DNA of 64,000 nt. It comes from Psychrobacillus sp. INOP01. Lineage in GTDB: Bacteria; Bacillota; Bacilli; Bacillales_A; Planococcaceae. The first letter of the stretch is position 1. Each line of letters opens with the position of its first letter. The notes under the pieces are model-generated. The model ran no database searches and was not told where the DNA came from. It saw only the letters and a program-made list of their open reading frames with translations. The position numbers and the translations under genes were made by a program. Of this stretch, positions 1-64,000 are shown in pieces. Location: NCBI RefSeq assembly GCF_018140925.1, contig NZ_CP073315.1:3472001-3536000 (forward strand), in the 5' to 3' direction.

Positions 1-2498
1 TTAAAATAGCGGATGGTATAGCTCTTAATAGTGAAGAAATGGGAATTCCAAGTCAGGAAAACATGCCGTTATTTGGATTTGCGATTCAATCCCGTGTAAC
101 AACGGAGGATCCATTGAATAACTTTATGCCTGACACAGGTAAACTAATGGTTTATCGCTCGGGTGGTGGATTTGGTGTACGCTTAGATGCAGGAAATGGT
201 TTCCAAGGGGCGGTAATATCACCATATTATGATTCATTGTTGGTGAAAGTTTCTACTTGGGGCATGTCCTTTAAAGAAGCTGCAGCTAAAATGGACAGAA
301 ATTTGCAGGAATTCAGAATCCGAGGAATAAAAACGAACATCCCGTTTTTAGAAAATGTTGTAAAACATCCAAGTTTCATTTCTGGTCAATTTAATACGAG
401 TTTTATCGATTCAACACCTGAATTATTTTTATTTCCAAATCGCAAAGACCGTGGGACTAAATTATTGAATTATATAGGAAATGTTACGGTTAATGGTTTC
501 CCAGGTATCGAGAAAAAGTCTAAACCTATATTTGGTCCAACAAGAACACCTAATTTTGACTTAAGTACTGCTCCTCCAATGGGCACGAAGCAAATTTTAG
601 ATGAACAAGGTGCTGCTGGCTTGATTAAATGGGTGAAGGAACAACAAGGTGTGTTGCTTACAGATACAACTTTCCGAGACGCTCACCAATCATTATTAGC
701 AACAAGAGTCCGATCTTACGATATGTTTGGAATAGCGAAAGAATCTGCGCATGGGATGCATAATTTATTCTCCTATGAAATGTGGGGAGGAGCAACTTTT
801 GATGTTGCATACCGCTTCTTAAAAGAAAATCCGTGGGATCGTTTGCTGAAAATGAGACAAATGATTCCAAACGTATTATTCCAAATGTTATTCCGTGGCG
901 CAAACGCAGTAGGATACAAAAATTATCCGGACAATGTTATTAAAGAGTTTATACAAAAATCTGCGGATGCTGGCATAGATGTATTTCGAATATTTGATAG
1001 CCTAAACTGGATAAAAGGAATGGAAGTTGCGATTGATGCAACTAGACAATCAGGTAAAATCGCGGAAGCAGCTTTATGTTACACTGGAGACATTTTAGAT
1101 GACTCTAGAGACAAATACACGGTACAGTACTACAAAGATATGGCAAAAGAATTAGAAAGCGCTGGGGCGCATATTTTAGCGATTAAAGATATGGCAGGGC
1201 TATTGAAACCAGAAGCAGCTTATCGTTTAGTGAGTGAGTTAAAAAGCACGGTTGATATCCCTATTCATCTTCATACACATGATACTAGTGGTAACGGAGT
1301 ATATACGTATGCAAAAGCAATAGAAGCTGGAGTAGATATTGTTGATACTGCATTAGGTGCAATGGCAGGTTTAACTTCCCAACCGAGTGCAAGTAGTTTG
1401 AGTTATGCACTTAAAGGTTCTAATAGAGAGGTTATAGGAAATATCGACGCATTTGAAAAAATCTCTTATTATTGGGAAGATGTTCGTAAATATTATCAAG
1501 ATTTTGAAAGTGGTATGATGAGCCCCCACACTGAAATCTATGTTCATGAGATGCCGGGCGGACAATACAGTAATCTTCAGCAACAAGCAAAAGCGGTAGG
1601 ACTGGGAGAGCGCTGGGAAGAAGTAAAAGAAATGTATTCTCGCGTAAATCTATTATTTGGTGATGTTGTGAAAGTTACACCTTCATCTAAAGTAGTGGGG
1701 GATATGGCTTTATTCATGGTGCAAAATAATTTAGATGAAGTTTCTGTCATAACGAGAGGGAAGACAATCGATTTTCCGGATTCTGTTATTGAGTTTTTTG
1801 AAGGATATATTGGACAACCTTATGGAGGATTCCCACAAGAATTACAAAAAGTAATACTAAAGGATCGACAAGCGATAACAGTTCGTCCAGGTGAATTATT
1901 GGAGCCTGTGAACTTCGAGGGAATTAAAGAAATGCTATTCCATAAATTAGATCGACCTGTAACCAGTCAAGAGATTCTTGCTTACACTCTATATCCAAAG
2001 GTTTTTGAAGAATATAGCGAAACGGAAAAAAACTTTGGTGATGTTTCTGTATTAGATACACCTACATTTCTGTATGGATTGAGATTAGGGGAAGAAATTG
2101 AAGTAGAAATCGAAATCGGAAAAACGTTAATCATCAAGCTTGTATCTATAAGTGAGCCGACCCATGATGGAAACCGAATTATTTACTTCGAATTAAACGG
2201 TCAACCGCGGGAGATTTCTATTCAGGATATGAATGTAGAAGTTAGTCATTTGGCTAAGCCAAAAGCAGATTTGACGAATGATGGTCATATTGGGGCAACT
2301 ATGCCAGGTACTGTTCTAAAGGTGGCCATTTCTACAGGTAGCAAAGTAAAAAGAGGTCAACATCTCCTTATTACCGAGGCTATGAAAATGGAAACTACTG
2401 TACAAGCTCCATATAATGGAGTTGTTAAAGAGATTCATGTTGTCGCTGGAGAAGCGATTGCAACTGGCGATTTATTGATCGTTATGGAAAAAGAATAA
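1..2498 (+). CDS. pycA: Pyruvate carboxylase, 3' part (5' end outside window)
   Basis: Biotin enzyme that carboxylates pyruvate to oxaloacetate, refilling the TCA cycle. The reading frame is open from the first complete codon (position 3), so the gene enters from the left; about 830 residues are visible, lacking the N-terminal part of the biotin carboxylase domain. In order one sees the end of the ATP-grasp biotin carboxylase, the HMGL-like carboxyltransferase barrel opening with TDTTFRDAHQSLLATR, the PYC/OADA domain, and a C-terminal biotinyl domain with the biotin-accepting lysine in EAMKMET. It is followed by a strong hairpin shared with convergent ctaA, the same arrangement as pycA-ctaA in B. 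subtilis. Confidence 0.97.
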   Translation, partial: KIADGIALNSEEMGIPSQENMPLFGFAIQSRVTTEDPLNNFMPDTGKLMVYRSGGGFGVRLDAGNGFQGAVISPYYDSLLVKVSTWGMSFKEAAAKMDRNLQEFRIRGIKTNIPFLENVVKHPSFISGQFNTSFIDSTPELFLFPNRKDRGTKLLNYIGNVTVNGFPGIEKKSKPIFGPTRTPNFDLSTAPPMGTKQILDEQGAAGLIKWVKEQQGVLLTDTTFRDAHQSLLATRVRSYDMFGIAKESAHGMHNLFSYEMWGGATFDVAYRFLKENPWDRLLKMRQMIPNVLFQMLFRGANAVGYKNYPDNVIKEFIQKSADAGIDVFRIFDSLNWIKGMEVAIDATRQSGKIAEAALCYTGDILDDSRDKYTVQYYKDMAKELESAGAHILAIKDMAGLLKPEAAYRLVSELKSTVDIPIHLHTHDTSGNGVYTYAKAIEAGVDIVDTALGAMAGLTSQPSASSLSYALKGSNREVIGNIDAFEKISYYWEDVRKYYQDFESGMMSPHTEIYVHEMPGGQYSNLQQQAKAVGLGERWEEVKEMYSRVNLLFGDVVKVTPSSKVVGDMALFMVQNNLDEVSVITRGKTIDFPDSVIEFFEGYIGQPYGGFPQELQKVILKDRQAITVRPGELLEPVNFEGIKEMLFHKLDRPVTSQEILAYTLYPKVFEEYSETEKNFGDVSVLDTPTFLYGLRLGEEIEVEIEIGKTLIIKLVSISEPTHDGNRIIYFELNGQPREISIQDMNVEVSHLAKPKADLTNDGHIGATMPGTVLKVAISTGSKVKRGQHLLITEAMKMETTVQAPYNGVVKEIHVVAGEAIATGDLLIVMEKE

Positions 2499-2500
2499 AC

Positions 2501-2536
2501 AAAAGGCTGTTAGACATTCTTGTCTGACAGCCTTTA
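2501..2536. terminator. Bidirectional intrinsic terminator between pycA and ctaA
   Basis: A near-perfect stem of about 15 bp (AAAGGCTGT..AGACA pairing with TGTCTGACAGCCTTT) with a 4-nt loop lies between two convergent genes. A-rich and T-rich flanks allow termination in both directions. Confidence 0.9.
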
Positions 2537-2542
2537 CTCTGT

Positions 2543-3454
2543 TTAGTCGTTCAATTTACTTCTGGATAATAATAGAATCATATAACATAACAAACCGAAT
2601 AATAAGGATATAAACAACGAATGCAGTAAAGCTATATAAAGATTTAGTTTAGTCAACACGACTAACATGCCGGTAATTACCTGGCAGGAAACTAATATTA
2701 AAGAGATGGTCCATCCCCAGTAAATTGCCCGTTGCCCTTTATAATTCCGCATTACGTGAATTGCTATGATTAAAATCCAAATAAATATTAATCCTGCAGC
2801 AGCCCGATGCCCCATTTGTACCCACTCATATAAATTAGAAGGGAGAGCAAATTGGTCATTATTACATAATGGCCAGTCATTACATATAAGACTAGATTCG
2901 GTATGTCGAACTAATGCACCAGTGTAAACGACAATATAAGAATAAAGTGTTACACCAATTGTATGGAATTTTAATGTTTTGCCGATTCTGATTTTATCTG
3001 TATCAAACTTCCGGTCAATCTCAAAAACTAACAAGGTTAGTAATAAAACGGAAGCGAAGGAGATAAGAGATATCCCGAAATGAAGGGCCAATATAAAATC
3101 GCCTTGTCCCCATTTTACCTGTGCCGCTCCTATCAATGCTTGAGCGACTAAGAAAAATACCGCCATTGCCGATAAGAATTTAGTTTCTCGAACATGTCCA
3201 AGTGCCTTCCATGCCCAAACTGCTAGTGCGACGATTAATATACCAACAGCCCCTGTAACTAAACGGTGTGAGAATTCAATCAATACTTCAGCTGTGATTA
3301 CATCGGGTATAAGTTGTCCGTTACAGCCCGGCCAGTGTCTACCGCAACCCATACCACTATCGGTTTTAGTAACTAATGCTCCTCCTAAAAGAATGAGCAG
3401 CATACCAACTGTAGATGCAACAGCTAACCATTTTAAATTTTTATGAATATGCAA
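2543..3454 (-). CDS. ctaA: Heme A synthase CtaA
   Basis: Membrane oxidase that converts heme O to heme A for the caa3 oxidase encoded divergently. The 303-residue protein has about eight hydrophobic helices in two repeated halves. The first half has the cysteine pair GCGRHWPGC and the conserved EFSHR (Glu plus heme-ligand His). The second half has the pair CNDWPLC and the heme histidines in GHRAAAG and LLHSLF. Translation starts at TTG 3454 with a GGTGG Shine-Dalgarno about 5 nt upstream; no ATG fits. Divergent from ctaB across a 321-bp control region that carries two ResD-like boxes. Confidence 0.95.
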   Translation of the reverse strand: MHIHKNLKWLAVASTVGMLLILLGGALVTKTDSGMGCGRHWPGCNGQLIPDVITAEVLIEFSHRLVTGAVGILIVALAVWAWKALGHVRETKFLSAMAVFFLVAQALIGAAQVKWGQGDFILALHFGISLISFASVLLLTLLVFEIDRKFDTDKIRIGKTLKFHTIGVTLYSYIVVYTGALVRHTESSLICNDWPLCNNDQFALPSNLYEWVQMGHRAAAGLIFIWILIIAIHVMRNYKGQRAIYWGWTISLILVSCQVITGMLVVLTKLNLYIALLHSLFISLLFGLLCYMILLLSRSKLND

Positions 3455-3775
3455 TACGCCACCTACTTTATGTATCTTGCTCGTCTTAAAAGACGGTATC
3501 TGCTTTTTGATGATATCGAATCACGGCGAAAAATACAATGTATAACCTTTAAACTAATAGGTAGAGTAATTGTTTTTCACAAATTGTTCATAAATTCGTA
3601 CTCGAACATTCACAAACAATCTGCGTAAATGCTTTACTATTGATATGTTCTAAGTATATTAATGAGTATCTCAACTATTTATGCGAAAATTATCATTAAC
3701 TGTAGAAATTACTAAAGATTTTCGTTATAGTAAAAGGTAGCGGAATATGCTTACAACTTTGAAAGGAGGGGCAGC
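3455..3775. promoter_or_regulatory. Divergent ctaA/ctaB control region
   Basis: This 321-bp gene-free stretch holds the start signals of ctaA (minus) and ctaB (plus, SD GAAAGGAGGGG). Two copies of TTCACAA (minus-strand TTGTGAA) lie at 3576-3582 and 3609-3615, 33 bp apart. They resemble the core of the ResD recognition sequence known from B. subtilis, where ResD controls ctaA and ctaB. I could not assign a convincing -35/-10 pair for either gene. Confidence 0.5.
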
Positions 3776-4699
3776 ATGTCAAATGGTCATTCAATAACCG
3801 CAACTAATGAGACTGAAACTGAACAGGTAAACACTACATTTTTTCAAGATTTTCTTTCGCTCATTAAAATAGGTATAGTCAATTCTAACTTATTCACAAC
3901 ATTTGCTGGTATGTGGCTAGCATTTCAATTTACTGATCGAAACTTTCTTAGAGAGTTAGACATATTATTTTATACGCTTATAGGGTCCGGATTGATTATC
4001 GCAGGTTCTGCAGCTATGAATAATTTTATCGATCGTGATATAGATCCTGTCATGAAGAGCAAAAAAGGAAGACCAACAGTTACTGGACGGTTTAGTCCAT
4101 CAGCCGTGCTAATAACTTCTTTTTCACTAATGATTGTAGGTGAAATATTATTATTTTTGGCCTCTACTTCAGCTGGAGTTTGGGGACTAGCAGGAATCGT
4201 CAGTTACGTTGTGTTATACTCGATGTGGTCTAAACGAAAACATGTGAGTAACACAATAGTAGGTAGTATATCCGGTGCAATCCCACCGGTGATTGGATGG
4301 GCAGCTGTTGAACCTAGTTTAGGTTTTGGAGCACTAGCTTTATTCTTGATCATGTTTGCATGGCAACCTCCACATTTTTATGCACTTGCGATGAAGCGTA
4401 CGGAAGAATATCGTGCTGCAAATATTCCAATGCTACCTGTAGTAAAAGGTTTTAAACGTACAAAAGTGTCTATACTTTTATGGATTCTACTATTATTCCC
4501 ATTACCATTTTTATTAATGGAATTAGGGGTAATATTTGTTGTTTTGGCAACGGCACTTAATCTGGGGTGGTTATACTTCTCCATTAAAGGTTTCCGTGCA
4601 AAGGATGATATCAAATGGGCAACAGGAATGTTCATATATTCCTTAAACTATATGACGATATTATTCGTAGCTATAATTATTTTTTCTATCTTTATTTAA
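3776..4699 (+). CDS. ctaB: Protoheme IX farnesyltransferase CtaB (heme O synthase)
   Basis: UbiA-family membrane prenyltransferase that attaches farnesyl to protoheme to give heme O, the substrate of CtaA. The 307-residue protein has the prenyl-diphosphate-binding motif NNFIDRDIDPVM followed by KSKKGRPTVTGR and about nine hydrophobic helices; a hydrophilic 25-residue N-terminus precedes the first. It has a very strong SD (GAAAGGAGGGG). It lies 99 bp before ctaC in the usual ctaB-ctaCDEF order, so heme synthesis and oxidase structural genes are probably cotranscribed. Confidence 0.95.
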   Translation: MSNGHSITATNETETEQVNTTFFQDFLSLIKIGIVNSNLFTTFAGMWLAFQFTDRNFLRELDILFYTLIGSGLIIAGSAAMNNFIDRDIDPVMKSKKGRPTVTGRFSPSAVLITSFSLMIVGEILLFLASTSAGVWGLAGIVSYVVLYSMWSKRKHVSNTIVGSISGAIPPVIGWAAVEPSLGFGALALFLIMFAWQPPHFYALAMKRTEEYRAANIPMLPVVKGFKRTKVSILLWILLLFPLPFLLMELGVIFVVLATALNLGWLYFSIKGFRAKDDIKWATGMFIYSLNYMTILFVAIIIFSIFI

Positions 4700-4798
4700 T
4701 TGCTGGAATTCTTTCTTTAGTCAACAAGAATTCATATAAACAGAACCACAGTCCAAAGAAACATGAAAACAACTATGAAAGAGGGGTTTGATTTAGCT

Positions 4799-5881
4799 AT
4801 GATGAGAGGGCTTAAAAAATGGCGACTTTTTTCACTGTTAGCAGCTCTAACGATTTTCTTATCGGGTTGTGGCGAAGAATACTTATCAACGCTTACACCT
4901 GCAGGACAAGTCGGAAGAGATCAATTTAACTTGTTATTACTATCTTCTGCTATTATGGCTTTAGTTATTATTGTAGTAGTAATTATTTATGTTATTGCTC
5001 TAGTGAAATTCCGTCGTAAAAAAGTTGGGGAAGATGTTATTCCTAAACAAGTAGAAGGAAGTCATACGCTTGAGATAATATGGACAGTTATTCCAATATT
5101 ACTGTTAATCGTCCTTGCTATTCCAACTGTTTATTATACTTATAAACATGCTGATGTAGCTGCGATGGATCAAGTAGATGAAGAAGGAAACAAAACAAAT
5201 GTAACAGTAAATGTTAAAGCAAGTCTTTATTGGTGGGAATTTGAATATCCGGATTTAGGAATTGTTACTGCTCAAGAATTAGTAGTACCTACGGATGAAA
5301 AAGTCTATTTCAATTTAAAAGCTGCTGATGTGAAACACTCATTCTGGATTCCTACAGCTGGCGGTAAAATGGATACAAACGTCGAAAACGTTAACCAATT
5401 CTATTTAGAATTTGATGATGCATCTGCTAGTTTAGAACAAGGTGTGTTCTATGGTAAATGTGCGGAATTATGTGGTCCGTCACATGCTCTAATGGATTTC
5501 AAAGTTAAAACATTAGAACGAGAAGACTTTAATAATTGGGTTGAATCAATGAAAACTTCTGAACATGTTGCAGAAGGCGAACTTGCAACTCAAGGAGAAG
5601 AAATTTTCAATACTAGCTGTATCGCTTGTCACGCAACTTCAGGTGCTGGTTCTACCGGCGGAATGGGACCAAACTTAGCTTCATTTGGTGATCGTAATCG
5701 TGTTGCTGGATTTATGTCTCATGATGAAGAAAGCTTGAAAAAATGGATTAATGATCCTCAAGAATACAAACCAGGTAACTTAATGCCTCAGCCAGAAACT
5801 ATTAATGATGGCAAAAAGTTTAGTGAAGATCAATTAGATGCTCTTGCAGCATATCTAATGGGACTATCTGTAGAAAAATAA
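4799..5881 (+). CDS. ctaC: caa3 cytochrome c oxidase subunit II with fused cytochrome c (CtaC)
   Basis: Receives electrons from cytochrome c and passes them through CuA to subunit I. The chosen start ATG 4799 gives a lipoprotein signal with lipobox LSGC (Cys24); upstream in-frame ATG 4763 lacks a good SD and would add a non-signal extension. Two transmembrane helices follow, then the cupredoxin domain with the CuA motif C221-AEL-C225-GPSH229-ALM232. A C-terminal cytochrome c domain has the heme motif C274-IA-C277-H278, which makes this a caa3-type enzyme. Start of the ctaCDEF block. Confidence 0.96.
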   Translation: MMRGLKKWRLFSLLAALTIFLSGCGEEYLSTLTPAGQVGRDQFNLLLLSSAIMALVIIVVVIIYVIALVKFRRKKVGEDVIPKQVEGSHTLEIIWTVIPILLLIVLAIPTVYYTYKHADVAAMDQVDEEGNKTNVTVNVKASLYWWEFEYPDLGIVTAQELVVPTDEKVYFNLKAADVKHSFWIPTAGGKMDTNVENVNQFYLEFDDASASLEQGVFYGKCAELCGPSHALMDFKVKTLEREDFNNWVESMKTSEHVAEGELATQGEEIFNTSCIACHATSGAGSTGGMGPNLASFGDRNRVAGFMSHDEESLKKWINDPQEYKPGNLMPQPETINDGKKFSEDQLDALAAYLMGLSVEK

Positions 5882-5915
5882 GTTCCACAGATAAATTATG
5901 AGGGAGGTTAAAGTT

Positions 5916-7778
5916 GTGAGTTCTATCGCAAAGAAAAAAGGCTTTGGCGCAACTCTATGGGACTATTTAACAACAGTAGACCATAAAAAAATTGCAGTCA
6001 TGTACCTTGCTGCCGGCGGTTTGTTCTTCGTAATCGGTGGTATCGAAGCAATGCTTATTCGAATTCAATTAGCAAAACCAGATAATGATTTTGTTAGTGC
6101 GGGTCTATTTAACGAAATTATAACAATGCATGGTACAACTATGATATTCCTTGCAGCCATGCCTATATTATTTGGATTTATGAACGCAGTCATGCCACTT
6201 CAAATTGGTGCACGTGACGTAGCGTTTCCATTTCTAAATGCACTTGGTTTTTGGTTATTCTTGTTTGGTGGTATTTTCCTTAACCTATCTTGGTTTATGG
6301 GAGGAGCACCTGACGCAGGATGGACTTCTTATGCATCATTATCATTAGCATCACCTGGTCATGGTATTGACTTTTATGCTCTTGGGCTACAGATAGCCGG
6401 TGCAGGTACTTATATTGGAGGTATTAACTTCCTTGTAACAATTATTAATATGCGCGCTCCAGGTATGACTTACATGCGTATGCCATTGTTTACCTGGACT
6501 ACATTTGTAGCTAGTGCACTGATTTTATTTGCATTCCCACCACTTACTATTGGATTATTCTTCTTAATCTTTGACCGTATGTTCGGTGGTAACTTCTTTG
6601 ATCATACAATGGGTGGTAATACGATTATTTGGGAGCATTTATTCTGGATTTTCGGGCATCCTGAAGTATATATATTAATATTACCTGCTTTTGGTATATT
6701 CTCAGAAATATTCGCCTTATTCGCACGTAAACGTTTATTTGGATACTCATCCATGGTTTTTGCAACTGTATTAATCGGTTTCTTAGGATTCATGGTTTGG
6801 GCTCACCATATGTTTACAGTTGGTTTAGGACCAACAGCCAATGCTATTTTCGCAGTTGCTACTATGGCAATCGCTGTTCCAACAGGTATGAAAATCTTTA
6901 ACTGGCTGCTTACAATTTGGGGCGGAAGTATTAAAGTTACGACTCCAATGCTATATGCGTTAGGTTTCATCCCTTCATTCGTAGCGGGTGGGGTAACAGG
7001 TATTATGCAAGCAGCAGCTCCGCTTGATTACCAATTACATGATTCGTACTTTATCGTTGCCCATTTCCACTATGTAATAGTTGGAGGAGTAGTGCTAGCA
7101 ATTTTAGCAGCAGTACACTTATATTGGCCGTTAATGTTCAATCAAATGTTAAGTGAAACATTAGGTAAATGGACGTTCTGGTTCTTCTTTATTGGTTTCC
7201 ACTGTACGTTCTTTATACAGCATTTCTTAGGACTTATGGGTATGCCTCGTCGCGTATTTACTTTCGGAGCAGACCAAGGTTGGGATACTTTCAACTTAAT
7301 CAGTTCTATAGGTGCTATATTAATGGCAATTGGTGTAATTATACTAGTGATTAACATCATCATTACAGCTGTTAAGAATGAAAAAGTTGGAAATGACCCT
7401 TGGGAAGATGGACGTACATTGGAGTGGGCTATTCCACAACCAATCCCGTTCTATAACTTTAAACAAACGCCACTTGTTCGTGGATTAGATACTTTCTGGA
7501 TTGAAAAACAAGAAGGTAACAAAGAAGGTATGACATATGCAGAACCACTTTCTGATATACATATGCCAAACAATTCTTTCATTCCTTTTGTTATGACAAT
7601 TGGTTTGTTTATCGCAGCCTTTGGAGCACTATACAATGGTGAAAAAGATTGGGCAGTTCCAGTCATTGTTTTAGGTTTAGCAATTACAATTGGTTCTATG
7701 GCTGTTCGTTCGATTAAAGACGATCATGGATTTCATGTTCACAAAGAAGATTTAATGAATGATGAAGGGGGTAAATAA
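5916..7778 (+). CDS. ctaD: caa3 cytochrome c oxidase subunit I (CtaD)
   Basis: Catalytic heme-copper subunit that reduces oxygen and pumps protons. It is 620 residues with about 14 helices. Visible ligands are the CuB His and crosslinked Tyr in [14 protein letters not shown], the CuB pair in WAHHMF, and heme a3/a histidines in [13 protein letters not shown]. Start is GTG 5916 with GGGAGG 8-9 nt upstream; the in-frame ATG at 5898 overlaps that SD and is unlikely. Located between ctaC and ctaE. Confidence 0.96.
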
Positions 7779-7780
7779 TT

Positions 7781-8407
7781 ATGGACTTTAATAAAAAGTA
7801 CACCCCACAAACTTGGCCAGATCATCCTGAGCAAGTTACTTTAGAAGGTAAGAATAAATTTTTAGGATTTTGGTTATTTCTAGGTGGAGAAACTGTACTA
7901 TTTGCAAGTTTGTTTGCTACTTATTTAGCATTAAAAAACAAAGGCCCAAGTGGTATGACGTTCTCAACAGATACCCTTTTTGAATTACCTTTAGTATTTG
8001 TTATGACGATGTTATTATTAACTTCGTCATTAACAAGTGTTTATGCAATGTATCACATGAAAAATCATAATTTCAGAGGTATGCAAACTTGGTTAGCTAT
8101 AACTGTTCTTTTAGGATTAGCTTTCTTAGGTTTAGAAATTTATGAGTTTAATCACTACGTACATTTAGGTTTTACTTATGGACAAAGTGCTTTCTCGTCT
8201 GCATTCTTTACGCTTGTAGGTACTCATGGACTGCACGTAGTAATTGGACTAGGATGGATTATTCTATTGATGTTACGCAATGCAAAACGTGGATTTAGTT
8301 TGTATAATGCACCAAAATATTATACTGCTTCCCTATACTGGCATTTTATTGATGTAGTGTGGGTATTCATCTTTACAGTAGTATACTTGATGGGAGTTGT
8401 TGGTTAA
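7781..8407 (+). CDS. ctaE: caa3 cytochrome c oxidase subunit III (CtaE)
   Basis: Integral membrane subunit that stabilises the catalytic core. The 208-residue protein has five predicted helices and the family features GFWLFLGGETVLFASLFATY and GTHGLHVVIG; its end, YWHFIDVVWVFIF, is the usual subunit III C-terminus. It starts 2 bp after ctaD behind the SD AAGGGGG and is followed within 1 bp by ctaF, consistent with translational coupling. Confidence 0.95.
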   Translation: MDFNKKYTPQTWPDHPEQVTLEGKNKFLGFWLFLGGETVLFASLFATYLALKNKGPSGMTFSTDTLFELPLVFVMTMLLLTSSLTSVYAMYHMKNHNFRGMQTWLAITVLLGLAFLGLEIYEFNHYVHLGFTYGQSAFSSAFFTLVGTHGLHVVIGLGWIILLMLRNAKRGFSLYNAPKYYTASLYWHFIDVVWVFIFTVVYLMGVVG

Positions 8408-8408
8408 T

Positions 8409-8744
8409 ATGTCACACGACGCTCAAGTTTATATGAGATCACAAACAGAATTTGAATATATTAAGCAAAAACGTAAAAAAGATATGCGTAACCAAGTTAC
8501 AACATTTGCGATTATGATATTCTTAACATTAATTGCTTTTACTGCTGTAGCTGCTGGTTTTTCCGTATATTTAATAGTTCCAGTTATTTTGTTGCTTGCT
8601 GGAGTTCAAGTAGTATTACAGCTTTACTACTTCATGCATATGAGTGAAAAAAATCATCAGGTGGCTGCATTTTTCTTATATAGCGCTTGTTTGATAGCAT
8701 TCACATTTATCTTAACTTTCCTTACAATTATTTGGTGGGGTTAA
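8409..8744 (+). CDS. ctaF: caa3 cytochrome c oxidase subunit IV (CtaF)
   Basis: Small COX4-type membrane subunit, 111 residues, with three hydrophobic helices and the conserved QLYYFMHMSEK segment. ATG 8409 lies one base after the ctaE stop; the GGGAG upstream is about 12 nt away, so initiation may depend on coupling to ctaE (a TTG at 8397 is the alternative). Last gene of the oxidase operon, followed by a strong terminator. Confidence 0.92.
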   Translation: MSHDAQVYMRSQTEFEYIKQKRKKDMRNQVTTFAIMIFLTLIAFTAVAAGFSVYLIVPVILLLAGVQVVLQLYYFMHMSEKNHQVAAFFLYSACLIAFTFILTFLTIIWWG

Positions 8745-8751
8745 ACAATTT

Positions 8752-8791
8752 AAAGCCGAGACAAAGTTAAACACTTTGTCTCGGCTTTTTT
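8752..8791 (+). terminator. Intrinsic terminator of the ctaBCDEF operon
   Basis: A 16-bp perfect stem (AAAGCCGAGACAAAGT with ACTTTGTCTCGGCTTT) and a 5-nt loop are followed by a T-run. Confidence 0.95.
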
Positions 8792-9198
8792 TAGGTAAGA
8801 AAGTATATGAAAATGTCCTATGAACATTGAGATCATGGTAATTTAACAAGTGAAAAGTATTGGAGATTTTCGTTCCGAGTCGTTTATAATGCTTCATCTG
8901 TCTCCCTAATCCCGTCGAAGACACTGCCTTTCACTTACTATCAAGTGAGTAGTACTTGTAAGGTGTCAAGAGCCATTTAAATACCATTTTCATAGCGATT
9001 CAGAATTAGTTTTTTTTAATACTAGTGTCAATTTTAACATTCCTCTATCAAAAAATGGTTGAAAGAGAGTTTATGCTTTTAAGTGAACGTAACGTAGAGG
9101 GGATGGATCTGTTAGAAAGTTGCCTTTAAGAGGGGTGTTTGTACATATTACAAGTCAATAGAGACATCTTGAAATACTTAATTGTCATAGTTCGTTCA
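8792..9198. other. Intergenic region between ctaF and ctaG with degraded repeat
   Basis: No gene is seen here. Directly after the terminator is GAAAGTATATGAAAATGT, a flank that recurs behind other terminators in this window. A degenerate copy of the GC-rich hairpin repeat covers about 8865-8952. The rest is AT-rich sequence without recognisable features. Confidence 0.6.
8865..8952 (+). repeat. GC-rich hairpin repeat R1, copy A (degenerate)
   Basis: GATTTTCGTTCCGAG at the left and CATCTGTCTCCCTAATCCCG plus CCTTTCACTTACTATCAAG at the right match the ends of the better copies at 16921 and 31191. The middle is shortened and the palindrome is largely lost. Confidence 0.6.
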
Positions 9199-9227
9199 TT
9201 GAAGTTATTGGGCTTGACCTATATAAT
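9199..9227 (+). promoter_or_regulatory. Sigma-A promoter of ctaG
   Basis: TTGAAG (9199-9204), a 17-bp spacer, then a perfect TATAAT (9222-9227). The ctaG SD AAGGAG follows at 9244. Confidence 0.75.
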
Positions 9228-9260
9228 AAAGGAAGTTACCAAAAAGGAGCGATGATACTT

Positions 9261-10172
9261 ATGCCTATAAGTATATTTGGATTCCAAGCATTGTGGAGCC
9301 CTGTTATGATTGGAGTATTAGTGTTTTTAACTATTTTATATTTTTTAATAACAGTCAAATGGCGAAATGACTTTAAAGTATCAGAGCCACTGAAAAAGAA
9401 AGAGGCAGCTTACTTTCTAGTCAGCATAGTTCTTTTATATATTGTAAAGGGTTCACCTGTGGATTTAATGGCACATATTATGTTTTCATTTCATATGGTC
9501 CAGATGGCTCTTTTACTATTATTAGTTCCGCCGCTACTAATGAAGGGGATACCGTGGTGGGTATGGAAAGCTGTAATAGAATTGCCAGCAGTTCGTAAGG
9601 TTTTTCCAGTACTAACAAAGCCATTACTTTCTCTAATTGTCTTCTCGGGATTGTTTTCCTTTTACCACATCCCTTTATTTTTCGATTATATCAAATTGGA
9701 TGAAGGATTACATGGAACGTACACGTTTATTTTATTCCTATCAGCGCTTTTCATGTGGTGGTCTATCGTTGATATAGAGGGAGTTAGTCAACGTTTGCAT
9801 GGGTTAAAAAAAATTGGCTTCATTATTGGAAGTGCAGTTTTAATAACTCCTGCATGTGCTCTAATTATCTTCACTGGAACACCTTTGTATGATACGTACA
9901 CAAATTCAGATGCATGGTTGAAAGCTATGGAGCTATGTGTTCCAGCAAGTACATTAGCTGGACTATCATTAAGCGGACCTGAATTATTTTCTAATATGTC
10001 ACCTATCGATGACCAGCAATTAGGTGGGATACTGATGAAAATTGTACAAGAGATAATTTATGCAGTATTCTTAATGTCTATTTTCTTTAAATGGTATAAA
10101 AATGAGCAGGACAACGCGGAAGAAATTACACAAAAAGCTCTAGATGATTTGAAAGTACAAGCTAATCTTTAA
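9261..10172 (+). CDS. ctaG: Cytochrome c oxidase assembly factor CtaG
   Basis: caa3_CtaG-family membrane protein needed in B. subtilis for formation of active caa3 oxidase, thought to act in CuB insertion. The 303-residue protein has about seven hydrophobic helices and the family signature HMVQMALLLLLVPPLLMKG, with further histidines in FYHIPLFFDY and RLHGLK. ATG 9261 (11 nt from AAGGAG) gives the usual N-terminus MPISIFGFQALW; ATG 9252 sits only 2 nt from the SD. It has its own promoter downstream of the oxidase terminator. Confidence 0.92.
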   Translation: MPISIFGFQALWSPVMIGVLVFLTILYFLITVKWRNDFKVSEPLKKKEAAYFLVSIVLLYIVKGSPVDLMAHIMFSFHMVQMALLLLLVPPLLMKGIPWWVWKAVIELPAVRKVFPVLTKPLLSLIVFSGLFSFYHIPLFFDYIKLDEGLHGTYTFILFLSALFMWWSIVDIEGVSQRLHGLKKIGFIIGSAVLITPACALIIFTGTPLYDTYTNSDAWLKAMELCVPASTLAGLSLSGPELFSNMSPIDDQQLGGILMKIVQEIIYAVFLMSIFFKWYKNEQDNAEEITQKALDDLKVQANL

Positions 10173-10203
10173 ACTTAATAAAGTAATTCGAGGAGAATGA
10201 TTG

Positions 10204-10665
10204 ATGAATTTACCCGTTCTACCAACTATAAGTACATTTTTTATCGTATTAAGTGCTGTTCTAGTAGCGATTGGTTGGGCACTCATAAAACAAAAGAAAA
10301 TTGAAGCCCATAAAAAAACAATGATTGCAGCTGCAATTTCAGCATTAATATTTTTCATCATTTATGCATCACGAACTATTTTCATCGGGAATACAGCTTT
10401 TGGTGGACCAGCAGATATTAAAATTTACTATACAGTCTTTTTAATATTCCATATTACATTAGCAACGACTGGTGCTGTTTTTGGATTGGTAACTCTATAT
10501 TTAGGGTATAAAAATAATATTCAAAAGCATCGTAAAATTGGACCAATCACAAGTGTTATATGGTTTTTTGTCGCTATTACAGGTGTTGCTGTTTATTTAC
10601 TGTTATACGTATTTTATACTGGTGGAGAAACAACATCGGTTATCAAAGCAATAATCGGTGGATAA
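10204..10665 (+). CDS. DUF420 membrane protein (YozB-like)
   Basis: A 153-residue protein with four hydrophobic helices and conserved histidines (AHKKTM, IFHITLATTGAV, KHRKIGPIT). This is the DUF420/YozB pattern. Family members sit beside cta genes and are suspected heme-copper oxidase accessory proteins, but no activity is established. Start is ATG 10204 with GAGGAG 8 nt upstream, 31 bp after ctaG, so it is probably cotranscribed with it. It ends at a bidirectional terminator. Confidence 0.85.
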   Translation: MNLPVLPTISTFFIVLSAVLVAIGWALIKQKKIEAHKKTMIAAAISALIFFIIYASRTIFIGNTAFGGPADIKIYYTVFLIFHITLATTGAVFGLVTLYLGYKNNIQKHRKIGPITSVIWFFVAITGVAVYLLLYVFYTGGETTSVIKAIIGG

Positions 10666-10672
10666 AACAAAT

Positions 10673-10725
10673 AAAAAGCCAATACTCTAAAGGAACTCAT
10701 TCCAAAAGAGCATTGGCTTTTTATT
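10673..10725. terminator. Bidirectional terminator between the DUF420 gene and the AI-2E permease
   Basis: AAAAAGCCAATACTCT pairs with AGAGCATTGGCTTTTT around an AT-rich loop. It has an A-run on the left and a T-run on the right and separates convergent genes. Confidence 0.9.
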
Positions 10726-10747
10726 GTATTTTTAATATAGATCATAT

Positions 10748-11812
10748 TCAAATTTTAAAGTTAAGTTTTAACATTCCTGATTCTTTAGCAGTTATAAAAA
10801 TAATAACTACAAGAGGACCTATCATAAATCCGATGAATCCGAAAAGCTTTGCCCCTATAAACATGGCTATTAAGATAGCTAGGGGAGATATACCCATTTG
10901 AGAACCCATCAACTTAGGTTCCACAGCTCTACGTATTACTAATAATACTACTGCTAATATAGTTAACTTGGTTCCCATTACCATATCACCTGTTAAATAA
11001 TGATAAATAGCCCAAGGCGCTAAAACAGCGATGGAACCCAATATAGGAATAATATCGATAATCCAAATGACAATAGCCATTATCAAAGCATATTTTGGCG
11101 TGATTATTAGCAAAAGACCGATGAATGAGGCACCCAAAATAATGAAACTTGCAATAATCTGAGCTTTCATAAATCCAATAGCCACTTTCTTTATACTAGC
11201 AAACATAAAACGTACTTTACTCGCAGTATTATCAGACAAATAATGAAAAAATTTAACTTGTAAATTCTGCAAATCTAACATAAATAAAAAAAGAGCAATA
11301 ATAAACACTATAAAACTAACTAAAAAGTTCGGTATATTCGTCAAAAGTGCAGAAATATTACTGTAACTGAGAATATCTAGGAGGGCATCTCTCATACTTA
11401 CTAAAGTAGAATCAAATTTATTTTGAATCGATTCGACAACTTCTTTTGGGAGACCTTCTGTATATTTAAATAAGCTATTTTGCATATCGATCCATAACCC
11501 TGTCCAGCTATTTATATATGTAGGAATGGTCTGTGATGTATAAATGAGTTGGCTAAAAAGTTTTGTAATCACTAGGTACAATAGTCCGGAAATGACGCTT
11601 ATAAAAAGAACAAAGTTAGTTATGACAGCAGGTTTACGTTTCCATTTAAACGTTTTTTGAGTGAACTTGACGACTGGCTCCATAATAATAGCTGTTAATA
11701 AAGCGAGTATAATAGGAATAGATACTGGAAGTATGAAGATAGCTAATAATAAGAGCATAACGGATAGAACAAAATATTTAATATATTCCTTTTTAAAAAA
11801 ATTTAAGACCAT
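10748..11812 (-). CDS. AI-2E family transporter-like membrane protein (YtvI/YdbI type)
   Basis: A 354-residue polytopic protein of the AI-2E/PerM superfamily. N-terminal hydrophobic segments come first, then a central soluble stretch of about 100 residues, then the C-terminal helix block with SFIGLLLIITPKYALIMAIVIWIIDIIPILGSI and the late GFIGFMIGPL motif that defines the family. Members include transporters and the sporulation membrane protein YtvI; the substrate here cannot be told. Start is ATG 11812 with an AAAGGAG SD. It lies downstream of the yugN terminator, so it is probably monocistronic. Confidence 0.88.
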   Translation of the reverse strand: MVLNFFKKEYIKYFVLSVMLLLLAIFILPVSIPIILALLTAIIMEPVVKFTQKTFKWKRKPAVITNFVLFISVISGLLYLVITKLFSQLIYTSQTIPTYINSWTGLWIDMQNSLFKYTEGLPKEVVESIQNKFDSTLVSMRDALLDILSYSNISALLTNIPNFLVSFIVFIIALFLFMLDLQNLQVKFFHYLSDNTASKVRFMFASIKKVAIGFMKAQIIASFIILGASFIGLLLIITPKYALIMAIVIWIIDIIPILGSIAVLAPWAIYHYLTGDMVMGTKLTILAVVLLVIRRAVEPKLMGSQMGISPLAILIAMFIGAKLFGFIGFMIGPLVVIIFITAKESGMLKLNFKI

Positions 11813-11872
11813 TGTATGCTCCTTTCTTCACGCTTATTAATAGTATAGACAAGTTTGTAATTTTTGAACAGA

Positions 11873-11904
11873 AAAAACGCAAGAGAATGAAACTCTTGCG
11901 TTTT
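11873..11904 (-). terminator. Terminator of yugN
   Basis: AAAACGCAAGAG pairs perfectly with CTCTTGCGTTTT around a 7-nt loop, 12 bp downstream of the yugN stop on the minus strand. Confidence 0.88.
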
Positions 11905-11916
11905 AGGATTTTCCTA

Positions 11917-12282
11917 TTATGCGTGAATTTCAAAAGCAGCTAATTCAGCTTTTACAGCAGCTAATGTTTGTTCACTTGATTTTAGAAGATGTTTTGGGAA
12001 AACTTCATTTTCACCATATTCAACACCATGCGGGTAATAGTGTTTCCCTATAACCGGTTTTAAAAGAGTAATGTTTGCATCGTGTGCACCTACATCACCA
12101 TCTTTTGTAAAGCCAAATACTCGAAGATAAAATGTACCTTCTTTTATCACATACTTCTTATCATAAGTTACGCGTTCATAATCCCATTGACCTGCACGAA
12201 CTAAACCTTGTTTTTTCATAAGATCATCTAATATATTTAGATCAATGACAGTGTTTTCTATACCAGTGTTTTCGAAATACAT
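11917..12282 (-). CDS. yugN: YugN-like family protein
   Basis: A 121-residue soluble protein with the YugN-like pattern: MYFENTGIEN at the start, GQWDYERVTYDKKYV in the middle, GVEYGENEVFPKHLL near the end. Function unknown. ATG 12282 is preceded by a perfect SD (AAGGAGG, 8 nt spacing); the upstream in-frame ATG at 12306 would run through that SD. Divergent from ylbC and closed by its own terminator. Confidence 0.85.
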   Translation of the reverse strand: MYFENTGIENTVIDLNILDDLMKKQGLVRAGQWDYERVTYDKKYVIKEGTFYLRVFGFTKDGDVGAHDANITLLKPVIGKHYYPHGVEYGENEVFPKHLLKSSEQTLAAVKAELAAFEIHA

Positions 12283-12391
12283 TGAATTGTCCTCCTTCAC
12301 GTTCATACTCCAAATAGAATCTGTTCCTATTAATATTAATTCAAATTTGATAATGTTGCAATGGTAACATTGTGTCTTTCTAGCTAACCTT

Positions 12392-12400
12392 TGGTATAAT
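12392..12400 (+). promoter_or_regulatory. Extended -10 promoter of ylbC
   Basis: TGG-TATAAT at 12392-12400 is an extended -10 element with perfect TATAAT and no good -35 at 16-18 bp. A small palindrome CAATG-GTAA-CATTG lies just upstream at about 12359-12372 and could be an operator. Confidence 0.55.
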
Positions 12401-12434
12401 AGGAGAAATGATGGGAGAATAAGGAGAAAAAGCT

Positions 12435-13523
12435 ATGATGAATAATCTAATCCGAATTGTTATTGCTATAGCTATAGTACTAGTAATATTTATATATTTT
12501 GATAATCCTGTACATGAAAATGAGCTAATTACTGGTTCAAATAATACAGGACAGGTAATTCCAGATACTTCTTCAGAAACGGTGGAAGTCGAGACGGTAT
12601 TTACACGTCCGAAGGTAGGAATCTCAACATTAGTAGGAGGTTCGACCCAAGCAGTTATTGAATTGTTAGGGAAACCCGCTCGGACCGAACCATCGGCATT
12701 TGGATATGAGTGGTGGGTATACAATAAATCTCTTACGACCTATTTGTTAATCGGAGTAGAAGATGATAAAGTAACACAAGCCTTTGCTGCAGGGGCTAAC
12801 GTAGAAGTTGCTCCTTATAAGATTGGTCAGGACTTAGATGAAATTTATCGATTTACGATAGTGCAATCTGAAATTACATTTTCTATAGATTCAAATACTT
12901 ATACTTTTTCTCTTTCGGAAGAAGATATAGACAATAGAATATTAGTTCAGTTTGATAATTTATTTGCTATGTTATATATAGATTCAGAAAGTCGACAGCT
13001 AGAGGCAGTTAGATATACAGATCCTAAAACTATTTTACTGCATAAGCCATATGACATTCTATATAATGGAGTCATGGTTGAAACTAAAACTCCTGACTCC
13101 CTCTTCCAAGCTGCAATAGACCGTGCAAATGAGAGACAGATATTTGAACTCACAAATGTATATCGTTATCGTAACAACCTCCGATTACTTGTTTCAGATA
13201 ATGAATTGCAAAATATTGCGATGGAGAATAGCGAAGAAATGGCCAAAAATAATATTGTTGTCAATGAAAAATTTGAAGTATCTAAGTTTAGTGATCAATT
13301 AAAAGAGTCCTCAATTGAATTTTCGAGTGCCGCTGGAAATACTGCCGCTTTTTATTTTGATGCGGGAGAAGCTGTAAATGGTTGGTTGAATTCTAAAGAT
13401 CACCGAGAAATCTTATTAGGTCAAGATTATACACATACTGGTATTGGTGTATATGGTAGCTATTATACGCAAAACTTCATTGAACGAATAGCTGTAAATA
13501 CTACAAAAGAAATTCCTCAATAA
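12435..13523 (+). CDS. ylbC: YlbC-like CAP/SCP-domain membrane-anchored protein
   Basis: A 362-residue protein. The N-terminal hydrophobic segment (about residues 4-22) is probably a membrane anchor. A CAP-associated N domain with GGSTQAVIELLGKPARTEPSAFGYEWWVY (residues about 70-100) follows. The C-terminal CAP/SCP-PR1 domain has NVYRYRNNLRLL, a HREILLGQDYTHTGIGVYG segment and a terminal strand. Role unknown. Locus and domain order match B. subtilis YlbC; ylbD and ylbE, which follow in B. subtilis, are replaced here by an aspartokinase/MurE pair. Its TAA directly abuts the convergent stop codon at 13524. Confidence 0.88.
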   Translation: MMNNLIRIVIAIAIVLVIFIYFDNPVHENELITGSNNTGQVIPDTSSETVEVETVFTRPKVGISTLVGGSTQAVIELLGKPARTEPSAFGYEWWVYNKSLTTYLLIGVEDDKVTQAFAAGANVEVAPYKIGQDLDEIYRFTIVQSEITFSIDSNTYTFSLSEEDIDNRILVQFDNLFAMLYIDSESRQLEAVRYTDPKTILLHKPYDILYNGVMVETKTPDSLFQAAIDRANERQIFELTNVYRYRNNLRLLVSDNELQNIAMENSEEMAKNNIVVNEKFEVSKFSDQLKESSIEFSSAAGNTAAFYFDAGEAVNGWLNSKDHREILLGQDYTHTGIGVYGSYYTQNFIERIAVNTTKEIPQ

Positions 13524-14255
13524 TTAGTTGGAGACAAAGGTACCTTCACTATCTTGATATAAAGATCGGATATGCAAAGGGACTTGATGAAGAGCAGCAA
13601 ATGTGGCTGCTCTTTTTTGTATGACTTCGACAGGCTCATCAATCTTTTCTTGAAGTTCCTCATAGGTCATAAAAGGAATGAGTTCCACGTTCTTGCTAGT
13701 AAACGGATCTGAAGTCATGATACCAGGGACGTCTTTGTAAAATTCAACTAAGTCAGCATTTAAATAATAGCCATAAACTACGGCAGTTAAATCGCTACCA
13801 CCTCTACCTAATGTTGTGAAATTGTGCGTACTCTCTGAGACACCTTGAAAACCTGGGACGATGACGCATTGGAAATTTTCAAATGCTTGATGTACAGTGC
13901 TTAAATCTACTTTTTTAATAAGTGCATTTCCATACGTATCGTTCGTAATAATGCCGGCGTTTTTACCATACAGAAGGGTAGAAGATACTCCCTCTGCTTT
14001 TAGTTCTGTTGTTAATACAGAACTTGATATCAACTCTCCGCATGCCGAGAGCAAATCGGTTTCAATGCTATTGTCGGGGAAAGGAATCAAATCCAATAGC
14101 GTATCGGTAGCATAGGGTTTCCCCCTTCTTCCCATTGCGGAAACAACAACAAGCACCTTTTGATGGGTATTAATTGCTTGCTGGATTCGCTGTATTACTA
14201 ATTGTCTGTTCTGATGATTTTGCATGGCGATACCGCCAAATTTTTGAACAATCAT
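13524..14255 (-). CDS. Catalytic-domain-only aspartate kinase (DapG-like, no ACT domain)
   Basis: Aspartokinases phosphorylate aspartate, the first step toward diaminopimelate and lysine. The 243-residue protein matches the kinase domain of aspartokinase I (DapG): VVVSAMGRRGKPYATDTLLDL, SACGELISS, GFQGVSE, TLGRGGSDLTAVVYG, ADLVEFYKDVPGIMTSDP. It stops at PLHIRSLYQDSEGTFVS, where the family's ACT regulatory domains would begin. The usual KFGGTS is KFGGIA here, an odd change in a nucleotide/substrate-binding loop that leaves activity uncertain. ATG 14255 gives the standard start MIVQKFGG; GTG 14267 is possible. It is head to head with the MurE-like gene. Absence of ACT domains would remove lysine or DAP feedback. 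Confidence 0.85.
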   Translation of the reverse strand: MIVQKFGGIAMQNHQNRQLVIQRIQQAINTHQKVLVVVSAMGRRGKPYATDTLLDLIPFPDNSIETDLLSACGELISSSVLTTELKAEGVSSTLLYGKNAGIITNDTYGNALIKKVDLSTVHQAFENFQCVIVPGFQGVSESTHNFTTLGRGGSDLTAVVYGYYLNADLVEFYKDVPGIMTSDPFTSKNVELIPFMTYEELQEKIDEPVEVIQKRAATFAALHQVPLHIRSLYQDSEGTFVSN

Positions 14256-14275
14256 AATCTCAACCACTCTATTCG

Positions 14276-14305
14276 TGACATTTCAAACACTCCGTTCATA
14301 CGATA
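14276..14305 (+). promoter_or_regulatory. Sigma-E/sigma-K-like promoter of the MurE-like gene
   Basis: TGACATT (14276-14282), 14 bp, then CATACGATA (14297-14305). The -10 matches CATACAAT at 7 of 8 positions and the sigma-K pattern CATAnnnTA fully. AC at 14278 is 17 bp upstream, as sigma-K requires. The predicted start near 14313 precedes the ribosome binding site at 14349. Consensus recalled from B. subtilis; activity not shown. Confidence 0.5.
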
Positions 14306-14363
14306 CAGGGAATTCATTTTACTGTATGCGATTTTACAAGAATGGTGTAGGGAGTGTGTTACT

Positions 14364-15824
14364 ATTTATCCGTTAAATGAACTTTTAAAAGGATTAACAT
14401 ATAGTGTAATTGGCAACTTTTCACTATGTCGTATGAGCAGAATCGTAAATTTTTCAAAGCAGGTTAAAGAAGGGGATATATTTATCTCCGAAAAAAATAA
14501 TCGTCGCATTTTAGATGAAGCGATTCAACTAGGGGCGATTGCAGTTGTGTCAGATGTTTTTATAGCTGATTGTAGTATTCCACAAGTTATTATTCCTTCT
14601 GAAATGGAACGATTAAAGGAGCGAATTGGTAAAAAAACCTATGAATTATATGGAAAGAAAGTGAAGACAGTAGCGATAACTGGAACAAATGGTAAAACGA
14701 CAGTCGCTTTTTTCGTTGGTCAATTACTCATGCAACAAAGGAAATCGGTTTGTGTAATCGGGACATTAGGCGTGTTTATAAACGGACAGCGGTTGGAACA
14801 AAATTTCCGCAATAATACAACATTACCATTCTATGATTTTATACAAATAGTACATTATTGTTATGAGCATTCCATTGAGTTCATCATTTTAGAGGCATCT
14901 TCGCAAGGATTATTGGACAATCGCTTGGGGAACTATCCGATAGATATTGGAGTGTTCTTGAATATTGGAAAAGATCATCTTGAATTTCATGGGGGGATGG
15001 TCCCCTACAAAAAATCAAAGGAATTACTCGTACCACTATGTACCAAACTAGTAGTAAATGCAGATGATGAATGGTGTAGAACAGTCGCTCAAAATTCTTT
15101 TTTACCTATTATAAGCTTTGGTTTAGATGCTCGTAACACGGTTGTGTTTCAACAGAAAAACGACAATGAAGATGAAATAATGTATAAATTTAAAGTAAAG
15201 AATGAAGAAATAGAAGTACAAATGAGGAATAGTGGATTTTATAATGGGATGAACCTCGCTGCTGCACTTGCTTCTTTATGGGCTTTGAACATCCCAGTTC
15301 AAAACATAAAACCTCTTAGCCTTCCAACAGGAAGATTTCAACATGTGGATAACGATAAAGGGATTAAAGTGCTAATTGACTACGCACATACACCAGATGC
15401 CTTGGAAGCCTGCCTTTCAACTATTAAATCCTTTGCAAAAAAAAATATATACGTTGTATTTGGTTGTGGAGGAAATAGAGATAAGAAAAAACGAAACGAG
15501 ATGGGAAAGGTAGCTACAGCTTTTGCAACACAAGCTATAATCACCTCCGATAATCCACGAAATGAGAATCCATTAGATATTATTAAAGAGATTGTAAGAG
15601 GATTGGATAACAAGAAGTTTCGAATAGAATCCGATCGTAAACAGGCCATTATTTATGCACTACAAATGGCAGAAGCAGGGGATATCGTATTAATAGCAGG
15701 AAAGGGACATGAGCAAGAGCAAATTTTACATGACCTTGTAGTCCCTTTTTCTGATCGTGATGTAGTCAATGCTTATTTTGCAGAAGAGGGAGGATTAATC
15801 ACAAAGAATGATCCCGTAGCATAA
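14364..15824 (+). CDS. MurE-type Mur ligase with DAP-specificity motif (divergent paralogue)
   Basis: Mur ligases of this class add the third amino acid to UDP-MurNAc-L-Ala-D-Glu. About 486 residues: N-terminal MurE domain (LNELLKGLTYS..KEGDIFIS), P-loop GTNGKTT (Lys about 111), EASSQGLLDNRL, the YKKSKELL segment with the probable carbamylated lysine, DYAHTPDALE, and DNPRNE at about residue 396, the motif of DAP-adding rather than Lys-adding enzymes. No ATG, GTG or TTG lies at the expected N-terminus. AGGGAG at 14349 points to ATT 14364; CTG 14322 or a frameshift are alternatives. It overlaps the convergent thioesterase gene by 52 bp. The dcw cluster in this window lacks murE. Confidence 0.85.
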   Translation: MYPLNELLKGLTYSVIGNFSLCRMSRIVNFSKQVKEGDIFISEKNNRRILDEAIQLGAIAVVSDVFIADCSIPQVIIPSEMERLKERIGKKTYELYGKKVKTVAITGTNGKTTVAFFVGQLLMQQRKSVCVIGTLGVFINGQRLEQNFRNNTTLPFYDFIQIVHYCYEHSIEFIILEASSQGLLDNRLGNYPIDIGVFLNIGKDHLEFHGGMVPYKKSKELLVPLCTKLVVNADDEWCRTVAQNSFLPIISFGLDARNTVVFQQKNDNEDEIMYKFKVKNEEIEVQMRNSGFYNGMNLAAALASLWALNIPVQNIKPLSLPTGRFQHVDNDKGIKVLIDYAHTPDALEACLSTIKSFAKKNIYVVFGCGGNRDKKKRNEMGKVATAFATQAIITSDNPRNENPLDIIKEIVRGLDNKKFRIESDRKQAIIYALQMAEAGDIVLIAGKGHEQEQILHDLVVPFSDRDVVNAYFAEEGGLITKNDPVA

Positions 15825-16270
15825 GCTATTTTTCTTCCGTCAGGTTGTGTTACGGTGCATTCCATTACTATTGTTTGACGACCTTTATGTAAGTATTTAG
15901 CAGTTGCAATTAACGTTTTTTCCGTTGAAGACTTAACATAATGAATTGTCATATTCGTTGTAACTGCACCCTTGCCTTCTGGGTGTAGATCCTTGTTTAT
16001 CAAAAATCCCATTGCGTTATCAGAAAGTGTAGCGATAATCCCGCCATGAGGCATATTAAAACTATTATATGCGATTGGAGTTATTGGCATTGTGACGATG
16101 CATTGATCTTGTTCATACTGAGTATCCATTTGAAATACAGCATTTAAATATGTAGGTACCTTGTTTTGTTGTTTTTGCTGAATCGCATTTAGAAAATCAT
16201 TTACTAAGTTTAGTTCTTGTTCAGATGCCTGCGCTGTTACTGTTTCAAATAAATTTTGTAGTTTGTTCAT
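15773..16270 (-). CDS. PaaI-type hotdog-fold thioesterase
   Basis: A 165-residue protein with a roughly 45-residue N-terminal helix region followed by a hotdog domain. The PaaI signature NMPHGGIIATLSDNAMGFLI is present, with TNMTIHYVKSS and TAKYLHKGRQTIVMECTV as the following strands. Such proteins hydrolyse acyl-CoA thioesters; the substrate here is unknown. Good SD (TAAGGAG) before ATG 16270. Its 3' end overlaps the end of the convergent MurE-like gene by 52 bp, so both C-termini are encoded on opposite strands of the same DNA. Confidence 0.85.
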   Translation of the reverse strand: MNKLQNLFETVTAQASEQELNLVNDFLNAIQQKQQNKVPTYLNAVFQMDTQYEQDQCIVTMPITPIAYNSFNMPHGGIIATLSDNAMGFLINKDLHPEGKGAVTTNMTIHYVKSSTEKTLIATAKYLHKGRQTIVMECTVTQPDGRKIAYATGSFFVINPPSSAK

Positions 16271-16352
16271 TATTTTCTCCTTACAATAAGTTAATAGTTT
16301 GGCATTTATTTTTACTTTTCTGGTATGATTAACAGGATTGGAGGTTAATCAA

Positions 16353-16802
16353 ATGATTATGACAAACGAATGGGTCGATATAATGGACCAATCGGATATA
16401 TTATGTACTATGATTCTTTCCTCTGAACAATTTTACCAATACTTAGATGCACATCGTGCTGTATATACAGATACATCTTTAGTAAGTGAGGTTAATAGCT
16501 TCACTAGGCTAAAGGAGCAATACGAAGAGGTTCAACGTTTCGGGAAATACCATCCTGATTATTCGAAGGTTATGAAAGACATCCGAGTAACTAAACGAAA
16601 ATTGGATATGGTAGATGCAGTGGCCAACTTGAAGGTCGCTGAGAACGAATTGCAGGACCTACTGGACGAAGTGAGCTTGTTAATTGGTAAATCTGTTTCA
16701 GAAGGTGTTAAAGTTCCTGTTAGTAACCCATTTTTTGCTTCCGCTGGCTCTAGCTGTGGAAGTGGATGCGGTACAGGTGGATCTTGTTCTTGTTCTGCCT
16801 AA
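16353..16802 (+). CDS. ylbF: YlbF, RicF-type regulator of competence, biofilm and sporulation
   Basis: A 149-residue helical protein of the YlbF/YmcA family. In B. subtilis YlbF joins YmcA and YaaT in a complex that aids RNase Y and the Spo0A phosphorelay and carries Fe-S clusters. The helices SEVNSFTRLKEQYEEVQRFG and DMVDAVANLKVAENELQDLL fit the family. The C-terminus is very cysteine-rich (five Cys in the last 17 residues, CGSGC..CSC), fitting cluster binding. Start is ATG 16353 with TTGGAGG 8 nt upstream. It keeps the ylbF position but is separated from ylbG by a repeat region and a GDPD gene. Confidence 0.88.
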   Translation: MIMTNEWVDIMDQSDILCTMILSSEQFYQYLDAHRAVYTDTSLVSEVNSFTRLKEQYEEVQRFGKYHPDYSKVMKDIRVTKRKLDMVDAVANLKVAENELQDLLDEVSLLIGKSVSEGVKVPVSNPFFASAGSSCGSGCGTGGSCSCSA

Positions 16803-16816
16803 GACTAAAATGATTG

Positions 16817-16848
16817 GATGTGTGCAAAAACTGCACACATCTTTTTTT
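16817..16848 (+). terminator. Terminator of ylbF
   Basis: GATGTGTGCA pairs perfectly with TGCACACATC around a 5-nt loop, followed by seven T. Confidence 0.93.
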
Positions 16849-16920
16849 AAAAGACAATTATATGCATTACGGGGCTTCGAACCCTGTGTTCATAGTACTC
16901 TATTGTATTAAACGTTACTG

Positions 16921-17057
16921 CTGATTTCCGTTTCAGGCGGACGCTTTCCGCGGGGTGAGCGATGAGCCATCACGTCGCTACGCTTCGTTGTGATGTCTCA
17001 TCTGTCTCACTCATCCCGCTGGAGTCGCCACCTTTCACTACAATCAATGAAGTGAGT
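16921..17057 (+). repeat. GC-rich hairpin repeat R1, copy B-left
   Basis: One of the best-preserved copies. It starts with GATTTCCGTTTCAGGCGGAC and GCTTTCCGCGGGG and ends with CATCCCGCTGGAGTCGCCACC followed by TTTCACTACAATCAATGAAG. The two ends are imperfectly complementary, and the core (GATGAGCCATCAC .. GTGATGTCTCATC) is itself palindromic. Forms an inverted pair with 17170-17286. Confidence 0.85.
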
Positions 17058-17169
17058 AATATACAACAAGAAGAACTAGCATAGCCTGTCGCTAAGCCGA
17101 TTGGATTATTCAAAGTTAATGAAGTGATACTACCAACCTGTAATCCTTGTTACCCTAAACATTAGTTTA
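17058..17169. other. AT-rich spacer between two inverted R1 copies
   Basis: No gene. The segment around 17099-17145 (ATTGGATTATTCAAAGTTAA and following) recurs almost unchanged after copy D at about 31363-31400, so the repeated unit extends beyond the GC-rich hairpin. Confidence 0.6.
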
Positions 17170-17286
17170 TTGGAGCGCAGGCGGCGACTCCAGCGGGAAC
17201 AGCACGAGCTGAAAGCCCCGCAGGAACGCAGTGACGAGGAGATTGAAGCCGTGCCCGCGGAAAGCGTCCGCCTTGCGCGAAAATCA
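17170..17286 (-). repeat. GC-rich hairpin repeat R1, copy B-right (inverted)
   Basis: Reads TGGAGCGCAGGCGGCGACTC, CAGCGGGAACAGC .. CCCGCGGAAAGCGTCCGCC on the plus strand, the reverse complement of the R1 ends. Its core (GAGCTGAAAGCCCCGCAGGA) belongs to the second core type, shared with copies D, F and G. Confidence 0.85.
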
Positions 17287-17364
17287 AAGTTGTTCGAATT
17301 TTATTGAAATTCACTTGATTAAAAATTGACTCAGATAGCTGAATCTCGCTTCTTCTTATTGTTA

Positions 17365-18267
17365 TTAATCTAATTTTAGAACTTCCATCGCTAAATCTGG
17401 TCGATCTGTAATTATACCTTTTGCACCGTTGCTAATAAGTTTTTTCATAGTCTCTGGGTCATCGATTGTCCAATAGTGAACAGGGATATTTAATGAATTT
17501 AAAAATTTTATAAACCCTGGATTATCAAGTGGGAATACATTTGATCTTACAGGAATCTGAAAAACATCTGCCTTTGGATGATATAAGTGTTTAAATTGAC
17601 TCGTGTATGCTGCGTACGCTTTTCTTACTTCCTTTTCACTCGCACCTAGTGCAACAGAGTTTTGTGCATATAAGTTAAAACGATCGAGTTGATCATCATA
17701 GAAACTAGCAACCACTACGCGATCAAATGCTTGGTGTTCTTCTAAAAGTCTCCAAAGTTTGGAAGGCATTAAACTACCTTCATAAGTTTGAGGTGCATCC
17801 TTCATATCCATGTTGATAAGCATCTGTGGATATGAATTTAGTAATTCTCCTAAAGTAATAATTTTTTCTCCACAGTTTTTATAAGATGTGGCTCCTTCTA
17901 CATCCAAAAAATGATGTCCAAGGTCCGCTTCTTTTAATTCCGCTAATGTATAATCGGATACCTTACCGGTAAAGTTAGTAACTCTGTTCAACTCTTCATC
18001 ATGAAATACTATTATCTCTTCATCTTTTGTTAGTCTTATATCGATTTCAAAACCATGTACCCCAAGTTTTGCAGCCTGTTCGAATGCAGAAGGAGAACAT
18101 TCTGGAGCAAGTGCTGATCCTCCGCGATGAGCCAATATAATAGGTTGTTCGTATTCCAATGCTTTTTTAGTCAGTCGACTTTGAGGCTTGGAAAGTGCTT
18201 TAGTACTAGCCCACGCTGCACCTGCTGCGGCTGCAAACGCGAAAGCAACATTTGATTTTTTACCCAT
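17365..18267 (-). CDS. Glycerophosphodiester phosphodiesterase family protein
   Basis: GDPD-type TIM-barrel phosphodiesterase of 300 residues that would hydrolyse glycerophosphodiesters or related lipids. Metal and catalytic residues are visible in ILAHRGGSALAPE, FEIDIRLTKDEEIIVFHDEELNRVT, INMDMKD and the late PVHYWTIDDPETM. An alanine-rich hydrophobic N-terminus (residues about 6-20) suggests a signal or anchor. ATG 18267 has GGAGG 9 nt upstream. A 34-bp perfect palindrome lies 21 bp upstream of the start, between this gene and divergent ylbG, and is a likely operator or leader hairpin. Confidence 0.9.
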   Translation of the reverse strand: MGKKSNVAFAFAAAAGAAWASTKALSKPQSRLTKKALEYEQPIILAHRGGSALAPECSPSAFEQAAKLGVHGFEIDIRLTKDEEIIVFHDEELNRVTNFTGKVSDYTLAELKEADLGHHFLDVEGATSYKNCGEKIITLGELLNSYPQMLINMDMKDAPQTYEGSLMPSKLWRLLEEHQAFDRVVVASFYDDQLDRFNLYAQNSVALGASEKEVRKAYAAYTSQFKHLYHPKADVFQIPVRSNVFPLDNPGFIKFLNSLNIPVHYWTIDDPETMKKLISNGAKGIITDRPDLAMEVLKLD

Positions 18268-18288
18268 CAATCAATTCCTCCTTTTTAG

Positions 18289-18322
18289 AGTGAAATGTAT
18301 TTTTATAAAAATACATTTCACT
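18289..18322. promoter_or_regulatory. 34-bp perfect palindrome upstream of the GDPD gene
   Basis: AGTGAAATGTATTTTTA is followed directly by its exact reverse complement: 17 bp per arm, no loop. It lies 21 bp upstream of the GDPD start codon and about 146 bp upstream of ylbG. As DNA it could bind a dimeric regulator. As RNA it would be a weak AU hairpin without a T-run typical of a terminator. The regulator is not recognised. Confidence 0.7.
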
Positions 18323-18467
18323 TATTTTCTATTATTTTTCCCGTATATTTTATTTGCTAAAGTTATTTTCTTATTATAGCCAAAGTACACAAAACTGTCA
18401 GCTAGTTGTTGTTGCTAACAAATTCCTCCATATGTTATTCTTGAGAGTAAGAAATGAGGGGAAAAGT

Positions 18468-18740
18468 ATGACAGAAAGACAAGGACTAATTGTCTATGTG
18501 CATCATTTAAAACAAGCTAAATCCTTGCGCAAGTTTGGTCACGTTCATTATATTTCTAAAAGACAAAAATATGTCGTATTATATTGTGATCAAGATCAAA
18601 TCGACGTAGCCAAACAAAAGATGAACAAACTGCCTTATGTCAAGGAAATTTTAGAGTCCTATAGACCATTTTTGAAAACAGAATTTGAAAATAGTAAACC
18701 AGATAAAGCAAAAGAATACGATTATAAAATTGGACTATAA
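18468..18740 (+). CDS. ylbG: YlbG, DUF2129 protein
   Basis: A 90-residue basic soluble protein with the YlbG/DUF2129 pattern: [20 protein letters not shown], then [21 protein letters not shown] and [19 protein letters not shown]. Function is not established. ATG 18468 has a GAGGGG SD; the frame is open upstream but without family similarity. Same locus as in B. subtilis (between ylbF and rsmD), though here separated from rsmD by two further genes. Confidence 0.88.
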
Positions 18741-18746
18741 ATAAGC

Positions 18747-19133
18747 CTATTGTAGCGGTGGTATTAAATTATTTAAACGTAAAATACCAATTATATACTG
18801 ATAATATAAATTTACATCCACATAGACGGAAGAATGTTTTATATCGACTTTAATGGGTTGGATTGATAACTCGTTTAAAACTTCTTTAAATATTGTGAGT
18901 CTTTTTGGCTCATGTTGGGTTTCTACTATACCCTCTCGGCATATATATATAGGAAAAAAATTTGCAGTATTTACTGGTTTAAGTGCAATTGCGATGGAAA
19001 AATAGGTTATATTGTCTTTAGTTGAAGTAAAAATAAATGCTTGGTGTATACGTTCTTTGTTTACCCTTGCAAGTTCACAAAGTTCGTAAATATCGCCATA
19101 ACCTTCGCCTAGTTCTATAAAACGTTGAATCAA
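18747..19133 (-). CDS. Conserved protein of unknown function (DUF7147-like)
   Basis: A 128-residue soluble protein beginning MIQRFIELGEGYGDIYELCELA and continuing with repeated strand-like segments (ITYFSIAIALKP, IKVDIKHSSVYVD). It resembles, from memory, small Bacillaceae proteins of the DUF7147 group; no function is known. Start is TTG 19133 with GGAAG 9 nt upstream. It faces ylbG tail to tail with a 6-bp gap and is divergent from the secreted protein gene at 19187 across 53 bp. Confidence 0.6.
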   Translation of the reverse strand: MIQRFIELGEGYGDIYELCELARVNKERIHQAFIFTSTKDNITYFSIAIALKPVNTANFFPIYICREGIVETQHEPKRLTIFKEVLNELSIQPIKVDIKHSSVYVDVNLYYQYIIGILRLNNLIPPLQ

Positions 19134-19186
19134 TTGAAAACACTTCCTTTCTCATATATCTTACCACTTTGTTGGAGGACAATTCT

Positions 19187-20605
19187 ATGAAATTTGTTTT
19201 AAGTTTTTTATGCCTATTCCTTGTTGTTACTAATAGTGTTTTACTTTTGTTTCAATATGATGCTTACTCTTCTGGATTAGAAGAGGAGGGACAAGTATTC
19301 TTTTATGAACAAGAAGTGGAAATGAAAGTAAAGAAGGATAAGATTGTTATTAAACAACATTTTAACGATATGCCAAAGGAAGAAGTTACTGTATCGTGGC
19401 CGATTATAAGTGAAAATAGAAGCTGTGAATTGGATACTAGTGAAAGTTGCAACCGCCTAACTGAAGATATGTCTACGTTTAAAGCAGGAGAGAATTCTAA
19501 ACAGAGTATTTCCTATGAAATACCTTTAGAAGATGGTTTAATAGATGGTCAATTAATCCAAAATTTCCTAGTTAAACTGGAAACAGGAGGTGTCTCGCTC
19601 ACTTCACTTCATATTACGGATGAAATGAAAAGAGGGGGTATGTGGGTATCCGGATTACCTGTAATCGGTAAAACTTCTCTTGAGTTAATCGATTATACAC
19701 TTTCTCTTGGTGCCGGAGATGTACAAGAATTATATTGGCAGCAAGAGGTATTACCGATTCAATATGAAGATGATTACTTCACTATATATGCTTCTAACAC
19801 TTTACCGGATGAAATTACTAACTTACTCGGGGAGTTAGATTTTACTAATAACGAACATTTAGCAGTACTTTTTGAGGGAAATAGGAATAATATTGATGCT
19901 TCTCGTATTGTATTTATACAAAATGAGGAAATTGCTTCAATACAACAGGAGCTAATCATTAAGAATATACAAGCTCAATATGATTTATCTCAAGATGATC
20001 AGCTGATTGCAGAGGTTTTAAGTAGCTTTTTGTTGAAAATACCTGTCGGTTCAGCGAAGTCCATTTGGATGTATGAAACGGTAAATAATTATTTAACACC
20101 CGAACAACGAGTGGAGTTTCAAACTGCTTTACTAAACAATAACAAAACAACTGCAGCGAAATTTGATGAGATATTGACAGATATTATCGATTTAAAAACT
20201 TCCTTCTTCGTGTTGAATGAACAAGCAGGAGCAGAGAACTTCCCACTATTATTTGAAGACTATAGACCTGTATATATCAATGAGCTACATTATGAAGAGA
20301 TGAAAGTTCTATTTAAGGATGGCAAAGTTTTATATGCGGCTGAACCATTATTAAGTAACATAGGATATACATTTAATGACACAGACAAGGGCTTATATGT
20401 TCAAAATGCTACGAGAGCATTTCGTTTTCCTATTCAAGAACCATTCTATGTATTGAATAAAAAAAGGTATGATGCGTTATCTGAACCATTTGAAGTTATT
20501 GGATCACAATTATATATTGAAGAAGCGTGGATGATACGTTTGTTTTTATTGAATATTGAAAAACAAGACAAACGTATTAATATTACACAATCCGCACTAT
20601 TTTAG
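19187..20605 (+). CDS. Predicted secreted or membrane-anchored protein of unknown function
   Basis: A 472-residue protein with an N-terminal hydrophobic helix (residues about 2-20, FVLSFLCLFLVVTNSVLLLF), no lipobox, and a long extracytoplasmic part rich in acidic residues and beta-strand patterns. The last 80 residues (RAFRFPIQEPFYVLNKKRYDALSEPFEV .. LYIEEAWM) faintly resemble copper-amine-oxidase-like stalk domains; this is only an impression. Excellent SD (TTGGAGG) before ATG 19187. It is 15 bp upstream of rsmD and so probably heads the rsmD-coaD operon. Confidence 0.75.
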   Translation: MKFVLSFLCLFLVVTNSVLLLFQYDAYSSGLEEEGQVFFYEQEVEMKVKKDKIVIKQHFNDMPKEEVTVSWPIISENRSCELDTSESCNRLTEDMSTFKAGENSKQSISYEIPLEDGLIDGQLIQNFLVKLETGGVSLTSLHITDEMKRGGMWVSGLPVIGKTSLELIDYTLSLGAGDVQELYWQQEVLPIQYEDDYFTIYASNTLPDEITNLLGELDFTNNEHLAVLFEGNRNNIDASRIVFIQNEEIASIQQELIIKNIQAQYDLSQDDQLIAEVLSSFLLKIPVGSAKSIWMYETVNNYLTPEQRVEFQTALLNNNKTTAAKFDEILTDIIDLKTSFFVLNEQAGAENFPLLFEDYRPVYINELHYEEMKVLFKDGKVLYAAEPLLSNIGYTFNDTDKGLYVQNATRAFRFPIQEPFYVLNKKRYDALSEPFEVIGSQLYIEEAWMIRLFLLNIEKQDKRINITQSALF

Positions 20606-20620
20606 GATTGGAGTGTAGAG

Positions 20621-21674
<1,054 letters not shown>

Positions 21675-21683
21675 TCAAACTAG

Positions 21684-21712
21684 AGAACCTTGCCAATGGC
21701 GAGGTTCTTTTT
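21684..21712 (+). terminator. Terminator of rsmD-coaD
   Basis: AGAACCTTGCC pairs with GGCGAGGTTCT around a 3-nt loop, followed by a T-run. Confidence 0.93.
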
Positions 21713-21783
21713 GAAAGATAAGCAAGTATATAAAAATGTAGCGCGAAAACTGGGTTCACGGAAATTTCAAGAATGAATAATCC

Positions 21784-21996
21784 TGCTGATTTCCGTTACA
21801 TGTGGCCCTTTCCACGGGCGAGGCGGAGCATCCTCAGGCTATCAGGACGTTGGTCACGAAGGCGTTGCGATCGTGAGGTGGCGCTCTTAGCCAGTGTTCC
21901 TTTGAAACGCTACCTGCGGGGTCTCTACTTTCTCGCATATCTCGCTGAAGTTGCCACATTCCTCTACAATCAAAATAGGGAGTAGTGCTCTACTAT
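21784..21996 (+). repeat. GC-rich hairpin repeat R1, copy C-left (enlarged core)
   Basis: Begins CTGCTGATTTCCGTTACATG and ends CGCTGAAGTTGCCACATTCC TCTACAATC, as in other R1 copies, but the core is about 70 bp longer and diverged. A 70-codon open frame inside it is a by-product of GC-rich repeat sequence and not a gene. Confidence 0.7.
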
Positions 21997-22140
21997 GTGG
22001 TTTGGCAAAGCATATTGCTTAGATGATAAGATTTCCCTTATTAACTAGCGCTTATTTCATCATGATTTTTTATCCTATAATACTCGTTTATTTAGCTGAT
22101 ACTATTTACAATTATCCGTTTTTATAAGGGAAACGTTTGT

Positions 22141-22217
22141 TGATTGGAGCGCAGGGCGACTACTCCAGTGGGAACAGCGAGCTGAAGACCCTGGACTGAG
22201 CGGAGCGGAAATCAACG
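22141..22217 (-). repeat. GC-rich hairpin repeat R1, copy C-right (inverted, shortened)
   Basis: TGATTGGAGCGCAGGGCGAC TACTCCAGTGGGAACAGC and the final GGAGCGGAAATCAAC match inverted R1 ends. The core is mostly deleted. Pairs in inverted orientation with 21784-21996 around an AT-rich spacer in which I see no gene. Confidence 0.7.
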
Positions 22218-22282
22218 GCATATCTGGGTTTTTGTTCTTAGAGAACCAGGCGTTTTTTTGTCCGGTGTTCTACGAATATTGA

Positions 22283-22310
22283 AAACTTCTACTTGCCTTG
22301 GTAGGAGTTT
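22283..22310 (-). terminator. Candidate terminator downstream of ylbJ
   Basis: AACTTCTAC and GTAGGAGTT form a 9-bp stem with one wobble pair around a 9-nt loop. On the minus strand it is followed by TTTTC. It lies about 100 bp after the ylbJ stop; the intervening 22311-22408 holds nothing recognisable. Confidence 0.5.
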
Positions 22311-22408
22311 ATTGCGTTACATTCGAATTTACTTGCTTACAAGCTCTATATTTGCGAAACGGAAAATTCATCCGTTTTCACTCTCTATCCTGTGAGTATT
22401 ACCCGCAA

Positions 22409-23284
22409 CTATAAGAAAAACAATATCGGAATGATAAGAATATGAAGAAAGCGGAAAAGGATATATTTACGGATAGGAATATTTGCTTTCTGAGCAAGTA
22501 CGATTATTTGCATATGAATACTTATGCCACTAAAAGCAATAATAATTGCAACTACAAAAGGTAAAAACGTGGAGCCTGATAACATTTCCCCGGCTAAGCT
22601 AATCCCGCCAGTCATTTCGAAAAGAGACGCTACAAAAACAAGTAGAATAGGTGAAATATTAGGTAGAATTTCTTTGACGGATTCAAATACGATAAAGCTT
22701 ACTGTAGTGAAAAATATGACAGTAGTTCCAATTAGCAATAATATTTGATAGGTCTCTTTAATACTTTCTTGGAACGGTGAATCAGAAACCTTTTGAACAT
22801 GCGTGTTTTCATGGATAGGCGGAGATAAAATGATAAATACTAATAAAAACACTAAATTCACCGCATGAATAATAAGTAAAAGTTTAATGCCCGCAATTTC
22901 AGCGTGGAAGATCTCAATCCCGACAAACCCAATAACAAACATTGGACTAGGGGCATGGCATATTGCAAGCAACCAACTAGCATTACTCTTATTTAAAGTA
23001 CCTAGATCTTTTAAAGAAGCTATAACAGCAGCACCACTAGGAAACCCACCTATAGCACTTAATAAATAGACATTAAAATACATTTTAAATTTATTCGACG
23101 TATTTAAAAACGAGTTTTGAGAACGTATAAACATTTGCGTTATTACTAAATAGGGTAGTAAGTAAGGTAGTAGAGCAGTTGTGAAAATCCTCATTCCTTC
23201 TACTGCACCTTTATGTGCAATGCCGGGCTGTAAAAATAAAAGGATAATAAGTGCCCAGCTTCCAATCGTTATCAGTCTATGCAT
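22409..23284 (-). CDS. ylbJ: Sporulation integral membrane protein YlbJ (short form)
   Basis: Nucleoside-recognition (GATE)-type membrane protein; YlbJ is a sigma-E-dependent sporulation protein in B. subtilis. The 291-residue protein has about eight hydrophobic helices, with GGFPSGAAVIASLKDLG, ICHAPSPMFVIGFVGIEIF and FEMTGGISLAGEMLSG as family-type motifs. It is roughly 100 residues shorter than B. subtilis YlbJ (about 400 as I recall) with no sign of frameshift. ATG 23284 has an AAGGA SD about 11 nt upstream. Unlike in B. subtilis it is transcribed opposite to ylbL, and ylbK is absent. Confidence 0.8.
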   Translation of the reverse strand: MHRLITIGSWALIILLFLQPGIAHKGAVEGMRIFTTALLPYLLPYLVITQMFIRSQNSFLNTSNKFKMYFNVYLLSAIGGFPSGAAVIASLKDLGTLNKSNASWLLAICHAPSPMFVIGFVGIEIFHAEIAGIKLLLIIHAVNLVFLLVFIILSPPIHENTHVQKVSDSPFQESIKETYQILLLIGTTVIFFTTVSFIVFESVKEILPNISPILLVFVASLFEMTGGISLAGEMLSGSTFLPFVVAIIIAFSGISIHMQIIVLAQKANIPIRKYILFRFLHILIIPILFFL

Positions 23285-23380
23285 GAAAAATTCATCCTTT
23301 GTTCACATATATTTTGTCAGAAAAAAAGGGAAGTGATAAACTAATATTCAAATGTGTTATAGAAAGAGAGGGATATTTTG

Positions 23381-24427
23381 ATGAAGAAGAGAAATCCTAT
23401 AATCCTTCTTTTCATAGTAGTGATAGTTTTGGCATTAGGTTTCTATCCAATGGAATCTTATATTTCTAAACCAGGTGGTGCATACGAGCTGGATCCATTT
23501 GTAAAAGTAGATGGTGGGGATCAGGATGACGAAGGTACATTGAGTCTCCTAACGATAGCCCTTGCAAAAGCTACGCCTCTTACATACGCCTATGCCAAAA
23601 TTACGGATAGTCAAAAAATTTACAAAGCAAATGAAATTCGTCAGGAAGATGAAGATGAAAAGGAATATAATGTTCGTCAATTAAAGCTTATGTCTAATTC
23701 TCAATTTAATGCTATTTCAGTTGCATTTAACCGAGCAAATATGCCTTATACTATATCAAATAACGGAATATTTATTTTTAATGTAGTGGATGAAGGTGCA
23801 GCTGATGGAATATTAGAGGCCGGAGATAAAATTTTACAAATGGATGATATCGATGATCTAACTGAAGAGTCTATTAGAGCCTATCTAGCTGACAAAACAG
23901 AAGGGGATATTATTCATTTAAAGGTTGAGCGTGATGGAGAACAGCTGAATAAAGAAGTTTCCCTTAAAACAATCCCTGGAGTGCTTGAAAAGCCAGGAAT
24001 CGGTATTAGTTACACTGCGGATAAAAAAGTTGAAACAACTCCAGAAGTGCATATTAACTCCGAAGATATTGGCGGACCGTCTGCGGGGCTTATGTTCACT
24101 TTAGAAATTTTGAATCAGTTATTACCAGAAGATATAACCAAGGGTTATAAAATAGCAGGAACTGGTGAAATGGGACCAGATGGAACAGTAGGTAGAATTG
24201 GAGGGATAGATTTAAAAGTAATAGCTGCAGACAATAAAGACATGGAAATAATGTTCGCTCCTGACGATGATATTGATCCTACTGTTTTGGCAAATAACCC
24301 TGGACTAACGTCTAATTATGAAGAAGCCTTAAAATCTGCAAGAAAAATAGGTACGAAAATGAAAATCGTACCTGTGAAAACGATTGATGATGCTCTTGCT
24401 TATTTAGATCAATTAGAGCCCAAGTAG
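23381..24427 (+). CDS. ylbL: YlbL/SepM-like PDZ and Lon-type S16 protease
   Basis: A 348-residue membrane-anchored protease. One N-terminal helix (residues about 6-22), a PDZ domain around GIFIFNVVDEGAADGILEAGDKIL, and a C-terminal Lon-type domain with catalytic Ser234 in GGPSAGLMF and Lys279 in GGIDLKVIAA. The active site faces outside. Homologues process peptides (SepM) or regulate the DNA damage response (YlbL). Start ATG 23381 with GAGGG 8 nt upstream; the TTG at 23378 is less likely. Convergent with tmcAL, stops 1 bp apart. Confidence 0.92.
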   Translation: MKKRNPIILLFIVVIVLALGFYPMESYISKPGGAYELDPFVKVDGGDQDDEGTLSLLTIALAKATPLTYAYAKITDSQKIYKANEIRQEDEDEKEYNVRQLKLMSNSQFNAISVAFNRANMPYTISNNGIFIFNVVDEGAADGILEAGDKILQMDDIDDLTEESIRAYLADKTEGDIIHLKVERDGEQLNKEVSLKTIPGVLEKPGIGISYTADKKVETTPEVHINSEDIGGPSAGLMFTLEILNQLLPEDITKGYKIAGTGEMGPDGTVGRIGGIDLKVIAADNKDMEIMFAPDDDIDPTVLANNPGLTSNYEEALKSARKIGTKMKIVPVKTIDDALAYLDQLEPK

Positions 24428-24428
24428 T

Positions 24429-25646
24429 CTATTCTTGAATAATAGGAGCAATGCGAAAATCACTGCCAACCATGCTTTGACCATACGAAGACTGTAACCC
24501 TAAGTAATATAGGTCAGCGGTTTTAATATCTAATTGCAACTGTTTATCATTTTTACTTGCTGCTACTCTACTTATAAGTGGGAGCTGCAAGTCTTTTTTT
24601 ATGCTCTGTAAATAAGCTTGTCCATTCCTGTTCATTGCTAAAGGTCTAATATAAGTGGGAAAATGGATATTTCGTAATTGGTTCCAAGTAAAATCTGTAT
24701 AAATATGTGTTAGCATTCGTTGAATCCTTGTCCAAGTAAAGCGTTTTGATTTTATTTGTTGCATAAATGATTCAAAATTAGAATGTGCCATTGCAGATTT
24801 CCAAATAGCATTTTCCATCCCTTCGGTAATCTCTGCTATTTGTGCTAACCTTTCCTTAGTTGAGCGAAGTATGAGTAATCGTAATGTCGGATAAAACTGA
24901 TCCCAGCTACCAAAAGAATAGTTAGTACTTTCCCATTCCTTTAGGCCATTTAAGCTCGTATTAGGCATGTAAGTATTTACTTCTGAGAGCTTTTGACCTT
25001 CAAATAGTAATTTTCGAATTCCAGTTGCACTTGCTATAGTTTCGGTATTGCTAGCGTCATCATGATAATTTGCAATGACACGTTGAATTGTCTCTGGCTG
25101 AATATTACTATTTAAAAGGTTTGCAGCCTGTATGTAATGGTAACCTAATATATTATTTGGTTTGGATAGATCTACTAAAGGGGCAGTAGTGGCTTTAGAA
25201 ATTTCATTGTACGCTTCATTTAATGCTTTAGGATAACTGATACCCTTTTTCATATAATTTGCAATGGCTGTATTATATTCGTCTTTTTTGGTTGATAATA
25301 GATTATATGTTTGTTGAAATGCTTCTAATGATCCTTCTTCACTACCGAAACAAAAGGAATGACATTTCAAAGCATCTAATAAGAAAATAGCGCCTTTTGC
25401 AAAATCACTTGCTTGGGCTGTAGCAAATGCATAAGGAAGTTCAATTACTAAGTCAACACCCGCAGCAATTGCCATTTTTGAGCGAGTCCATTTATCAACA
25501 AGGGCTGGTTCTCCCCGTTGAAGAAAGTTACCAGACATGACGGCAATGACTATATCGCTATTCGTTTTTACACGAGTTTGCTGTAAGTGATGCAAATGAC
25601 CGTTATGAAATGGATTATATTCTACAACAATTCCAGTTGCTTTCAT
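24429..25646 (-). CDS. tmcAL: tRNA(Met) cytidine acetate ligase TmcAL (YlbM)
   Basis: Forms N4-acetylcytidine at the wobble base of elongator tRNA(Met) from acetate and ATP. The 405-residue protein starts with the nucleotidyltransferase-type segment GIVVEYNPFHNGHLHHLQ, MSGNFLQRGEPALVDKW, and the ELPYAFATAQASDFAKGA stretch. It lies in the ylbM position but on the opposite strand to its neighbours, with its own promoter (TTGTCA-17-TATACT on the minus strand). Confidence 0.93.
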   Translation of the reverse strand: MKATGIVVEYNPFHNGHLHHLQQTRVKTNSDIVIAVMSGNFLQRGEPALVDKWTRSKMAIAAGVDLVIELPYAFATAQASDFAKGAIFLLDALKCHSFCFGSEEGSLEAFQQTYNLLSTKKDEYNTAIANYMKKGISYPKALNEAYNEISKATTAPLVDLSKPNNILGYHYIQAANLLNSNIQPETIQRVIANYHDDASNTETIASATGIRKLLFEGQKLSEVNTYMPNTSLNGLKEWESTNYSFGSWDQFYPTLRLLILRSTKERLAQIAEITEGMENAIWKSAMAHSNFESFMQQIKSKRFTWTRIQRMLTHIYTDFTWNQLRNIHFPTYIRPLAMNRNGQAYLQSIKKDLQLPLISRVAASKNDKQLQLDIKTADLYYLGLQSSYGQSMVGSDFRIAPIIQE

Positions 25647-25674
25647 CTTTAAATCAAATCCTTTCCTTAATGCA

Positions 25675-25703
25675 AGTATAATGTTAAACTAATGTAGTGA
25701 CAA
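25675..25703 (-). promoter_or_regulatory. Sigma-A promoter of tmcAL
   Basis: On the minus strand TTGTCA (plus strand TGACAA, 25698-25703), 17 bp, TATACT (plus strand AGTATA, 25675-25680), 29 bp upstream of the start codon. Confidence 0.75.
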
Positions 25704-25712
25704 GAAATTATC

Positions 25713-25741
25713 TTGACATCTAAAATCAGTCATTATATAAT
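25713..25741 (+). promoter_or_regulatory. Consensus sigma-A promoter of ylbN-rpmF
   Basis: Perfect TTGACA (25713-25718), 17-bp spacer, perfect TATAAT (25736-25741). Back to back with the tmcAL promoter. A full-consensus promoter suits the rpmF ribosomal protein gene. Confidence 0.9.
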
Positions 25742-25770
25742 CAACTTTGTTGTCTTGAGGTGATAATCGT

Positions 25771-26310
25771 ATGAAATGGGCAATTCATCAGCTATCTAAA
25801 TATCGTGAGAACGGACTAACTTTAGATGAATTCGTGGAACTCGAAAACGTGAAGAAGCGGAACCAGGACGTTCGAAGGATTTCACCCGTTCACGTAAAAG
25901 GGCACTGTACATTTGGTGCAGCGCAAATGACTTGTCACTTTCAGCTTTCAGGGACTCTTATTTTACCATGTGCACGCACGTGGGAAGATGTAGAATTTCC
26001 ATTTGAGATCGAATCTGATGAAATCTTCAACTGGTCTGAAACAGCACTCGCTTCTGCAAGAGCATATGATAATTTTCATGTTGTAGAAGGTGATGTTATT
26101 AATGTAGACCCAGTTCTAGAAGAATTAATTCTTTTAGAAATTCCAATGCAAGTGTATAAAGAAGGTGCAGACCAATTTAGACATGAGGGTGGAACTGGTT
26201 GGAGTTATACAACAGACGAAGAACTCAAAGAAATGCAGGAAGATGAACAACCAAAAGTAGATCCAAGACTTGCTGATTTAGCAAAGTATTTTGATCAAAC
26301 AGACGAATAA
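25771..26310 (+). CDS. ylbN: YceD/DUF177 family protein YlbN
   Basis: A 179-residue protein of the DUF177/YceD family, linked to 23S rRNA accumulation in E. coli and plants and almost always encoded beside rpmF. Motifs: HVKGHCTFGAAQMTCHFQLSGTLILPCARTWEDVEFPFE and VDPVLEELILLEIPMQVYKE, and an acidic tail with DPRLADLAKYFD. SD GAGGTGAT before ATG 25771. rpmF follows after 24 bp. Confidence 0.92.
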   Translation: MKWAIHQLSKYRENGLTLDEFVELENVKKRNQDVRRISPVHVKGHCTFGAAQMTCHFQLSGTLILPCARTWEDVEFPFEIESDEIFNWSETALASARAYDNFHVVEGDVINVDPVLEELILLEIPMQVYKEGADQFRHEGGTGWSYTTDEELKEMQEDEQPKVDPRLADLAKYFDQTDE

Positions 26311-26334
26311 TAGATCTGTAAGGAGGTGCCACCT

Positions 26335-26508
26335 ATGGCAGTACCAGCTAGAAGAACTTCTAAAACTGTAAAAAGAAAACGTCGTACACATTTTAAATTA
26401 TCCGTACCTGGTATGGTTGCTTGTTCAAATTGTGGTGAAATGAAATTGGCTCACCGTATTTGTAAATCTTGCGGTCAATACAAAGGGAAAGAAGTATTGA
26501 GCAAATAA
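26335..26508 (+). CDS. rpmF: Ribosomal protein bL32
   Basis: A 57-residue basic ribosomal protein of the large subunit. [17 protein letters not shown] is the typical N-terminus. The zinc form is present, with CSNC and CKSC knuckles. ATG 26335 with GGAGGTG SD. Ends at a strong terminator. Confidence 0.97.
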
Positions 26509-26526
26509 TTCAGTATTTGTTCCTTA

Positions 26527-26567
26527 AAAGACTACCAAAGAGACCATGGCTCTTTGGTAGTCTTTTT
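26527..26567 (+). terminator. Terminator of ylbN-rpmF
   Basis: AAAGACTACCAAAGAG pairs with CTCTTTGGTAGTCTTT around CCATGG-like loop bases, followed by T-rich sequence. Confidence 0.95.
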
Positions 26568-26601
26568 CTCTATATTCATTTTCTAAAAGGAGTGTAAAGA
26601 G

Positions 26602-27363
26602 ATGGCTTATACGTTAGCGAAAAGAGAAGAAATAATCATATTCGAAATAAACAGACCTGCCATACATAATGCGATAAACATGGAAGTCTTAGAAGGTTTT
26701 AAAGAGTTAGTACATACAGTAAGAAATGATCGATCGATCAAACTAGCAGTAATTACGGGAGCGGGAGATAAGTCTTTTTGCTCAGGTGGTGATTTATCTG
26801 TTCTACATAAGTTGAAAACAGAGCGAGAATCGTATGAAATGTTAAGTGACACAGCAACTATTTTATATGATGTTGCTACACTAACCATCCCAACTATAGC
26901 ATTAGTTAACGGCACCGCAGTAGGCGGAGGCTGTGAGATTGCAACTTTATGCGATTATCGATTAGTAAAGAAAGAGGCAAGATGTGGATTCATTCAAGGC
27001 CAATTGGCAATTACTTCTGGATGGGGTGGAGGAACCTATTTGTGGGAAAAAGGAATGCGACAAGATCATACGCTCCAAATGCTAACAGAAGCGGTTCCCT
27101 ATTCATCTGACAAACTTGAAGCTATTGGCTGGGCAACAGAAGTTTTTGAAGGAAATAAATACAATGCACTAGAAGTATTTATACAAAAAATGATTGTGCC
27201 ACATGAGGCAGTTTTAAAAGCATACAAAATGCAATTAATTCGAAAATGGCAACAGACCAAATTATTCGAACGAATTATAGAAGAGGTTAGAACTTGTTCC
27301 GTACTTTGGGAGCAAGAAGCACATCATCAAGCGGTCGATTCATTTTTATCTAAAAAGAAATAA
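26602..27363 (+). CDS. Enoyl-CoA hydratase/isomerase family protein, ethylmalonyl-CoA decarboxylase-like
   Basis: Crotonase-fold protein of 253 residues. The oxyanion-hole segments are clear: SFCSGGDLSVLH and GTAVGGGCEIATLCDYR. The position of the hydratase catalytic glutamate (usually QPEI..G) reads IQGQLAITSGWGGGTYLWEK, so it probably is not a hydratase. The WGGG motif and the C-terminal pattern (E..R..SVLWEQEAHHQAVDSFLSKKK) resemble ECHDC1-type ethylmalonyl/methylmalonyl-CoA decarboxylases, as recalled. It lies about 600 bp before an acyl-CoA carboxylase operon, with gerR between. SD AAAAGGAG before ATG 26602. Confidence 0.8.
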   Translation: MAYTLAKREEIIIFEINRPAIHNAINMEVLEGFKELVHTVRNDRSIKLAVITGAGDKSFCSGGDLSVLHKLKTERESYEMLSDTATILYDVATLTIPTIALVNGTAVGGGCEIATLCDYRLVKKEARCGFIQGQLAITSGWGGGTYLWEKGMRQDHTLQMLTEAVPYSSDKLEAIGWATEVFEGNKYNALEVFIQKMIVPHEAVLKAYKMQLIRKWQQTKLFERIIEEVRTCSVLWEQEAHHQAVDSFLSKKK

Positions 27364-27370
27364 TATGAGA

Positions 27371-27399
27371 GTCTATTTGTACCCACTTTGCATATATTA
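27371..27399 (+). promoter_or_regulatory. Candidate sigma-E promoter of gerR/rsfA-like gene
   Basis: GTCTATT, 13 bp, CATATATTA (27391-27399). The -10 fits CATAnnnTA and the start would fall just before the SD AAAGGGTGAT. The -35 is only a partial match. In B. subtilis gerR (ylbO) is in the sigma-E regulon. Confidence 0.35.
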
Positions 27400-27423
27400 A
27401 TAAAAAAGCAAAGGGTGATCCAG

Positions 27424-27822
27424 ATGAATGTAAAATTGAGAAAAGATAGTTGGACTGAGGAAGAAGATAATCTTCTAAAAGAAATAATTTTGAATAAAAT
27501 TAATCAAGGTCACACGCAAATTTCTGGTTTTCAGGAAGCGAGTGTATTGTTAGGACGTTCCAAACAGGCATGTGCATTCCGATGGAACAAAAATCTACGC
27601 CCTCAAATTATAAAAAAAGAACATAAACCAACCTCTTATTCTACTAAAGAATTAGCAGATTCCTCCTCTCTTCAAAATCATCTGCAATTGGCGATGGAAA
27701 GTTATGATGAGATGAGGCACTCTTATGATGAAATTTCAAGCGCATATAATTTGTTGAAAAATGATTATGAACAGCTATTAAACTGGGTCAAACAAGGTAT
27801 TACACATATTGAACGCAAGTAA
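27424..27822 (+). CDS. gerR: RsfA-family sporulation transcription regulator (GerR/YlbO position)
   Basis: A 132-residue DNA-binding protein. The N-terminal Myb/SANT-like domain (RKDSWTEEEDNLLKEIIL .. LLGRSKQACAFRWNKNLR, residues about 5-60) is followed by a predicted coiled coil (SYDEMRHSYDEISSAYNLLKNDYEQLL). This is the pattern of the paralogues RsfA (prespore) and GerR/YlbO (mother cell). The position before ylbP/Q-type genes argues for GerR, but sequence alone does not separate the two. ATG 27424 has SD AAAGGGTGAT. Short terminator follows. Confidence 0.8.
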   Translation: MNVKLRKDSWTEEEDNLLKEIILNKINQGHTQISGFQEASVLLGRSKQACAFRWNKNLRPQIIKKEHKPTSYSTKELADSSSLQNHLQLAMESYDEMRHSYDEISSAYNLLKNDYEQLLNWVKQGITHIERK

Positions 27823-27824
27823 AA

Positions 27825-27850
27825 GAAGCCTTATTTAGGGCTTTTTTTTT
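27825..27850 (+). terminator. Terminator of gerR
   Basis: AAGCC..GGCTT short stem around TTATTTAG, followed by nine T. Confidence 0.75.
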
Positions 27851-27881
27851 GTTATATAGTACACGGTAAACTAGAATTTAG

Positions 27882-27909
27882 TTGAAATCGCTTTCATAAT
27901 TCGTATAGA
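27882..27909 (+). promoter_or_regulatory. Sigma-A promoter with embedded CcpA cre box, acyl-CoA carboxylase operon
   Basis: TTGAAA (27882-27887), 16 bp, TATAGA (27904-27909). TGAAATCGCTTTCA at 27883-27896 matches the cre consensus TGWNANCGNTNWCA at every position and overlaps the -35, so CcpA binding would block RNA polymerase and repress the operon when preferred sugars are present. Confidence 0.8.
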
Positions 27910-27952
27910 CTAATATAGATGGGGTAAATGTTCAAATCGAGGGGGAAGTAAT

Positions 27953-29314
27953 ATGAAGAAAGTTTTGATAGCAAATAGGGGAGAAATAGCTAGACGTATT
28001 ATTAAAACATGTAAGAGATTAAATATTGAAACAGTAGCAATCTATTCCGAAGCAGACAAAGATCTGCCTTATGCGAAAGAGGCTGATTATGCTTTTTTAA
28101 TAGGGCCTAGTCAAGTTCAACAATCCTACTTAAAAGTAGATGATATTATTGCACTGGCGAAAAGGGAGAAGGTTGATGCAATTCATCCAGGATATGGATT
28201 TTTATCGGAGAATGCTGAATTTGCTCGTAAGGCAGAGGCTGCAGGAATTATCTTTATCGGTCCAAAGCCAGAAACAATGGAAAAAATGGGAGACAAAATA
28301 GGTTCACGACTTACGATGATTAATGCAAACGTCCCAGTTGTTCCAGGAACGGAAGAAGGACTTGCTTCTGTAGAAGATGCAATAGAAGCTGCTTCTTCGA
28401 TTGGATATCCGATCATGCTTAAAGCGAGTGCTGGCGGTGGTGGTATTGGAATGATTCGTTGTGACGATGAAGCGACCCTTCTTAAACATTTTGCATCGAT
28501 TAAGACACGAGCACAATCCTATTTTGGTAGCGATGTAGTTTTTCTTGAAAAATTCATTGATTCTTCTAGACATATTGAAGTACAAATTTTTGGGGACACT
28601 CATGGGAATATTGTTCATTTATTCGAGCGAAATTGTTCTGTTCAGCGTAGAAACCAAAAAGTAATGGAAGAGGCACCTTCTCCAAATTTCCCTCAGGAAG
28701 CTAGGGAAAAGTTATGGGAAGCAGCTGTAAATGCAGCAAAAGCTGTAAATTATATAAATGCTGGGACAGTTGAATTTATAGTGGATCATAATCATCAGTT
28801 TTATTTCTTAGAGATGAATACTAGATTACAAGTGGAGCATCCAATTACGGAAGCTATCACGGGGTTCGATTTAGTGGAGTGGCAGTTAAAAGTTGCCGCT
28901 GGGGAAGAATTACCTGTGAAAGACCAATCTTCGATAAAATCTAATGGACATGCTATTGAATTTAGAATATATGCGGAAGATCCAAAAACATTTTTCCCAT
29001 CACCTGGAATTATCACTTCCCAAAGCTTTGAAACAGAAGAGGATATTCGAATAGATGCAGGTTACGCGGAAGGCGATAAAGTCACTCCGTTCTATGATCC
29101 AATGATTTCTAAAGTAATTGTTCATGCGGAAAATAGAAAATTAGCGATAGAGTCTGCACAAAAAGTGTTTTCTTCTGCTAAAATAGAAGGTGTGAAAACA
29201 AATATTCCACTATTCCATCAGTTTTTGGAAGATGAAAGTTTTACAAGTGGTGAGTATTCAACATCCGTTTTAGGGGAATGGATGAACAAGCAAAGGGAGG
29301 AAGTTTCAAAATGA
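27953..29314 (+). CDS. Acyl-CoA carboxylase, biotin carboxylase subunit (AccC-like)
   Basis: ATP-grasp biotin carboxylase of 453 residues: MKKVLIANRGEIARRII start, HPGYGFLSENAEFA, the glycine-rich loop KASAGGGGIGM, FLEKFIDSSRHIEVQI, and the catalytic EMNTRLQVEHPITEAITG. It carboxylates biotin on the small partner encoded next. The gene set (BC, free-standing biotinyl domain, CT) matches catabolic acyl-CoA carboxylases such as the Yng system of B. subtilis rather than housekeeping AccABCD. Excellent SD GAGGGGGAAG. Its TGA overlaps the next ATG. A cre box in the promoter suggests carbon catabolite repression. Confidence 0.93.
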   Translation: MKKVLIANRGEIARRIIKTCKRLNIETVAIYSEADKDLPYAKEADYAFLIGPSQVQQSYLKVDDIIALAKREKVDAIHPGYGFLSENAEFARKAEAAGIIFIGPKPETMEKMGDKIGSRLTMINANVPVVPGTEEGLASVEDAIEAASSIGYPIMLKASAGGGGIGMIRCDDEATLLKHFASIKTRAQSYFGSDVVFLEKFIDSSRHIEVQIFGDTHGNIVHLFERNCSVQRRNQKVMEEAPSPNFPQEAREKLWEAAVNAAKAVNYINAGTVEFIVDHNHQFYFLEMNTRLQVEHPITEAITGFDLVEWQLKVAAGEELPVKDQSSIKSNGHAIEFRIYAEDPKTFFPSPGIITSQSFETEEDIRIDAGYAEGDKVTPFYDPMISKVIVHAENRKLAIESAQKVFSSAKIEGVKTNIPLFHQFLEDESFTSGEYSTSVLGEWMNKQREEVSK

Positions 29315-29523
29315 AAAATTTAGAATCGACTATGGCGGGAACAGTATTTACAGTAAATGTAGCAGTTGGAGAAGAAGTGTCAGCTGGACAGGTAGTCATG
29401 GTATTGGAATCGATGAAAATGGAGATTCCAATGGAAGCGGAAACAGCAGGGAAAGTTGCTACAATTAATGTAAATGAAGGCGATTTTGTAAATGAAGGCG
29501 ATATACTAGTGACGTTTGAATAA
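29311..29523 (+). CDS. Small biotin carboxyl carrier protein (YngHB-like)
   Basis: A 70-residue stand-alone biotinyl domain, with the target lysine in VLESMKMEIPM and the beta-barrel glycines MAGTVFTV .. NEGDFVNEGDILVTFE. It carries carboxybiotin between the flanking subunits. ATG 29311 overlaps the upstream stop as ATGA, with AGGGAGGAAG as SD, so translation is coupled. Much shorter than AccB because it lacks the Pro/Ala linker. Confidence 0.93.
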   Translation: MKNLESTMAGTVFTVNVAVGEEVSAGQVVMVLESMKMEIPMEAETAGKVATINVNEGDFVNEGDILVTFE

Positions 29524-29538
29524 AGGGGGCTTTACAAC

Positions 29539-31080
29539 GTGGGAGAAACAAAAGGGTATAATGATAGATTAGAAGAAAAGCTAGCATCCGTTTATTCGGG
29601 TGGACATGCAAAGTATCATGAAAAAATGAAAGAACAAAATAAATTATTTGTACGTGATCGTTTAGCGCTACTTTTCGATAATGGGGAATATATCGAGGAT
29701 AGCCGCTTTGCGAATGTCGAAGCAGGCGATTTACCGGCAGATGGAGTTGTAACTGCCACTGGTAAAGTAAATGGGCAAACTGTATGTGTTATGGCAAATG
29801 ACTCCACTGTGAAAGCTGGATCCTGGGGATCACGTACTGTAGAAAAAATTATTCGTATTCAAGAAATAGCGGAAAAAAATAGAGTGCCAATGTTGTACCT
29901 AGTAGACTCAGCTGGAGCGCGTATTACCGATCAGCTAGATATGTTTCCTAATCGACGTGGAGCAGGAAGAATATTTCATAACCAAGTAAGACTTTCTGGT
30001 TTTATACCACAAGTTTGCTTATTATTTGGTCCTTCTGCTGCTGGGGGAGCCTATATCCCAGCTTTTTGTGATGTTGTCTTTATGGTTGAAGGTAATGCTT
30101 CTATGTATTTAGGTTCACCGCGAATGGCCGAAAAGGTTATCGGTGAAAAGGTAACACTGGAAGAAATGGGTGGAGCCCGTATGCATTGTACGGTCAGTGG
30201 TGTAGGGGATGTACTTGTTTCTACAGAAGAAGAGGCAATTTCAGAGGCTAAACGCTACTTAAGCTTCTTCCCGTCAAACTACACAGAGAAACCAAAACAA
30301 GTGGAACCAAAGTCTATAAAAGAAGGAAGAACGCTTGAAGAAATCATTCCAGAAAACCAAAATGCTCCGTTTAATATGTACGAAGCAATTGATGCGATTA
30401 TCGATGAAGGGACCTTCTTTGATGTGAAGAAGCTATTCGCTCCTGAGCTAATTACAGGATTAGCACGAATTGATGGTCGAGCAGTAGGAATTATTGCCAA
30501 TCAACCAAAAGCTAAAGGTGGAGTTCTCTTTGTTGATTCTGCCGATAAAGCGACAAAATTCATCTCACTTTGTGATGCATTTTCTATTCCATTAATATTC
30601 CTAGCTGACGTTCCTGGATTTATGATAGGAACGAAAGTAGAACGAGCAGGTATTATTAGACATGGGGCGAAGCTGATTGCAGCGATGAGCTCTGCAACAG
30701 TTCCGAAAATATCTGTTATTGTTCGTAAAGCATATGGAGCAGGTTTATATGCAATGGCTGGTCCTGCGTTTGAGCCGGATGTGTGCATAGCTCTACCTAC
30801 AGCGCAAATTGCTGTAATGGGACCAGAAGCGGCAGTAAATGCTGTGTATTCAAACAAAATCGAAGCAATCGAAGATCCGAAAGAGCGTTTGAAATTTGTT
30901 CAAGAAAAGCATGCAGAATATAAAGAGGAAATTGATATTTATAAACTTGCTTCTGAAATGATCATCGATGAGATTGTAGCGCCAAGTAATCTACGTTCGG
31001 AGCTTGCAAATCGTCTGCATTTTTATGAAAACAAACAAATAGTAAATGCACCTCGAAAACATCCGGTGCTTCCTGTATAA
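29539..31080 (+). CDS. Acyl-CoA carboxylase, carboxyltransferase subunit (PccB/MccB family)
   Basis: Transfers carboxyl from biotin to an acyl-CoA. The 513-residue protein has two crotonase-like halves: N-terminal with HEKMKEQNKLFVRDRL, DSAGARI and GPSAAGGAYIPAF; C-terminal with LADVPGFMIGTKVERAGIIRHGAKLI, RKAYGAGLYAMAGPAF and MGPEAAVNAVY. This resembles propionyl-, methylcrotonyl- and methylmalonyl-type carboxyltransferases; the substrate cannot be fixed from sequence. Start GTG 29539 with AAAGGGGG upstream. Last gene of the operon, closed by a terminator. Confidence 0.93.
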   Translation: MGETKGYNDRLEEKLASVYSGGHAKYHEKMKEQNKLFVRDRLALLFDNGEYIEDSRFANVEAGDLPADGVVTATGKVNGQTVCVMANDSTVKAGSWGSRTVEKIIRIQEIAEKNRVPMLYLVDSAGARITDQLDMFPNRRGAGRIFHNQVRLSGFIPQVCLLFGPSAAGGAYIPAFCDVVFMVEGNASMYLGSPRMAEKVIGEKVTLEEMGGARMHCTVSGVGDVLVSTEEEAISEAKRYLSFFPSNYTEKPKQVEPKSIKEGRTLEEIIPENQNAPFNMYEAIDAIIDEGTFFDVKKLFAPELITGLARIDGRAVGIIANQPKAKGGVLFVDSADKATKFISLCDAFSIPLIFLADVPGFMIGTKVERAGIIRHGAKLIAAMSSATVPKISVIVRKAYGAGLYAMAGPAFEPDVCIALPTAQIAVMGPEAAVNAVYSNKIEAIEDPKERLKFVQEKHAEYKEEIDIYKLASEMIIDEIVAPSNLRSELANRLHFYENKQIVNAPRKHPVLPV

Positions 31081-31093
31081 TAATTCTAATACT

Positions 31094-31122
31094 AAGGTCT
31101 ACCTCAGAGGTAGGCCTTTTTT
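31094..31122 (+). terminator. Terminator of the acyl-CoA carboxylase operon
   Basis: AAGGTCTACC and GGTAGGCCTT pair around a 5-nt loop with one wobble/mismatch and end in TTTTTT. Confidence 0.92.
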
Positions 31123-31190
31123 AGAAGATAGGAAAGTATATAAATATAGAGTGCCATGTATTTTGAAGTATAGGATCTATCTAATAATAC

Positions 31191-31320
31191 TGCTGATTTC
31201 CGTCTGAGGCGGACCCTTTATAGTTAAGCATTGCCTCAGCCTCCTCGTTTTGCTGCGGGGTCTTAGCTAAACGTTTTTCCCGCTGGAGTTGCCGCCGTTC
31301 ACTACAATCAATGAAGTGAG
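31191..31320 (+). repeat. GC-rich hairpin repeat R1, copy D
   Basis: CTGCTGATTTCCGTCTGAGG CGGACC at the left, CCCGCTGGAGTTGCCGCC and TTCACTACAATCAATGAAGT at the right. The core has TTGCCTCAGCCTCCTCG and TGCGGGGTCTTAGC (second core type). The terminator-flank sequence GAAAGTATATAAATATAGAG precedes it at 31132. The stretch 31321-31589 contains no gene but shares about 60 bp with the spacer of copy B. Confidence 0.8.
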
Positions 31321-31590
31321 TAGTATCCAACAAGAAGATTTAGCGTAGTTTATCGGTAAGACTATTGGATTATTCTAAGTTAATGTAGGGATTATACCAA
31401 TTGTGTAATTACTATTGAATTAGAGATGATATTATTTTTCTAAGTTCTGGTGGGATTTAGCACATTAATACTATCTATGCTTAAAGGATGTTAATGTCAT
31501 TTATCTCCTATTAATTAGCAATTCAGGAAGTAGACTGATTTTATAGTAATGGAATTACAATGAATAGTTAGTGTTTATCCAATAAAGAAG

Positions 31591-31795
31591 GAGGGTGCGA
31601 TCGAAATTGCATCTTGGAGACCCTCACGATGCGGGATAGGAAATCGTTGCGAAATGCCCTTTTATTTTGCGAAGAGCTTCGAACAGGAGCACCACGATGT
31701 CGTGTCCTTAGACTGTCATCCTTTTCAAGGGTAGGAAAGAGATACTTGTTTTCTTCCCAAAAGCAGTACTAGATCAGTGCCTAAAGTTGAAGAAA
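31591..31795 (+). other. Hairpin-rich 5' extension of RNA-like repeat R2 copy 1
   Basis: No protein-coding frame. Several nested complementarities: GAGGGT (31591-31596) with ACCCTC (31620-31625), a CGAAGAGCTTCG hairpin (31670-31681), and CACCACGA with TCGTGTCC nearby. It precedes the conserved R2 core without interruption. It is absent from the short copy at 35418; a differently sequenced structured segment precedes the copy at 50883. Confidence 0.5.
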
Positions 31796-31936
31796 GGCGA
31801 CGGACAGATAAATGCCATACGATCAGCCTCTCTAATAAAATCAGTAGGTATAATATAGCAACAAGTCTGTCAGAAGCACTTCGAAAGCGATAGGAATCAG
31901 TTTTTGACCTTAAAGAGTGCTTGCCACTTTTTTAGA
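31796..31936 (+). repeat. Putative structured-RNA repeat R2, copy 1 (directly upstream of panE)
   Basis: Conserved core shared with 35418-35548 and 50883-51026. Closing helix GGCGA (31796-31800) with TTGCC (31921-31925); second helix GACAGA (31803-31808) with TCTGTC (31866-31871); inner helix GCCATA with TATAGC; conserved single-stranded TATAATATAGCAACAAG and TCGAAAGCGATAGG. It ends in CACTTTTTT just before the panE SD, a position suited to a leader or attenuator. Pairings covary between copies. Confidence 0.65.
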
Positions 31937-31952
31937 ACGCAGGGGTGAATTT

Positions 31953-32843
31953 ATGAATATTGGTATTATTGGTGCAGGAGCAATAGGGTTACTATTTGGT
32001 TCTTATTTATCGGAAGCTGATCATCACATTACTTTCTTAGTCCGAGAAACTAGTATAGCCAAGCAATTCTACATAGAAAAAAACGCTCAAGAACCACAAC
32101 AAATTACTAGTGATATTGTTTCAAACATAGCTGATTTAAAAAAGATGGATCTTATTGTTATTGCCGTGAAATACCATCATCTTACACAAATTGAAGACCA
32201 GTTAAATTCTTTACCACAACATATCCCTCTTCTATTTATACAAAATGGATTATCACATATAGTTTTTCTAAAGAATTTAAAACAAGAAACTATTATGATC
32301 GGTTCTGTGTTACATGGTGCTGCGAAAAAGAATTACTCTACAGTTCAACACTCCGGGATAGGTCCAACTTATATTGGGTTTTATAAAGGTGAATGGCATT
32401 CCATTAATAAGTTTGTGGAAAATAATAACGACCAATTTCCATTAATCTTAACCCCGAATATTGAGCAAATGCTTGTTAAAAAAGCGATGCTAAATTGTTT
32501 GATCAATCCATTGACTACTATTGCTCGTGTAACTAATGGTGAACTTATTGTAAATCATTCATACAAAGTTATATTGAGAAGTATGTACGACGAAATGATG
32601 GAAGCATTTGAAGAATGGAAAGAAAGACTACCTTGGGATGAAGTCGTCGCATTGTGTGAGAATACTGGAGCAAATCGTTCTTCCATGCTTAAGGATTTTG
32701 AGAATGGTCGGATGATGGAGTTAGATACAATAGTTGGAGCTATATTAGAAAGAGCCGCACAAAGAAAGCAAACATTGCCGATCTTACAAACATTTTATTT
32801 ATTATTAAGTGAAATAAATAAAGAGGGTGATTCTAATGGTTAA
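31953..32843 (+). CDS. panE: 2-dehydropantoate 2-reductase (PanE/YlbQ)
   Basis: NADPH-dependent ketopantoate reductase for pantothenate and CoA synthesis. The 296-residue protein begins with the Rossmann motif MNIGIIGAGAIGLLFG; the substrate-binding region shows LLFIQNGLSH and VKKAMLNCLINPLTTI (catalytic Lys) followed by the C-terminal helical domain with ANRSSMLKDFENGRMMELDTIVG. ATG 31953 with AGGGGTGA SD; in-frame codons from 31917 lie in the end of the R2 repeat. The stop overlaps the next gene by 8 bp. Confidence 0.93.
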   Translation: MNIGIIGAGAIGLLFGSYLSEADHHITFLVRETSIAKQFYIEKNAQEPQQITSDIVSNIADLKKMDLIVIAVKYHHLTQIEDQLNSLPQHIPLLFIQNGLSHIVFLKNLKQETIMIGSVLHGAAKKNYSTVQHSGIGPTYIGFYKGEWHSINKFVENNNDQFPLILTPNIEQMLVKKAMLNCLINPLTTIARVTNGELIVNHSYKVILRSMYDEMMEAFEEWKERLPWDEVVALCENTGANRSSMLKDFENGRMMELDTIVGAILERAAQRKQTLPILQTFYLLLSEINKEGDSNG

Positions 32844-33213
32844 TGTTCTTTCCGTTTTTGTCATATATCCAATAGTTGTTTTTTTAGTTGTATTTCTATT
32901 TTGTAAATTTATATTACATAAAAGAAAAAAGTCGATTGGGATAGCATCTGATGTTTCGACTTTCTTTTTATATTTTTCGATTACAAATTTGTTTTTTTTC
33001 ATTTTCTTAAAAGAGATTGGTTGGTATCTTGTTATTTTTTCTATTATTTTAGCAACAATTATGACGTATCTAGAATGGCGCACTAAAAAAGAGATAGAAG
33101 TAATCCCGTTATTAAGGAAAATTTGGAGATTATTATTTCTACTATTATGTAGTCTATATGCGTTATTATGGTTATTCGGAGTTATCCGATATGTTTTATC
33201 TTATATAAGCTAA
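32836..33213 (+). CDS. DUF3397 membrane protein
   Basis: A 125-residue protein with four hydrophobic helices and short basic loops (HKRKKS, EWRTKKE). Size and position between panE and bshC fit the DUF3397 family of Bacillales; function unknown. ATG 32836 overlaps the end of panE, with GAGGGTGAT as SD, so translation is coupled. Confidence 0.75.
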   Translation: MVNVLSVFVIYPIVVFLVVFLFCKFILHKRKKSIGIASDVSTFFLYFSITNLFFFIFLKEIGWYLVIFSIILATIMTYLEWRTKKEIEVIPLLRKIWRLLFLLLCSLYALLWLFGVIRYVLSYIS

Positions 33214-33320
33214 TAATTTTCACACATTTATAGTAAGTGATATACTCTTAAAGTATTTAAAATGATAGCTTTGGTGAATTTTCACCAAATGAATTTGAAA
33301 ATAATAGAGGTGGAAAAAAC

Positions 33321-34937
33321 GTGCGATTAGAGCAGTACACACAACCATTCGCTTCCTCATTTTATAAGAAATATTTAGAGGATATAACTGATTTATCTTC
33401 TTTCTTTCATTATGAATGGAATCAAAAGGCACTAAACAAAAGGATTAAAGAAGCTGATTTTAGCAAACATAAAAGAACTGAACTTGCTGAAGTCATAACT
33501 TCGTATATGAGTAAATATGGTATATCAGAAAAGAGTAGCCAGCATATAGATGAACTTAGAAACAATGGGATTGTAGTTATTGGTGGCCAGCAAGCGGGGA
33601 TTCTTTCTGGACCTTTGTATTCAATCCATAAAGCAATTTCCGTTATTGCCTTGGCAAAGCAACAAAGAGAAATACTCGGAATACCTGTTATACCTGTTTT
33701 TTGGATTGCTGGAGAGGATCATGATATTGATGAGATTAATCATGTATACATAGAAAGAAGCCGAACACTTCAAAAGCTTGTTTATCCAGAAAAAACTAGA
33801 ACTAAAAAAATTGCTTCCGAATCTGCTTTTGATCTGAAGCTAATGGATAGCTACTTGGATGAAATTTTCAAAAGCTTACCAGAAACCTTATACACGAAAA
33901 ATCTTAAATCAAAGGTTATCGAGCTTTTAGAAAATAACTTAACGTATACAAGCTTTTTTACGGCCTTGATGAACGAACTTTTTCAAGAGGAAGGGTTGCT
34001 GTTATTAGACGCTGCATATGAACCATTAAGAAAACTGGAAAGTGATTATTTCCAGTTACAAATATTACATGCTCCAGAAATAGCTAAGGTTGTATTGGAG
34101 CATGAGAAAAAAATGGAACAAGAAGGGTTTGGCACTCCAATCCAAGCAAAAGAATCAGCAGCTCACTTATTTTACATCGAAGAGGGAGAACGTTTCTTGT
34201 TGGAAAGAGTGAACGATCAATTCATCCATGAGGCAAAGGGATTCTCGTTTACATTAGATGAAATGATGGAAATTGCAAGAGAACATCCTGAAAAGTTAAG
34301 TAATAATGTTGTGACTAGACCAATAATGCAGGAAATGGTCTTCCCGGTGTTAAGTTTCATAGCTGGACCTGGTGAAATTGCTTATTGGGGTACACTAAAA
34401 ACAGCATTTGAGCTCTTTGATATGAAAATGCCTGTTCTAATGCCACGTATTAGTATTTCGATTGTAAATGCAAAAACGCAATCCTTACTAGAAAAGTTAT
34501 CCTTTACTATTGAAGATGTGTGGGATGGATCGCTGCAGGATGCTAAGTTGAATTATATTAATAATAATCGTAACGAAGAAATCCCTCATTTGATTGAAGA
34601 AATTAAAGAAGACCTTATAGAAAAGTATGACAAGTTGGAGAAGCTTTTAATGACCGACGGTTTGAAGCTATCTCCATTAGTGCAAAAGAATTTACAAAAT
34701 CATGAAAAACAGCTGAAATTTATCAAAAATGCAATTGAGGATACATTCTTAGGTAAAATAGATGCGACTATTAATCGCTATGATCATATTAGTATGAGTC
34801 TTGTACCAAACGGTGGTCTGCAAGAACGAACATATACACCGATTCAATTGTTAAATGAATTTGGTCCATCTCTGATTCAAGAACTATTGGAGGTCCCATA
34901 TGAATTTAACGGTAAACATCATGTGATATATATATAA
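33321..34937 (+). CDS. bshC: Bacillithiol biosynthesis cysteine-adding enzyme BshC
   Basis: Adds cysteine to GlcN-malate in the last step of bacillithiol synthesis. The 538-residue protein has VVIGGQQAGILSGPLYSIHKAISVI, VFWIAGEDHDIDEINH, and late FIAGPGEIAYWGTLKTAFELF, all typical of BshC (YllA). A C-terminal coiled coil follows. Start GTG 33321 with GAGGTGG SD. It precedes mraZ, as in B. subtilis, but is separated from it by about 950 bp of repeats. Bacillithiol is the usual low-molecular thiol of low-GC Gram-positives. Confidence 0.93.
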   Translation: MRLEQYTQPFASSFYKKYLEDITDLSSFFHYEWNQKALNKRIKEADFSKHKRTELAEVITSYMSKYGISEKSSQHIDELRNNGIVVIGGQQAGILSGPLYSIHKAISVIALAKQQREILGIPVIPVFWIAGEDHDIDEINHVYIERSRTLQKLVYPEKTRTKKIASESAFDLKLMDSYLDEIFKSLPETLYTKNLKSKVIELLENNLTYTSFFTALMNELFQEEGLLLLDAAYEPLRKLESDYFQLQILHAPEIAKVVLEHEKKMEQEGFGTPIQAKESAAHLFYIEEGERFLLERVNDQFIHEAKGFSFTLDEMMEIAREHPEKLSNNVVTRPIMQEMVFPVLSFIAGPGEIAYWGTLKTAFELFDMKMPVLMPRISISIVNAKTQSLLEKLSFTIEDVWDGSLQDAKLNYINNNRNEEIPHLIEEIKEDLIEKYDKLEKLLMTDGLKLSPLVQKNLQNHEKQLKFIKNAIEDTFLGKIDATINRYDHISMSLVPNGGLQERTYTPIQLLNEFGPSLIQELLEVPYEFNGKHHVIYI

Positions 34938-34942
34938 TTCGA

Positions 34943-34970
34943 TGTCCCCACTCTCATTAGTGGGGATTTT
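34943..34970 (+). terminator. Terminator of bshC
   Basis: TCCCCACT pairs with AGTGGGGA around CTCATT, followed by TTTTC. Similar sequence (CCCCCACTTT/AAAGTGGGGG followed by ATTTGCAA) recurs at 35658-35695. Confidence 0.85.
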
Positions 34971-35170
34971 CAAATTGCAAGCGCTCGAAGATACAATTTC
35001 TGGCTCATGTCTTCTCTATTTGGCAAACACTTATTAATTCTCTATGATTCCACTAGTATAATAATAAACGTAATTCTGAATTGCTACGAAAAAGTTAGTT
35101 AAATGACGCTAGACACTTATAATCTTACATCTTAGATTGGCTGTATTAAAACTCACTATAAGTACAAATC

Positions 35171-35302
35171 ACTTGATTGTAGTGTAGGGCGGCGACTCCG
35201 GCGGGATGAGTGAGACAGATGAAACATCACAACCGACGCGTGAGCGACGGTGATAGTTCGTCGCTCACCCCGCGGAACGCGTCCGCCTGAAACGGAAATC
35301 TG
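35171..35302 (-). repeat. GC-rich hairpin repeat R1, copy E (inverted)
   Basis: TTGATTGTAGTGTAGGGCGG CGACTCCGGCGGGATGAG on the left and CACCCCGCGGAACGCGTCCG CCTGAAACGGAAATC on the right are the reverse complement of copy B-left. It has the first core type, GAGTGAGACAGATGAAACATC. The preceding stretch 34971-35170 is AT-rich with no gene or signal I can name. Confidence 0.85.
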
Positions 35303-35321
35303 CAGGAGTATTCATTTTGTT

Positions 35322-35357
35322 AAAGTAGCGTGAACCCGGTGTTCATGCTACTTTTTT
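35322..35357 (+). terminator. Hairpin terminator attached to R1 copy E
   Basis: AAAGTAGCGTGAAC pairs with GTTCATGCTACTTT (one mismatch) around CCGGT and is followed by T-rich sequence. Remnants of the same hairpin accompany copies B and C, so it belongs to the repeated unit; here it would stop readthrough in the region ahead of mraZ. Confidence 0.75.
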
Positions 35358-35417
35358 ATATACTTTCTTATATTTCAAAAAAGTAGGAAAAAATCACTTC
35401 TGGTTTCAAAAAGTTGT

Positions 35418-35548
35418 GGAGGGCAACGGACGGAAAAAGCAATAAGCCTCTCTTAAAAATCAATCGGTAATAATATTGCAGCAAGTCCGTCCAAAGCTCA
35501 CCGAAAACGATAGAAGCAATTTTTAAACTTAAAGGGCCTCCCGCTTTT
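35418..35548 (+). repeat. Putative structured-RNA repeat R2, copy 2
   Basis: Same order of elements as the copy before panE: closing helix GGAGG (35418-35422) with CCTCC (35537-35541), second helix GGACGG (35428-35433) with CCGTCC (35487-35492), inner helix GCAATA (35439-35444) with TATTGC (35474-35479), plus conserved CGGTAATAATATTGCAGCAA and CCGAAAACGATAGA. The 5' extension is missing. It lies about 345 bp upstream of mraZ. Confidence 0.65.
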
Positions 35549-35610
35549 CAAATGAAACGCCATTTTTCAACCAACAGTTCTGAAATTCCAATTTACCTTG
35601 CTATCATTCC

Positions 35611-35695
35611 AACTAATCACCAGATTTATCTTTTGGTGATTAGTTTCATGACACCTGCCCCCACTTTCTGTGTAATTTCTTCATTAAAGTGGGGG
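35611..35695. other. Two consecutive perfect hairpins upstream of mraZ
   Basis: AACTAATCACC (35611-35621) pairs with GGTGATTAGTT, and CCCCCACTTT (35658-35667) pairs with AAAGTGGGGG (35686-35695). Neither is followed by a T-run. The second resembles the bshC terminator. The rest of 35549-35838 holds no gene and no clear promoter. Confidence 0.55.
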
Positions 35696-35838
35696 ATTTG
35701 CAATTAAACACATATAAATATATCAATTTTTCACGTCTTAAGTTCTATGATTACTTTGTTGAATTTGCTAGAAAAAACGTCTCAACAAGTACTATTTACA
35801 CATTTTAAAGAAATATTGTCCTGTTTTTAAAAAAACGG

Positions 35839-35882
35839 TGGAGGAAAGTGGGGCGATGTGGTATGTTATTGACATAAAGTGG
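35839..35882 (+). promoter_or_regulatory. MraZ-box-like direct repeats upstream of mraZ
   Basis: TGG triplets at 35839, 35849 and 35859 (TGGAGGAAAG, TGGGGCGATG, TGGTATG) keep an exact 10-bp period; a further TGGGG at 35880 merges with the mraZ SD. MraZ is known to repress its own operon through TGGGN direct repeats with this spacing. Confidence 0.65.
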
Positions 35883-35892
35883 GGTGAGTAGC

Positions 35893-36324
35893 ATGTTCAT
35901 GGGCGAATATCAACATAACGTTGATGCGAAGGGACGGTTAATAATTCCTTCTAAATTCCGAGAGCACTTAGAAGACAATTTTGTCCTAACACGTGGTCTT
36001 GATAATTGCTTATTTGGTTATCCTATGAATGAATGGCGAAAACTCGAAGAAAAACTAAAAGAACTCCCCGTTACGAAGAAAGACGCTCGTGCATTTACTC
36101 GTTTTTTCTTCTCCGGTGCAACTGAAGTAGAAATAGACAAACAAGGTCGTATCAACATCCCAAATAATCTCCGTAGCTATGCAAAAATGGACAAGGAATG
36201 TATCGTACTTGGAGTATCAAATCGTCTTGAAATTTGGGCTAAAGATGCTTGGGAAAATTATTTTGTGGAATCTGAGGATTCTTTTAATGATATTGCAGAA
36301 AATATGATTGGCTTTGACATATAA
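35893..36324 (+). CDS. mraZ: Transcriptional regulator MraZ
   Basis: A 143-residue DNA-binding protein with two SpoVT/AbrB-like MraZ domains: [24 protein letters not shown] (first DxKGR motif) and [23 protein letters not shown] (second). It binds repeats upstream of the mra/dcw operon it heads, and such repeats are visible at 35839-35863. ATG 35893 is the family start. The 136 bp before rsmH hold a hairpin (AACTAAAcTCA .. TTGAaTTTAGTT, 36325-36364) without a T-run. Confidence 0.95.
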
Positions 36325-36460
36325 CTAAACTCAGCCGGGCATTGCCCCCGTTGAATTTAGTTAAAGCCTTTGGCTGTTGTTACAGATTACATCGAGCAAG
36401 ACCAATATAAATCTGAACAAACATACGCCAAGGAGAATTTGATTAAGAGGAGGAAACAGC

Positions 36461-37411
36461 TTGTTTCATCACACAACCGTATTATTAAAAGAAACAGTAG
36501 ATGGACTAGCTATTCGTCCTGATGGGGTCTATGTAGATTGCACTCTAGGCGGAGCAGGCCACAGTGAATATTTAGTACAACAATTGAATGAAAAAGGTAG
36601 ACTTATTTGCTTCGATCAAGATATGACGGCTATTGAAAATGCCAAGATAAAACTAGCACCATTTTTAGATAAAGTCACATTTGTACATGCTAACTTTCGT
36701 TATTTAAAAGATGAACTTTACCAAATTGGTATCGAAAAAGTTGATGGTATTTTGTATGACTTAGGTGTATCATCTCCACAATTAGATACACCAGAACGTG
36801 GATTTAGCTACAATTATGATGCTCCGTTAGATATGCGGATGGACCAAACAAGTGAGTTAACTGCTTACCATGTGGTCAATGAATGGTCATATGAAAAACT
36901 ACTTAAGATATTTTTCCGTTACGGAGAAGAGAAGTTTTCTAAACAAATAGCACGTAAAATTGAAAAAGCTAGGGAAATAGAGCCAATTGCTACGACTTTC
37001 CAACTTGTAGAACTAATAAAAGAAGGTATTCCTGCCGCTGCTAGAAGAACAGGTGGACATCCTGCAAAACGTATTTTCCAGGCAATCCGAATTGCTGTAA
37101 ATGACGAATTAGGTGCAGCAGAAGACTCCCTAGAAGATGCAATTAAGCTTATAAAAGTAGGAGGAAGAGTAAGCGTTATTACCTTCCATTCTTTAGAAGA
37201 TAGACTAACTAAAACAATTTTTAAAGAAGCATCCTCTATACCTGATTTACCACCAAATTTACCAATGATTCCTGTAGGCATGGAGCCAATGTTAAAACTG
37301 GTTACAAGAAAACCGATTGTCCCGTCGGAGGAAGAATTGGCGGTAAATAATCGTTCACGTTCAGCTAAGTTACGCATTGTGGAAAAATTAATCGAAAAGG
37401 GGAGTGTCTAA
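36461..37411 (+). CDS. rsmH: 16S rRNA (cytosine1402-N4)-methyltransferase RsmH
   Basis: MraW/RsmH methyltransferase, 316 residues, acting on C1402 of 16S rRNA. Motifs: [31 protein letters not shown] (SAM loop), [45 protein letters not shown] and VISFHSLED-like [13 protein letters not shown]. Start TTG 36461 behind a strong GAGGAGG SD. ftsL begins at the next base after its stop. Confidence 0.95.
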
Positions 37412-37780
37412 ATGGCTATACGTAAACAACAGTCACATTCATACATAACGCGGACTTCTTACCCTGAACAACCACATGTAAAGAAGCCGGCAAAACAACG
37501 TAATAAACTGATTTCCCGAGGAGAAAAAATCCTATTTGTTGGATTGTTAGCTGTAGTTACCGTTCTGTCTTTAATGATTATTCAAACTCAAACTGCTGTA
37601 CGGGCTACAACTACCGATATTTCTCTGCTAGAAAAGGAAATTGACTCTACAGTGAAAAAGAATACTGACTTGTCTATACAAGTAAATGAATTATCTACCT
37701 ATGATCGCATTTGGAAAAAGGCGGAAGAGCTCGGTTTGAAACTGAATGAGCAAAATGTAAAGGTAGTGCCAGGACAATGA
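37412..37780 (+). CDS. ftsL: Cell division protein FtsL
   Basis: A 122-residue bitopic division protein. The basic cytoplasmic tail of about 40 residues is followed by one transmembrane helix (ILFVGLLAVVTVLSLMIIQTQ) and an extracellular coiled coil (DISLLEKEIDSTVKKNTDLSIQVNELS). It forms a complex with DivIB and DivIC at the septum. It overlaps pbpB by ATGA. Confidence 0.9.
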   Translation: MAIRKQQSHSYITRTSYPEQPHVKKPAKQRNKLISRGEKILFVGLLAVVTVLSLMIIQTQTAVRATTTDISLLEKEIDSTVKKNTDLSIQVNELSTYDRIWKKAEELGLKLNEQNVKVVPGQ

Positions 37781-39981
37781 ATAAGAAATTTCGTTTTCAA
37801 TGGGGAGCCTTTCTAATGTTTTTACTATATGGAGGGCTCTTTTTTTTATTACTTAGTCGTTTTGTATTTATACAGTATACAGGCACAGCAGAAGGACAGG
37901 AATTATCAACAAAAGCAGAGAACAAATATAGTAGAGAACAAACTCTTCAAGCGAGTAGAGGTGAAATAATTGATCGTAATGGTGAAATTATTGCACAGGA
38001 TACACTTAGCTACAAAATGATTGCTGTGATTAGCCCCAGTGCCACTAACAATAGTAGTATACAAAGACATGTTAGTGATACAGCAAAGACTGCTGAAGTT
38101 CTATCGAATTATATAGATATGACAGAACAAGAGATTACAGATTTACTAGATAAGAATATAAAAGCTGAGAAGTACCAAGTGGAATTTGGAAAAGCTGGTA
38201 GGGATATTAGTAACCAGCTAATGGAAGAGATTAAAAGTAACAAACTGCCTGGAATTATTTTTATAGAGGATTTGAAAAGATTATACCCAAATGGCCAGTT
38301 TGCTTCTCATTTAATAGGTTTTGCTCTAAAAGAAGAGAAGGAAGATGGGACAGCTGAATCAGTAGGAAAAATGGGGCTTGAATATATTTATGATGAAGAG
38401 CTGACAGGTACGCCAGGGAAAGTAGAATTCAAGAGTGATACAAAAGGTTTTTTACTTCCGAATGCTGAAAAGATGGTGACGGAGGCACAGGATGGCTTGG
38501 ATATCCACCTAACGCTAGATAAAACCATTCAAAACTTTCTAGAAGATGCGATGAATAATGCACAAGAAAAATATGAACCAGAGCGGATGACGGCTATTGT
38601 AGCAGATCCGAAAACAGGGGAAATATTAGCTATGTCCCAGCGTCCTACCTTTGAACCGAATACTAGAGAAGGATTATCAACCAACTGGTTAAATGAAGTA
38701 ACAGAGCAGACGATTGAGCCAGGATCTACCTTTAAGATATTCACACTAGCCTCTGCTATTGAAGAGGGAGTATGGGCACCTAATGCTACCTTTAAATCTG
38801 GGTCCTATACTGTATATGATACAACAATTCGTGATCATAACGTAGTAGGATGGGGAAATATATCGTATTTAGAAGGATTTCAACGTTCTTCAAATGTATC
38901 TATGGCTTACTTACTCAACCAAATTGGAGAGAAAACATTCAATGAGTACATTAAACTCTTTGGATTTGGACAAAAGACTGGCATCGACCTTCCACATGAA
39001 GCAACTGGAATTATAGCAGATTCTGGTCCAGTTGAACGTATTACTACAACATATGGTCAGGGGACAACTGTGACACCTATACAAATGGTGCAAGCTATGA
39101 CTGCTATAGCAAATGAAGGCAAGATGATGCAACCCTATATTATTGATAAAATTGTCAATCCAAATACAAATGAAGTAGTACAGAATCATAAACCGACTGA
39201 GAAAGAATCTCCTATTTCTGCAGCAACTGCACAACAGGTAAAAGAAATACTGGCGAGCACCGTAACATCAGAAAAAGGTACTGCCAAGAAATTTAAGTTA
39301 AATGGATATACATCAGCTGGTAAAACAGGTACTGCCCAAATAGCAAAACCAGGTGGTGGTTACTACTGGGGAAGAAATGATTTTCTATATTCTTTCTTAG
39401 GGATGGCTCCAGTTGAGGATCCGCAGTTAATCGTGTATATCATGGTTCATCGACCTAATTTGGAGTTAACAGAATCAGGCTCCGATGCGACATCAGAAAT
39501 CTTCAATACAGTGACGGAAAGAAGTTTGAAATATTTAAACATCGAACCTGAGAATTTGGAACTTGCGAATCCAATTGAAATACCAAATGTAATTGGAGAA
39601 AATATGATAGAAAGTCAAAGCAAACTGGAAGCACTTGGGTTGAAAACTGTAGTTATTGGTCAGGGCGACAAGGTAGTAGAGCAGTATCCAGAGGCTAATA
39701 CATCAACTATTTCAAATGGCACAGTCTTTATAAAGGGACAGGGAGATATTCAATTGCCTAACTTTAAGGGATGGTCAAAAAGAAATGTCATGATCTATAA
39801 ATCATTATCCAATTTACAGATTGATATTGTTGGAGAAGGATTTGTAACAGAACAGAGTCTGACTGGAGGATCGATTGTAACTGCTGATACTCCAATCGTC
39901 GTCCAATTTGCAACTCCAGAGGAAGTAACGAATATGGAGACAAATAGAGAAGAAATAATAACAGATCTTCCTCAGGATTAA
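37777..39981 (+). CDS. pbpB: Penicillin-binding protein 2B (septal transpeptidase)
   Basis: Class B PBP that crosslinks septal peptidoglycan. The 734-residue protein has an N-terminal membrane anchor, a dimerisation domain (ASRGEIIDRNGEIIAQD), a transpeptidase domain with Ser317 in EPGSTFKIF, the SSN triad in QRSSNVSMAYL and Lys516 in GKTGTAQ, and two C-terminal PASTA domains (from IPNVIGENMIESQSKLEALG). Start overlaps ftsL. A class B PBP paralogue, spoVD, follows 62 bp later. Confidence 0.95.
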   Translation: MNKKFRFQWGAFLMFLLYGGLFFLLLSRFVFIQYTGTAEGQELSTKAENKYSREQTLQASRGEIIDRNGEIIAQDTLSYKMIAVISPSATNNSSIQRHVSDTAKTAEVLSNYIDMTEQEITDLLDKNIKAEKYQVEFGKAGRDISNQLMEEIKSNKLPGIIFIEDLKRLYPNGQFASHLIGFALKEEKEDGTAESVGKMGLEYIYDEELTGTPGKVEFKSDTKGFLLPNAEKMVTEAQDGLDIHLTLDKTIQNFLEDAMNNAQEKYEPERMTAIVADPKTGEILAMSQRPTFEPNTREGLSTNWLNEVTEQTIEPGSTFKIFTLASAIEEGVWAPNATFKSGSYTVYDTTIRDHNVVGWGNISYLEGFQRSSNVSMAYLLNQIGEKTFNEYIKLFGFGQKTGIDLPHEATGIIADSGPVERITTTYGQGTTVTPIQMVQAMTAIANEGKMMQPYIIDKIVNPNTNEVVQNHKPTEKESPISAATAQQVKEILASTVTSEKGTAKKFKLNGYTSAGKTGTAQIAKPGGGYYWGRNDFLYSFLGMAPVEDPQLIVYIMVHRPNLELTESGSDATSEIFNTVTERSLKYLNIEPENLELANPIEIPNVIGENMIESQSKLEALGLKTVVIGQGDKVVEQYPEANTSTISNGTVFIKGQGDIQLPNFKGWSKRNVMIYKSLSNLQIDIVGEGFVTEQSLTGGSIVTADTPIVVQFATPEEVTNMETNREEIITDLPQD

Positions 39982-39991
39982 AAGAGGGAGA

Positions 39992-40021
39992 GAATAGTTA
40001 GGGTCATTTTCTCATAAGTTA
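39992..40021 (+). promoter_or_regulatory. Candidate sigma-E promoter of spoVD
   Basis: GAATAGT (39992-39998), 14 bp, CATAAGTTA (40013-40021). The -35 matches 6 of 7 bases of the recalled sigma-E consensus and the -10 fits CATAnnnTA. spoVD of B. subtilis has its own sigma-E promoter in the same gap. Confidence 0.45.
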
Positions 40022-40043
40022 TCTAAAACGGACTAAAGGGGAT

Positions 40044-41951
40044 TTGGCAATTTCTAAAATAAAACAAATTATGCGTCTACGAATGATTTGGATTATGATT
40101 ATTTTTTTATTCTTGTTGGTACTTTTTAAATTAGTTCAACTTCAATTTTTTCAATTTGATGAGCTTACGACGAAAGCGAAAGAAAGCTGGGATAGAGAAC
40201 TACCCTACGCCTCGCTTCGTGGAAACATCTTGGATCGTAATGGAGAAGTAATTGTTGGAAATAAGCTTGCACCTACCTTATTTTATATGCCATCTCAAAA
40301 TGATGATCCTGAAAAGGTAGCAGATGAAATTGGATCATTAATTGGTATGGACAAAGGTGAACTTTTAGAGCAAATAAACAAAAGAAGTTACTTGGTAAAA
40401 ATTGCACCAAAAGGAAAAAATATTTCTAGTGAACTAGCAATGGACATACAAGATAAGAATATTAAAGGATTGTATGCAGGAGTCGATTATATAAGAGACT
40501 ATCCTTATGGTAATATGTTATCTAGATTAATAGGATTCACAGGATATGATGCACAAGGACTTGCTGGAATCGAGTATCAATATGATTCAATTTTAAAAGG
40601 TGAATCTTCCGCTGTTCGAATGTTTACTGACGCAAAAGGAGTACCACTTCCACATGTGGACGATGGCTGGAAAAATGGCGTAAAAGGTAATCATGTTCAA
40701 CTTACAGTAGATTTAGATATTCAAAATGTGGTTGAACGTGAGCTTACTCAAGCTATGCAAAAGTATGAGGCAACCCAAGCGATTGCAATCGTTATGAACC
40801 CTAAAAACGGTGAAATTTTAGCACTTGCTTCTGCTCCAAACTTCGACCCATCTAAATACCAAGAGGTGGATTCAACTATTTATAACCGAAACTTACCAGT
40901 ATGGATGACCTTTGAACCTGGTTCAACTTTTAAGATTATTACATTAAGTGCTGCATTAGAAGAGAATGTAGTAGACTTAGAGGAGGATCACTTTCATGAT
41001 ATTGGTTATACCATGGTTGAAGGATCTAGGCTTCGTTGCTGGAAACGTGAAGGGCATGGAGATCAAACATTCTTAGAGGTTGTTGAAAACTCTTGTAACC
41101 CTGGTTTTATTGAATTAGGAAATAGAGTTGGTGCAGAGAAGCTGTCAGAATACATACGTAACTTTGGCTTTGGTGAATCAACAGGATCAGGGATGGCTGG
41201 TGAATCAACGGGTATTCTATTTAGTAAAGAGAACTTTGGACCAGTTGAACATGCTACAACATCCTTCGGCCAAGGGATATCTGTTACTCCAATTCAACAA
41301 GTGCAAGCTGTAGCTGCGGCAGTTAATGGTGGTTATCTCTATAAGCCATATATTGTGAAAAATACAATCGACGGTGAAACAAACGAAATATTAACAAGTA
41401 GCGAGCCGGAGATGAAGCGTCAAGTTATTAGTGAGGAAACTTCGGCTATTGTACGAGATGCTTTGGAACACGTGGTCGCGGAAGGATCAGGTAGAAACGC
41501 GTATCGTGACCAGCTTCGCATTGGTGGAAAAACAGGTACAGCGCAAAAAGTTCAAGACGGCAGGTATATGGAAGGTGAATACATCGTTTCCTTTATCGGT
41601 TTTGCACCTGCAGATAATCCAGAACTTATTGTATACGTGGCAATTGATAACCCAAAACATAGCAGTCAATTTGGAGGAGTCATTGCAGCACCTATTGTAG
41701 GTCAAATTTTGGAAGACTCCCTGAAGACAAAAGGTAGTGGCACCCAACTGGAAAAAGAATATAGATGGGGAGATGTGGAGCAAGTTCGTACACCAAATCT
41801 AGTGGGAACGAAAAGAAAAGAAATCACGTCCTATATGTATCCGTTCACTATTGTTTGGCATGGTGATGGAGACGAAATAATATCCCAATTACCAAAAGAA
41901 AATGGGCTCATCCCATTAGATGGGACGATACATGTTTACACAAATAAATAA
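40044..41951 (+). CDS. spoVD: Sporulation-specific penicillin-binding protein SpoVD
   Basis: Class B PBP needed for spore cortex synthesis, partner of SpoVE. The 635-residue protein has one anchor helix (MIIFLFLLVLFKLVQLQFF), a dimerisation domain (SLRGNILDRNGEVIVG), Ser294 in EPGSTFKII, the SxN triad in ENSCNPGF, Lys496 in GKTGTAQK, and a single C-terminal PASTA domain (VRTPNLVGTKRKEITS), as in SpoVD. Start TTG 40044 with AAAGGGG SD. murE, which follows spoVD in B. subtilis, is missing; mraY comes next. Confidence 0.93.
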   Translation: MAISKIKQIMRLRMIWIMIIFLFLLVLFKLVQLQFFQFDELTTKAKESWDRELPYASLRGNILDRNGEVIVGNKLAPTLFYMPSQNDDPEKVADEIGSLIGMDKGELLEQINKRSYLVKIAPKGKNISSELAMDIQDKNIKGLYAGVDYIRDYPYGNMLSRLIGFTGYDAQGLAGIEYQYDSILKGESSAVRMFTDAKGVPLPHVDDGWKNGVKGNHVQLTVDLDIQNVVERELTQAMQKYEATQAIAIVMNPKNGEILALASAPNFDPSKYQEVDSTIYNRNLPVWMTFEPGSTFKIITLSAALEENVVDLEEDHFHDIGYTMVEGSRLRCWKREGHGDQTFLEVVENSCNPGFIELGNRVGAEKLSEYIRNFGFGESTGSGMAGESTGILFSKENFGPVEHATTSFGQGISVTPIQQVQAVAAAVNGGYLYKPYIVKNTIDGETNEILTSSEPEMKRQVISEETSAIVRDALEHVVAEGSGRNAYRDQLRIGGKTGTAQKVQDGRYMEGEYIVSFIGFAPADNPELIVYVAIDNPKHSSQFGGVIAAPIVGQILEDSLKTKGSGTQLEKEYRWGDVEQVRTPNLVGTKRKEITSYMYPFTIVWHGDGDEIISQLPKENGLIPLDGTIHVYTNK

Positions 41952-41997
41952 AATAGTACATTCATTAATAGTTGATCGTATTTAAGGAGATTTTTTC

Positions 41998-42969
41998 ATG
42001 ACATTATCTACAACGGTTATTACACTTATTGTTAGTTTTTTACTTTCTGTTATTCTTGCTCCAATCGTTATTCCATATTTAAGAAAAATGAAATTTGGTC
42101 AAAGTATAAGAGAAGAAGGCCCTCAGTCGCATCAAAAAAAGGCGGGTACTCCTACAATGGGAGGGCTAATCTTCTTAGCTTCCATTATTATTTCTACACT
42201 TGGTCTTTCATTTTATTTTGATAAGTTAACGACTCAGTCAATTGTTTTATTAGTTATTTTGGTAGGATTTGGTGTCATTGGGTTTTTAGACGATTTTATA
42301 AAAGTTGTATTGAAAAGAAATCTAGGTTTAACATCAATTCAGAAGCTAATTGGTCAAATCCTTATTGCAGTTATCGCTTACTTCTTACTAAAGCAAGGTC
42401 CATTTGATACAACAATCGAAATACCGTTTACACAAATGGAACTACCTTTAGGTCAATTGTATATAGCGTTCCTAATATTCTGGCTAGTTGGATTTTCAAA
42501 TGCGGTCAACTTAACAGATGGCTTGGATGGTTTAGTAGCAGGAACTGCAACGGTTGCCTTTGCGACATTCGGTGTTCTAGCGCTTGCTTATGAACAAACA
42601 GATATAGCTATATTCACATTCAGTGTTTCAGGTGCGCTTTTAGGCTTTTTATTGTTCAACAAAAATCCAGCGAAAGTCTTTATGGGAGATACGGGTTCTC
42701 TAGCGTTAGGTGGAGCACTAGCCATGGTATCCATCCTAGTTAAACATGAATTGTTATTACTCCTAGTTGGGATTATTTTTGTAATTGAAACGTTGTCGGT
42801 AATATTGCAGGTAATTAGTTTTAAAACAACCGGCAAACGTATATTCAAAATGAGCCCGATTCACCATCATTTTGAATTATCAGGGTGGAATGAGCGTAAA
42901 ATAGTTACCGTATTTTGGGCAATAGGTTTTATAGCTGCAATGATTGTAGTCTGCTTGGAGGTTTTGTGA
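41998..42969 (+). CDS. mraY: Phospho-MurNAc-pentapeptide transferase MraY
   Basis: Integral membrane enzyme that forms lipid I from UDP-MurNAc-pentapeptide and undecaprenyl phosphate. The 323-residue protein has ten helices and the family motifs [49 protein letters not shown] and the active-site loop [22 protein letters not shown] before ATG 41998. murD starts 1 bp after its stop. Confidence 0.96.
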
Positions 42970-42970
42970 G

Positions 42971-44326
42971 ATGAAGAAATTACCAATTGTATTTCATAAA
43001 AAAATACTCGTTTTGGGATTAGCAAAAAGTGGTACTGCAGCTGCAGAAACTCTTCATGATTTAGGAGCTTTCGTTACTGTAAATGATTCAAAGCCATTTG
43101 AGCAAAATGAAAATGCTCAGTATTTGTTATCCAAAGGGCTAACTGTTATTTGTGGAAGTCATCCGGAGGATCTTTTGGACGAAGGGTTTAGCCTGATCGT
43201 CAAAAATCCTGGGATACCTTATACAAATCCAGTCATTGCGGAGGCAAATAAAAGAGGTATTCCTGTATGGACGGAAGTAGAGTTAGCATATCGCATTAGT
43301 GACGCCCCTATGATAGGAATTACCGGCTCTAACGGGAAGACTACAACGACTACATTAATATTTGAGATGCTTGCCGCAGCAAATAAAGAGCCAAAAATAG
43401 CTGGGAATATTGGGACGGTGGCAACTAGTGTTGCAAAAGAAGCGACAGCTGACAATATTATCGTAACCGAATTATCTTCGTTCCAACTCATGGGTACTGA
43501 GGAGTTAAAACCAAAAATTTCCGTATTATTAAACTTGTATGAGGCGCATTTAGATTATCATAAGGATTTTCAAGAATACACAGATGCCAAATATAAAATT
43601 ACTCAAAAACAAGATGCTACCGATTGGTTAGTTTTTAATGGCGAACAGCAAATTGTTAAAGACTATGCCCAAAAGAGTATGGCATCCCAAATACCTTTCT
43701 ATGTAAGCAGTAAAACAAAGGAAGGTATTAGTGCGGATGATCTATACGTTTACTGGAACGGGGAACCATTATTTGAACGATCGATCATTGCCCTACGAGG
43801 TAAACATAATTTAGAAAATGTATTAGCTGCTACGGCTACTGCATTAACGATGAATTGTTCAGTAGAAGCTATTACAAATGTGTTATCGACTTTCCACGGA
43901 GTTAAGCATCGTACTCAGTTCATCAGGGAATGGAAGGGGCGTAAGTTTTACAATGATTCAAAAGCTACCAATGCACTTGCCACTAAAAGTGCTTTGGAGG
44001 GATTTACGGAGCCAGTTATATTAATAGCAGGTGGTGTGGATCGTGGCCATTCATTTGATGAACTAATACCATACTTAAATCGAGTGAAAGCTTTAGTCCA
44101 CTACGGTGCAACTAAAGATCGACTGCAAAAATTTGGAGAAGTGCAAGGAATACCTTCAGTAGTTAGTGTCCAAACATTAGGTGAAGCATTTGAAATGGCA
44201 ATAGACGCATCTTCAGAAGGGGATATCGTATTATTATCCCCTGCATGTGCAAGTTGGGACCAATACGAAAGCTTTGAGATACGTGGAGAAGAATTTATCG
44301 ACCGAGTTATTTCTTTAGAAGAGTAA
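42971..44326 (+). CDS. murD: UDP-N-acetylmuramoylalanine-D-glutamate ligase MurD
   Basis: Adds D-glutamate to UDP-MurNAc-L-Ala. The 451-residue protein has the N-terminal Rossmann-like segment ILVLGLAKSGTAAAETL, the P-loop GITGSNGKTTTT, ELSSFQL, NLYEAHLDYH (NH/E region) and the C-terminal FYNDSKATNALATKSAL with LLSPACASWDQYESFEIRGEEF, all diagnostic of MurD. Next gene is spoVE, whose start is unusual. Confidence 0.96.
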   Translation: MKKLPIVFHKKILVLGLAKSGTAAAETLHDLGAFVTVNDSKPFEQNENAQYLLSKGLTVICGSHPEDLLDEGFSLIVKNPGIPYTNPVIAEANKRGIPVWTEVELAYRISDAPMIGITGSNGKTTTTTLIFEMLAAANKEPKIAGNIGTVATSVAKEATADNIIVTELSSFQLMGTEELKPKISVLLNLYEAHLDYHKDFQEYTDAKYKITQKQDATDWLVFNGEQQIVKDYAQKSMASQIPFYVSSKTKEGISADDLYVYWNGEPLFERSIIALRGKHNLENVLAATATALTMNCSVEAITNVLSTFHGVKHRTQFIREWKGRKFYNDSKATNALATKSALEGFTEPVILIAGGVDRGHSFDELIPYLNRVKALVHYGATKDRLQKFGEVQGIPSVVSVQTLGEAFEMAIDASSEGDIVLLSPACASWDQYESFEIRGEEFIDRVISLEE

Positions 44327-44342
44327 TGAAAGGATGACCTAA

Positions 44343-45437
44343 ACGAAAGATACAAGAAAATTTATTTTCCTATCTTCTGTACTGTTTTTATCCATCATTG
44401 GTATTTTATTTGTTCATTCAGCGGGATCCTATTGGAGTGAAGTCCATTATAAAGGGCAAATGCCTTTTGCGCTAAAACAAGCAGCGTATTTAGTTGTAGG
44501 GATCATTGGGGCCTACATTATTCAAAGATCGAGTTTCATACGGTCGGATGTATTTTGGAAAGGTATATATGTAGTTGCCATACTTTTGCTAATTGGCGTT
44601 TTGATCCCAGGCATTGGAGTAGTTCGAAATGGATCTCAAAGCTGGATCCCACTAGGGTTTATGAATTTTCAGCCAGCTGAGTTAGCTAAAATAGCTGTTT
44701 TAGGAGTTTTAGCTATCTCTCTAGCAGATGAAAAAAAATCTAGAATGAAAACGTATATTCAAAGTGCAGGCCTCCTATTATTGCCAATTGGCTTTATAAT
44801 GGTTCAACCAGATTTTGGATCAGCATTTGTATTGGTCGTTGCTGTATTCTTTTTATTGTTTGCAGCAGGTCTTCCGTTTAAATTCTTCCTTTGGATTGGC
44901 ATGAGTGGAATTATTGCCTTTGTGTTATTAATCGTTTCAGCGCCATACAGACTTGTACGAATACAAGCCTTTTTAGACCCCTGGAATGATCCTCTTGGCT
45001 CCGGGTTTCAGGCTATACAATCATTGCTTGCAATAGGGCCAGCTGGATTATTCGGGTTTGGTTATGGAAATAGCCGTCAAAAGTTTTTATATTTACCGGA
45101 ACCTCAAAATGATTTCATCTTTTCCATCTTGTTGGAAGAGTCGGGTTTCATCGGGGGTTTCATAATCGTACTTGCATTTGTGATCTTCTTTACGACCAGT
45201 TTCACGATGGCTGCACGTGCAAAAACACGTGAACGTCAGTTAATGATAATTGGATTTACCTCCCTATTAGCGGTACAAACATTTTTAAATATGGGAGTAG
45301 TTACTGGCCTTTTGCCAGTGACAGGAGTAACTTTGCCATTCATCAGTTATGGGGGATCTTCGTTAGTGATGACATGGGGGATTATTGGAATTATTTTAAA
45401 TTTAGCCAAAGAAACTGATAAAGAAGGGAGGCGGTAG
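44343..45437 (+). CDS. spoVE: SEDS-family protein SpoVE (FtsW-like), apparent ACG start
   Basis: SEDS glycosyltransferase/flippase-like membrane protein partnering SpoVD in cortex synthesis. The family N-terminus is encoded from 44343 (KDTRKFIFLSSVLFLSIIGILFVHSAGSYW) but no ATG, GTG or TTG is available: GAAAGGA (44328-44334) with 8-nt spacing points to ACG 44343. ATG 44334 is followed two codons later by an in-frame TAA. ATG 44460 would delete the first helix. About 364 residues, ten helices, motifs GSQSWIPLGFMNFQPAELAK, QPDFGSAFVL, PEPQNDFIFSIL and TGVTLPFISYGGSSL. murG and murB do not follow, unlike in B. subtilis. Confidence 0.9.
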   Translation, partial: TKDTRKFIFLSSVLFLSIIGILFVHSAGSYWSEVHYKGQMPFALKQAAYLVVGIIGAYIIQRSSFIRSDVFWKGIYVVAILLLIGVLIPGIGVVRNGSQSWIPLGFMNFQPAELAKIAVLGVLAISLADEKKSRMKTYIQSAGLLLLPIGFIMVQPDFGSAFVLVVAVFFLLFAAGLPFKFFLWIGMSGIIAFVLLIVSAPYRLVRIQAFLDPWNDPLGSGFQAIQSLLAIGPAGLFGFGYGNSRQKFLYLPEPQNDFIFSILLEESGFIGGFIIVLAFVIFFTTSFTMAARAKTRERQLMIIGFTSLLAVQTFLNMGVVTGLLPVTGVTLPFISYGGSSLVMTWGIIGIILNLAKETDKEGRR

Positions 45438-45438
45438 A

Positions 45439-46236
45439 ATGGAAAAAATCATCGATATTGAAGATCGTATACCTACTCTAAAAGAGCGCAGAAGACGTAG
45501 AACAAATAAAAAATTTTCCATTCTACTTTTTCTCTTTGTTACTACGCTATTGATTGTTTTATATTTTCAATCTTCCTATAGTCAAATTCAAACGATATCC
45601 CTTGATGGTGCAAAGCTTGTTCCTGAACAATTGTACATAGAAGAAAGTACATTAGTTATCGGCCAATCGATGTGGAGTTTTAATGAAAGTAAAATTGAAA
45701 ACTTATTGGCAAGTAATGCTTGGGTAGAATCAGTGCGGGTCCAACGTGAATGGTTAACAACCGTTCATATACAGGTAAATGAATTTAAACAAATAGGATA
45801 CTTAGAGGATGGAGATTTTCTTCATATTATTTTAGAAAATGGACAGATTATTAAAACAGATGGACAAGTTATACCTAAGGATGGTCCCATATTTACTGGA
45901 TTTGAAAATGAGAAAATTCGTCAAAGAATGATCAAAGAATTAAAACTATTAGACAGTGAAGTGTTAACGGGTATTTCGCAGATAAAGTATACACCAACGG
46001 AAAATGATGCCTATTCCATTCAAGTATATATGAATGATGGCAATGAAGTTCAGGCAATCATCCCATCATTTGGAGAAAAAATGAATTATTATCCCTCTAT
46101 TGTTTCTCAACTGAACCCGGAAGTGAAAGGGATTGTAGATTTAGAAGTAGGAACATTTTTTCAACCATATGTAGATGTGTACAATGTACCAGTAGAGGAG
46201 GAGGTTGTGGAAAATGAGGAAGACCAAACTCCTTAA
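45439..46236 (+). CDS. divIB: Cell division protein DivIB (FtsQ)
   Basis: A 265-residue bitopic divisome protein. A basic cytoplasmic tail (KERRRRRTNKK) is followed by one transmembrane helix (FSILLFLFVTTLLIVLYF), a POTRA domain (IQTISLDGAKLVPEQLY .. ESVRVQREWLTTVHIQVNEF), a beta domain and an acidic C-terminal tail (EEEVVENEEDQTP). Starts 1 bp after spoVE with GGGAGG SD. It overlaps ylxW by 23 bp. Confidence 0.9.
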   Translation: MEKIIDIEDRIPTLKERRRRRTNKKFSILLFLFVTTLLIVLYFQSSYSQIQTISLDGAKLVPEQLYIEESTLVIGQSMWSFNESKIENLLASNAWVESVRVQREWLTTVHIQVNEFKQIGYLEDGDFLHIILENGQIIKTDGQVIPKDGPIFTGFENEKIRQRMIKELKLLDSEVLTGISQIKYTPTENDAYSIQVYMNDGNEVQAIIPSFGEKMNYYPSIVSQLNPEVKGIVDLEVGTFFQPYVDVYNVPVEEEVVENEEDQTP

Positions 46237-46939
46237 AGTGCCATCGCGAGGGCTTATTACTATATCGATGGTGAGTTTAGTGTTAGGATTTATACTTGCA
46301 TATTCGTATAGCATTTCCTCAGATGACAAAAAAGAAAACGCTTCAGGTGTCTCGGGGTTCCATGAGCAAGAAAAATATAGAGAAAAATTAGTAGAACAAA
46401 AAGAACGAAATAAAGAGCTAACAGAAGAAATTATCGTAAAGCAGCAAAAAGTTAGGGATTATGAACAATCCTTTGTAGAGAGCGAAGAAAGTGTGGAAGA
46501 GCTAGTTGAAGAAGCAGAATTACTTCGATTATTAATTGGTGATATTCCATCACAAGGTAAAGGAATTATTGTTTCATTGGAAGACGGTGCTTATAATCCT
46601 TCACAAGAAAACCCAAATGATTATATTGTACATGAGAGTCATGTTTTTAAAGTGATCAATGAATTGAAAATCTCAGGTGCTGAAGCTATATCCATTAATG
46701 GACAGCGACTTCACGCAAACTCCTATATACGATGTACAGGTCCTGTAATTGTGGTGGATGGGAAAACTTTTCCTGCTCCATTTACAATTGAAGCAGTAGG
46801 AGATCCAAAAGTATTACTTGCCTCCGTAAATCTAGGTGGAGGCGTTGTAGACCAACTTACTAGTGATAATATAGTGGTAACTGTCGGAGAAAAAGATTTA
46901 ATAACTATGCCTGCTCTGCGGGATGATGATTATAGTTGA
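46214..46939 (+). CDS. ylxW: DUF881 protein YlxW
   Basis: A 241-residue membrane-anchored protein of the DUF881/YlxW family. One N-terminal helix (GLITISMVSLVLGFILAYSYS), a coiled coil (QEKYREKLVEQKERNKELTEEI), then the DUF881 domain with GKGIIVSLEDGA, ISGAEAISINGQRL and FTIEAVGDPKVLLASVNLGGGV. Function unknown, linked by position to division. ATG 46214 uses the GAGGAGGAGG inside the end of divIB; TTG 46205 lies within that SD. Confidence 0.88.
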   Translation: MRKTKLLKVPSRGLITISMVSLVLGFILAYSYSISSDDKKENASGVSGFHEQEKYREKLVEQKERNKELTEEIIVKQQKVRDYEQSFVESEESVEELVEEAELLRLLIGDIPSQGKGIIVSLEDGAYNPSQENPNDYIVHESHVFKVINELKISGAEAISINGQRLHANSYIRCTGPVIVVDGKTFPAPFTIEAVGDPKVLLASVNLGGGVVDQLTSDNIVVTVGEKDLITMPALRDDDYS

Positions 46940-46960
46940 CGAATAAAAGGAGGCCGAATA

Positions 46961-47683
46961 ATGAAAAAAACCGTCTATATTCGGTTCACCATAGTTTTGT
47001 TAATTATTGGTTTTATGTTAGCGGTACAATATAACACTGTTCAAAATCCAGAAACTAGAGACACGCGTGACATATGGGCTATCCGTCAAGAACTGTCCAA
47101 AGAAACTGAAACCCACTCCGAATTACTATCGGAAGTTTATGTGTTAGATCAGACAATCCTTAAATATGAGAACATGGCGAGTGAAAGTGCTGCGTTTGCT
47201 TTAGAAGATACAGTGGAGCAACTAAAAGAAGATATCGGTCTAGTTCAATATTCAGGTCCAGGACTCACTATTAAAGTGGAACCATCATTAGAAAGCATTG
47301 CATTTGGACAACCTGTAGAAGGTATTTCACCAGATTTACTTATTCGTCTAATCAATGAAATTAATCGTTTTAAAGCAAAAGATATAGAAGTGGACGGTAA
47401 ACGTATTATATATTCTTCACCAATAAGAGATGTTAATGGTAAAACTACAGTGAATAATATACCCGTAAGAAATGCTCCATTTACGATTAGAATCGGAACC
47501 TCCACTTTTGAAGATGCACAAAAAATGTACAATCAGTTAGAGGCTTCTACTATTGGCGATGACTTCTATATCGACAATTTAAAACTTAAGATTGGTGAGC
47601 CCGAGCACATTATCACGATCTCAGCTTATGACCAAACTGTAAACAACCAATTTTTAAAAGAAGTACGAGAAGGGGAGTCATAA
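46961..47683 (+). CDS. ylxX: DUF881 protein YlxX
   Basis: A 240-residue second DUF881 protein, tandem paralogue of YlxW. One N-terminal helix (IRFTIVLLIIGFMLAVQYNTV), a coiled coil (RQELSKETETHSELLSEVYVL), and the domain motifs YSGPGLTIKVEPS, LINEINRFKAKDIEVDGKRI and APFTIRIGTSTFEDA. Function unknown. SD AGGAGG before ATG 46961. sbp follows 1 bp after its stop. Confidence 0.87.
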   Translation: MKKTVYIRFTIVLLIIGFMLAVQYNTVQNPETRDTRDIWAIRQELSKETETHSELLSEVYVLDQTILKYENMASESAAFALEDTVEQLKEDIGLVQYSGPGLTIKVEPSLESIAFGQPVEGISPDLLIRLINEINRFKAKDIEVDGKRIIYSSPIRDVNGKTTVNNIPVRNAPFTIRIGTSTFEDAQKMYNQLEASTIGDDFYIDNLKLKIGEPEHIITISAYDQTVNNQFLKEVREGES

Positions 47684-47684
47684 A

Positions 47685-48035
47685 ATGTGGTTGCCATTAT
47701 TAGGGCTGATACTTGGGATTTCCCTTGGTTTATTAACTGAAATACAGATTCCTGAAATATACGAAAGCTATTTATCGATAGCAGTATTAGCAGCTCTCGA
47801 TACTCTATTTGGAGGAATACGTGCTCATCTTCAACATGTCTATGATGACAAAGTGTTTGTTTCAGGGTTTTTCTTCAACATTGGCCTTGCTGCAGCTTTA
47901 GCGTTTTTAGGGGTGCACTTAGGAATCGATTTATACTTAGCTGCAATTTTTGCGTTTGGGGTACGATTATTTCAAAATATAGCAGTTATTCGTCGAATTA
48001 TGCTTACGAAATGGTCTGAGAGAAAAAATCAATAA
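47685..48035 (+). CDS. sbp: Small basic protein Sbp (DUF1290)
   Basis: A 116-residue membrane protein with three or four hydrophobic segments (MWLPLLGLILGISLGLL, NIGLAAALAFLGVHLGIDLYLA) and the family core LAALDTLFGGIRAHLQ. Function unknown. In B. subtilis sbp also sits just upstream of ftsAZ. SD AAGGGGAG before ATG 47685. A 99-bp gap with a possible promoter separates it from ftsA. Confidence 0.88.
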   Translation: MWLPLLGLILGISLGLLTEIQIPEIYESYLSIAVLAALDTLFGGIRAHLQHVYDDKVFVSGFFFNIGLAAALAFLGVHLGIDLYLAAIFAFGVRLFQNIAVIRRIMLTKWSERKNQ

Positions 48036-48134
48036 GTTTTATATACAAATTGACTATTTCTTTAGAAAATTTTAGACTTTATACTATTTTTACACTAGAA
48101 TAATAAATAAAGAGTTTTTAGGAGGTGCCACGGG

Positions 48135-49424
48135 TTGAATCAATCAGAATTGTACGTATCACTAGATATTGGGTCGTCATCAATTAAAGTCTTAATCGGC
48201 GAAATGAATGATGACTCGCTGCATGTAATAGGTGTAGGAAATGTAAAATCAAATGGAATAAGAAAAGGCACCATTGTAGATATAGACGCAACTGTACAAT
48301 CTATAAAAAAAGCCGTTAGTGAAGCCGAAAGAATGATCGGCATGTCTATTAATGAAATCGTATTAGGCATTCCAGCAAATATGGCAAATATACAAAATGT
48401 TAAAGGAGTAGTAGCTGTTAATCGTGAGGATAGAGAAATAACAGATGGAGACTTAGAACGTGTGATTGAGTCTGCTCAAGTGATGTCTATCCCTCCTGAG
48501 AGAGAGCTTATTAATATAGCACCAAAACAGTTCATCGTTGATCACTTAGAGGAAATTAAAGATCCACGAGGGATGATTGGCACTCGTTTAGAATTAGACG
48601 GTATTATGATGACTACATCCAAAACAATTTTACATAACGTGTTAAGATGTGTGGAAAGAGCTGGTCTCCAAATAAGAGAGATTTATTTACAGCCTTTAGC
48701 TGGCGGTCATTTTGCATTAACTGAAGATGAAAAAAATCATGGCACAGCTTATATTGACATAGGCGGGGGTTCTACTACGATTGCCATATTCAATGAAGGA
48801 CATTTAATCAATACTTCTGTTATTCCTGTTGGTGGGGACCATATTACAAAAGATTTATCGATTGTATTGAAAACACCAACAGAACAAGCTGAAATGATTA
48901 AACTAAAATATGGACATGCCTTCTATGATGATGCTTCAGATGATGAACTATTTGAAGTACCAGTAATAGGGGCAGATATGAAAGAACAATACTCACAACG
49001 GTATATTGCTGAAATCATTGGAGTTCGACTAGAAGAACTATTTGAATTGGTTCTGGAAGAATTCTATCGACTTGGTTTACAGGACTTACCAGGAGGAGTA
49101 GTTATTACTGGTGGGGTTTCTAAACTAGAAGGCTTGGGGCAACTGGCCAGACATATTCTTCAAACAAGAGTAAGATTATATACTCCAGATTATATTGGGG
49201 TTCGTGAGCCACAATATACGACAGCTGTTGGTCTTATAAGATATGCCTATAAAGAAGATCTTTTCTATGGTAAAATTGGTAATAGCCATGCGTTAGCGCA
49301 TTCGGTTCCAAATGAAGCAGTTGCCGTATCTAAAAAACAAAAACAATCTGCTCAAACGACAAATGAACACAAAGATAGTGCAATGACAAAAGCAAAGAGA
49401 TTTTTTGACAAGTTTTTTGAATAA
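48135..49424 (+). CDS. ftsA: Cell division protein FtsA
   Basis: Actin-like protein that tethers FtsZ to the membrane. The 429-residue protein has YVSLDIGSSSIKVLIGEM, the SHS2 insertion (VLGIPANMANIQNVKGVVAV), AYIDIGGGSTTIAIF and GGVVITGGVSKLEGL, plus a C-terminal amphipathic helix (AMTKAKRFFDKFFE) for membrane binding. Start TTG 48135 behind GGAGGTG. ftsZ follows after 42 bp. Confidence 0.95.
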   Translation: MNQSELYVSLDIGSSSIKVLIGEMNDDSLHVIGVGNVKSNGIRKGTIVDIDATVQSIKKAVSEAERMIGMSINEIVLGIPANMANIQNVKGVVAVNREDREITDGDLERVIESAQVMSIPPERELINIAPKQFIVDHLEEIKDPRGMIGTRLELDGIMMTTSKTILHNVLRCVERAGLQIREIYLQPLAGGHFALTEDEKNHGTAYIDIGGGSTTIAIFNEGHLINTSVIPVGGDHITKDLSIVLKTPTEQAEMIKLKYGHAFYDDASDDELFEVPVIGADMKEQYSQRYIAEIIGVRLEELFELVLEEFYRLGLQDLPGGVVITGGVSKLEGLGQLARHILQTRVRLYTPDYIGVREPQYTTAVGLIRYAYKEDLFYGKIGNSHALAHSVPNEAVAVSKKQKQSAQTTNEHKDSAMTKAKRFFDKFFE

Positions 49425-49466
49425 CAAACCCTTTATCATAGCAGAGAGAGCATAGGAGGCAATAGC

Positions 49467-50621
49467 ATGTTAGAATTTGAAACAAATGAAGATCAATTAG
49501 CGATCATTAAAGTTATTGGAGTAGGTGGTGGCGGTAATAACGCTGTAAATCGTATGATTGAACACGGTGTTCAAGGTGTAGATTTTATCGCTGTTAATAC
49601 AGATGCACAAGCTCTCAATATGTCAAAAGCCGAAGTAAAACTACAAATTGGTGGAAAACTAACTCGCGGTCTTGGTGCAGGAGCAAACCCTGAGGTAGGA
49701 AAAAAAGCTGCAGAAGAAAGTAAAGAATTGATCGAGGAAGCTCTTAGAGGAGCAGATATGGTATTTGTCACCGCGGGTATGGGTGGCGGTACAGGAACAG
49801 GTGCAGCACCAGTCATTGCTCAAATAGCACGTGATTTAGGGGCATTAACAGTAGGTGTAGTAACACGTCCATTTACTTTTGAAGGTCGTAAACGTTCTAC
49901 ACAAGCCGTTGGTGGAATTAGTATGATGAAAGAGTCAGTAGATACGTTAATCGTCATTCCAAATGACCGTTTGTTAGAAATTGTAGATAAGAACACACCA
50001 ATGCTAGAAGCATTTAGAGAAGCCGATAATGTTTTACGTCAAGGGGTTCAAGGTATTTCTGATTTGATCGCAGTACCTGGTCTTATCAATCTTGACTTTG
50101 CAGATGTAAAAACAATTATGTCCAATAAAGGTGCAGCTCTTATGGGTATTGGTATTTCTGCAGGAGAAAATCGTGCTGCGGAAGCTGCGAAAAAAGCTAT
50201 TTCAAGTCCACTGCTTGAAACATCAATCGATGGCGCGACTGGTGTGTTAATGAATATTACTGGTGGTTCTAACTTAAGTCTGTTTGAAGTTCAAGAAGCA
50301 GCCGATATTGTTGCCTCTGCCTCAGATGAAGAAGTTAATATGATCTTTGGTTCGGTTATTAATGATAACTTGAAAGATGAAATAGTTGTAACAGTAATTG
50401 CAACTGGATTCAATGAAGAGCTTTTAACACAAAAACAGCCACGAAGCACAGGATTCGGTGGAAACAGAGCACCACAACCAACTGCAGCACCTATCAGAGA
50501 ACAACGTAAAGAAGAAGTGCAACAACAAGCACCTCAACAAGATAGACATGTAACTCACAATCAACAAGAGGATGCGTTAGATATCCCAACATTCTTAAGA
50601 AATCGTCAACGTAGAAACTAA
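49467..50621 (+). CDS. ftsZ: Cell division GTPase FtsZ
   Basis: Tubulin homologue that forms the Z ring. The 384-residue protein has [17 protein letters not shown], the GTP signature [26 protein letters not shown] (T7 region), and the conserved C-terminal peptide [15 protein letters not shown] after a Gln/Pro-rich linker. SD ATAGGAGG before ATG 49467. Closed by a UUCG-loop terminator. Confidence 0.98.
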
Positions 50622-50634
50622 TAGAAAAACAATA

Positions 50635-50660
50635 GCAACCACTTCGGTGGTTGTTTTTTT
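50635..50660 (+). terminator. Terminator of the dcw cluster
   Basis: GCAACCAC-TTCG-GTGGTTGT stem with UUCG tetraloop followed by a T-run. The flank GAAAGTATAAAG follows, as behind other terminators here. Confidence 0.96.
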
Positions 50661-50835
50661 GTATTTAAAAGAAAGTATAAAGTTTTGTAGACCTTGCCCT
50701 AAGTGATCCTGGTATGTGTATGACTAAATTCATATTGTAATCGCTGTTGAATTAGAAATGTGATTATCCAATGATAGAGCAAGAAAGCAGATTTTCTTTT
50801 ATACAAGTGGAAATGAAGAGAAGTAGTAACCCCAA

Positions 50836-51026
50836 CTAATTGTTAGTTGAACCATTCGGGCTTTTAGGGGCAGTTATCTACTGCCCGTTAATGCGGGACA
50901 AATGCCATAAGATTATCAACTAGCATCTATAAAAATTTACACGGTAATAATATAGCAACTGCTCTGTCTAAGGCACTTCGAAAACATTAGAAAAGGTTAT
51001 GAACTAAAAGTACCGGGCGTTTTTTT
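50836..51026 (+). repeat. Putative structured-RNA repeat R2, copy 3 (upstream of spoIIGA)
   Basis: Closing helix GCCCG (50883-50887) with CGGGC (51014-51018) followed by seven T; second helix GGACA (50896-50900) with TGTCT (50965-50969); inner GCCATA with TATAGC; conserved CGGTAATAATATAGCAAC and TCGAAAACATTAG. A 5' segment (50836-50882) has an AACTA-ATTG-TTAGTT hairpin within CCCC/GGGG complementarity. Sequence from 50661 to 50835 has weak similarity to the region before copy 1 and no gene. Confidence 0.6.
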
Positions 51027-51233
51027 ATTCATTTAAAGGTTGGGGAAAATCTCCTTTTGAAAAGTATTTGTTAATTGAAAGTAAGTAAATCAATAGATAC
51101 CGCGGATAAAACATCCATCAAGGCAAGTAAACTGATAAAGAGCGAGTAAATAAACCTCAAAAGTAAGTAATCCATGGAAGAAATGCAACCCCATTTCGAA
51201 AATCTCAAAATCCATCCTTCATTTCATTTATTA

Positions 51234-51300
51234 TTTGTCGTAAAAAAAGAACGTTTTCGAACGTTCTTTTGACAAATTTCTTACACTTTAGATGCTAAGC
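51234..51300 (+). promoter_or_regulatory. spoIIGA promoter region with Spo0A-like boxes and hairpin
   Basis: TTTGTCGTA (51234-51242, one mismatch) and, on the minus strand, a perfect TTTGTCAAA (plus strand TTTGACAAA, 51268-51276) resemble 0A boxes. Between them AAAAGAACGTT-TTCG-AACGTTCTTTT is a perfect hairpin (51245-51270). TTGACA at 51269-51274 may be the -35; no good -10 follows at 17 bp. B. subtilis spoIIG uses an abnormally long 22-bp spacer with Spo0A. Confidence 0.5.
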
Positions 51301-51322
51301 TTTAGTCAAAAGGAGGGAAATT

Positions 51323-52165
51323 ATGTACGCGGAAGTAATGATTGTAACCAATACTTTTTTCAATTATACCGTTTTGGCATTTGCCAATAAAATAGGGTGG
51401 ATTGAAAATCAGAAAAGGTATTTATTCCTATCTGCTTTAACTGCTGGAGTAATCACAGTTGTTTTCTCTCATTCTATGAGTACAATATTTTTATCTTTTT
51501 TTGTAATGATTGCTATCGCTTTTTGGAAAAAACGTTCACAAATAGTTAAGGCAATAATACTAACGTTACTTGCGAGTGTTTTTGCTGGTGGTTTACTTAC
51601 AGCTATTGCTCCTTTGTATGATAATAGTAGTAATTTGTTTATGATTATCAACTTTGCTTTGATTGCTACTGGTGGTTTATATTTTTTGACCAAACATGTC
51701 CTTCATTTGAATATAGCTCACGGAGAAAGGGAGCTCTTATATTCATCTAACATTACGTTATTTGGTGTTTCTAAGGAGCTAACACTTTTTATAGACTCAG
51801 GAAATGTATGTACAGAGCCGTTATCCAATGATCCTGTCCACTTTGTGGCAGCAGAAATGCTGCAAGAGGTCTTGCCACAGGCGTTATTTAAAGCAATTAG
51901 TGATTGGGAGTTTAATGGGAGGGATGGATTGGACAAGATTCCAAAAGAATATGCAAGTAAATTACGGTTAATCCCAATTGCAACGATTCACAAGCATAAA
52001 ACATGGGTTGTTGGTATTAAGTATGATCAGTGGCTAATTGGCGATCAGACATTACCTAAAGGATATATTGTAATGACGAAAGCAAAAGAAAAGTTTCCAC
52101 ATGAGGCAGATGGAATATTGCATAGTTCATCATATTTTCATTTGAAGAAAAGGAGTGTAGGGTAA
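51323..52165 (+). CDS. spoIIGA: Pro-sigma-E processing aspartic protease SpoIIGA
   Basis: Membrane protease that removes the pro-sequence from sigma-E after the sporulation septum forms. The 280-residue protein has five hydrophobic helices in the N-terminal half and a C-terminal protease domain with the catalytic Asp158 in [23 protein letters not shown] before ATG 51323. Its stop overlaps the sigE start (TAATG), so substrate and protease are made together. Confidence 0.93.
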
Positions 52166-52872
52166 TGCTGATGAAATGGTTGCGTAAGATTTACTATTGG
52201 GTACTTTCCTTTAGAAGAAAAAGTGTACATTATATTGGTGGCAATGAATCATTACCTAAGCCATTATCGAGAGAAGAAGAGCGTGAGATGCTACTGGCGT
52301 TTATGGATGGGGATGAACATGCCAGAGATGTATTAATCGAACGAAACTTAAGATTAGTTGTATATATTGCGAGAAGATTTGATCAGACAAATACGAATAT
52401 AGAGGATCTTATAAGTATAGGTTCTATTGGTCTGATAAAGGCTGTAGAGACGTTTAATCTAGAAAAAGGTATCAAGCTTGCAACTTATGCTTCCAGATGT
52501 ATAGAGAACGAAATTTTAATGCATTTACGAAAGACCAATCGTATGAAGTCAGAAGTCTCTTTTGATGAACCTTTAAATTCTGATTCTGATGGAAATGAAC
52601 TATTACTATCAGATATTTTAGGTACTAGTGAGGACTTAATCATTGAAGATGTGGAGAAAAAACTAGAGCGCCAACATGTATTCGAAGCAATAAACTTACT
52701 GGGCAATAGAGAAAAGTATATTATGCAATGTCGGTTTGGGTTAAACGGTAAAGAAGAAATGACCCAAAAAGAAGTAGCCGATCATTTAGGTATTTCGCAA
52801 TCATATATATCTCGTTTAGAAAAGAAAATCATTTTAGATTTAAAGGAGCTGTTAAATGAACCAATTGCCTAA
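52165..52872 (+). CDS. sigE: RNA polymerase sporulation sigma factor sigma-E (pro-form)
   Basis: Early mother-cell sigma factor, 235 residues. The N-terminal pro-sequence ([20 protein letters not shown]) is amphipathic and basic, as needed for membrane targeting and SpoIIGA cleavage. Region 2 follows ([20 protein letters not shown] .. [17 protein letters not shown] .. [19 protein letters not shown]), and region 4 ends the protein ([24 protein letters not shown]). ATG 52165 has GGAG about 8 nt upstream. Probably drives the sigma-E-like promoters noted at murE-like, spoVD and gerR. Confidence 0.95.
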
Positions 52873-52911
52873 TGGGTGAAATTGGATAGTACGTTTTAGA
52901 ATAATCTTTTC

Positions 52912-52956
52912 TTTCCCGGACAAACTGACTTAGAACAATTAAAAAGTCCGGAGGAA
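52912..52956 (+). promoter_or_regulatory. Leader hairpin covering the sigG ribosome binding site
   Basis: TTTCCCGGAC (52912-52921) pairs with GTCCGG-A-GGAA (52946-52956): ten base pairs including one G-U, with a single bulged A. The right arm contains the whole SD GGAGGAA of sigG. Such a fold in mRNA would hide the SD. B. subtilis sigG is reported to be damped by a leader hairpin of this kind. Confidence 0.65.
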
Positions 52957-52961
52957 GATCT

Positions 52962-53741
52962 ATGACGAGAACAAAAGTAGAATTATGCGGCATTGATACA
53001 TCTAAGCTTCCTTTACTTAAGCATGAAGAAATGAAAGAATTGTTTATTCGATTACAAGCTGGTGAAGACTCTGTTAAAGATGAGCTAGTAATGTGTAATT
53101 TAAGGTTAGTTTTAAGCCTGGTTCAAAGATTTGCTTATAGGGGAGAGCAAGCAGATGACTTGTTTCAAGTTGGTTGCATTGGACTCATTAAGTCTATTGA
53201 GAATTTTGATCTAAAGCATAACGTCCGTTTTTCTACGTATGCAGTTCCTATGATTATTGGAGAAATAAAAAGACACTTACGTGATCACCATTCAGTACGA
53301 GTATCAAGATCGTTAAGAGATATTGCATATAAAGCTATGAAAGCAAAGGAACAGTTTATAAACGAGCATTTACAAGAGCCAACCTTGGAAGATTTGTCCA
53401 AAGAGCTTGATATTTCGGTGGAGGATATATTAATTGCTTTAGATGCTATCCAGGATCCAGTATCTTTGCAAGAGCCAATATTCAGTGATGGTGGCGACGC
53501 TATTTATATGATGGACCAATTATGCGATAATGATGTATCCGAAGATCAATGGGTCACTTATTTTACTGTGAAAGAAAGTTTTCAGAAGCTAGATACAAGA
53601 CAAAAGAAAATATTAACGAAGAGAATTTACTATGGAGCTACACAAACAGAAATAGCGATGGACTTAGGTTTATCGCAGGCACAAATTTCCCGATTAGAGA
53701 AGAGTGCTTTATCAACTATTCAAAGCCAATTGAATCCATAA
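52962..53741 (+). CDS. sigG: RNA polymerase sporulation sigma factor sigma-G
   Basis: Late forespore sigma factor, 259 residues. The N-terminus (TRTKVELCGIDTSKLPLLKHEEM) is the sigma-G type. Region 2 has NLRLVLSLVQRFAYRGEQADDLFQVGCIGLIKSIENFD and VPMIIGEIKRHLRDH; region 3 and region 4 (YYGATQTEIAMDLGLSQAQISRLEKSAL) follow. No pro-sequence. Third gene of the spoIIGA-sigE-sigG set, 89 bp after sigE, with an SD locked in a hairpin. Strong terminator follows. Confidence 0.95.
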   Translation: MTRTKVELCGIDTSKLPLLKHEEMKELFIRLQAGEDSVKDELVMCNLRLVLSLVQRFAYRGEQADDLFQVGCIGLIKSIENFDLKHNVRFSTYAVPMIIGEIKRHLRDHHSVRVSRSLRDIAYKAMKAKEQFINEHLQEPTLEDLSKELDISVEDILIALDAIQDPVSLQEPIFSDGGDAIYMMDQLCDNDVSEDQWVTYFTVKESFQKLDTRQKKILTKRIYYGATQTEIAMDLGLSQAQISRLEKSALSTIQSQLNP

Positions 53742-53761
53742 GGTTATTTTATTTAAACAAG

Positions 53762-53794
53762 CGCTTTTTTCTTTCTAGAAAAAAGCGTTTTTTT
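53762..53794 (+). terminator. Terminator of spoIIGA-sigE-sigG
   Basis: CGCTTTTTTC pairs with GAAAAAAGCG around TTTCTA, followed by seven T. Confidence 0.92.
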
Positions 53795-53965
53795 GTTGCT
53801 AAAATATCTTTGGAATAAAATTACCACTATAAACTATTAATGATTATTCTACGCAGATGTGCTCTTGCCGCGCGCTACGCATAAGCCTTCAGTATGTGTC
53901 GCTTCTCCCTCATCCTTTGAAGTCTCATTCTGCTCTATTATCTAGTTAATATCTACTCACTTATT

Positions 53966-54089
53966 TGATTGTAGTGAAAGGTGGTGACTCCAATTGGAAC
54001 AGCGAGTCAGTTGAGACCCCACAGGGAGCGTAGCGAACGAGGAGGCTCGGCCTCGGCCGCGGAAAGCGTCCACCTGTAACGGAAATCAG
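53966..54089 (-). repeat. GC-rich hairpin repeat R1, copy F (inverted)
   Basis: TTGATTGTAGTGAAAGGTGG TGACTCCAATTGGAACAGC on the left and CCGCGGAAAGCGTCCACCTG TAACGGAAATC on the right, inverted. The core has GACCCCACAGGGAGCG and GAGGAGGCTCGG (second core type). Sequence 53795-53965 upstream contains eroded R1-like pieces and no gene. Confidence 0.8.
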
Positions 54090-54175
54090 TATCGTTTTAA
54101 TCAAATATAATTTGTTCTTCAATAATCTGCGTTTTTTTCATTTTCATTCATATAATGAATAAAAGGGGGTTTATG

Positions 54176-54409
54176 ATGAAATTTTCAGATGCACAGCAAA
54201 AAGAAGTAATAGAAGCGAAAAGTGGGCAATTACTAGGCTATATTGTGGATGCGGAAATTGATAAAGACACTGGTCATATTATTTCATTTCTAGTAGAGGA
54301 AAATGGCGCTTATCCAACTTTTTTTAATAAAAAAAGAGATACGAAGAAAATAGCGGTACAAAATATAGCGATAATTGGAAAAGATGTTATAATTGTATCA
54401 AAAACTTAG
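54176..54409 (+). CDS. ylmC: PRC-barrel protein YlmC/YmxH
   Basis: A 77-residue PRC-barrel protein: MKFSDAQQKEVIEAKSGQLLGYIVDAEIDKDTGHIISFLV, then KKIAVQNIAIIGKDVIIV. YlmC/YmxH family members are common in spore-formers; function unclear. ATG 54176 lies 6 nt from GGGGG (54173 is an alternative). The position before ylmE is as in B. subtilis, but ylmD is absent. Confidence 0.87.
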   Translation: MKFSDAQQKEVIEAKSGQLLGYIVDAEIDKDTGHIISFLVEENGAYPTFFNKKRDTKKIAVQNIAIIGKDVIIVSKT

Positions 54410-54490
54410 AGTAATAATGTTCATCATTGATAAAACGGCATTTCATTGATACAATAAACAAAAAACAATTGATGAAAAGTTGGGTTTCGA

Positions 54491-55183
54491 ATGACAAACG
54501 TACAACAAAACTTAGAACAAATTCAACAACGTATGCAAAGTGCATGTGAACGAGCTAATAGAAAATTAAAAGATGTTACATTAATAGCTGTAACAAAAGA
54601 AGTTTCTGCAACTCGAGCAAACGAGGTAATTGAGAATGGTATTCTGCATTTAGGAGAAAATAGACCAGAGGGTTTACAGAAAAAGTTAGATGCCATTTCT
54701 AATGATGTGCAATGGCATTACATAGGTACTTTACAAACAAGAAAAGTTAAATCGGTTATTAACCATATAAATTTCCTACATTCATTGGATCGGATTAGTT
54801 TAGCCGATGAAATTGAGAAAAGAGCTACATCCACGAAGGATTGTTTTGTACAAGTAAATGTATCTCAAGAAGAGTCAAAACATGGGCTTGCATTTGATGA
54901 AGTGGAAGCATTCATAGAACAACTTAAAAATTATGAACGTATTCGTATAATTGGGTTGATGACAATGGCTCCAAATACGGAAGATGAAACAATCATCCAT
55001 GATGTTTTTCGGAGATTGAAACAACTCCAAAGTAAAATTGCATCTAAACAAATAGCCAACGCACCTTGTACAGAACTTTCCATGGGAATGTCTGGGGATT
55101 ATGAAATAGCGATAGAAGAAGGTGCTACTTTTATAAGAATCGGAACAGCATTGGTAGGAAAAGAGAGGGAGGGAATTGTATGA
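54491..55183 (+). CDS. ylmE: PLP homeostasis protein YlmE (YggS family)
   Basis: A 230-residue pyridoxal-phosphate-binding TIM-barrel protein of the YggS/PLPBP family, involved in PLP and amino acid homeostasis. Motifs: TLIAVTKEVSA (PLP lysine), LGENRPEGLQKKL, WHYIGTLQTRK, VNVSQEESKHG and ELSMGMSGDYEIAIEEGATFIRIGTALVG. Start ATG 54491 with a weak SD. Its TGA overlaps the sepF start. Confidence 0.93.
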   Translation: MTNVQQNLEQIQQRMQSACERANRKLKDVTLIAVTKEVSATRANEVIENGILHLGENRPEGLQKKLDAISNDVQWHYIGTLQTRKVKSVINHINFLHSLDRISLADEIEKRATSTKDCFVQVNVSQEESKHGLAFDEVEAFIEQLKNYERIRIIGLMTMAPNTEDETIIHDVFRRLKQLQSKIASKQIANAPCTELSMGMSGDYEIAIEEGATFIRIGTALVGKEREGIV

Positions 55184-55659
55184 GCATGAAAAACTGGATG
55201 AAAAATTTCTTCTACCTAGATGAAGAAGAGGAAGCATCAGAAGCGCAGCAATCAAGACCTCAGCAGCAAAAATCAGTAGATAATAATATAAAACAGCAAA
55301 CAGTAAAGTCTGCACCTAAAGAACGTAAATTCAATACAATTCCTAAGGATATGAACACTTCTAATCTTGTTAGTATTCAAAACGTACAAAAGTCATCCAA
55401 GGTGATATTGATAGAGCCACGAGTGTATGCAGAAGCACAAGATATATCGGAGCACTTAAAAAGTAAAAAAGCTGTAATTGTAAATCTGCAACGTATAGAT
55501 AAGGAGCAAGGAATTCGAATTATCGACTTTTTAAGTGGAACAGTGTACGCTTTAGGTGGAGACATACAAAGAATAGGTACGGATATATTCCTTTGTGCAC
55601 CAGATTCTGTAGAAGTTGATGGTGCTATATCGGATTATTATTATAACGACCTAGATTAA
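55180..55659 (+). CDS. sepF: Cell division protein SepF
   Basis: A 159-residue FtsZ-binding protein that shapes the division septum and anchors FtsZ. An N-terminal amphipathic helix (MKNWMKNFFYLDEEEEA) for membrane binding, a Gln-rich linker, and the SepF domain (SKVILIEPRVYAEAQDISEHLKSKKAVIVNLQRI, then DFLSGTVYALGGDIQRIGTDIFLCAPDSV). Start 55180 overlaps ylmE as ATGA with GGGAGGG SD. Confidence 0.94.
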   Translation: MSMKNWMKNFFYLDEEEEASEAQQSRPQQQKSVDNNIKQQTVKSAPKERKFNTIPKDMNTSNLVSIQNVQKSSKVILIEPRVYAEAQDISEHLKSKKAVIVNLQRIDKEQGIRIIDFLSGTVYALGGDIQRIGTDIFLCAPDSVEVDGAISDYYYNDLD

Positions 55660-55677
55660 CAGAGGAGTAATTAACTT

Positions 55678-55941
55678 ATGGGATTAGTTTTATATTTATT
55701 AAGTTTGGGTGTTCGGATTTATACGTATGCATTAATAGGGTATATTTTAATGTCATGGGTACCGAGCATTCAACAATCAAGCTTCGGGAAGTTTTTAGGA
55801 AGAATATGTGAACCTTATTTAGAACCGTTTAGAAAGATTATTCCTCCACTAGGTATGATTGACATCTCACCAATCGTGGCGATTTTTGTATTAAACCTAG
55901 CAATGACGGGTATATATTATATAGCTAATATAGTTGTCTAA
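55678..55941 (+). CDS. ylmG: YggT family membrane protein YlmG
   Basis: An 87-residue protein with two hydrophobic helices and the family motif [43 protein letters not shown] split around a short loop. YggT/YlmG homologues affect division in bacteria and plastids. SD AGAGGAG before ATG 55678. A short hairpin (ACCTCACTTCTGTGGGGT-like, 55941-55960) follows with T-rich sequence. Confidence 0.9.
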
Positions 55942-55989
55942 CCTCACTTCTGTGGGGTTTTTTACTATAGTTGAAAGGGAAATATTACA

Positions 55990-56778
55990 ATGGAAAATGT
56001 ATTGCAACATTTTAGAAAAGAAGAACAGCCTTTTATTGAACAGGTTGTGAGTATGATGAGGGAGGTAGAGGACCGATATGCTCCTAAGTTGACGGATTTT
56101 CTAGATCCAAGGCAGCAATTTATCGTCGATTCGATCCGTCGGCAATATGGAGATATTGAATCTAGTGCTAAAGGTGCCCTAGAAGATGCGGAGAGAAGAA
56201 GAGTTCTGCTGTTTCCTTCTTACTATACTCCTTCAGATAACGATTACTCAATGAAGGTAGTAGAAGTCCATTATCCTACTAAATTCGTAACGTTAAAGCA
56301 CAAGGATGTTCTTGGTTCGATGATGTCACTTGGAATTGATCGTAGTAAATTTGGAGATATACGAGTACAGGATGGTGCCATTCAATTCGTTGTTGCCTTT
56401 GAGGTATTGGATTATGTTCGAGCTAACTTTACATCCATTGGGAAAGTGAAAGTTCATCTGGCAGAAATAGTTAATCCAATCGATTATTTTGCACAACAGG
56501 AGGAATGGATAACTGAGACTTTAACGGTTAGTTCCCTGCGATTAGACACGGTGATTGCCTCGGTTTTTAATATTTCTCGTCAAAAATCAGCGTCCCTAAT
56601 TCAAAGTGGAAAGGTCAAAGTGAACTGGTCAGAAAAGGATCAGGTATCTCTTGAGTTACAAGAATTAGATTTACTTTCTATAAGAGGACATGGAAGAGTA
56701 AAATTAATAATGATTGAAGGAAGAACAAAGAAAGATAAAATTCGACTACAAATAGGTAGGTTAGAACTAAAAAGTTAA
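55990..56778 (+). CDS. ylmH: S4-domain RNA-binding protein YlmH
   Basis: A 262-residue protein with an N-terminal domain (FRKEEQPFIEQVVSMMREV .. PRQQFIVDSIRRQYG), a middle domain with RKxVHY-like KVVEVHYPTKFVTLKHKDVLGSMMSLGIDRSKFGDI, and a C-terminal S4 domain (SSLRLDTVIASVFNISRQKSASLIQSGKVKVNW). YlmH binds peptidyl-tRNA-obstructed 50S subunits in B. subtilis ribosome rescue. SD GAAAGGGA before ATG 55990. divIVA follows after 88 bp. Confidence 0.92.
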   Translation: MENVLQHFRKEEQPFIEQVVSMMREVEDRYAPKLTDFLDPRQQFIVDSIRRQYGDIESSAKGALEDAERRRVLLFPSYYTPSDNDYSMKVVEVHYPTKFVTLKHKDVLGSMMSLGIDRSKFGDIRVQDGAIQFVVAFEVLDYVRANFTSIGKVKVHLAEIVNPIDYFAQQEEWITETLTVSSLRLDTVIASVFNISRQKSASLIQSGKVKVNWSEKDQVSLELQELDLLSIRGHGRVKLIMIEGRTKKDKIRLQIGRLELKS

Positions 56779-56866
56779 TTTTTATAAGAATATTTCAAAT
56801 ATAGATGTATTCACCTTCTTAGAAATGTATAATGGTAGAAAGAATAGTAGTAAAGGAGATGTTAAA

Positions 56867-57376
56867 ATGCCACTAACACCACTTGATATACATAACAAGG
56901 AATTTGGTAAAGGATTTAGAGGATACAATGAAGACGAAGTAAATGAATTCCTTGATCAAATAATGAAAGACCTTGAAATTTTGATGAAAGAAAAAAAGGA
57001 ATTAGAAACCAAGCTTAAAACTTCAAGCGAAAAGGTTGGTCATTTTACTTCGATTGAAGAAACACTACATAAGTCAATTGTCGTTGCTCAAGAGGCAGCA
57101 GAAGAGGTCCGTCGAAATTCACAAAAAGAAGCTAAGCTGATTGTGAAAGAGGCAGAGAAAAATGCTGACCGAATTGTCAATGAAGCTCTAACAAAAGCTA
57201 GAAGGATTGCATTGGAAATCGAGGACTTGAAAAAACAATCAAAAGTTTTCAGAAATCGTTTTAAAATGTTAGTCGAAGCCCAATTAGACTTGATCAATAC
57301 AGATGACTGGAATCATTTAATGGAATATGATGTGGATACAGAAGCGATTGATCGTATTTCAGTTCCAGAAGATTAA
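56867..57376 (+). CDS. divIVA: Cell division/polarity protein DivIVA
   Basis: A 169-residue coiled-coil protein that recognises curved membrane at poles and septa. The N-terminal membrane-binding domain (MPLTPLDIHNKEFGKGFRGYNEDEVNEFLDQIMKDL) is followed by long coiled coils and a C-terminal segment (FRNRFKMLVEAQLDLINTDDW). ATG 56867 has a perfect AAAGGAG SD; upstream in-frame codons have no family similarity. Last gene of the ylm block. Confidence 0.95.
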   Translation: MPLTPLDIHNKEFGKGFRGYNEDEVNEFLDQIMKDLEILMKEKKELETKLKTSSEKVGHFTSIEETLHKSIVVAQEAAEEVRRNSQKEAKLIVKEAEKNADRIVNEALTKARRIALEIEDLKKQSKVFRNRFKMLVEAQLDLINTDDWNHLMEYDVDTEAIDRISVPED

Positions 57377-57382
57377 CTTTTC

Positions 57383-57411
57383 TTGACTCATAGCTATACT
57401 TTACCTATAAT
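57383..57411 (+). promoter_or_regulatory. Sigma-A promoter of ileS
   Basis: TTGACT (57383-57388), 17-bp spacer, perfect TATAAT (57406-57411), immediately ahead of the T-box leader. Confidence 0.9.
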
Positions 57412-57424
57412 AATTTCATATCAT

Positions 57425-57668
57425 ATAATATGCGTAGAAAAAGACGCCTAAATTTGTTTTCGATAAAGCGACTTGAGGGTGGTGAGAGCTCAGGAAGAGA
57501 AACTAATTTAGGATATCACTTTGGAGCAAGGGCACTGAACTTTTAGTAAGTGTCTTCGGTTAATGCCCCGTTATGGCATTCTAAGCGGCGATTTTTAAAT
57601 AAAATCGCAAGTAGGGTGGTACCGCGAGCATAACTCCTCGTCCCTTTTTGGGATGTGGAGTTTTTTTG
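57425..57668 (+). promoter_or_regulatory. T-box riboswitch (isoleucine) upstream of ileS
   Basis: Contains the T-box sequence AGGGTGGTACCGCG (57613-57626), a Stem I with specifier region GGATATCACTTT offering ATC (57515-57517, isoleucine), and a terminator AACTCCTCGTCCC/GGGATGTGGAGTT with T-run at 57633-57668 that competes with the antiterminator. Uncharged tRNA(Ile) binding would allow readthrough into ileS. Confidence 0.95.
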
Positions 57669-57795
57669 TTTTCGGCACTGCTTATCCTGGTTTAACAGGC
57701 TCTAAAATAGGTGGGGGATAAACATCTGTAAATCCTCTATATGGAAGTTTCACTTTATGAAGTACTCATGCTTTTATTAATCAGGAGGTAATTAG

Positions 57796-60552
57796 ATGGA
57801 ATACAAAAACACGTTATTAATGCCAAAGACTGATTTCCCAATGCGCGGAAATTTACCTGTGAAAGAATTAGAAATTCAAGAAAAATGGGCAGAGCAGGAT
57901 ATTTATAAAAAAGTACAGGATCATACAAAAGGTAGACCATTTTTTGTATTGCATGATGGACCACCATATGCGAACGGCGATCTTCATATGGGTCACGCAT
58001 TAAACAAAGTATTAAAAGATATGATTGTCCGTCACAAGTCTATGGCAGGTTTTCATGCGCCTTACGTTCCAGGCTGGGATACACATGGTCTTCCAATCGA
58101 GCAAGCGCTAACGAATAAAGGCGTAAAACGTAAGGAAATGTCTCTTGCTGAGTTTAGAAAGCTTTGTGAAGAATATGCATATCAACAAATTGATAATCAA
58201 CGCTCACAATTCAAACGTCTAGGTGTTCGTGGTGACTGGGACAATCCGTATGTTACATTGACTCCCGCATTTGAATCACGCCAAATCGAAGTATTCGGTG
58301 CTATGGCTAAAAAAGGATATATTTATAAAGGATTAAAGCCAGTTTACTGGTCACCATCAAGTGAATCGGCATTGGCTGAGGCTGAAATTGAATACCAAGA
58401 TAAAAAATCACCATCTATTTATGTTAGTTTTGAGGTGACTGAGGGTAAAGGCGTGCTTGAAGAAGGAACGAAATTTATCATTTGGACTACAACACCTTGG
58501 ACAATTCCTGCAAACCTAGCTATTTCTCTACATCCTAAAGTGGAGTATGCTGTTGTTAATACAAAAGGTTCTAATTTTGTTGTTGCATTAGATTTAGTAA
58601 AATCTGTAGCGGAAGAATTAGGCTGGGAAGAATATACAGTAGAACGCACGCTAGAAGGGAAGGAAATGGACCGCCTAGTTGCAAAGCATCCATTATACGA
58701 TCGTGATTCTCTTATCATTTTAGGAGAGCATGTAACAACTGAGTCTGGTACTGGATGTGTCCATACTGCTCCTGGCCATGGGGAGGATGACTTTTACGTA
58801 GGTAAAGCTTACGGATTAGATGTTCTTTGTCCTGTTGATGACCGTGGTGTAATGACTGCTGAAGCACCTGGTTTTGAAGGGTTATTTTATGACACAGCTA
58901 ACAAAGCAATTACAGAAGCGTTAGAGGCTGCAGGTGCACTTGAAAAACTTACATTCTTTACACATTCATATCCGCATGACTGGCGTACGAAAAAACCTGT
59001 TATTTATCGTGCTACAGCACAATGGTTTGCTTCTATCGAGGCGTTTAGAGATGAATTACTACAAGCAATTCGAGATACAAAATTCACTCCAGCATGGGGA
59101 GAGACTCGTCTATTTAACATGATTCGTGATCGTGGAGACTGGTGTATTTCTCGCCAACGTGTATGGGGAGTTCCGATTCCAGTGTTTTATGGGGAAGATG
59201 GAGAACCGATTTTGACAGAAGAGACAATTTCACATGTTTCTAAATTATTCCGTGAGCACGGTTCAAATATTTGGTTTGAAAAAGAAGCGAAGGAATTACT
59301 ACCAGAAGGATTTACACATATTGGAAGCCCGAACGGTATCTTTACAAAAGAAACAGATATCATGGACGTTTGGTTTGATTCGGGTTCATCTCATCAAGGT
59401 GTTCTAGAAGAACGTGATGATTTAGTATTTCCAGCTGACTTATACCTAGAGGGGTCCGATCAGTATCGTGGTTGGTTTAACTCTTCTTTAATAACTAGTA
59501 CGGCTATGTTTGGTCACGCACCTTATAAAGGTTTGTTAAGCCATGGTTTCACATTAGATGGAAATGGTCGTAAAATGAGTAAATCATTAGGGAATGTAAT
59601 TGTTCCTTCTAAAGTGATAAATCAGTTAGGTGCAGATATTGTACGTCTATGGGTAGCTTCAGTTGATTATACAGCTGATGTACGTGTTTCTGATGCGATC
59701 TTCAAACAAGTTTCCGAAGTTTATCGTAAAATCCGTAACACATTCCGATTCTTACATGGTAATATCAGTGATTTCCATCCTGTTAATAACCGTGTGGAAT
59801 TTAAAGATCTTCGTGAAGTAGATCAATATATGTACATGAAGCTTCAAGAAGTTATTACTAGTGTAAACGCTGCATATGATCGCTATGATTTTGCAAGTGT
59901 ATACCATACAGTAAATAACTTTGTATCAAGTGAACTAAGTTCATTCTATTTAGATATTGCAAAAGATGTTGTGTATATTTATGGTGAAGACCATCCAGAT
60001 CGTCGTGCTATGCAAACAGTTATGTACGATACATTATTAGCGTTATTAAAATTAGTAACACCTATCCTGCCTCATACAACAGATGAGCTTTGGGCTTATT
60101 TAGAGCATGAAACAGCTGAAAGTATTCAATTAACGGATATGCCAGAAGCAGTAGATTATCCAGAATTCAAAGAACTAGCGGCTAAGTGGGAAAAAATCAT
60201 GGAATTACGTGATGATGTATTAAAAGCATTAGAAGAAGCACGTAATGCAAAAACGATCGGTAAATCATTAGAAGCAAAAGTGGCTTTATATGTAAACGAT
60301 GACTATAAAGCATTATTTGAAACGAATGCTATTGACTTAGCTCAATTGTTCATCGTTTCTAAGTTTGAATTAGGCGGTGTTCCATCCGAAGCACCTGCAA
60401 ACAGCTTGGCATTAGAGCATGCTTCTGTTGTAGTAGAAAAAGCAGACGGTGAAAAATGTGAGCGTTGCTGGACAATTTCCGAAACAGTTGGAACAAGCGA
60501 AGCACATCCTACCCTATGTGCACGTTGCGCAGAAGTTGTAGTGACATTGTAA
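57796..60552 (+). CDS. ileS: Isoleucyl-tRNA synthetase
   Basis: Class I aminoacyl-tRNA synthetase of 918 residues. The HIGH-type motif is in [25 protein letters not shown] in [10 protein letters not shown]. The editing domain has [14 protein letters not shown] and [15 protein letters not shown]. The C-terminal zinc motif is C-ERC-W .. CARC. ATG 57796 with CAGGAGG SD. Expression is set by the T-box leader that precedes it. Confidence 0.97.
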
Positions 60553-60562
60553 ATAAGTATAG

Positions 60563-60600
60563 AAAATGTGATCCTACTTCTAGTTGGATCACATTTTTTT
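60563..60600 (+). terminator. Terminator of ileS
   Basis: AAAATGTGATCC pairs perfectly with GGATCACATTTT around a 10-nt loop, followed by more T. Confidence 0.94.
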
Positions 60601-60645
60601 GGTCTGGGATAAGGATTATAGATATTGGTGAAAAATTGAAGATGA

Positions 60646-60763
60646 TGATTTCCGTTTCAGGCGAACGCTTTCCGTGGGCGTTGCCTCAGCCTCCTCGCTT
60701 CACTGCGGGGTCTTCGACTAACGCTTATCCCACTGGAGTCGTCGCCTTGCACTCCACTCAATC
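60646..60763 (+). repeat. GC-rich hairpin repeat R1, copy G
   Basis: GATTTCCGTTTCAGGCGAAC GCTTTCCGTGGGCG on the left; TATCCCACTGGAGTCGTCGC CTTGCACTCCACTCAATC on the right. The core TTGCCTCAGCCTCCTCGCTT CACTGCGGGGTC is the second type, nearly identical to copy D. Inverted partner at 61192-61317. Confidence 0.85.
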
Positions 60764-61191
60764 GGATAAGTAGTACTCAAGTAAGAAGATTAAACAAAAG
60801 CTTATGGCTAAAGCAAAATAAGTTTGCAAAGTAAATGAAGGTTAAGATCAAAATCTCATTTAATAATTTCTGTGATTCAAAATTGCATTTCAAAAAATGC
60901 TGAATTTTGTTTCTTGAAATTCAAATTAAATGCACACGAATTCCTATTTTTCAATTCTTAACTCTTTTAATTGCTTTCAATAGGCTTTTACTTTCTAACA
61001 ATGGAAATATCCCTGCAATCGATTAAGTTTACTTTACGAAGCGGTTCAATAATAAAATCACTTAGTTCCTCCATCCACAAAGATAGTGTAAGAATACTTA
61101 ATAGCATAATTACCTTACAAAACTCTACCAAATTCATTTGCTCGAGCAGTAAACTTTGCCAAAACTTTATTTAGAGTACAGCTCATAATTT
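60764..61191. other. AT-rich spacer between inverted R1 copies G and H
   Basis: A 428-bp stretch with no credible gene: the open frames on both strands are short, lack Shine-Dalgarno sequences and have no recognisable similarity. No terminator, tRNA or promoter stands out. Confidence 0.6.
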
Positions 61192-61317
61192 TGATTGGTG
61201 TGTAGAGCGGCGATTCCAGTTGGATGAGTGAGACAGATGAAACATCACAAGGTACCCGCAGGGGCGGTGATGGTTCATCGCTCACCCCACGGAAAGCGTC
61301 CGCTCGAAACGGCAATC
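61192..61317 (-). repeat. GC-rich hairpin repeat R1, copy H (inverted)
   Basis: TGATTGGTGTGTAGAGCGGC GATTCCAGTTGGATGAG on the left and CACCCCACGGAAAGCGTCCG CTCGAAACGGCAATC on the right. The core GAGTGAGACAGATGAAACATC is of the first type, as in copies B-left and E. Confidence 0.85.
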
Positions 61318-61432
61318 ATTAGTATTTCTGAAATCTCATACCTGTCTCTTTTACGGATGGTGAGGTCTGTGTTAAACTAAGTGGAGAGTGTCCAATTTTG
61401 CTGAAAAGAATTTGTTATGTGGGGGAAATAAT

Positions 61433-61909
61433 GTGTGGAAATTTTATGGACTGGCAGCTTTTGTCATTGCGTTAGATCAATGGACAAAATGGCTAGTCGT
61501 TAAAAATATGATGCTTGGTGAACGAATTATTATGTGGGACCCTTACCTAGCGCTACTTTCTCATAGAAATAGAGGAGCAGCCTGGGGCATTCTACAAGGA
61601 AAAATAGGATTCTTTACCATAGTTACTATCATCGTCATCATTGGAATTATCTATTATTTTCATAAAGAAGCAAAAGGAAAGCCAGTGTTTCAAGCTGGTT
61701 TGATGATGCTACTTGGAGGAGCAATAGGAAACTTTATTGACCGACTTTGGAGAGGCGAAGTAGTAGATTTCGTCGATGTTTTAATACCTATTATCAATTA
61801 TGATTTCCCTATTTTTAACGTGGCGGATGCTGCACTAACTATTGGTGTTGTAATTATAATATTATTCGTATTTCAGGAAGAACGAGCTGAAAAGAAAAAG
61901 GTGAAGTAA
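61433..61909 (+). CDS. lspA: Lipoprotein signal peptidase LspA
   Basis: Membrane aspartic peptidase that removes signal peptides from diacylglyceryl prolipoproteins such as CtaC. The 158-residue protein has four helices, with DQWTKWLV at the N-terminus, NRGAAWGIL, and the catalytic aspartates in GNFIDRLWRGEVVDFVD and FNVADAALTIG. Start GTG 61433 with GGGGG 8 nt upstream; in-frame codons upstream to 61388 have no family similarity. Its stop overlaps the rluD start (TAATG). Confidence 0.95.
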   Translation: MWKFYGLAAFVIALDQWTKWLVVKNMMLGERIIMWDPYLALLSHRNRGAAWGILQGKIGFFTIVTIIVIIGIIYYFHKEAKGKPVFQAGLMMLLGGAIGNFIDRLWRGEVVDFVDVLIPIINYDFPIFNVADAALTIGVVIIILFVFQEERAEKKKVK

Positions 61910-62835
61910 TGGAAGATTTAACATTTATCATTGAAAATGAACAAGCAAAAGAGCGTATAGATAAAGCAATAGCATCTTTTGAGTCAGATTGGTCCCGTAC
62001 ACAAATCCAAAATTTTATAAAAGATGGCTTTGTTACAGTGAACAATGAACCGGCCAAAACAAGCTATAAAGTGAAAGCAGGAGATGTTATTGTCGTTACA
62101 CCTCCAGACGCTGTACCACTCGATATTGTTGCTGAGAATTTGAACTTAGAAATCATCTATGAGGATGAGGATGTAGTGGTTGTCTATAAACCCCGCGGAA
62201 TGGTTGTGCATCCTGCACCAGGGCATACTACTGGAACGCTAGTTAATGGTCTGATGTATCAGATTAAAGATTTATCTGGTATTAATGGGGTTATGCGTCC
62301 AGGGATTGTGCATCGTATAGATAAAGATACGACAGGTCTTTTGATGGTAGCTAAAAATGACGTAGCGCATGTCTCGTTAGTTGATCAACTTGTAAAGAAA
62401 ACAGTCACTCGTAAATACACTGCACTTGTGCACGGTCGTATTGCTCACGATAAAGGGACAATTGATGCTCCTATTGCTCGTGATAAAAAAGAAAGACAAA
62501 GTATGGCAGTAGTGGATAATGGTAAACATGCTGTAACACATTTCCGTGTCATAGAAAGATTTGATAAATTTTCATTAGTTGAGTGCCAATTAGAAACCGG
62601 GCGTACGCATCAAATTCGTGTGCATATGAAATATATTGGTTACCCACTAGCTGGAGATCCAAAATATGGTCCGAAAAAAACGATTAGTTTTGACGGACAA
62701 GTTTTACATGCGGGATTATTAGGTTTTATTCACCCCAAAACGGGAGAATACTTAGAGTTCTCTTACCCACTTCCAGAGGATTTCACTAATTTAATACAAG
62801 ATTTAAAAACTCAATCATTGATTAATGAGGAATAG
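61909..62835 (+). CDS. rluD: RluD-family ribosomal large subunit pseudouridine synthase (YlyB)
   Basis: A 308-residue protein with an N-terminal S4 RNA-binding domain (ERIDKAIASFESDWSRTQIQNFIKDGFVTVNN) and a pseudouridine synthase domain: PRGMVVHPAPGH, GIVHRIDKDTTGLLMVAKND (catalytic Asp), ALVHGRIAHDKGTIDAPI, and LETGRTHQIRVHM. This is the RluC/RluD type acting on 23S rRNA. It is translationally coupled to lspA. The pyr promoter overlaps its 3' end. Confidence 0.93.
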   Translation: MEDLTFIIENEQAKERIDKAIASFESDWSRTQIQNFIKDGFVTVNNEPAKTSYKVKAGDVIVVTPPDAVPLDIVAENLNLEIIYEDEDVVVVYKPRGMVVHPAPGHTTGTLVNGLMYQIKDLSGINGVMRPGIVHRIDKDTTGLLMVAKNDVAHVSLVDQLVKKTVTRKYTALVHGRIAHDKGTIDAPIARDKKERQSMAVVDNGKHAVTHFRVIERFDKFSLVECQLETGRTHQIRVHMKYIGYPLAGDPKYGPKKTISFDGQVLHAGLLGFIHPKTGEYLEFSYPLPEDFTNLIQDLKTQSLINEE

Positions 62836-62846
62836 TATATTATACT
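62818..62846 (+). promoter_or_regulatory. Sigma-A promoter of the pyr operon
   Basis: TTGATT (62818-62823), 17 bp, TATACT (62841-62846); the -35 lies within the last codons of rluD. Transcription would start near 62853, giving a leader of about 215 nt before pyrR. Confidence 0.8.
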
Positions 62847-62899
62847 AAGAAAAACGCAAGCATCTATACTGCTGCGATAGTCATTTTAAAATTATATAG

Positions 62900-63607
<708 letters not shown>

Positions 63608-63635
63608 AAATCTATTTAAAAGGTAGGAAAAGTTC

Positions 63636-64000
63636 ATGTCAAACGCCGTTTTAGATGTAAATGATAAGCCATCAGGTGGACAACTCATCACCTTAAGTTT
63701 TCAACATATGTTTGCAATGTTCGGATCGACTATATTAGTACCGCAGCTTGTAGGTTTGAGTCCTGCAATTGCATTGTTAACAAGCGGAATTGCAACAATA
63801 ATCTTCTTACTCGTAACTAAATTTCAAGTGCCAGCATATTTAGGGTCGTCGTTCGCATTCATCGCACCAATAATTATCGCAGTAAATGGATTAGATGAAT
63901 CTGGACAAGCTATAAATCCAGGCAATGCAATGATCGGTGCCGTTTTCGTTGGATTGGTTTATGGCATTGTGTCCCTTATAATTTGGAAAAGCGGGTATAA
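63636..64000 (+). CDS. pyrP: Uracil permease, 5' part (continues beyond window)
   Basis: Nucleobase:cation symporter of the UraA/PyrP family; the first 121 residues are visible and the frame is open to the window end. QLITLSFQHMFAMFGSTILVPQLVGLSPAIALLTSGIAT is the diagnostic first-helix region, and KFQVPAYLGSSFAFIAPI follows. SD TAGGAAA before ATG 63636. It is second in the pyr operon, as in B. subtilis, though there an attenuator separates pyrR and pyrP. Confidence 0.93.
   Translation, partial: MSNAVLDVNDKPSGGQLITLSFQHMFAMFGSTILVPQLVGLSPAIALLTSGIATIIFLLVTKFQVPAYLGSSFAFIAPIIIAVNGLDESGQAINPGNAMIGAVFVGLVYGIVSLIIWKSGY

Follow-up and report, generated by a model that had tools for sequence, protein, structure and literature searches.

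A folded non-coding repeat upstream of panE in Psychrobacillus is probably part of a mobile element that lands beside intrinsic terminators

The attC sites of integrons are imperfect hairpins with a variable terminal stem and occur in tandem arrays, and group II introns begin with GUGYG at their 5′ end. Among the latter, the Bacterial-C introns are inserted directly after rho-independent terminators, with a strong strand bias that is called lagging by the source's own definition (excerpt of PMC8919778). IS200/IS605 elements carry secondary structures near their ends and act on the lagging-strand template (excerpt of PMC6006769), and REPs are short sequences of 20–40 bp (excerpt of PMC3733652). 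The Bacillus cereus repeats bcr1–bcr18 are non-coding and interspersed, show mobile features, measure 100–400 bp and vary in copy number with the strain, bcr1 reaching up to 130 (excerpt of PMC6542083). The pneumococcal repeats BOX, RUP and SPRITE, of which BOX is modular, are predicted to form stem-loops when transcribed and are over-represented between convergent genes; their orientation mirrors the coding bias, 60.8, 60.9 and 63.3% being leading (excerpt of PMC3049150).

The DNA analysed here, a stretch of 64,000 nt from Psychrobacillus sp. INOP01 (the window), had been given an initial annotation in which one structured RNA of roughly 140 nt occurs at 31796, 35418 and 50883, the first copy serving as a leader of panE. 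Three related segments do lie there, but the family is not one of three: model R1, based on 42 copies, matches this genome (G000) 142 times or more. Nor are the 140 nt a whole element; they are the 3′ part of a longer one, which at panE extends from about 31128 to 31934. We think it probable that the segment forms the structured 3′ portion of a mobile element, non-coding and non-autonomous, that lands 3′ of terminators, and that the panE copy is a decayed one. The structured part, which we call the rod, was also searched for with model R2, for which 37 copies from elsewhere than the window were used; at E ≤ 1 its matches in the window are confined to the three copies (Table 1). Model R1 finds the same three at E ≤ 1.7e-10 (copy 1 at 3.8e-14), together with five matches at E 0.093 to 0.79. 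On a model of 168 positions the three window copies match over 130, 123 and 126 nt, having lost most of P6, the inner hairpin of about 38 nt, and in copy 3 the 5′ side is replaced by a module common to locus L011. Neighbouring genes were named by Pfam: copy 1 lies between a carboxyl-transferase gene (PF01039), the upstream neighbour at this site, and panE, and the neighbours of copies 2 and 3 are those listed in Table 1.

Table 1. Parts of the element family located in the window
Feature	Positions	Strand	Basis
Rod copy 1 (R2 copy 1 of the initial annotation), most of P6 missing	31773..31902	+	model R2, cmsearch 57.6 bits, E 1.4e-13
Rod copy 2, bshC/mraZ intergenic, most of P6 missing	35399..35521	+	model R2, E 3.3e-11
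Rod copy 3, ftsZ/spoIIGA intergenic, most of P6 missing	50873..50998	+	model R2, E 5e-05
Intrinsic terminator of the carboxyl-transferase gene, hairpin AGGTCTACC..GGTAGGCCT and T-run	31095..31122	+	sequence
Left end at panE, ATAGGAAAGTATATAAAT	31128..31145	+	pattern match, 2 mismatches
Whole mosaic element copy at panE, about 807 nt, non-coding	31128..31934	+	ends, homology extent
H1 relic (TCGAAATTGCATCTTGGA)	31592..31625	+	sequence
Right end, short terminator-like hairpin AAAGAGTG/CACTTTTT and T-run, ending TTTTTTA	31912..31934	+	sequence
Left half of a second, inverted element copy	34979..35371	-	pattern matches, inverted repeats I1–I3, sequence

In an all-against-all comparison, the fullest copies of the family are homologous over about 720 nt. 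They begin with a left end that reads ATAAGAAAGTATAT or close to it and finish with a terminator-like right end (TTTTTCTTA; also GGACGCTTGCGTTTTTCTTA or similar). Some 60 nt upstream of the rod lies hairpin H1, whose loop is constant (GAAATTGYATCTTC) and whose stem varies on its two sides from copy to copy. If up to 4 errors are allowed, it is present in 60 of the 64 copies of a second genome of the genus, G010, for which this count and those of right ends and stop codons below use profile matches at E ≤ 1e-15 only. The rod itself comprises helices P1 to P6 in about 170 nt, and P6 is variable yet self-complementary, with a conserved tip, GTGAC..GTCAC. Element length is commonly some 460–720 nt. 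Both ends were recognised in 24 of 68 copies in G010 (7 of 457–478 nt, 7 of 552–611 nt and 10 of 240–1138 nt) and in 11 of 36 in G000 (8 of 585–715 nt and three shorter); nested or tandem cases are included among the long values, and copies too close to a locus edge were skipped, which left G015 with 3 copies and G004 with one.

At panE, five nucleotides separate the left end of the element from the T-run of the carboxyl-transferase terminator, which is the likely insertion target of this copy. A variant of the same terminator hairpin stands in 12 of 16 upstream regions of panE, whether the element is present or not; G002 has a different hairpin there, and in three of the 16 regions the sequence stops short. 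The inverted half-copy of Table 1 contains H1 near 34985–35000, a GC-rich module at 35173–35312 and a left end at 35354–35371, and its limit at 34979 was set by reading.

Several parts of the element were also seen away from a rod. The GC-rich palindromic module (window 35173–35312, L101) does not depend on the rod for its occurrence and is seen in either orientation; at window 16918–16953 (+) the composite repeat is represented by a GC-rich module, with no rod detected by model R2. By the same model, two further left ends stand in the window without a rod, at 8795–8812 (+) and 21718–21735 (+), with 0 and 1 mismatch, respectively. In L029, a lone P6-like hairpin (GGTCGTGAC..GTCACGACC) directly precedes a matched left end.

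The initial annotation had proposed a selected RNA-type fold, and compensatory change in the helices of 37 diverse rods bears this out. These rods were picked by hand, one to five per genome (alignment A2), and model R2 combines them with the predicted fold of L029; as the fold was thus taken from one of the 37 sequences, the paired-cell count is somewhat favoured. Over 64 pairs, 80.1% of cells are paired, compared with 68.8% in the shuffled control and 35.8–40.8% in the slid control; 303 cells are changed on both sides (128 ± 9 shuffled, 84–110 slid); and the covariation score is 0.360 (0.178 ± 0.007 shuffled, 0.083–0.107 slid). None of 500 shuffles reached the observed values; this is no probability, since sequences that are related may score above shuffled ones even when they have no structure, and of the two controls only the slid one retains relatedness. 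Two-sided changes are clear in P4 (A-U to G-C, U-A to C-G), P5 and P6. Weaker helices are P1, which pairs in 65.7% of cells, and P3, which pairs as drawn in 64.5%, and the 37-rod test gave no support to pairs 42–44/151–153, 27/167 and 64/126. Model R1 carries few pairs because RNAalifold on alignment A1 gave 23 pairs, below the trimmed consensus alignment (80 distinct sequences of 87 copies carrying two motifs). The family fold appears to be kept by selection.

Comparison with this fold sorts the helices that had been proposed from the three window copies. The second helix (GACAGA/TCTGTC, GGACGG/CCGTCC) is P3 and the inner helix (GCCATA/TATAGC, GCAATA/TATTGC) is P4. The closing helix (GGCGA/TTGCC) is absent from the consensus, where GGAGGGC pairs with GCCCTTC, and we rejected it: a closing-type helix of at least 5 bp is possible in 40 of 75 copies, compared with 32.7 ± 2.3 when partners are shuffled among copies, a weak excess among related sequences, and in copy 3 its 5′ strand falls inside the module common to L011. 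The conserved block CGGTAATAATATAGC, formerly taken as unpaired, is not chiefly so: the complete copies have the pairings CGGTAAT/ATTACCG and TAT.GC/GC.ATA.

The balance of G-U and A-C bears on which strand folds. G-U outnumbers A-C by 141 to 82, where 219 to 173 is expected from column make-up (5 of the 64 pairs were left out), and this lean means that the plus strand is probably the folding one. By helix, the ratio is 71:16 in six and 70:66 in the other three, a grouping that was made after counting. Within G000 and its close kin, G-U is about equal to A-C outside P2 and P3. Such a pattern would suit long-term selection on the folded plus strand combined with neutral decay of single copies.

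All 19 genomes of the genus are positive with model R1, the 18 besides that of the window having 5 to 148 matches each, the high values being lower bounds because the scoring covered 148 candidates per genome. In a sample of the family, this model matches 26 of 151 genomes, 9 of them outside the genus (6 of genus g27, 2 of g3 and a weak, partial match in g5); in a sample of the order, model R2 matches 39 of 261 (19 of the genus, 7 of g27, 12 of g3 and a weak one in g30). The element therefore also occurs in two, possibly four, other genera. A plain DNA search detected it in 17 of 41 genomes, none beyond the genus, and an exact-pattern scan of named genomes gave matches in Psychrobacillus antarcticus and P. 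psychrodurans. When the panE copy was used in a DNA search of its whole genome, 51 rows were obtained, of which eleven were 5′ pieces of copies already counted; merging these left 40 places. Two of the other genomes, G118 (C327) and G110 (C1:2.50–2.75 Mb), hold clusters of rods beside ordinary genes; the rods either repeat in tandem, in places about every 440 bp, or form divergent pairs.

Relatedness and site occupancy both bear on mobility. Of 210 rods, 170 have their nearest relative within their own genome, whereas shuffled labels gave a mean of 33.2 and a maximum of 50; this test excluded identical sequences and any match shorter than 121 profile positions. In a profile scan, a rod stands upstream of panE in only 4 of the 19 genomes of the genus (G000, G008, G005 and G010), in three as pieces only. 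The corresponding site is clearly empty in 6 of 16 regions (G015, G009, G013, G016, G003 and G002), and others hold element ends around different modules, as in G011 and G004; the latter has the closest PanE (85% identity), and its panE site has ends only. Upstream of mraZ, a rod is found in 4 of 18 readable genomes (G000, G004, G007 and G008). Copies also occur in tandem, head to tail, with few nucleotides between them.

As to where the element lands, only 69 of 180 copies have a left end that could be recognised, and a T-run of at least 5 lies within 20 nt upstream of 42 of these 69, compared with 383 of 6000 random windows. A strong hairpin accompanies the T-run at 28 of the 42, compared with 15 of about 75 sampled control T-run windows; by the same test, 27 of the 69 left ends have no T-run. 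Something like the right end of another element precedes 18 of the 69, by a permissive pattern that some host terminators satisfy as well. On the right, G010 has 31 cases of an opposing downstream gene; in 17 its stop codon is no more than 7 nt away from the terminal TTA, and in 9 exactly on it. For this count the right end went unrecognised in 13 of 64 copies, and 4 of the 31 opposing ORFs stop within the element. Insertion may thus have taken place between a bidirectional terminator and the stop codon. The panE junctions, compared by eye, revealed no clear target-site duplication, and no exact junction rule emerged; as regards a comparison with MITEs, the terminal inverted repeat is just about 7 bp (TAAGAAA/TTTCTTA), again with no clear duplication.

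The copies of G010 and G000 are strongly oriented along the chromosome. With origin and terminus inferred from the orientation switch and the position of panE, 100 of 106 copies in G010 run with replication (among the matches listed, of 140), as do 51 of 56 copies in G000 compiled by hand (40 from the DNA search with the panE copy, 8 from a plain DNA search, 6 from covariance models and 2 further window copies). Gene context was read in 60 stretches of G010: every second of the 106 (53), three more discordant ones and four others, all six discordant copies being included deliberately. They contain 74 places (profile E ≤ 1e-4), 67 of them leading. With neighbours defined as ORFs of at least 100 aa, 70 places have both; 32 of these are convergent, 27 have the element along both genes, 11 have it antisense to both and none is divergent. 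Places within one stretch do not count independently, and a few could be fragments of a single hit. In 38 cases the two neighbours share a strand, and 36 of these elements follow replication, 27 along leading-strand genes and 9 antisense to lagging-strand genes; the remaining 2 run against leading-strand genes, and no element runs along genes of the lagging strand. As the element is antisense to its lagging-strand neighbours every time (9 of 9), its direction in G010 is set by replication rather than by transcription, which a leader could not explain. In g27 and g3, whose origins were not mapped, both strands carry copies among the matches listed, frequently in divergent pairs or tandem arrays. 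Polarity of this kind may belong to this genus or to its machinery.

We propose a mechanism that would link these features. The element consists of the left end, H1, the rod of P1–P6 with its variable self-complementary tip stem, and the terminator-like right hairpin. It would insert just 3′ of intrinsic terminators and, in this genus, mostly in the direction of the fork, with its plus strand in the lagging-strand template; as its right end resembles the target, tandem copies could arise. Movement would require recognition of the plus strand, in the form of single-stranded DNA or of RNA, and the fold would be kept for that reason. Mobility would then be the selected function, single-stranded DNA of the lagging strand would be the target, and an enzyme supplied in trans, of HUH/Y1 or reverse transcriptase type, would move the element. 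The copy at panE is best read as a decayed insertion with no dedicated role, and not as a panE switch. A further proposal, that this is a new selfish element of the bacterial family in which terminators as landing sites, a terminator look-alike of its own, movement by a folded plus strand (lagging-strand single-stranded DNA or RNA) with no group II ribozyme and a diversifying self-complementary tip come together, we offer tentatively and with more doubt than belief.

No autonomous partner was found at the Y1 and reverse transcriptase loci examined. A Y1 protein of about 190–290 aa is present one to three times in 18 of the 19 genomes and would be a plausible partner, yet no link to rods emerged: none occurs in the 6 Y1 loci examined, and in G002, with its 28 rod matches, no Y1 was found. 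A reverse transcriptase partner was rejected on the ground that copy number does not track RVT_1 hits. G000, with its many rods, has a single RVT_1 hit (L253, C1:1467500-1474000), which adjoins an ATPase-like ORF of 647 aa and looks retron-like by its arrangement; G001, G016 and G018 have rods and no RVT_1 hit; and the 12 reverse transcriptase stretches examined (11 distinct places) contain no rod. Adjacent pairs of reverse transcriptase genes (436 + 308 aa in L255) were seen at five places in G010 (L255–L257).

These counts also weigh on the most durable alternative, that the same element travels by an RNA route: a transcript ended by its own terminator would be reverse transcribed by an enzyme acting in trans and inserted 3′ of terminators, as group IIC introns are. 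Bacterial-C introns do land right after terminators with a strand bias (excerpt of PMC8919778), and the terminator-like hairpin at the end of the element and the covarying fold, with some lean towards G-U, fit such a route. The distribution of reverse transcriptases does not, and L029, L149, L139 and L126 match no group II family at E ≤ 1. Furthermore, the left end is not the GUGYG of group II introns. We judge the RNA route unlikely, although it fares better than the other alternatives.

The polarity itself, the absence of divergent places among 70 and the right ends set at opposing stop codons in 17 of 31 cases would also be expected of a polar element useful to the host, for 3′–3′ termination, protection of mRNA 3′ ends or chromosome organisation, that was spread by an old mobile process. 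Copy numbers that vary from 5 to 148 between congeners, copies that are decayed or truncated and sites that differ between species speak against such a role, which seems to us distinctly improbable. Still further down the scale is a family of small non-coding RNA genes acting in trans: the terminator-like end and conserved loops are what such genes might have, but the many diverged, mosaic and truncated copies make this a very remote prospect. Finally, a riboswitch-like cis leader of panE, as first supposed, is suggested by the end of copy 1, where a short hairpin with its T-run (the latter correctly noted at the outset) stops 18 nt ahead of the panE ATG, but is as good as ruled out by site conservation and orientation, the rod being upstream of panE in so few genomes, other copies lying beside unrelated genes or antisense to both flanking genes, and copy 1 itself having lost most of P6.

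Database searches agree with the first impression that the repeat matches no known family. At gathering thresholds, Rfam gave no match to the element in the whole window, where only a T-box leader scored (RF00230, 117.8 bits, window 57426–57648, upstream of a 918-aa ORF). Around the panE copy, one match of chance level was returned at E ≤ 10, and the better copies and relatives L029, L149, L139 and L126 yielded no credible family at E ≤ 1. A group II intron was rejected on this lack of an Rfam match and on its different ends. The initial annotation had named a match to a transposon end or to Rfam as grounds for abandoning its reading; the former is in substance what the segment looks like, one end of a mobile element, and the latter did not appear. 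Collections of plasmid and phage records gave no blastn match to the element, and the literature searched, mostly without subscription papers, contained no title describing such an element.

The repeat is a large structured non-coding family with no Rfam match, reaching well over a hundred copies per genome in its genus and with relatives in other genera of the bacterial family. It joins landing at terminators and replication polarity in an element with no recognised ribozyme or transposase, and the identity of its mover would directly test whether single-stranded terminator hairpins are a general target of mobile DNA. For annotation, the warning is that such copies should not be read as gene-specific leaders.

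Among known systems, the attC sites share the imperfect hairpin, the variable terminal stem and, in some genomes, the tandem arrays; they differ in that the rod is about 170 nt and its copies are chromosome-wide. Integron cassettes, which the tandem arrays at first resembled, were rejected, the neighbours being ordinary genes and the spacers holding short frames (at most about 100 codons from stop to stop in L149 and L139). With group IIC introns the element shares insertion directly 3′ of intrinsic terminators and a strand bias, a polarity that may or may not match theirs, but it has no group II match at E ≤ 1 and begins with ATAAGAAAGTATAT. With IS200/IS605 it shares secondary structures near the ends and an orientation tied to replication in G010 and G000, and Y1 proteins occur in 18 of the 19 genomes; other genera look mixed. 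It is much longer than REPs and REPINs, its rods are absent from the 6 Y1 loci, and the genome in which no Y1 was found still has 28 of them. The bcr repeats are alike in being non-coding interspersed repeats of Bacillales with many copies and mobile features; as far as descriptions can be compared, bcr mobility is tied to TTTAT repeats and to the B. cereus group (excerpt of PMC6542083), whereas here the ends are ATAAGAAAG and TTTTTCTTA beside terminators. Compared with BOX, RUP and SPRITE, at 60.8, 60.9 and 63.3% leading, the element is far more strictly oriented in G010 (100 of 106 with replication among the matches listed), and whereas SPRITE consists of nothing but a terminator-like stem, the present element is longer and has a conserved fold of several helices.
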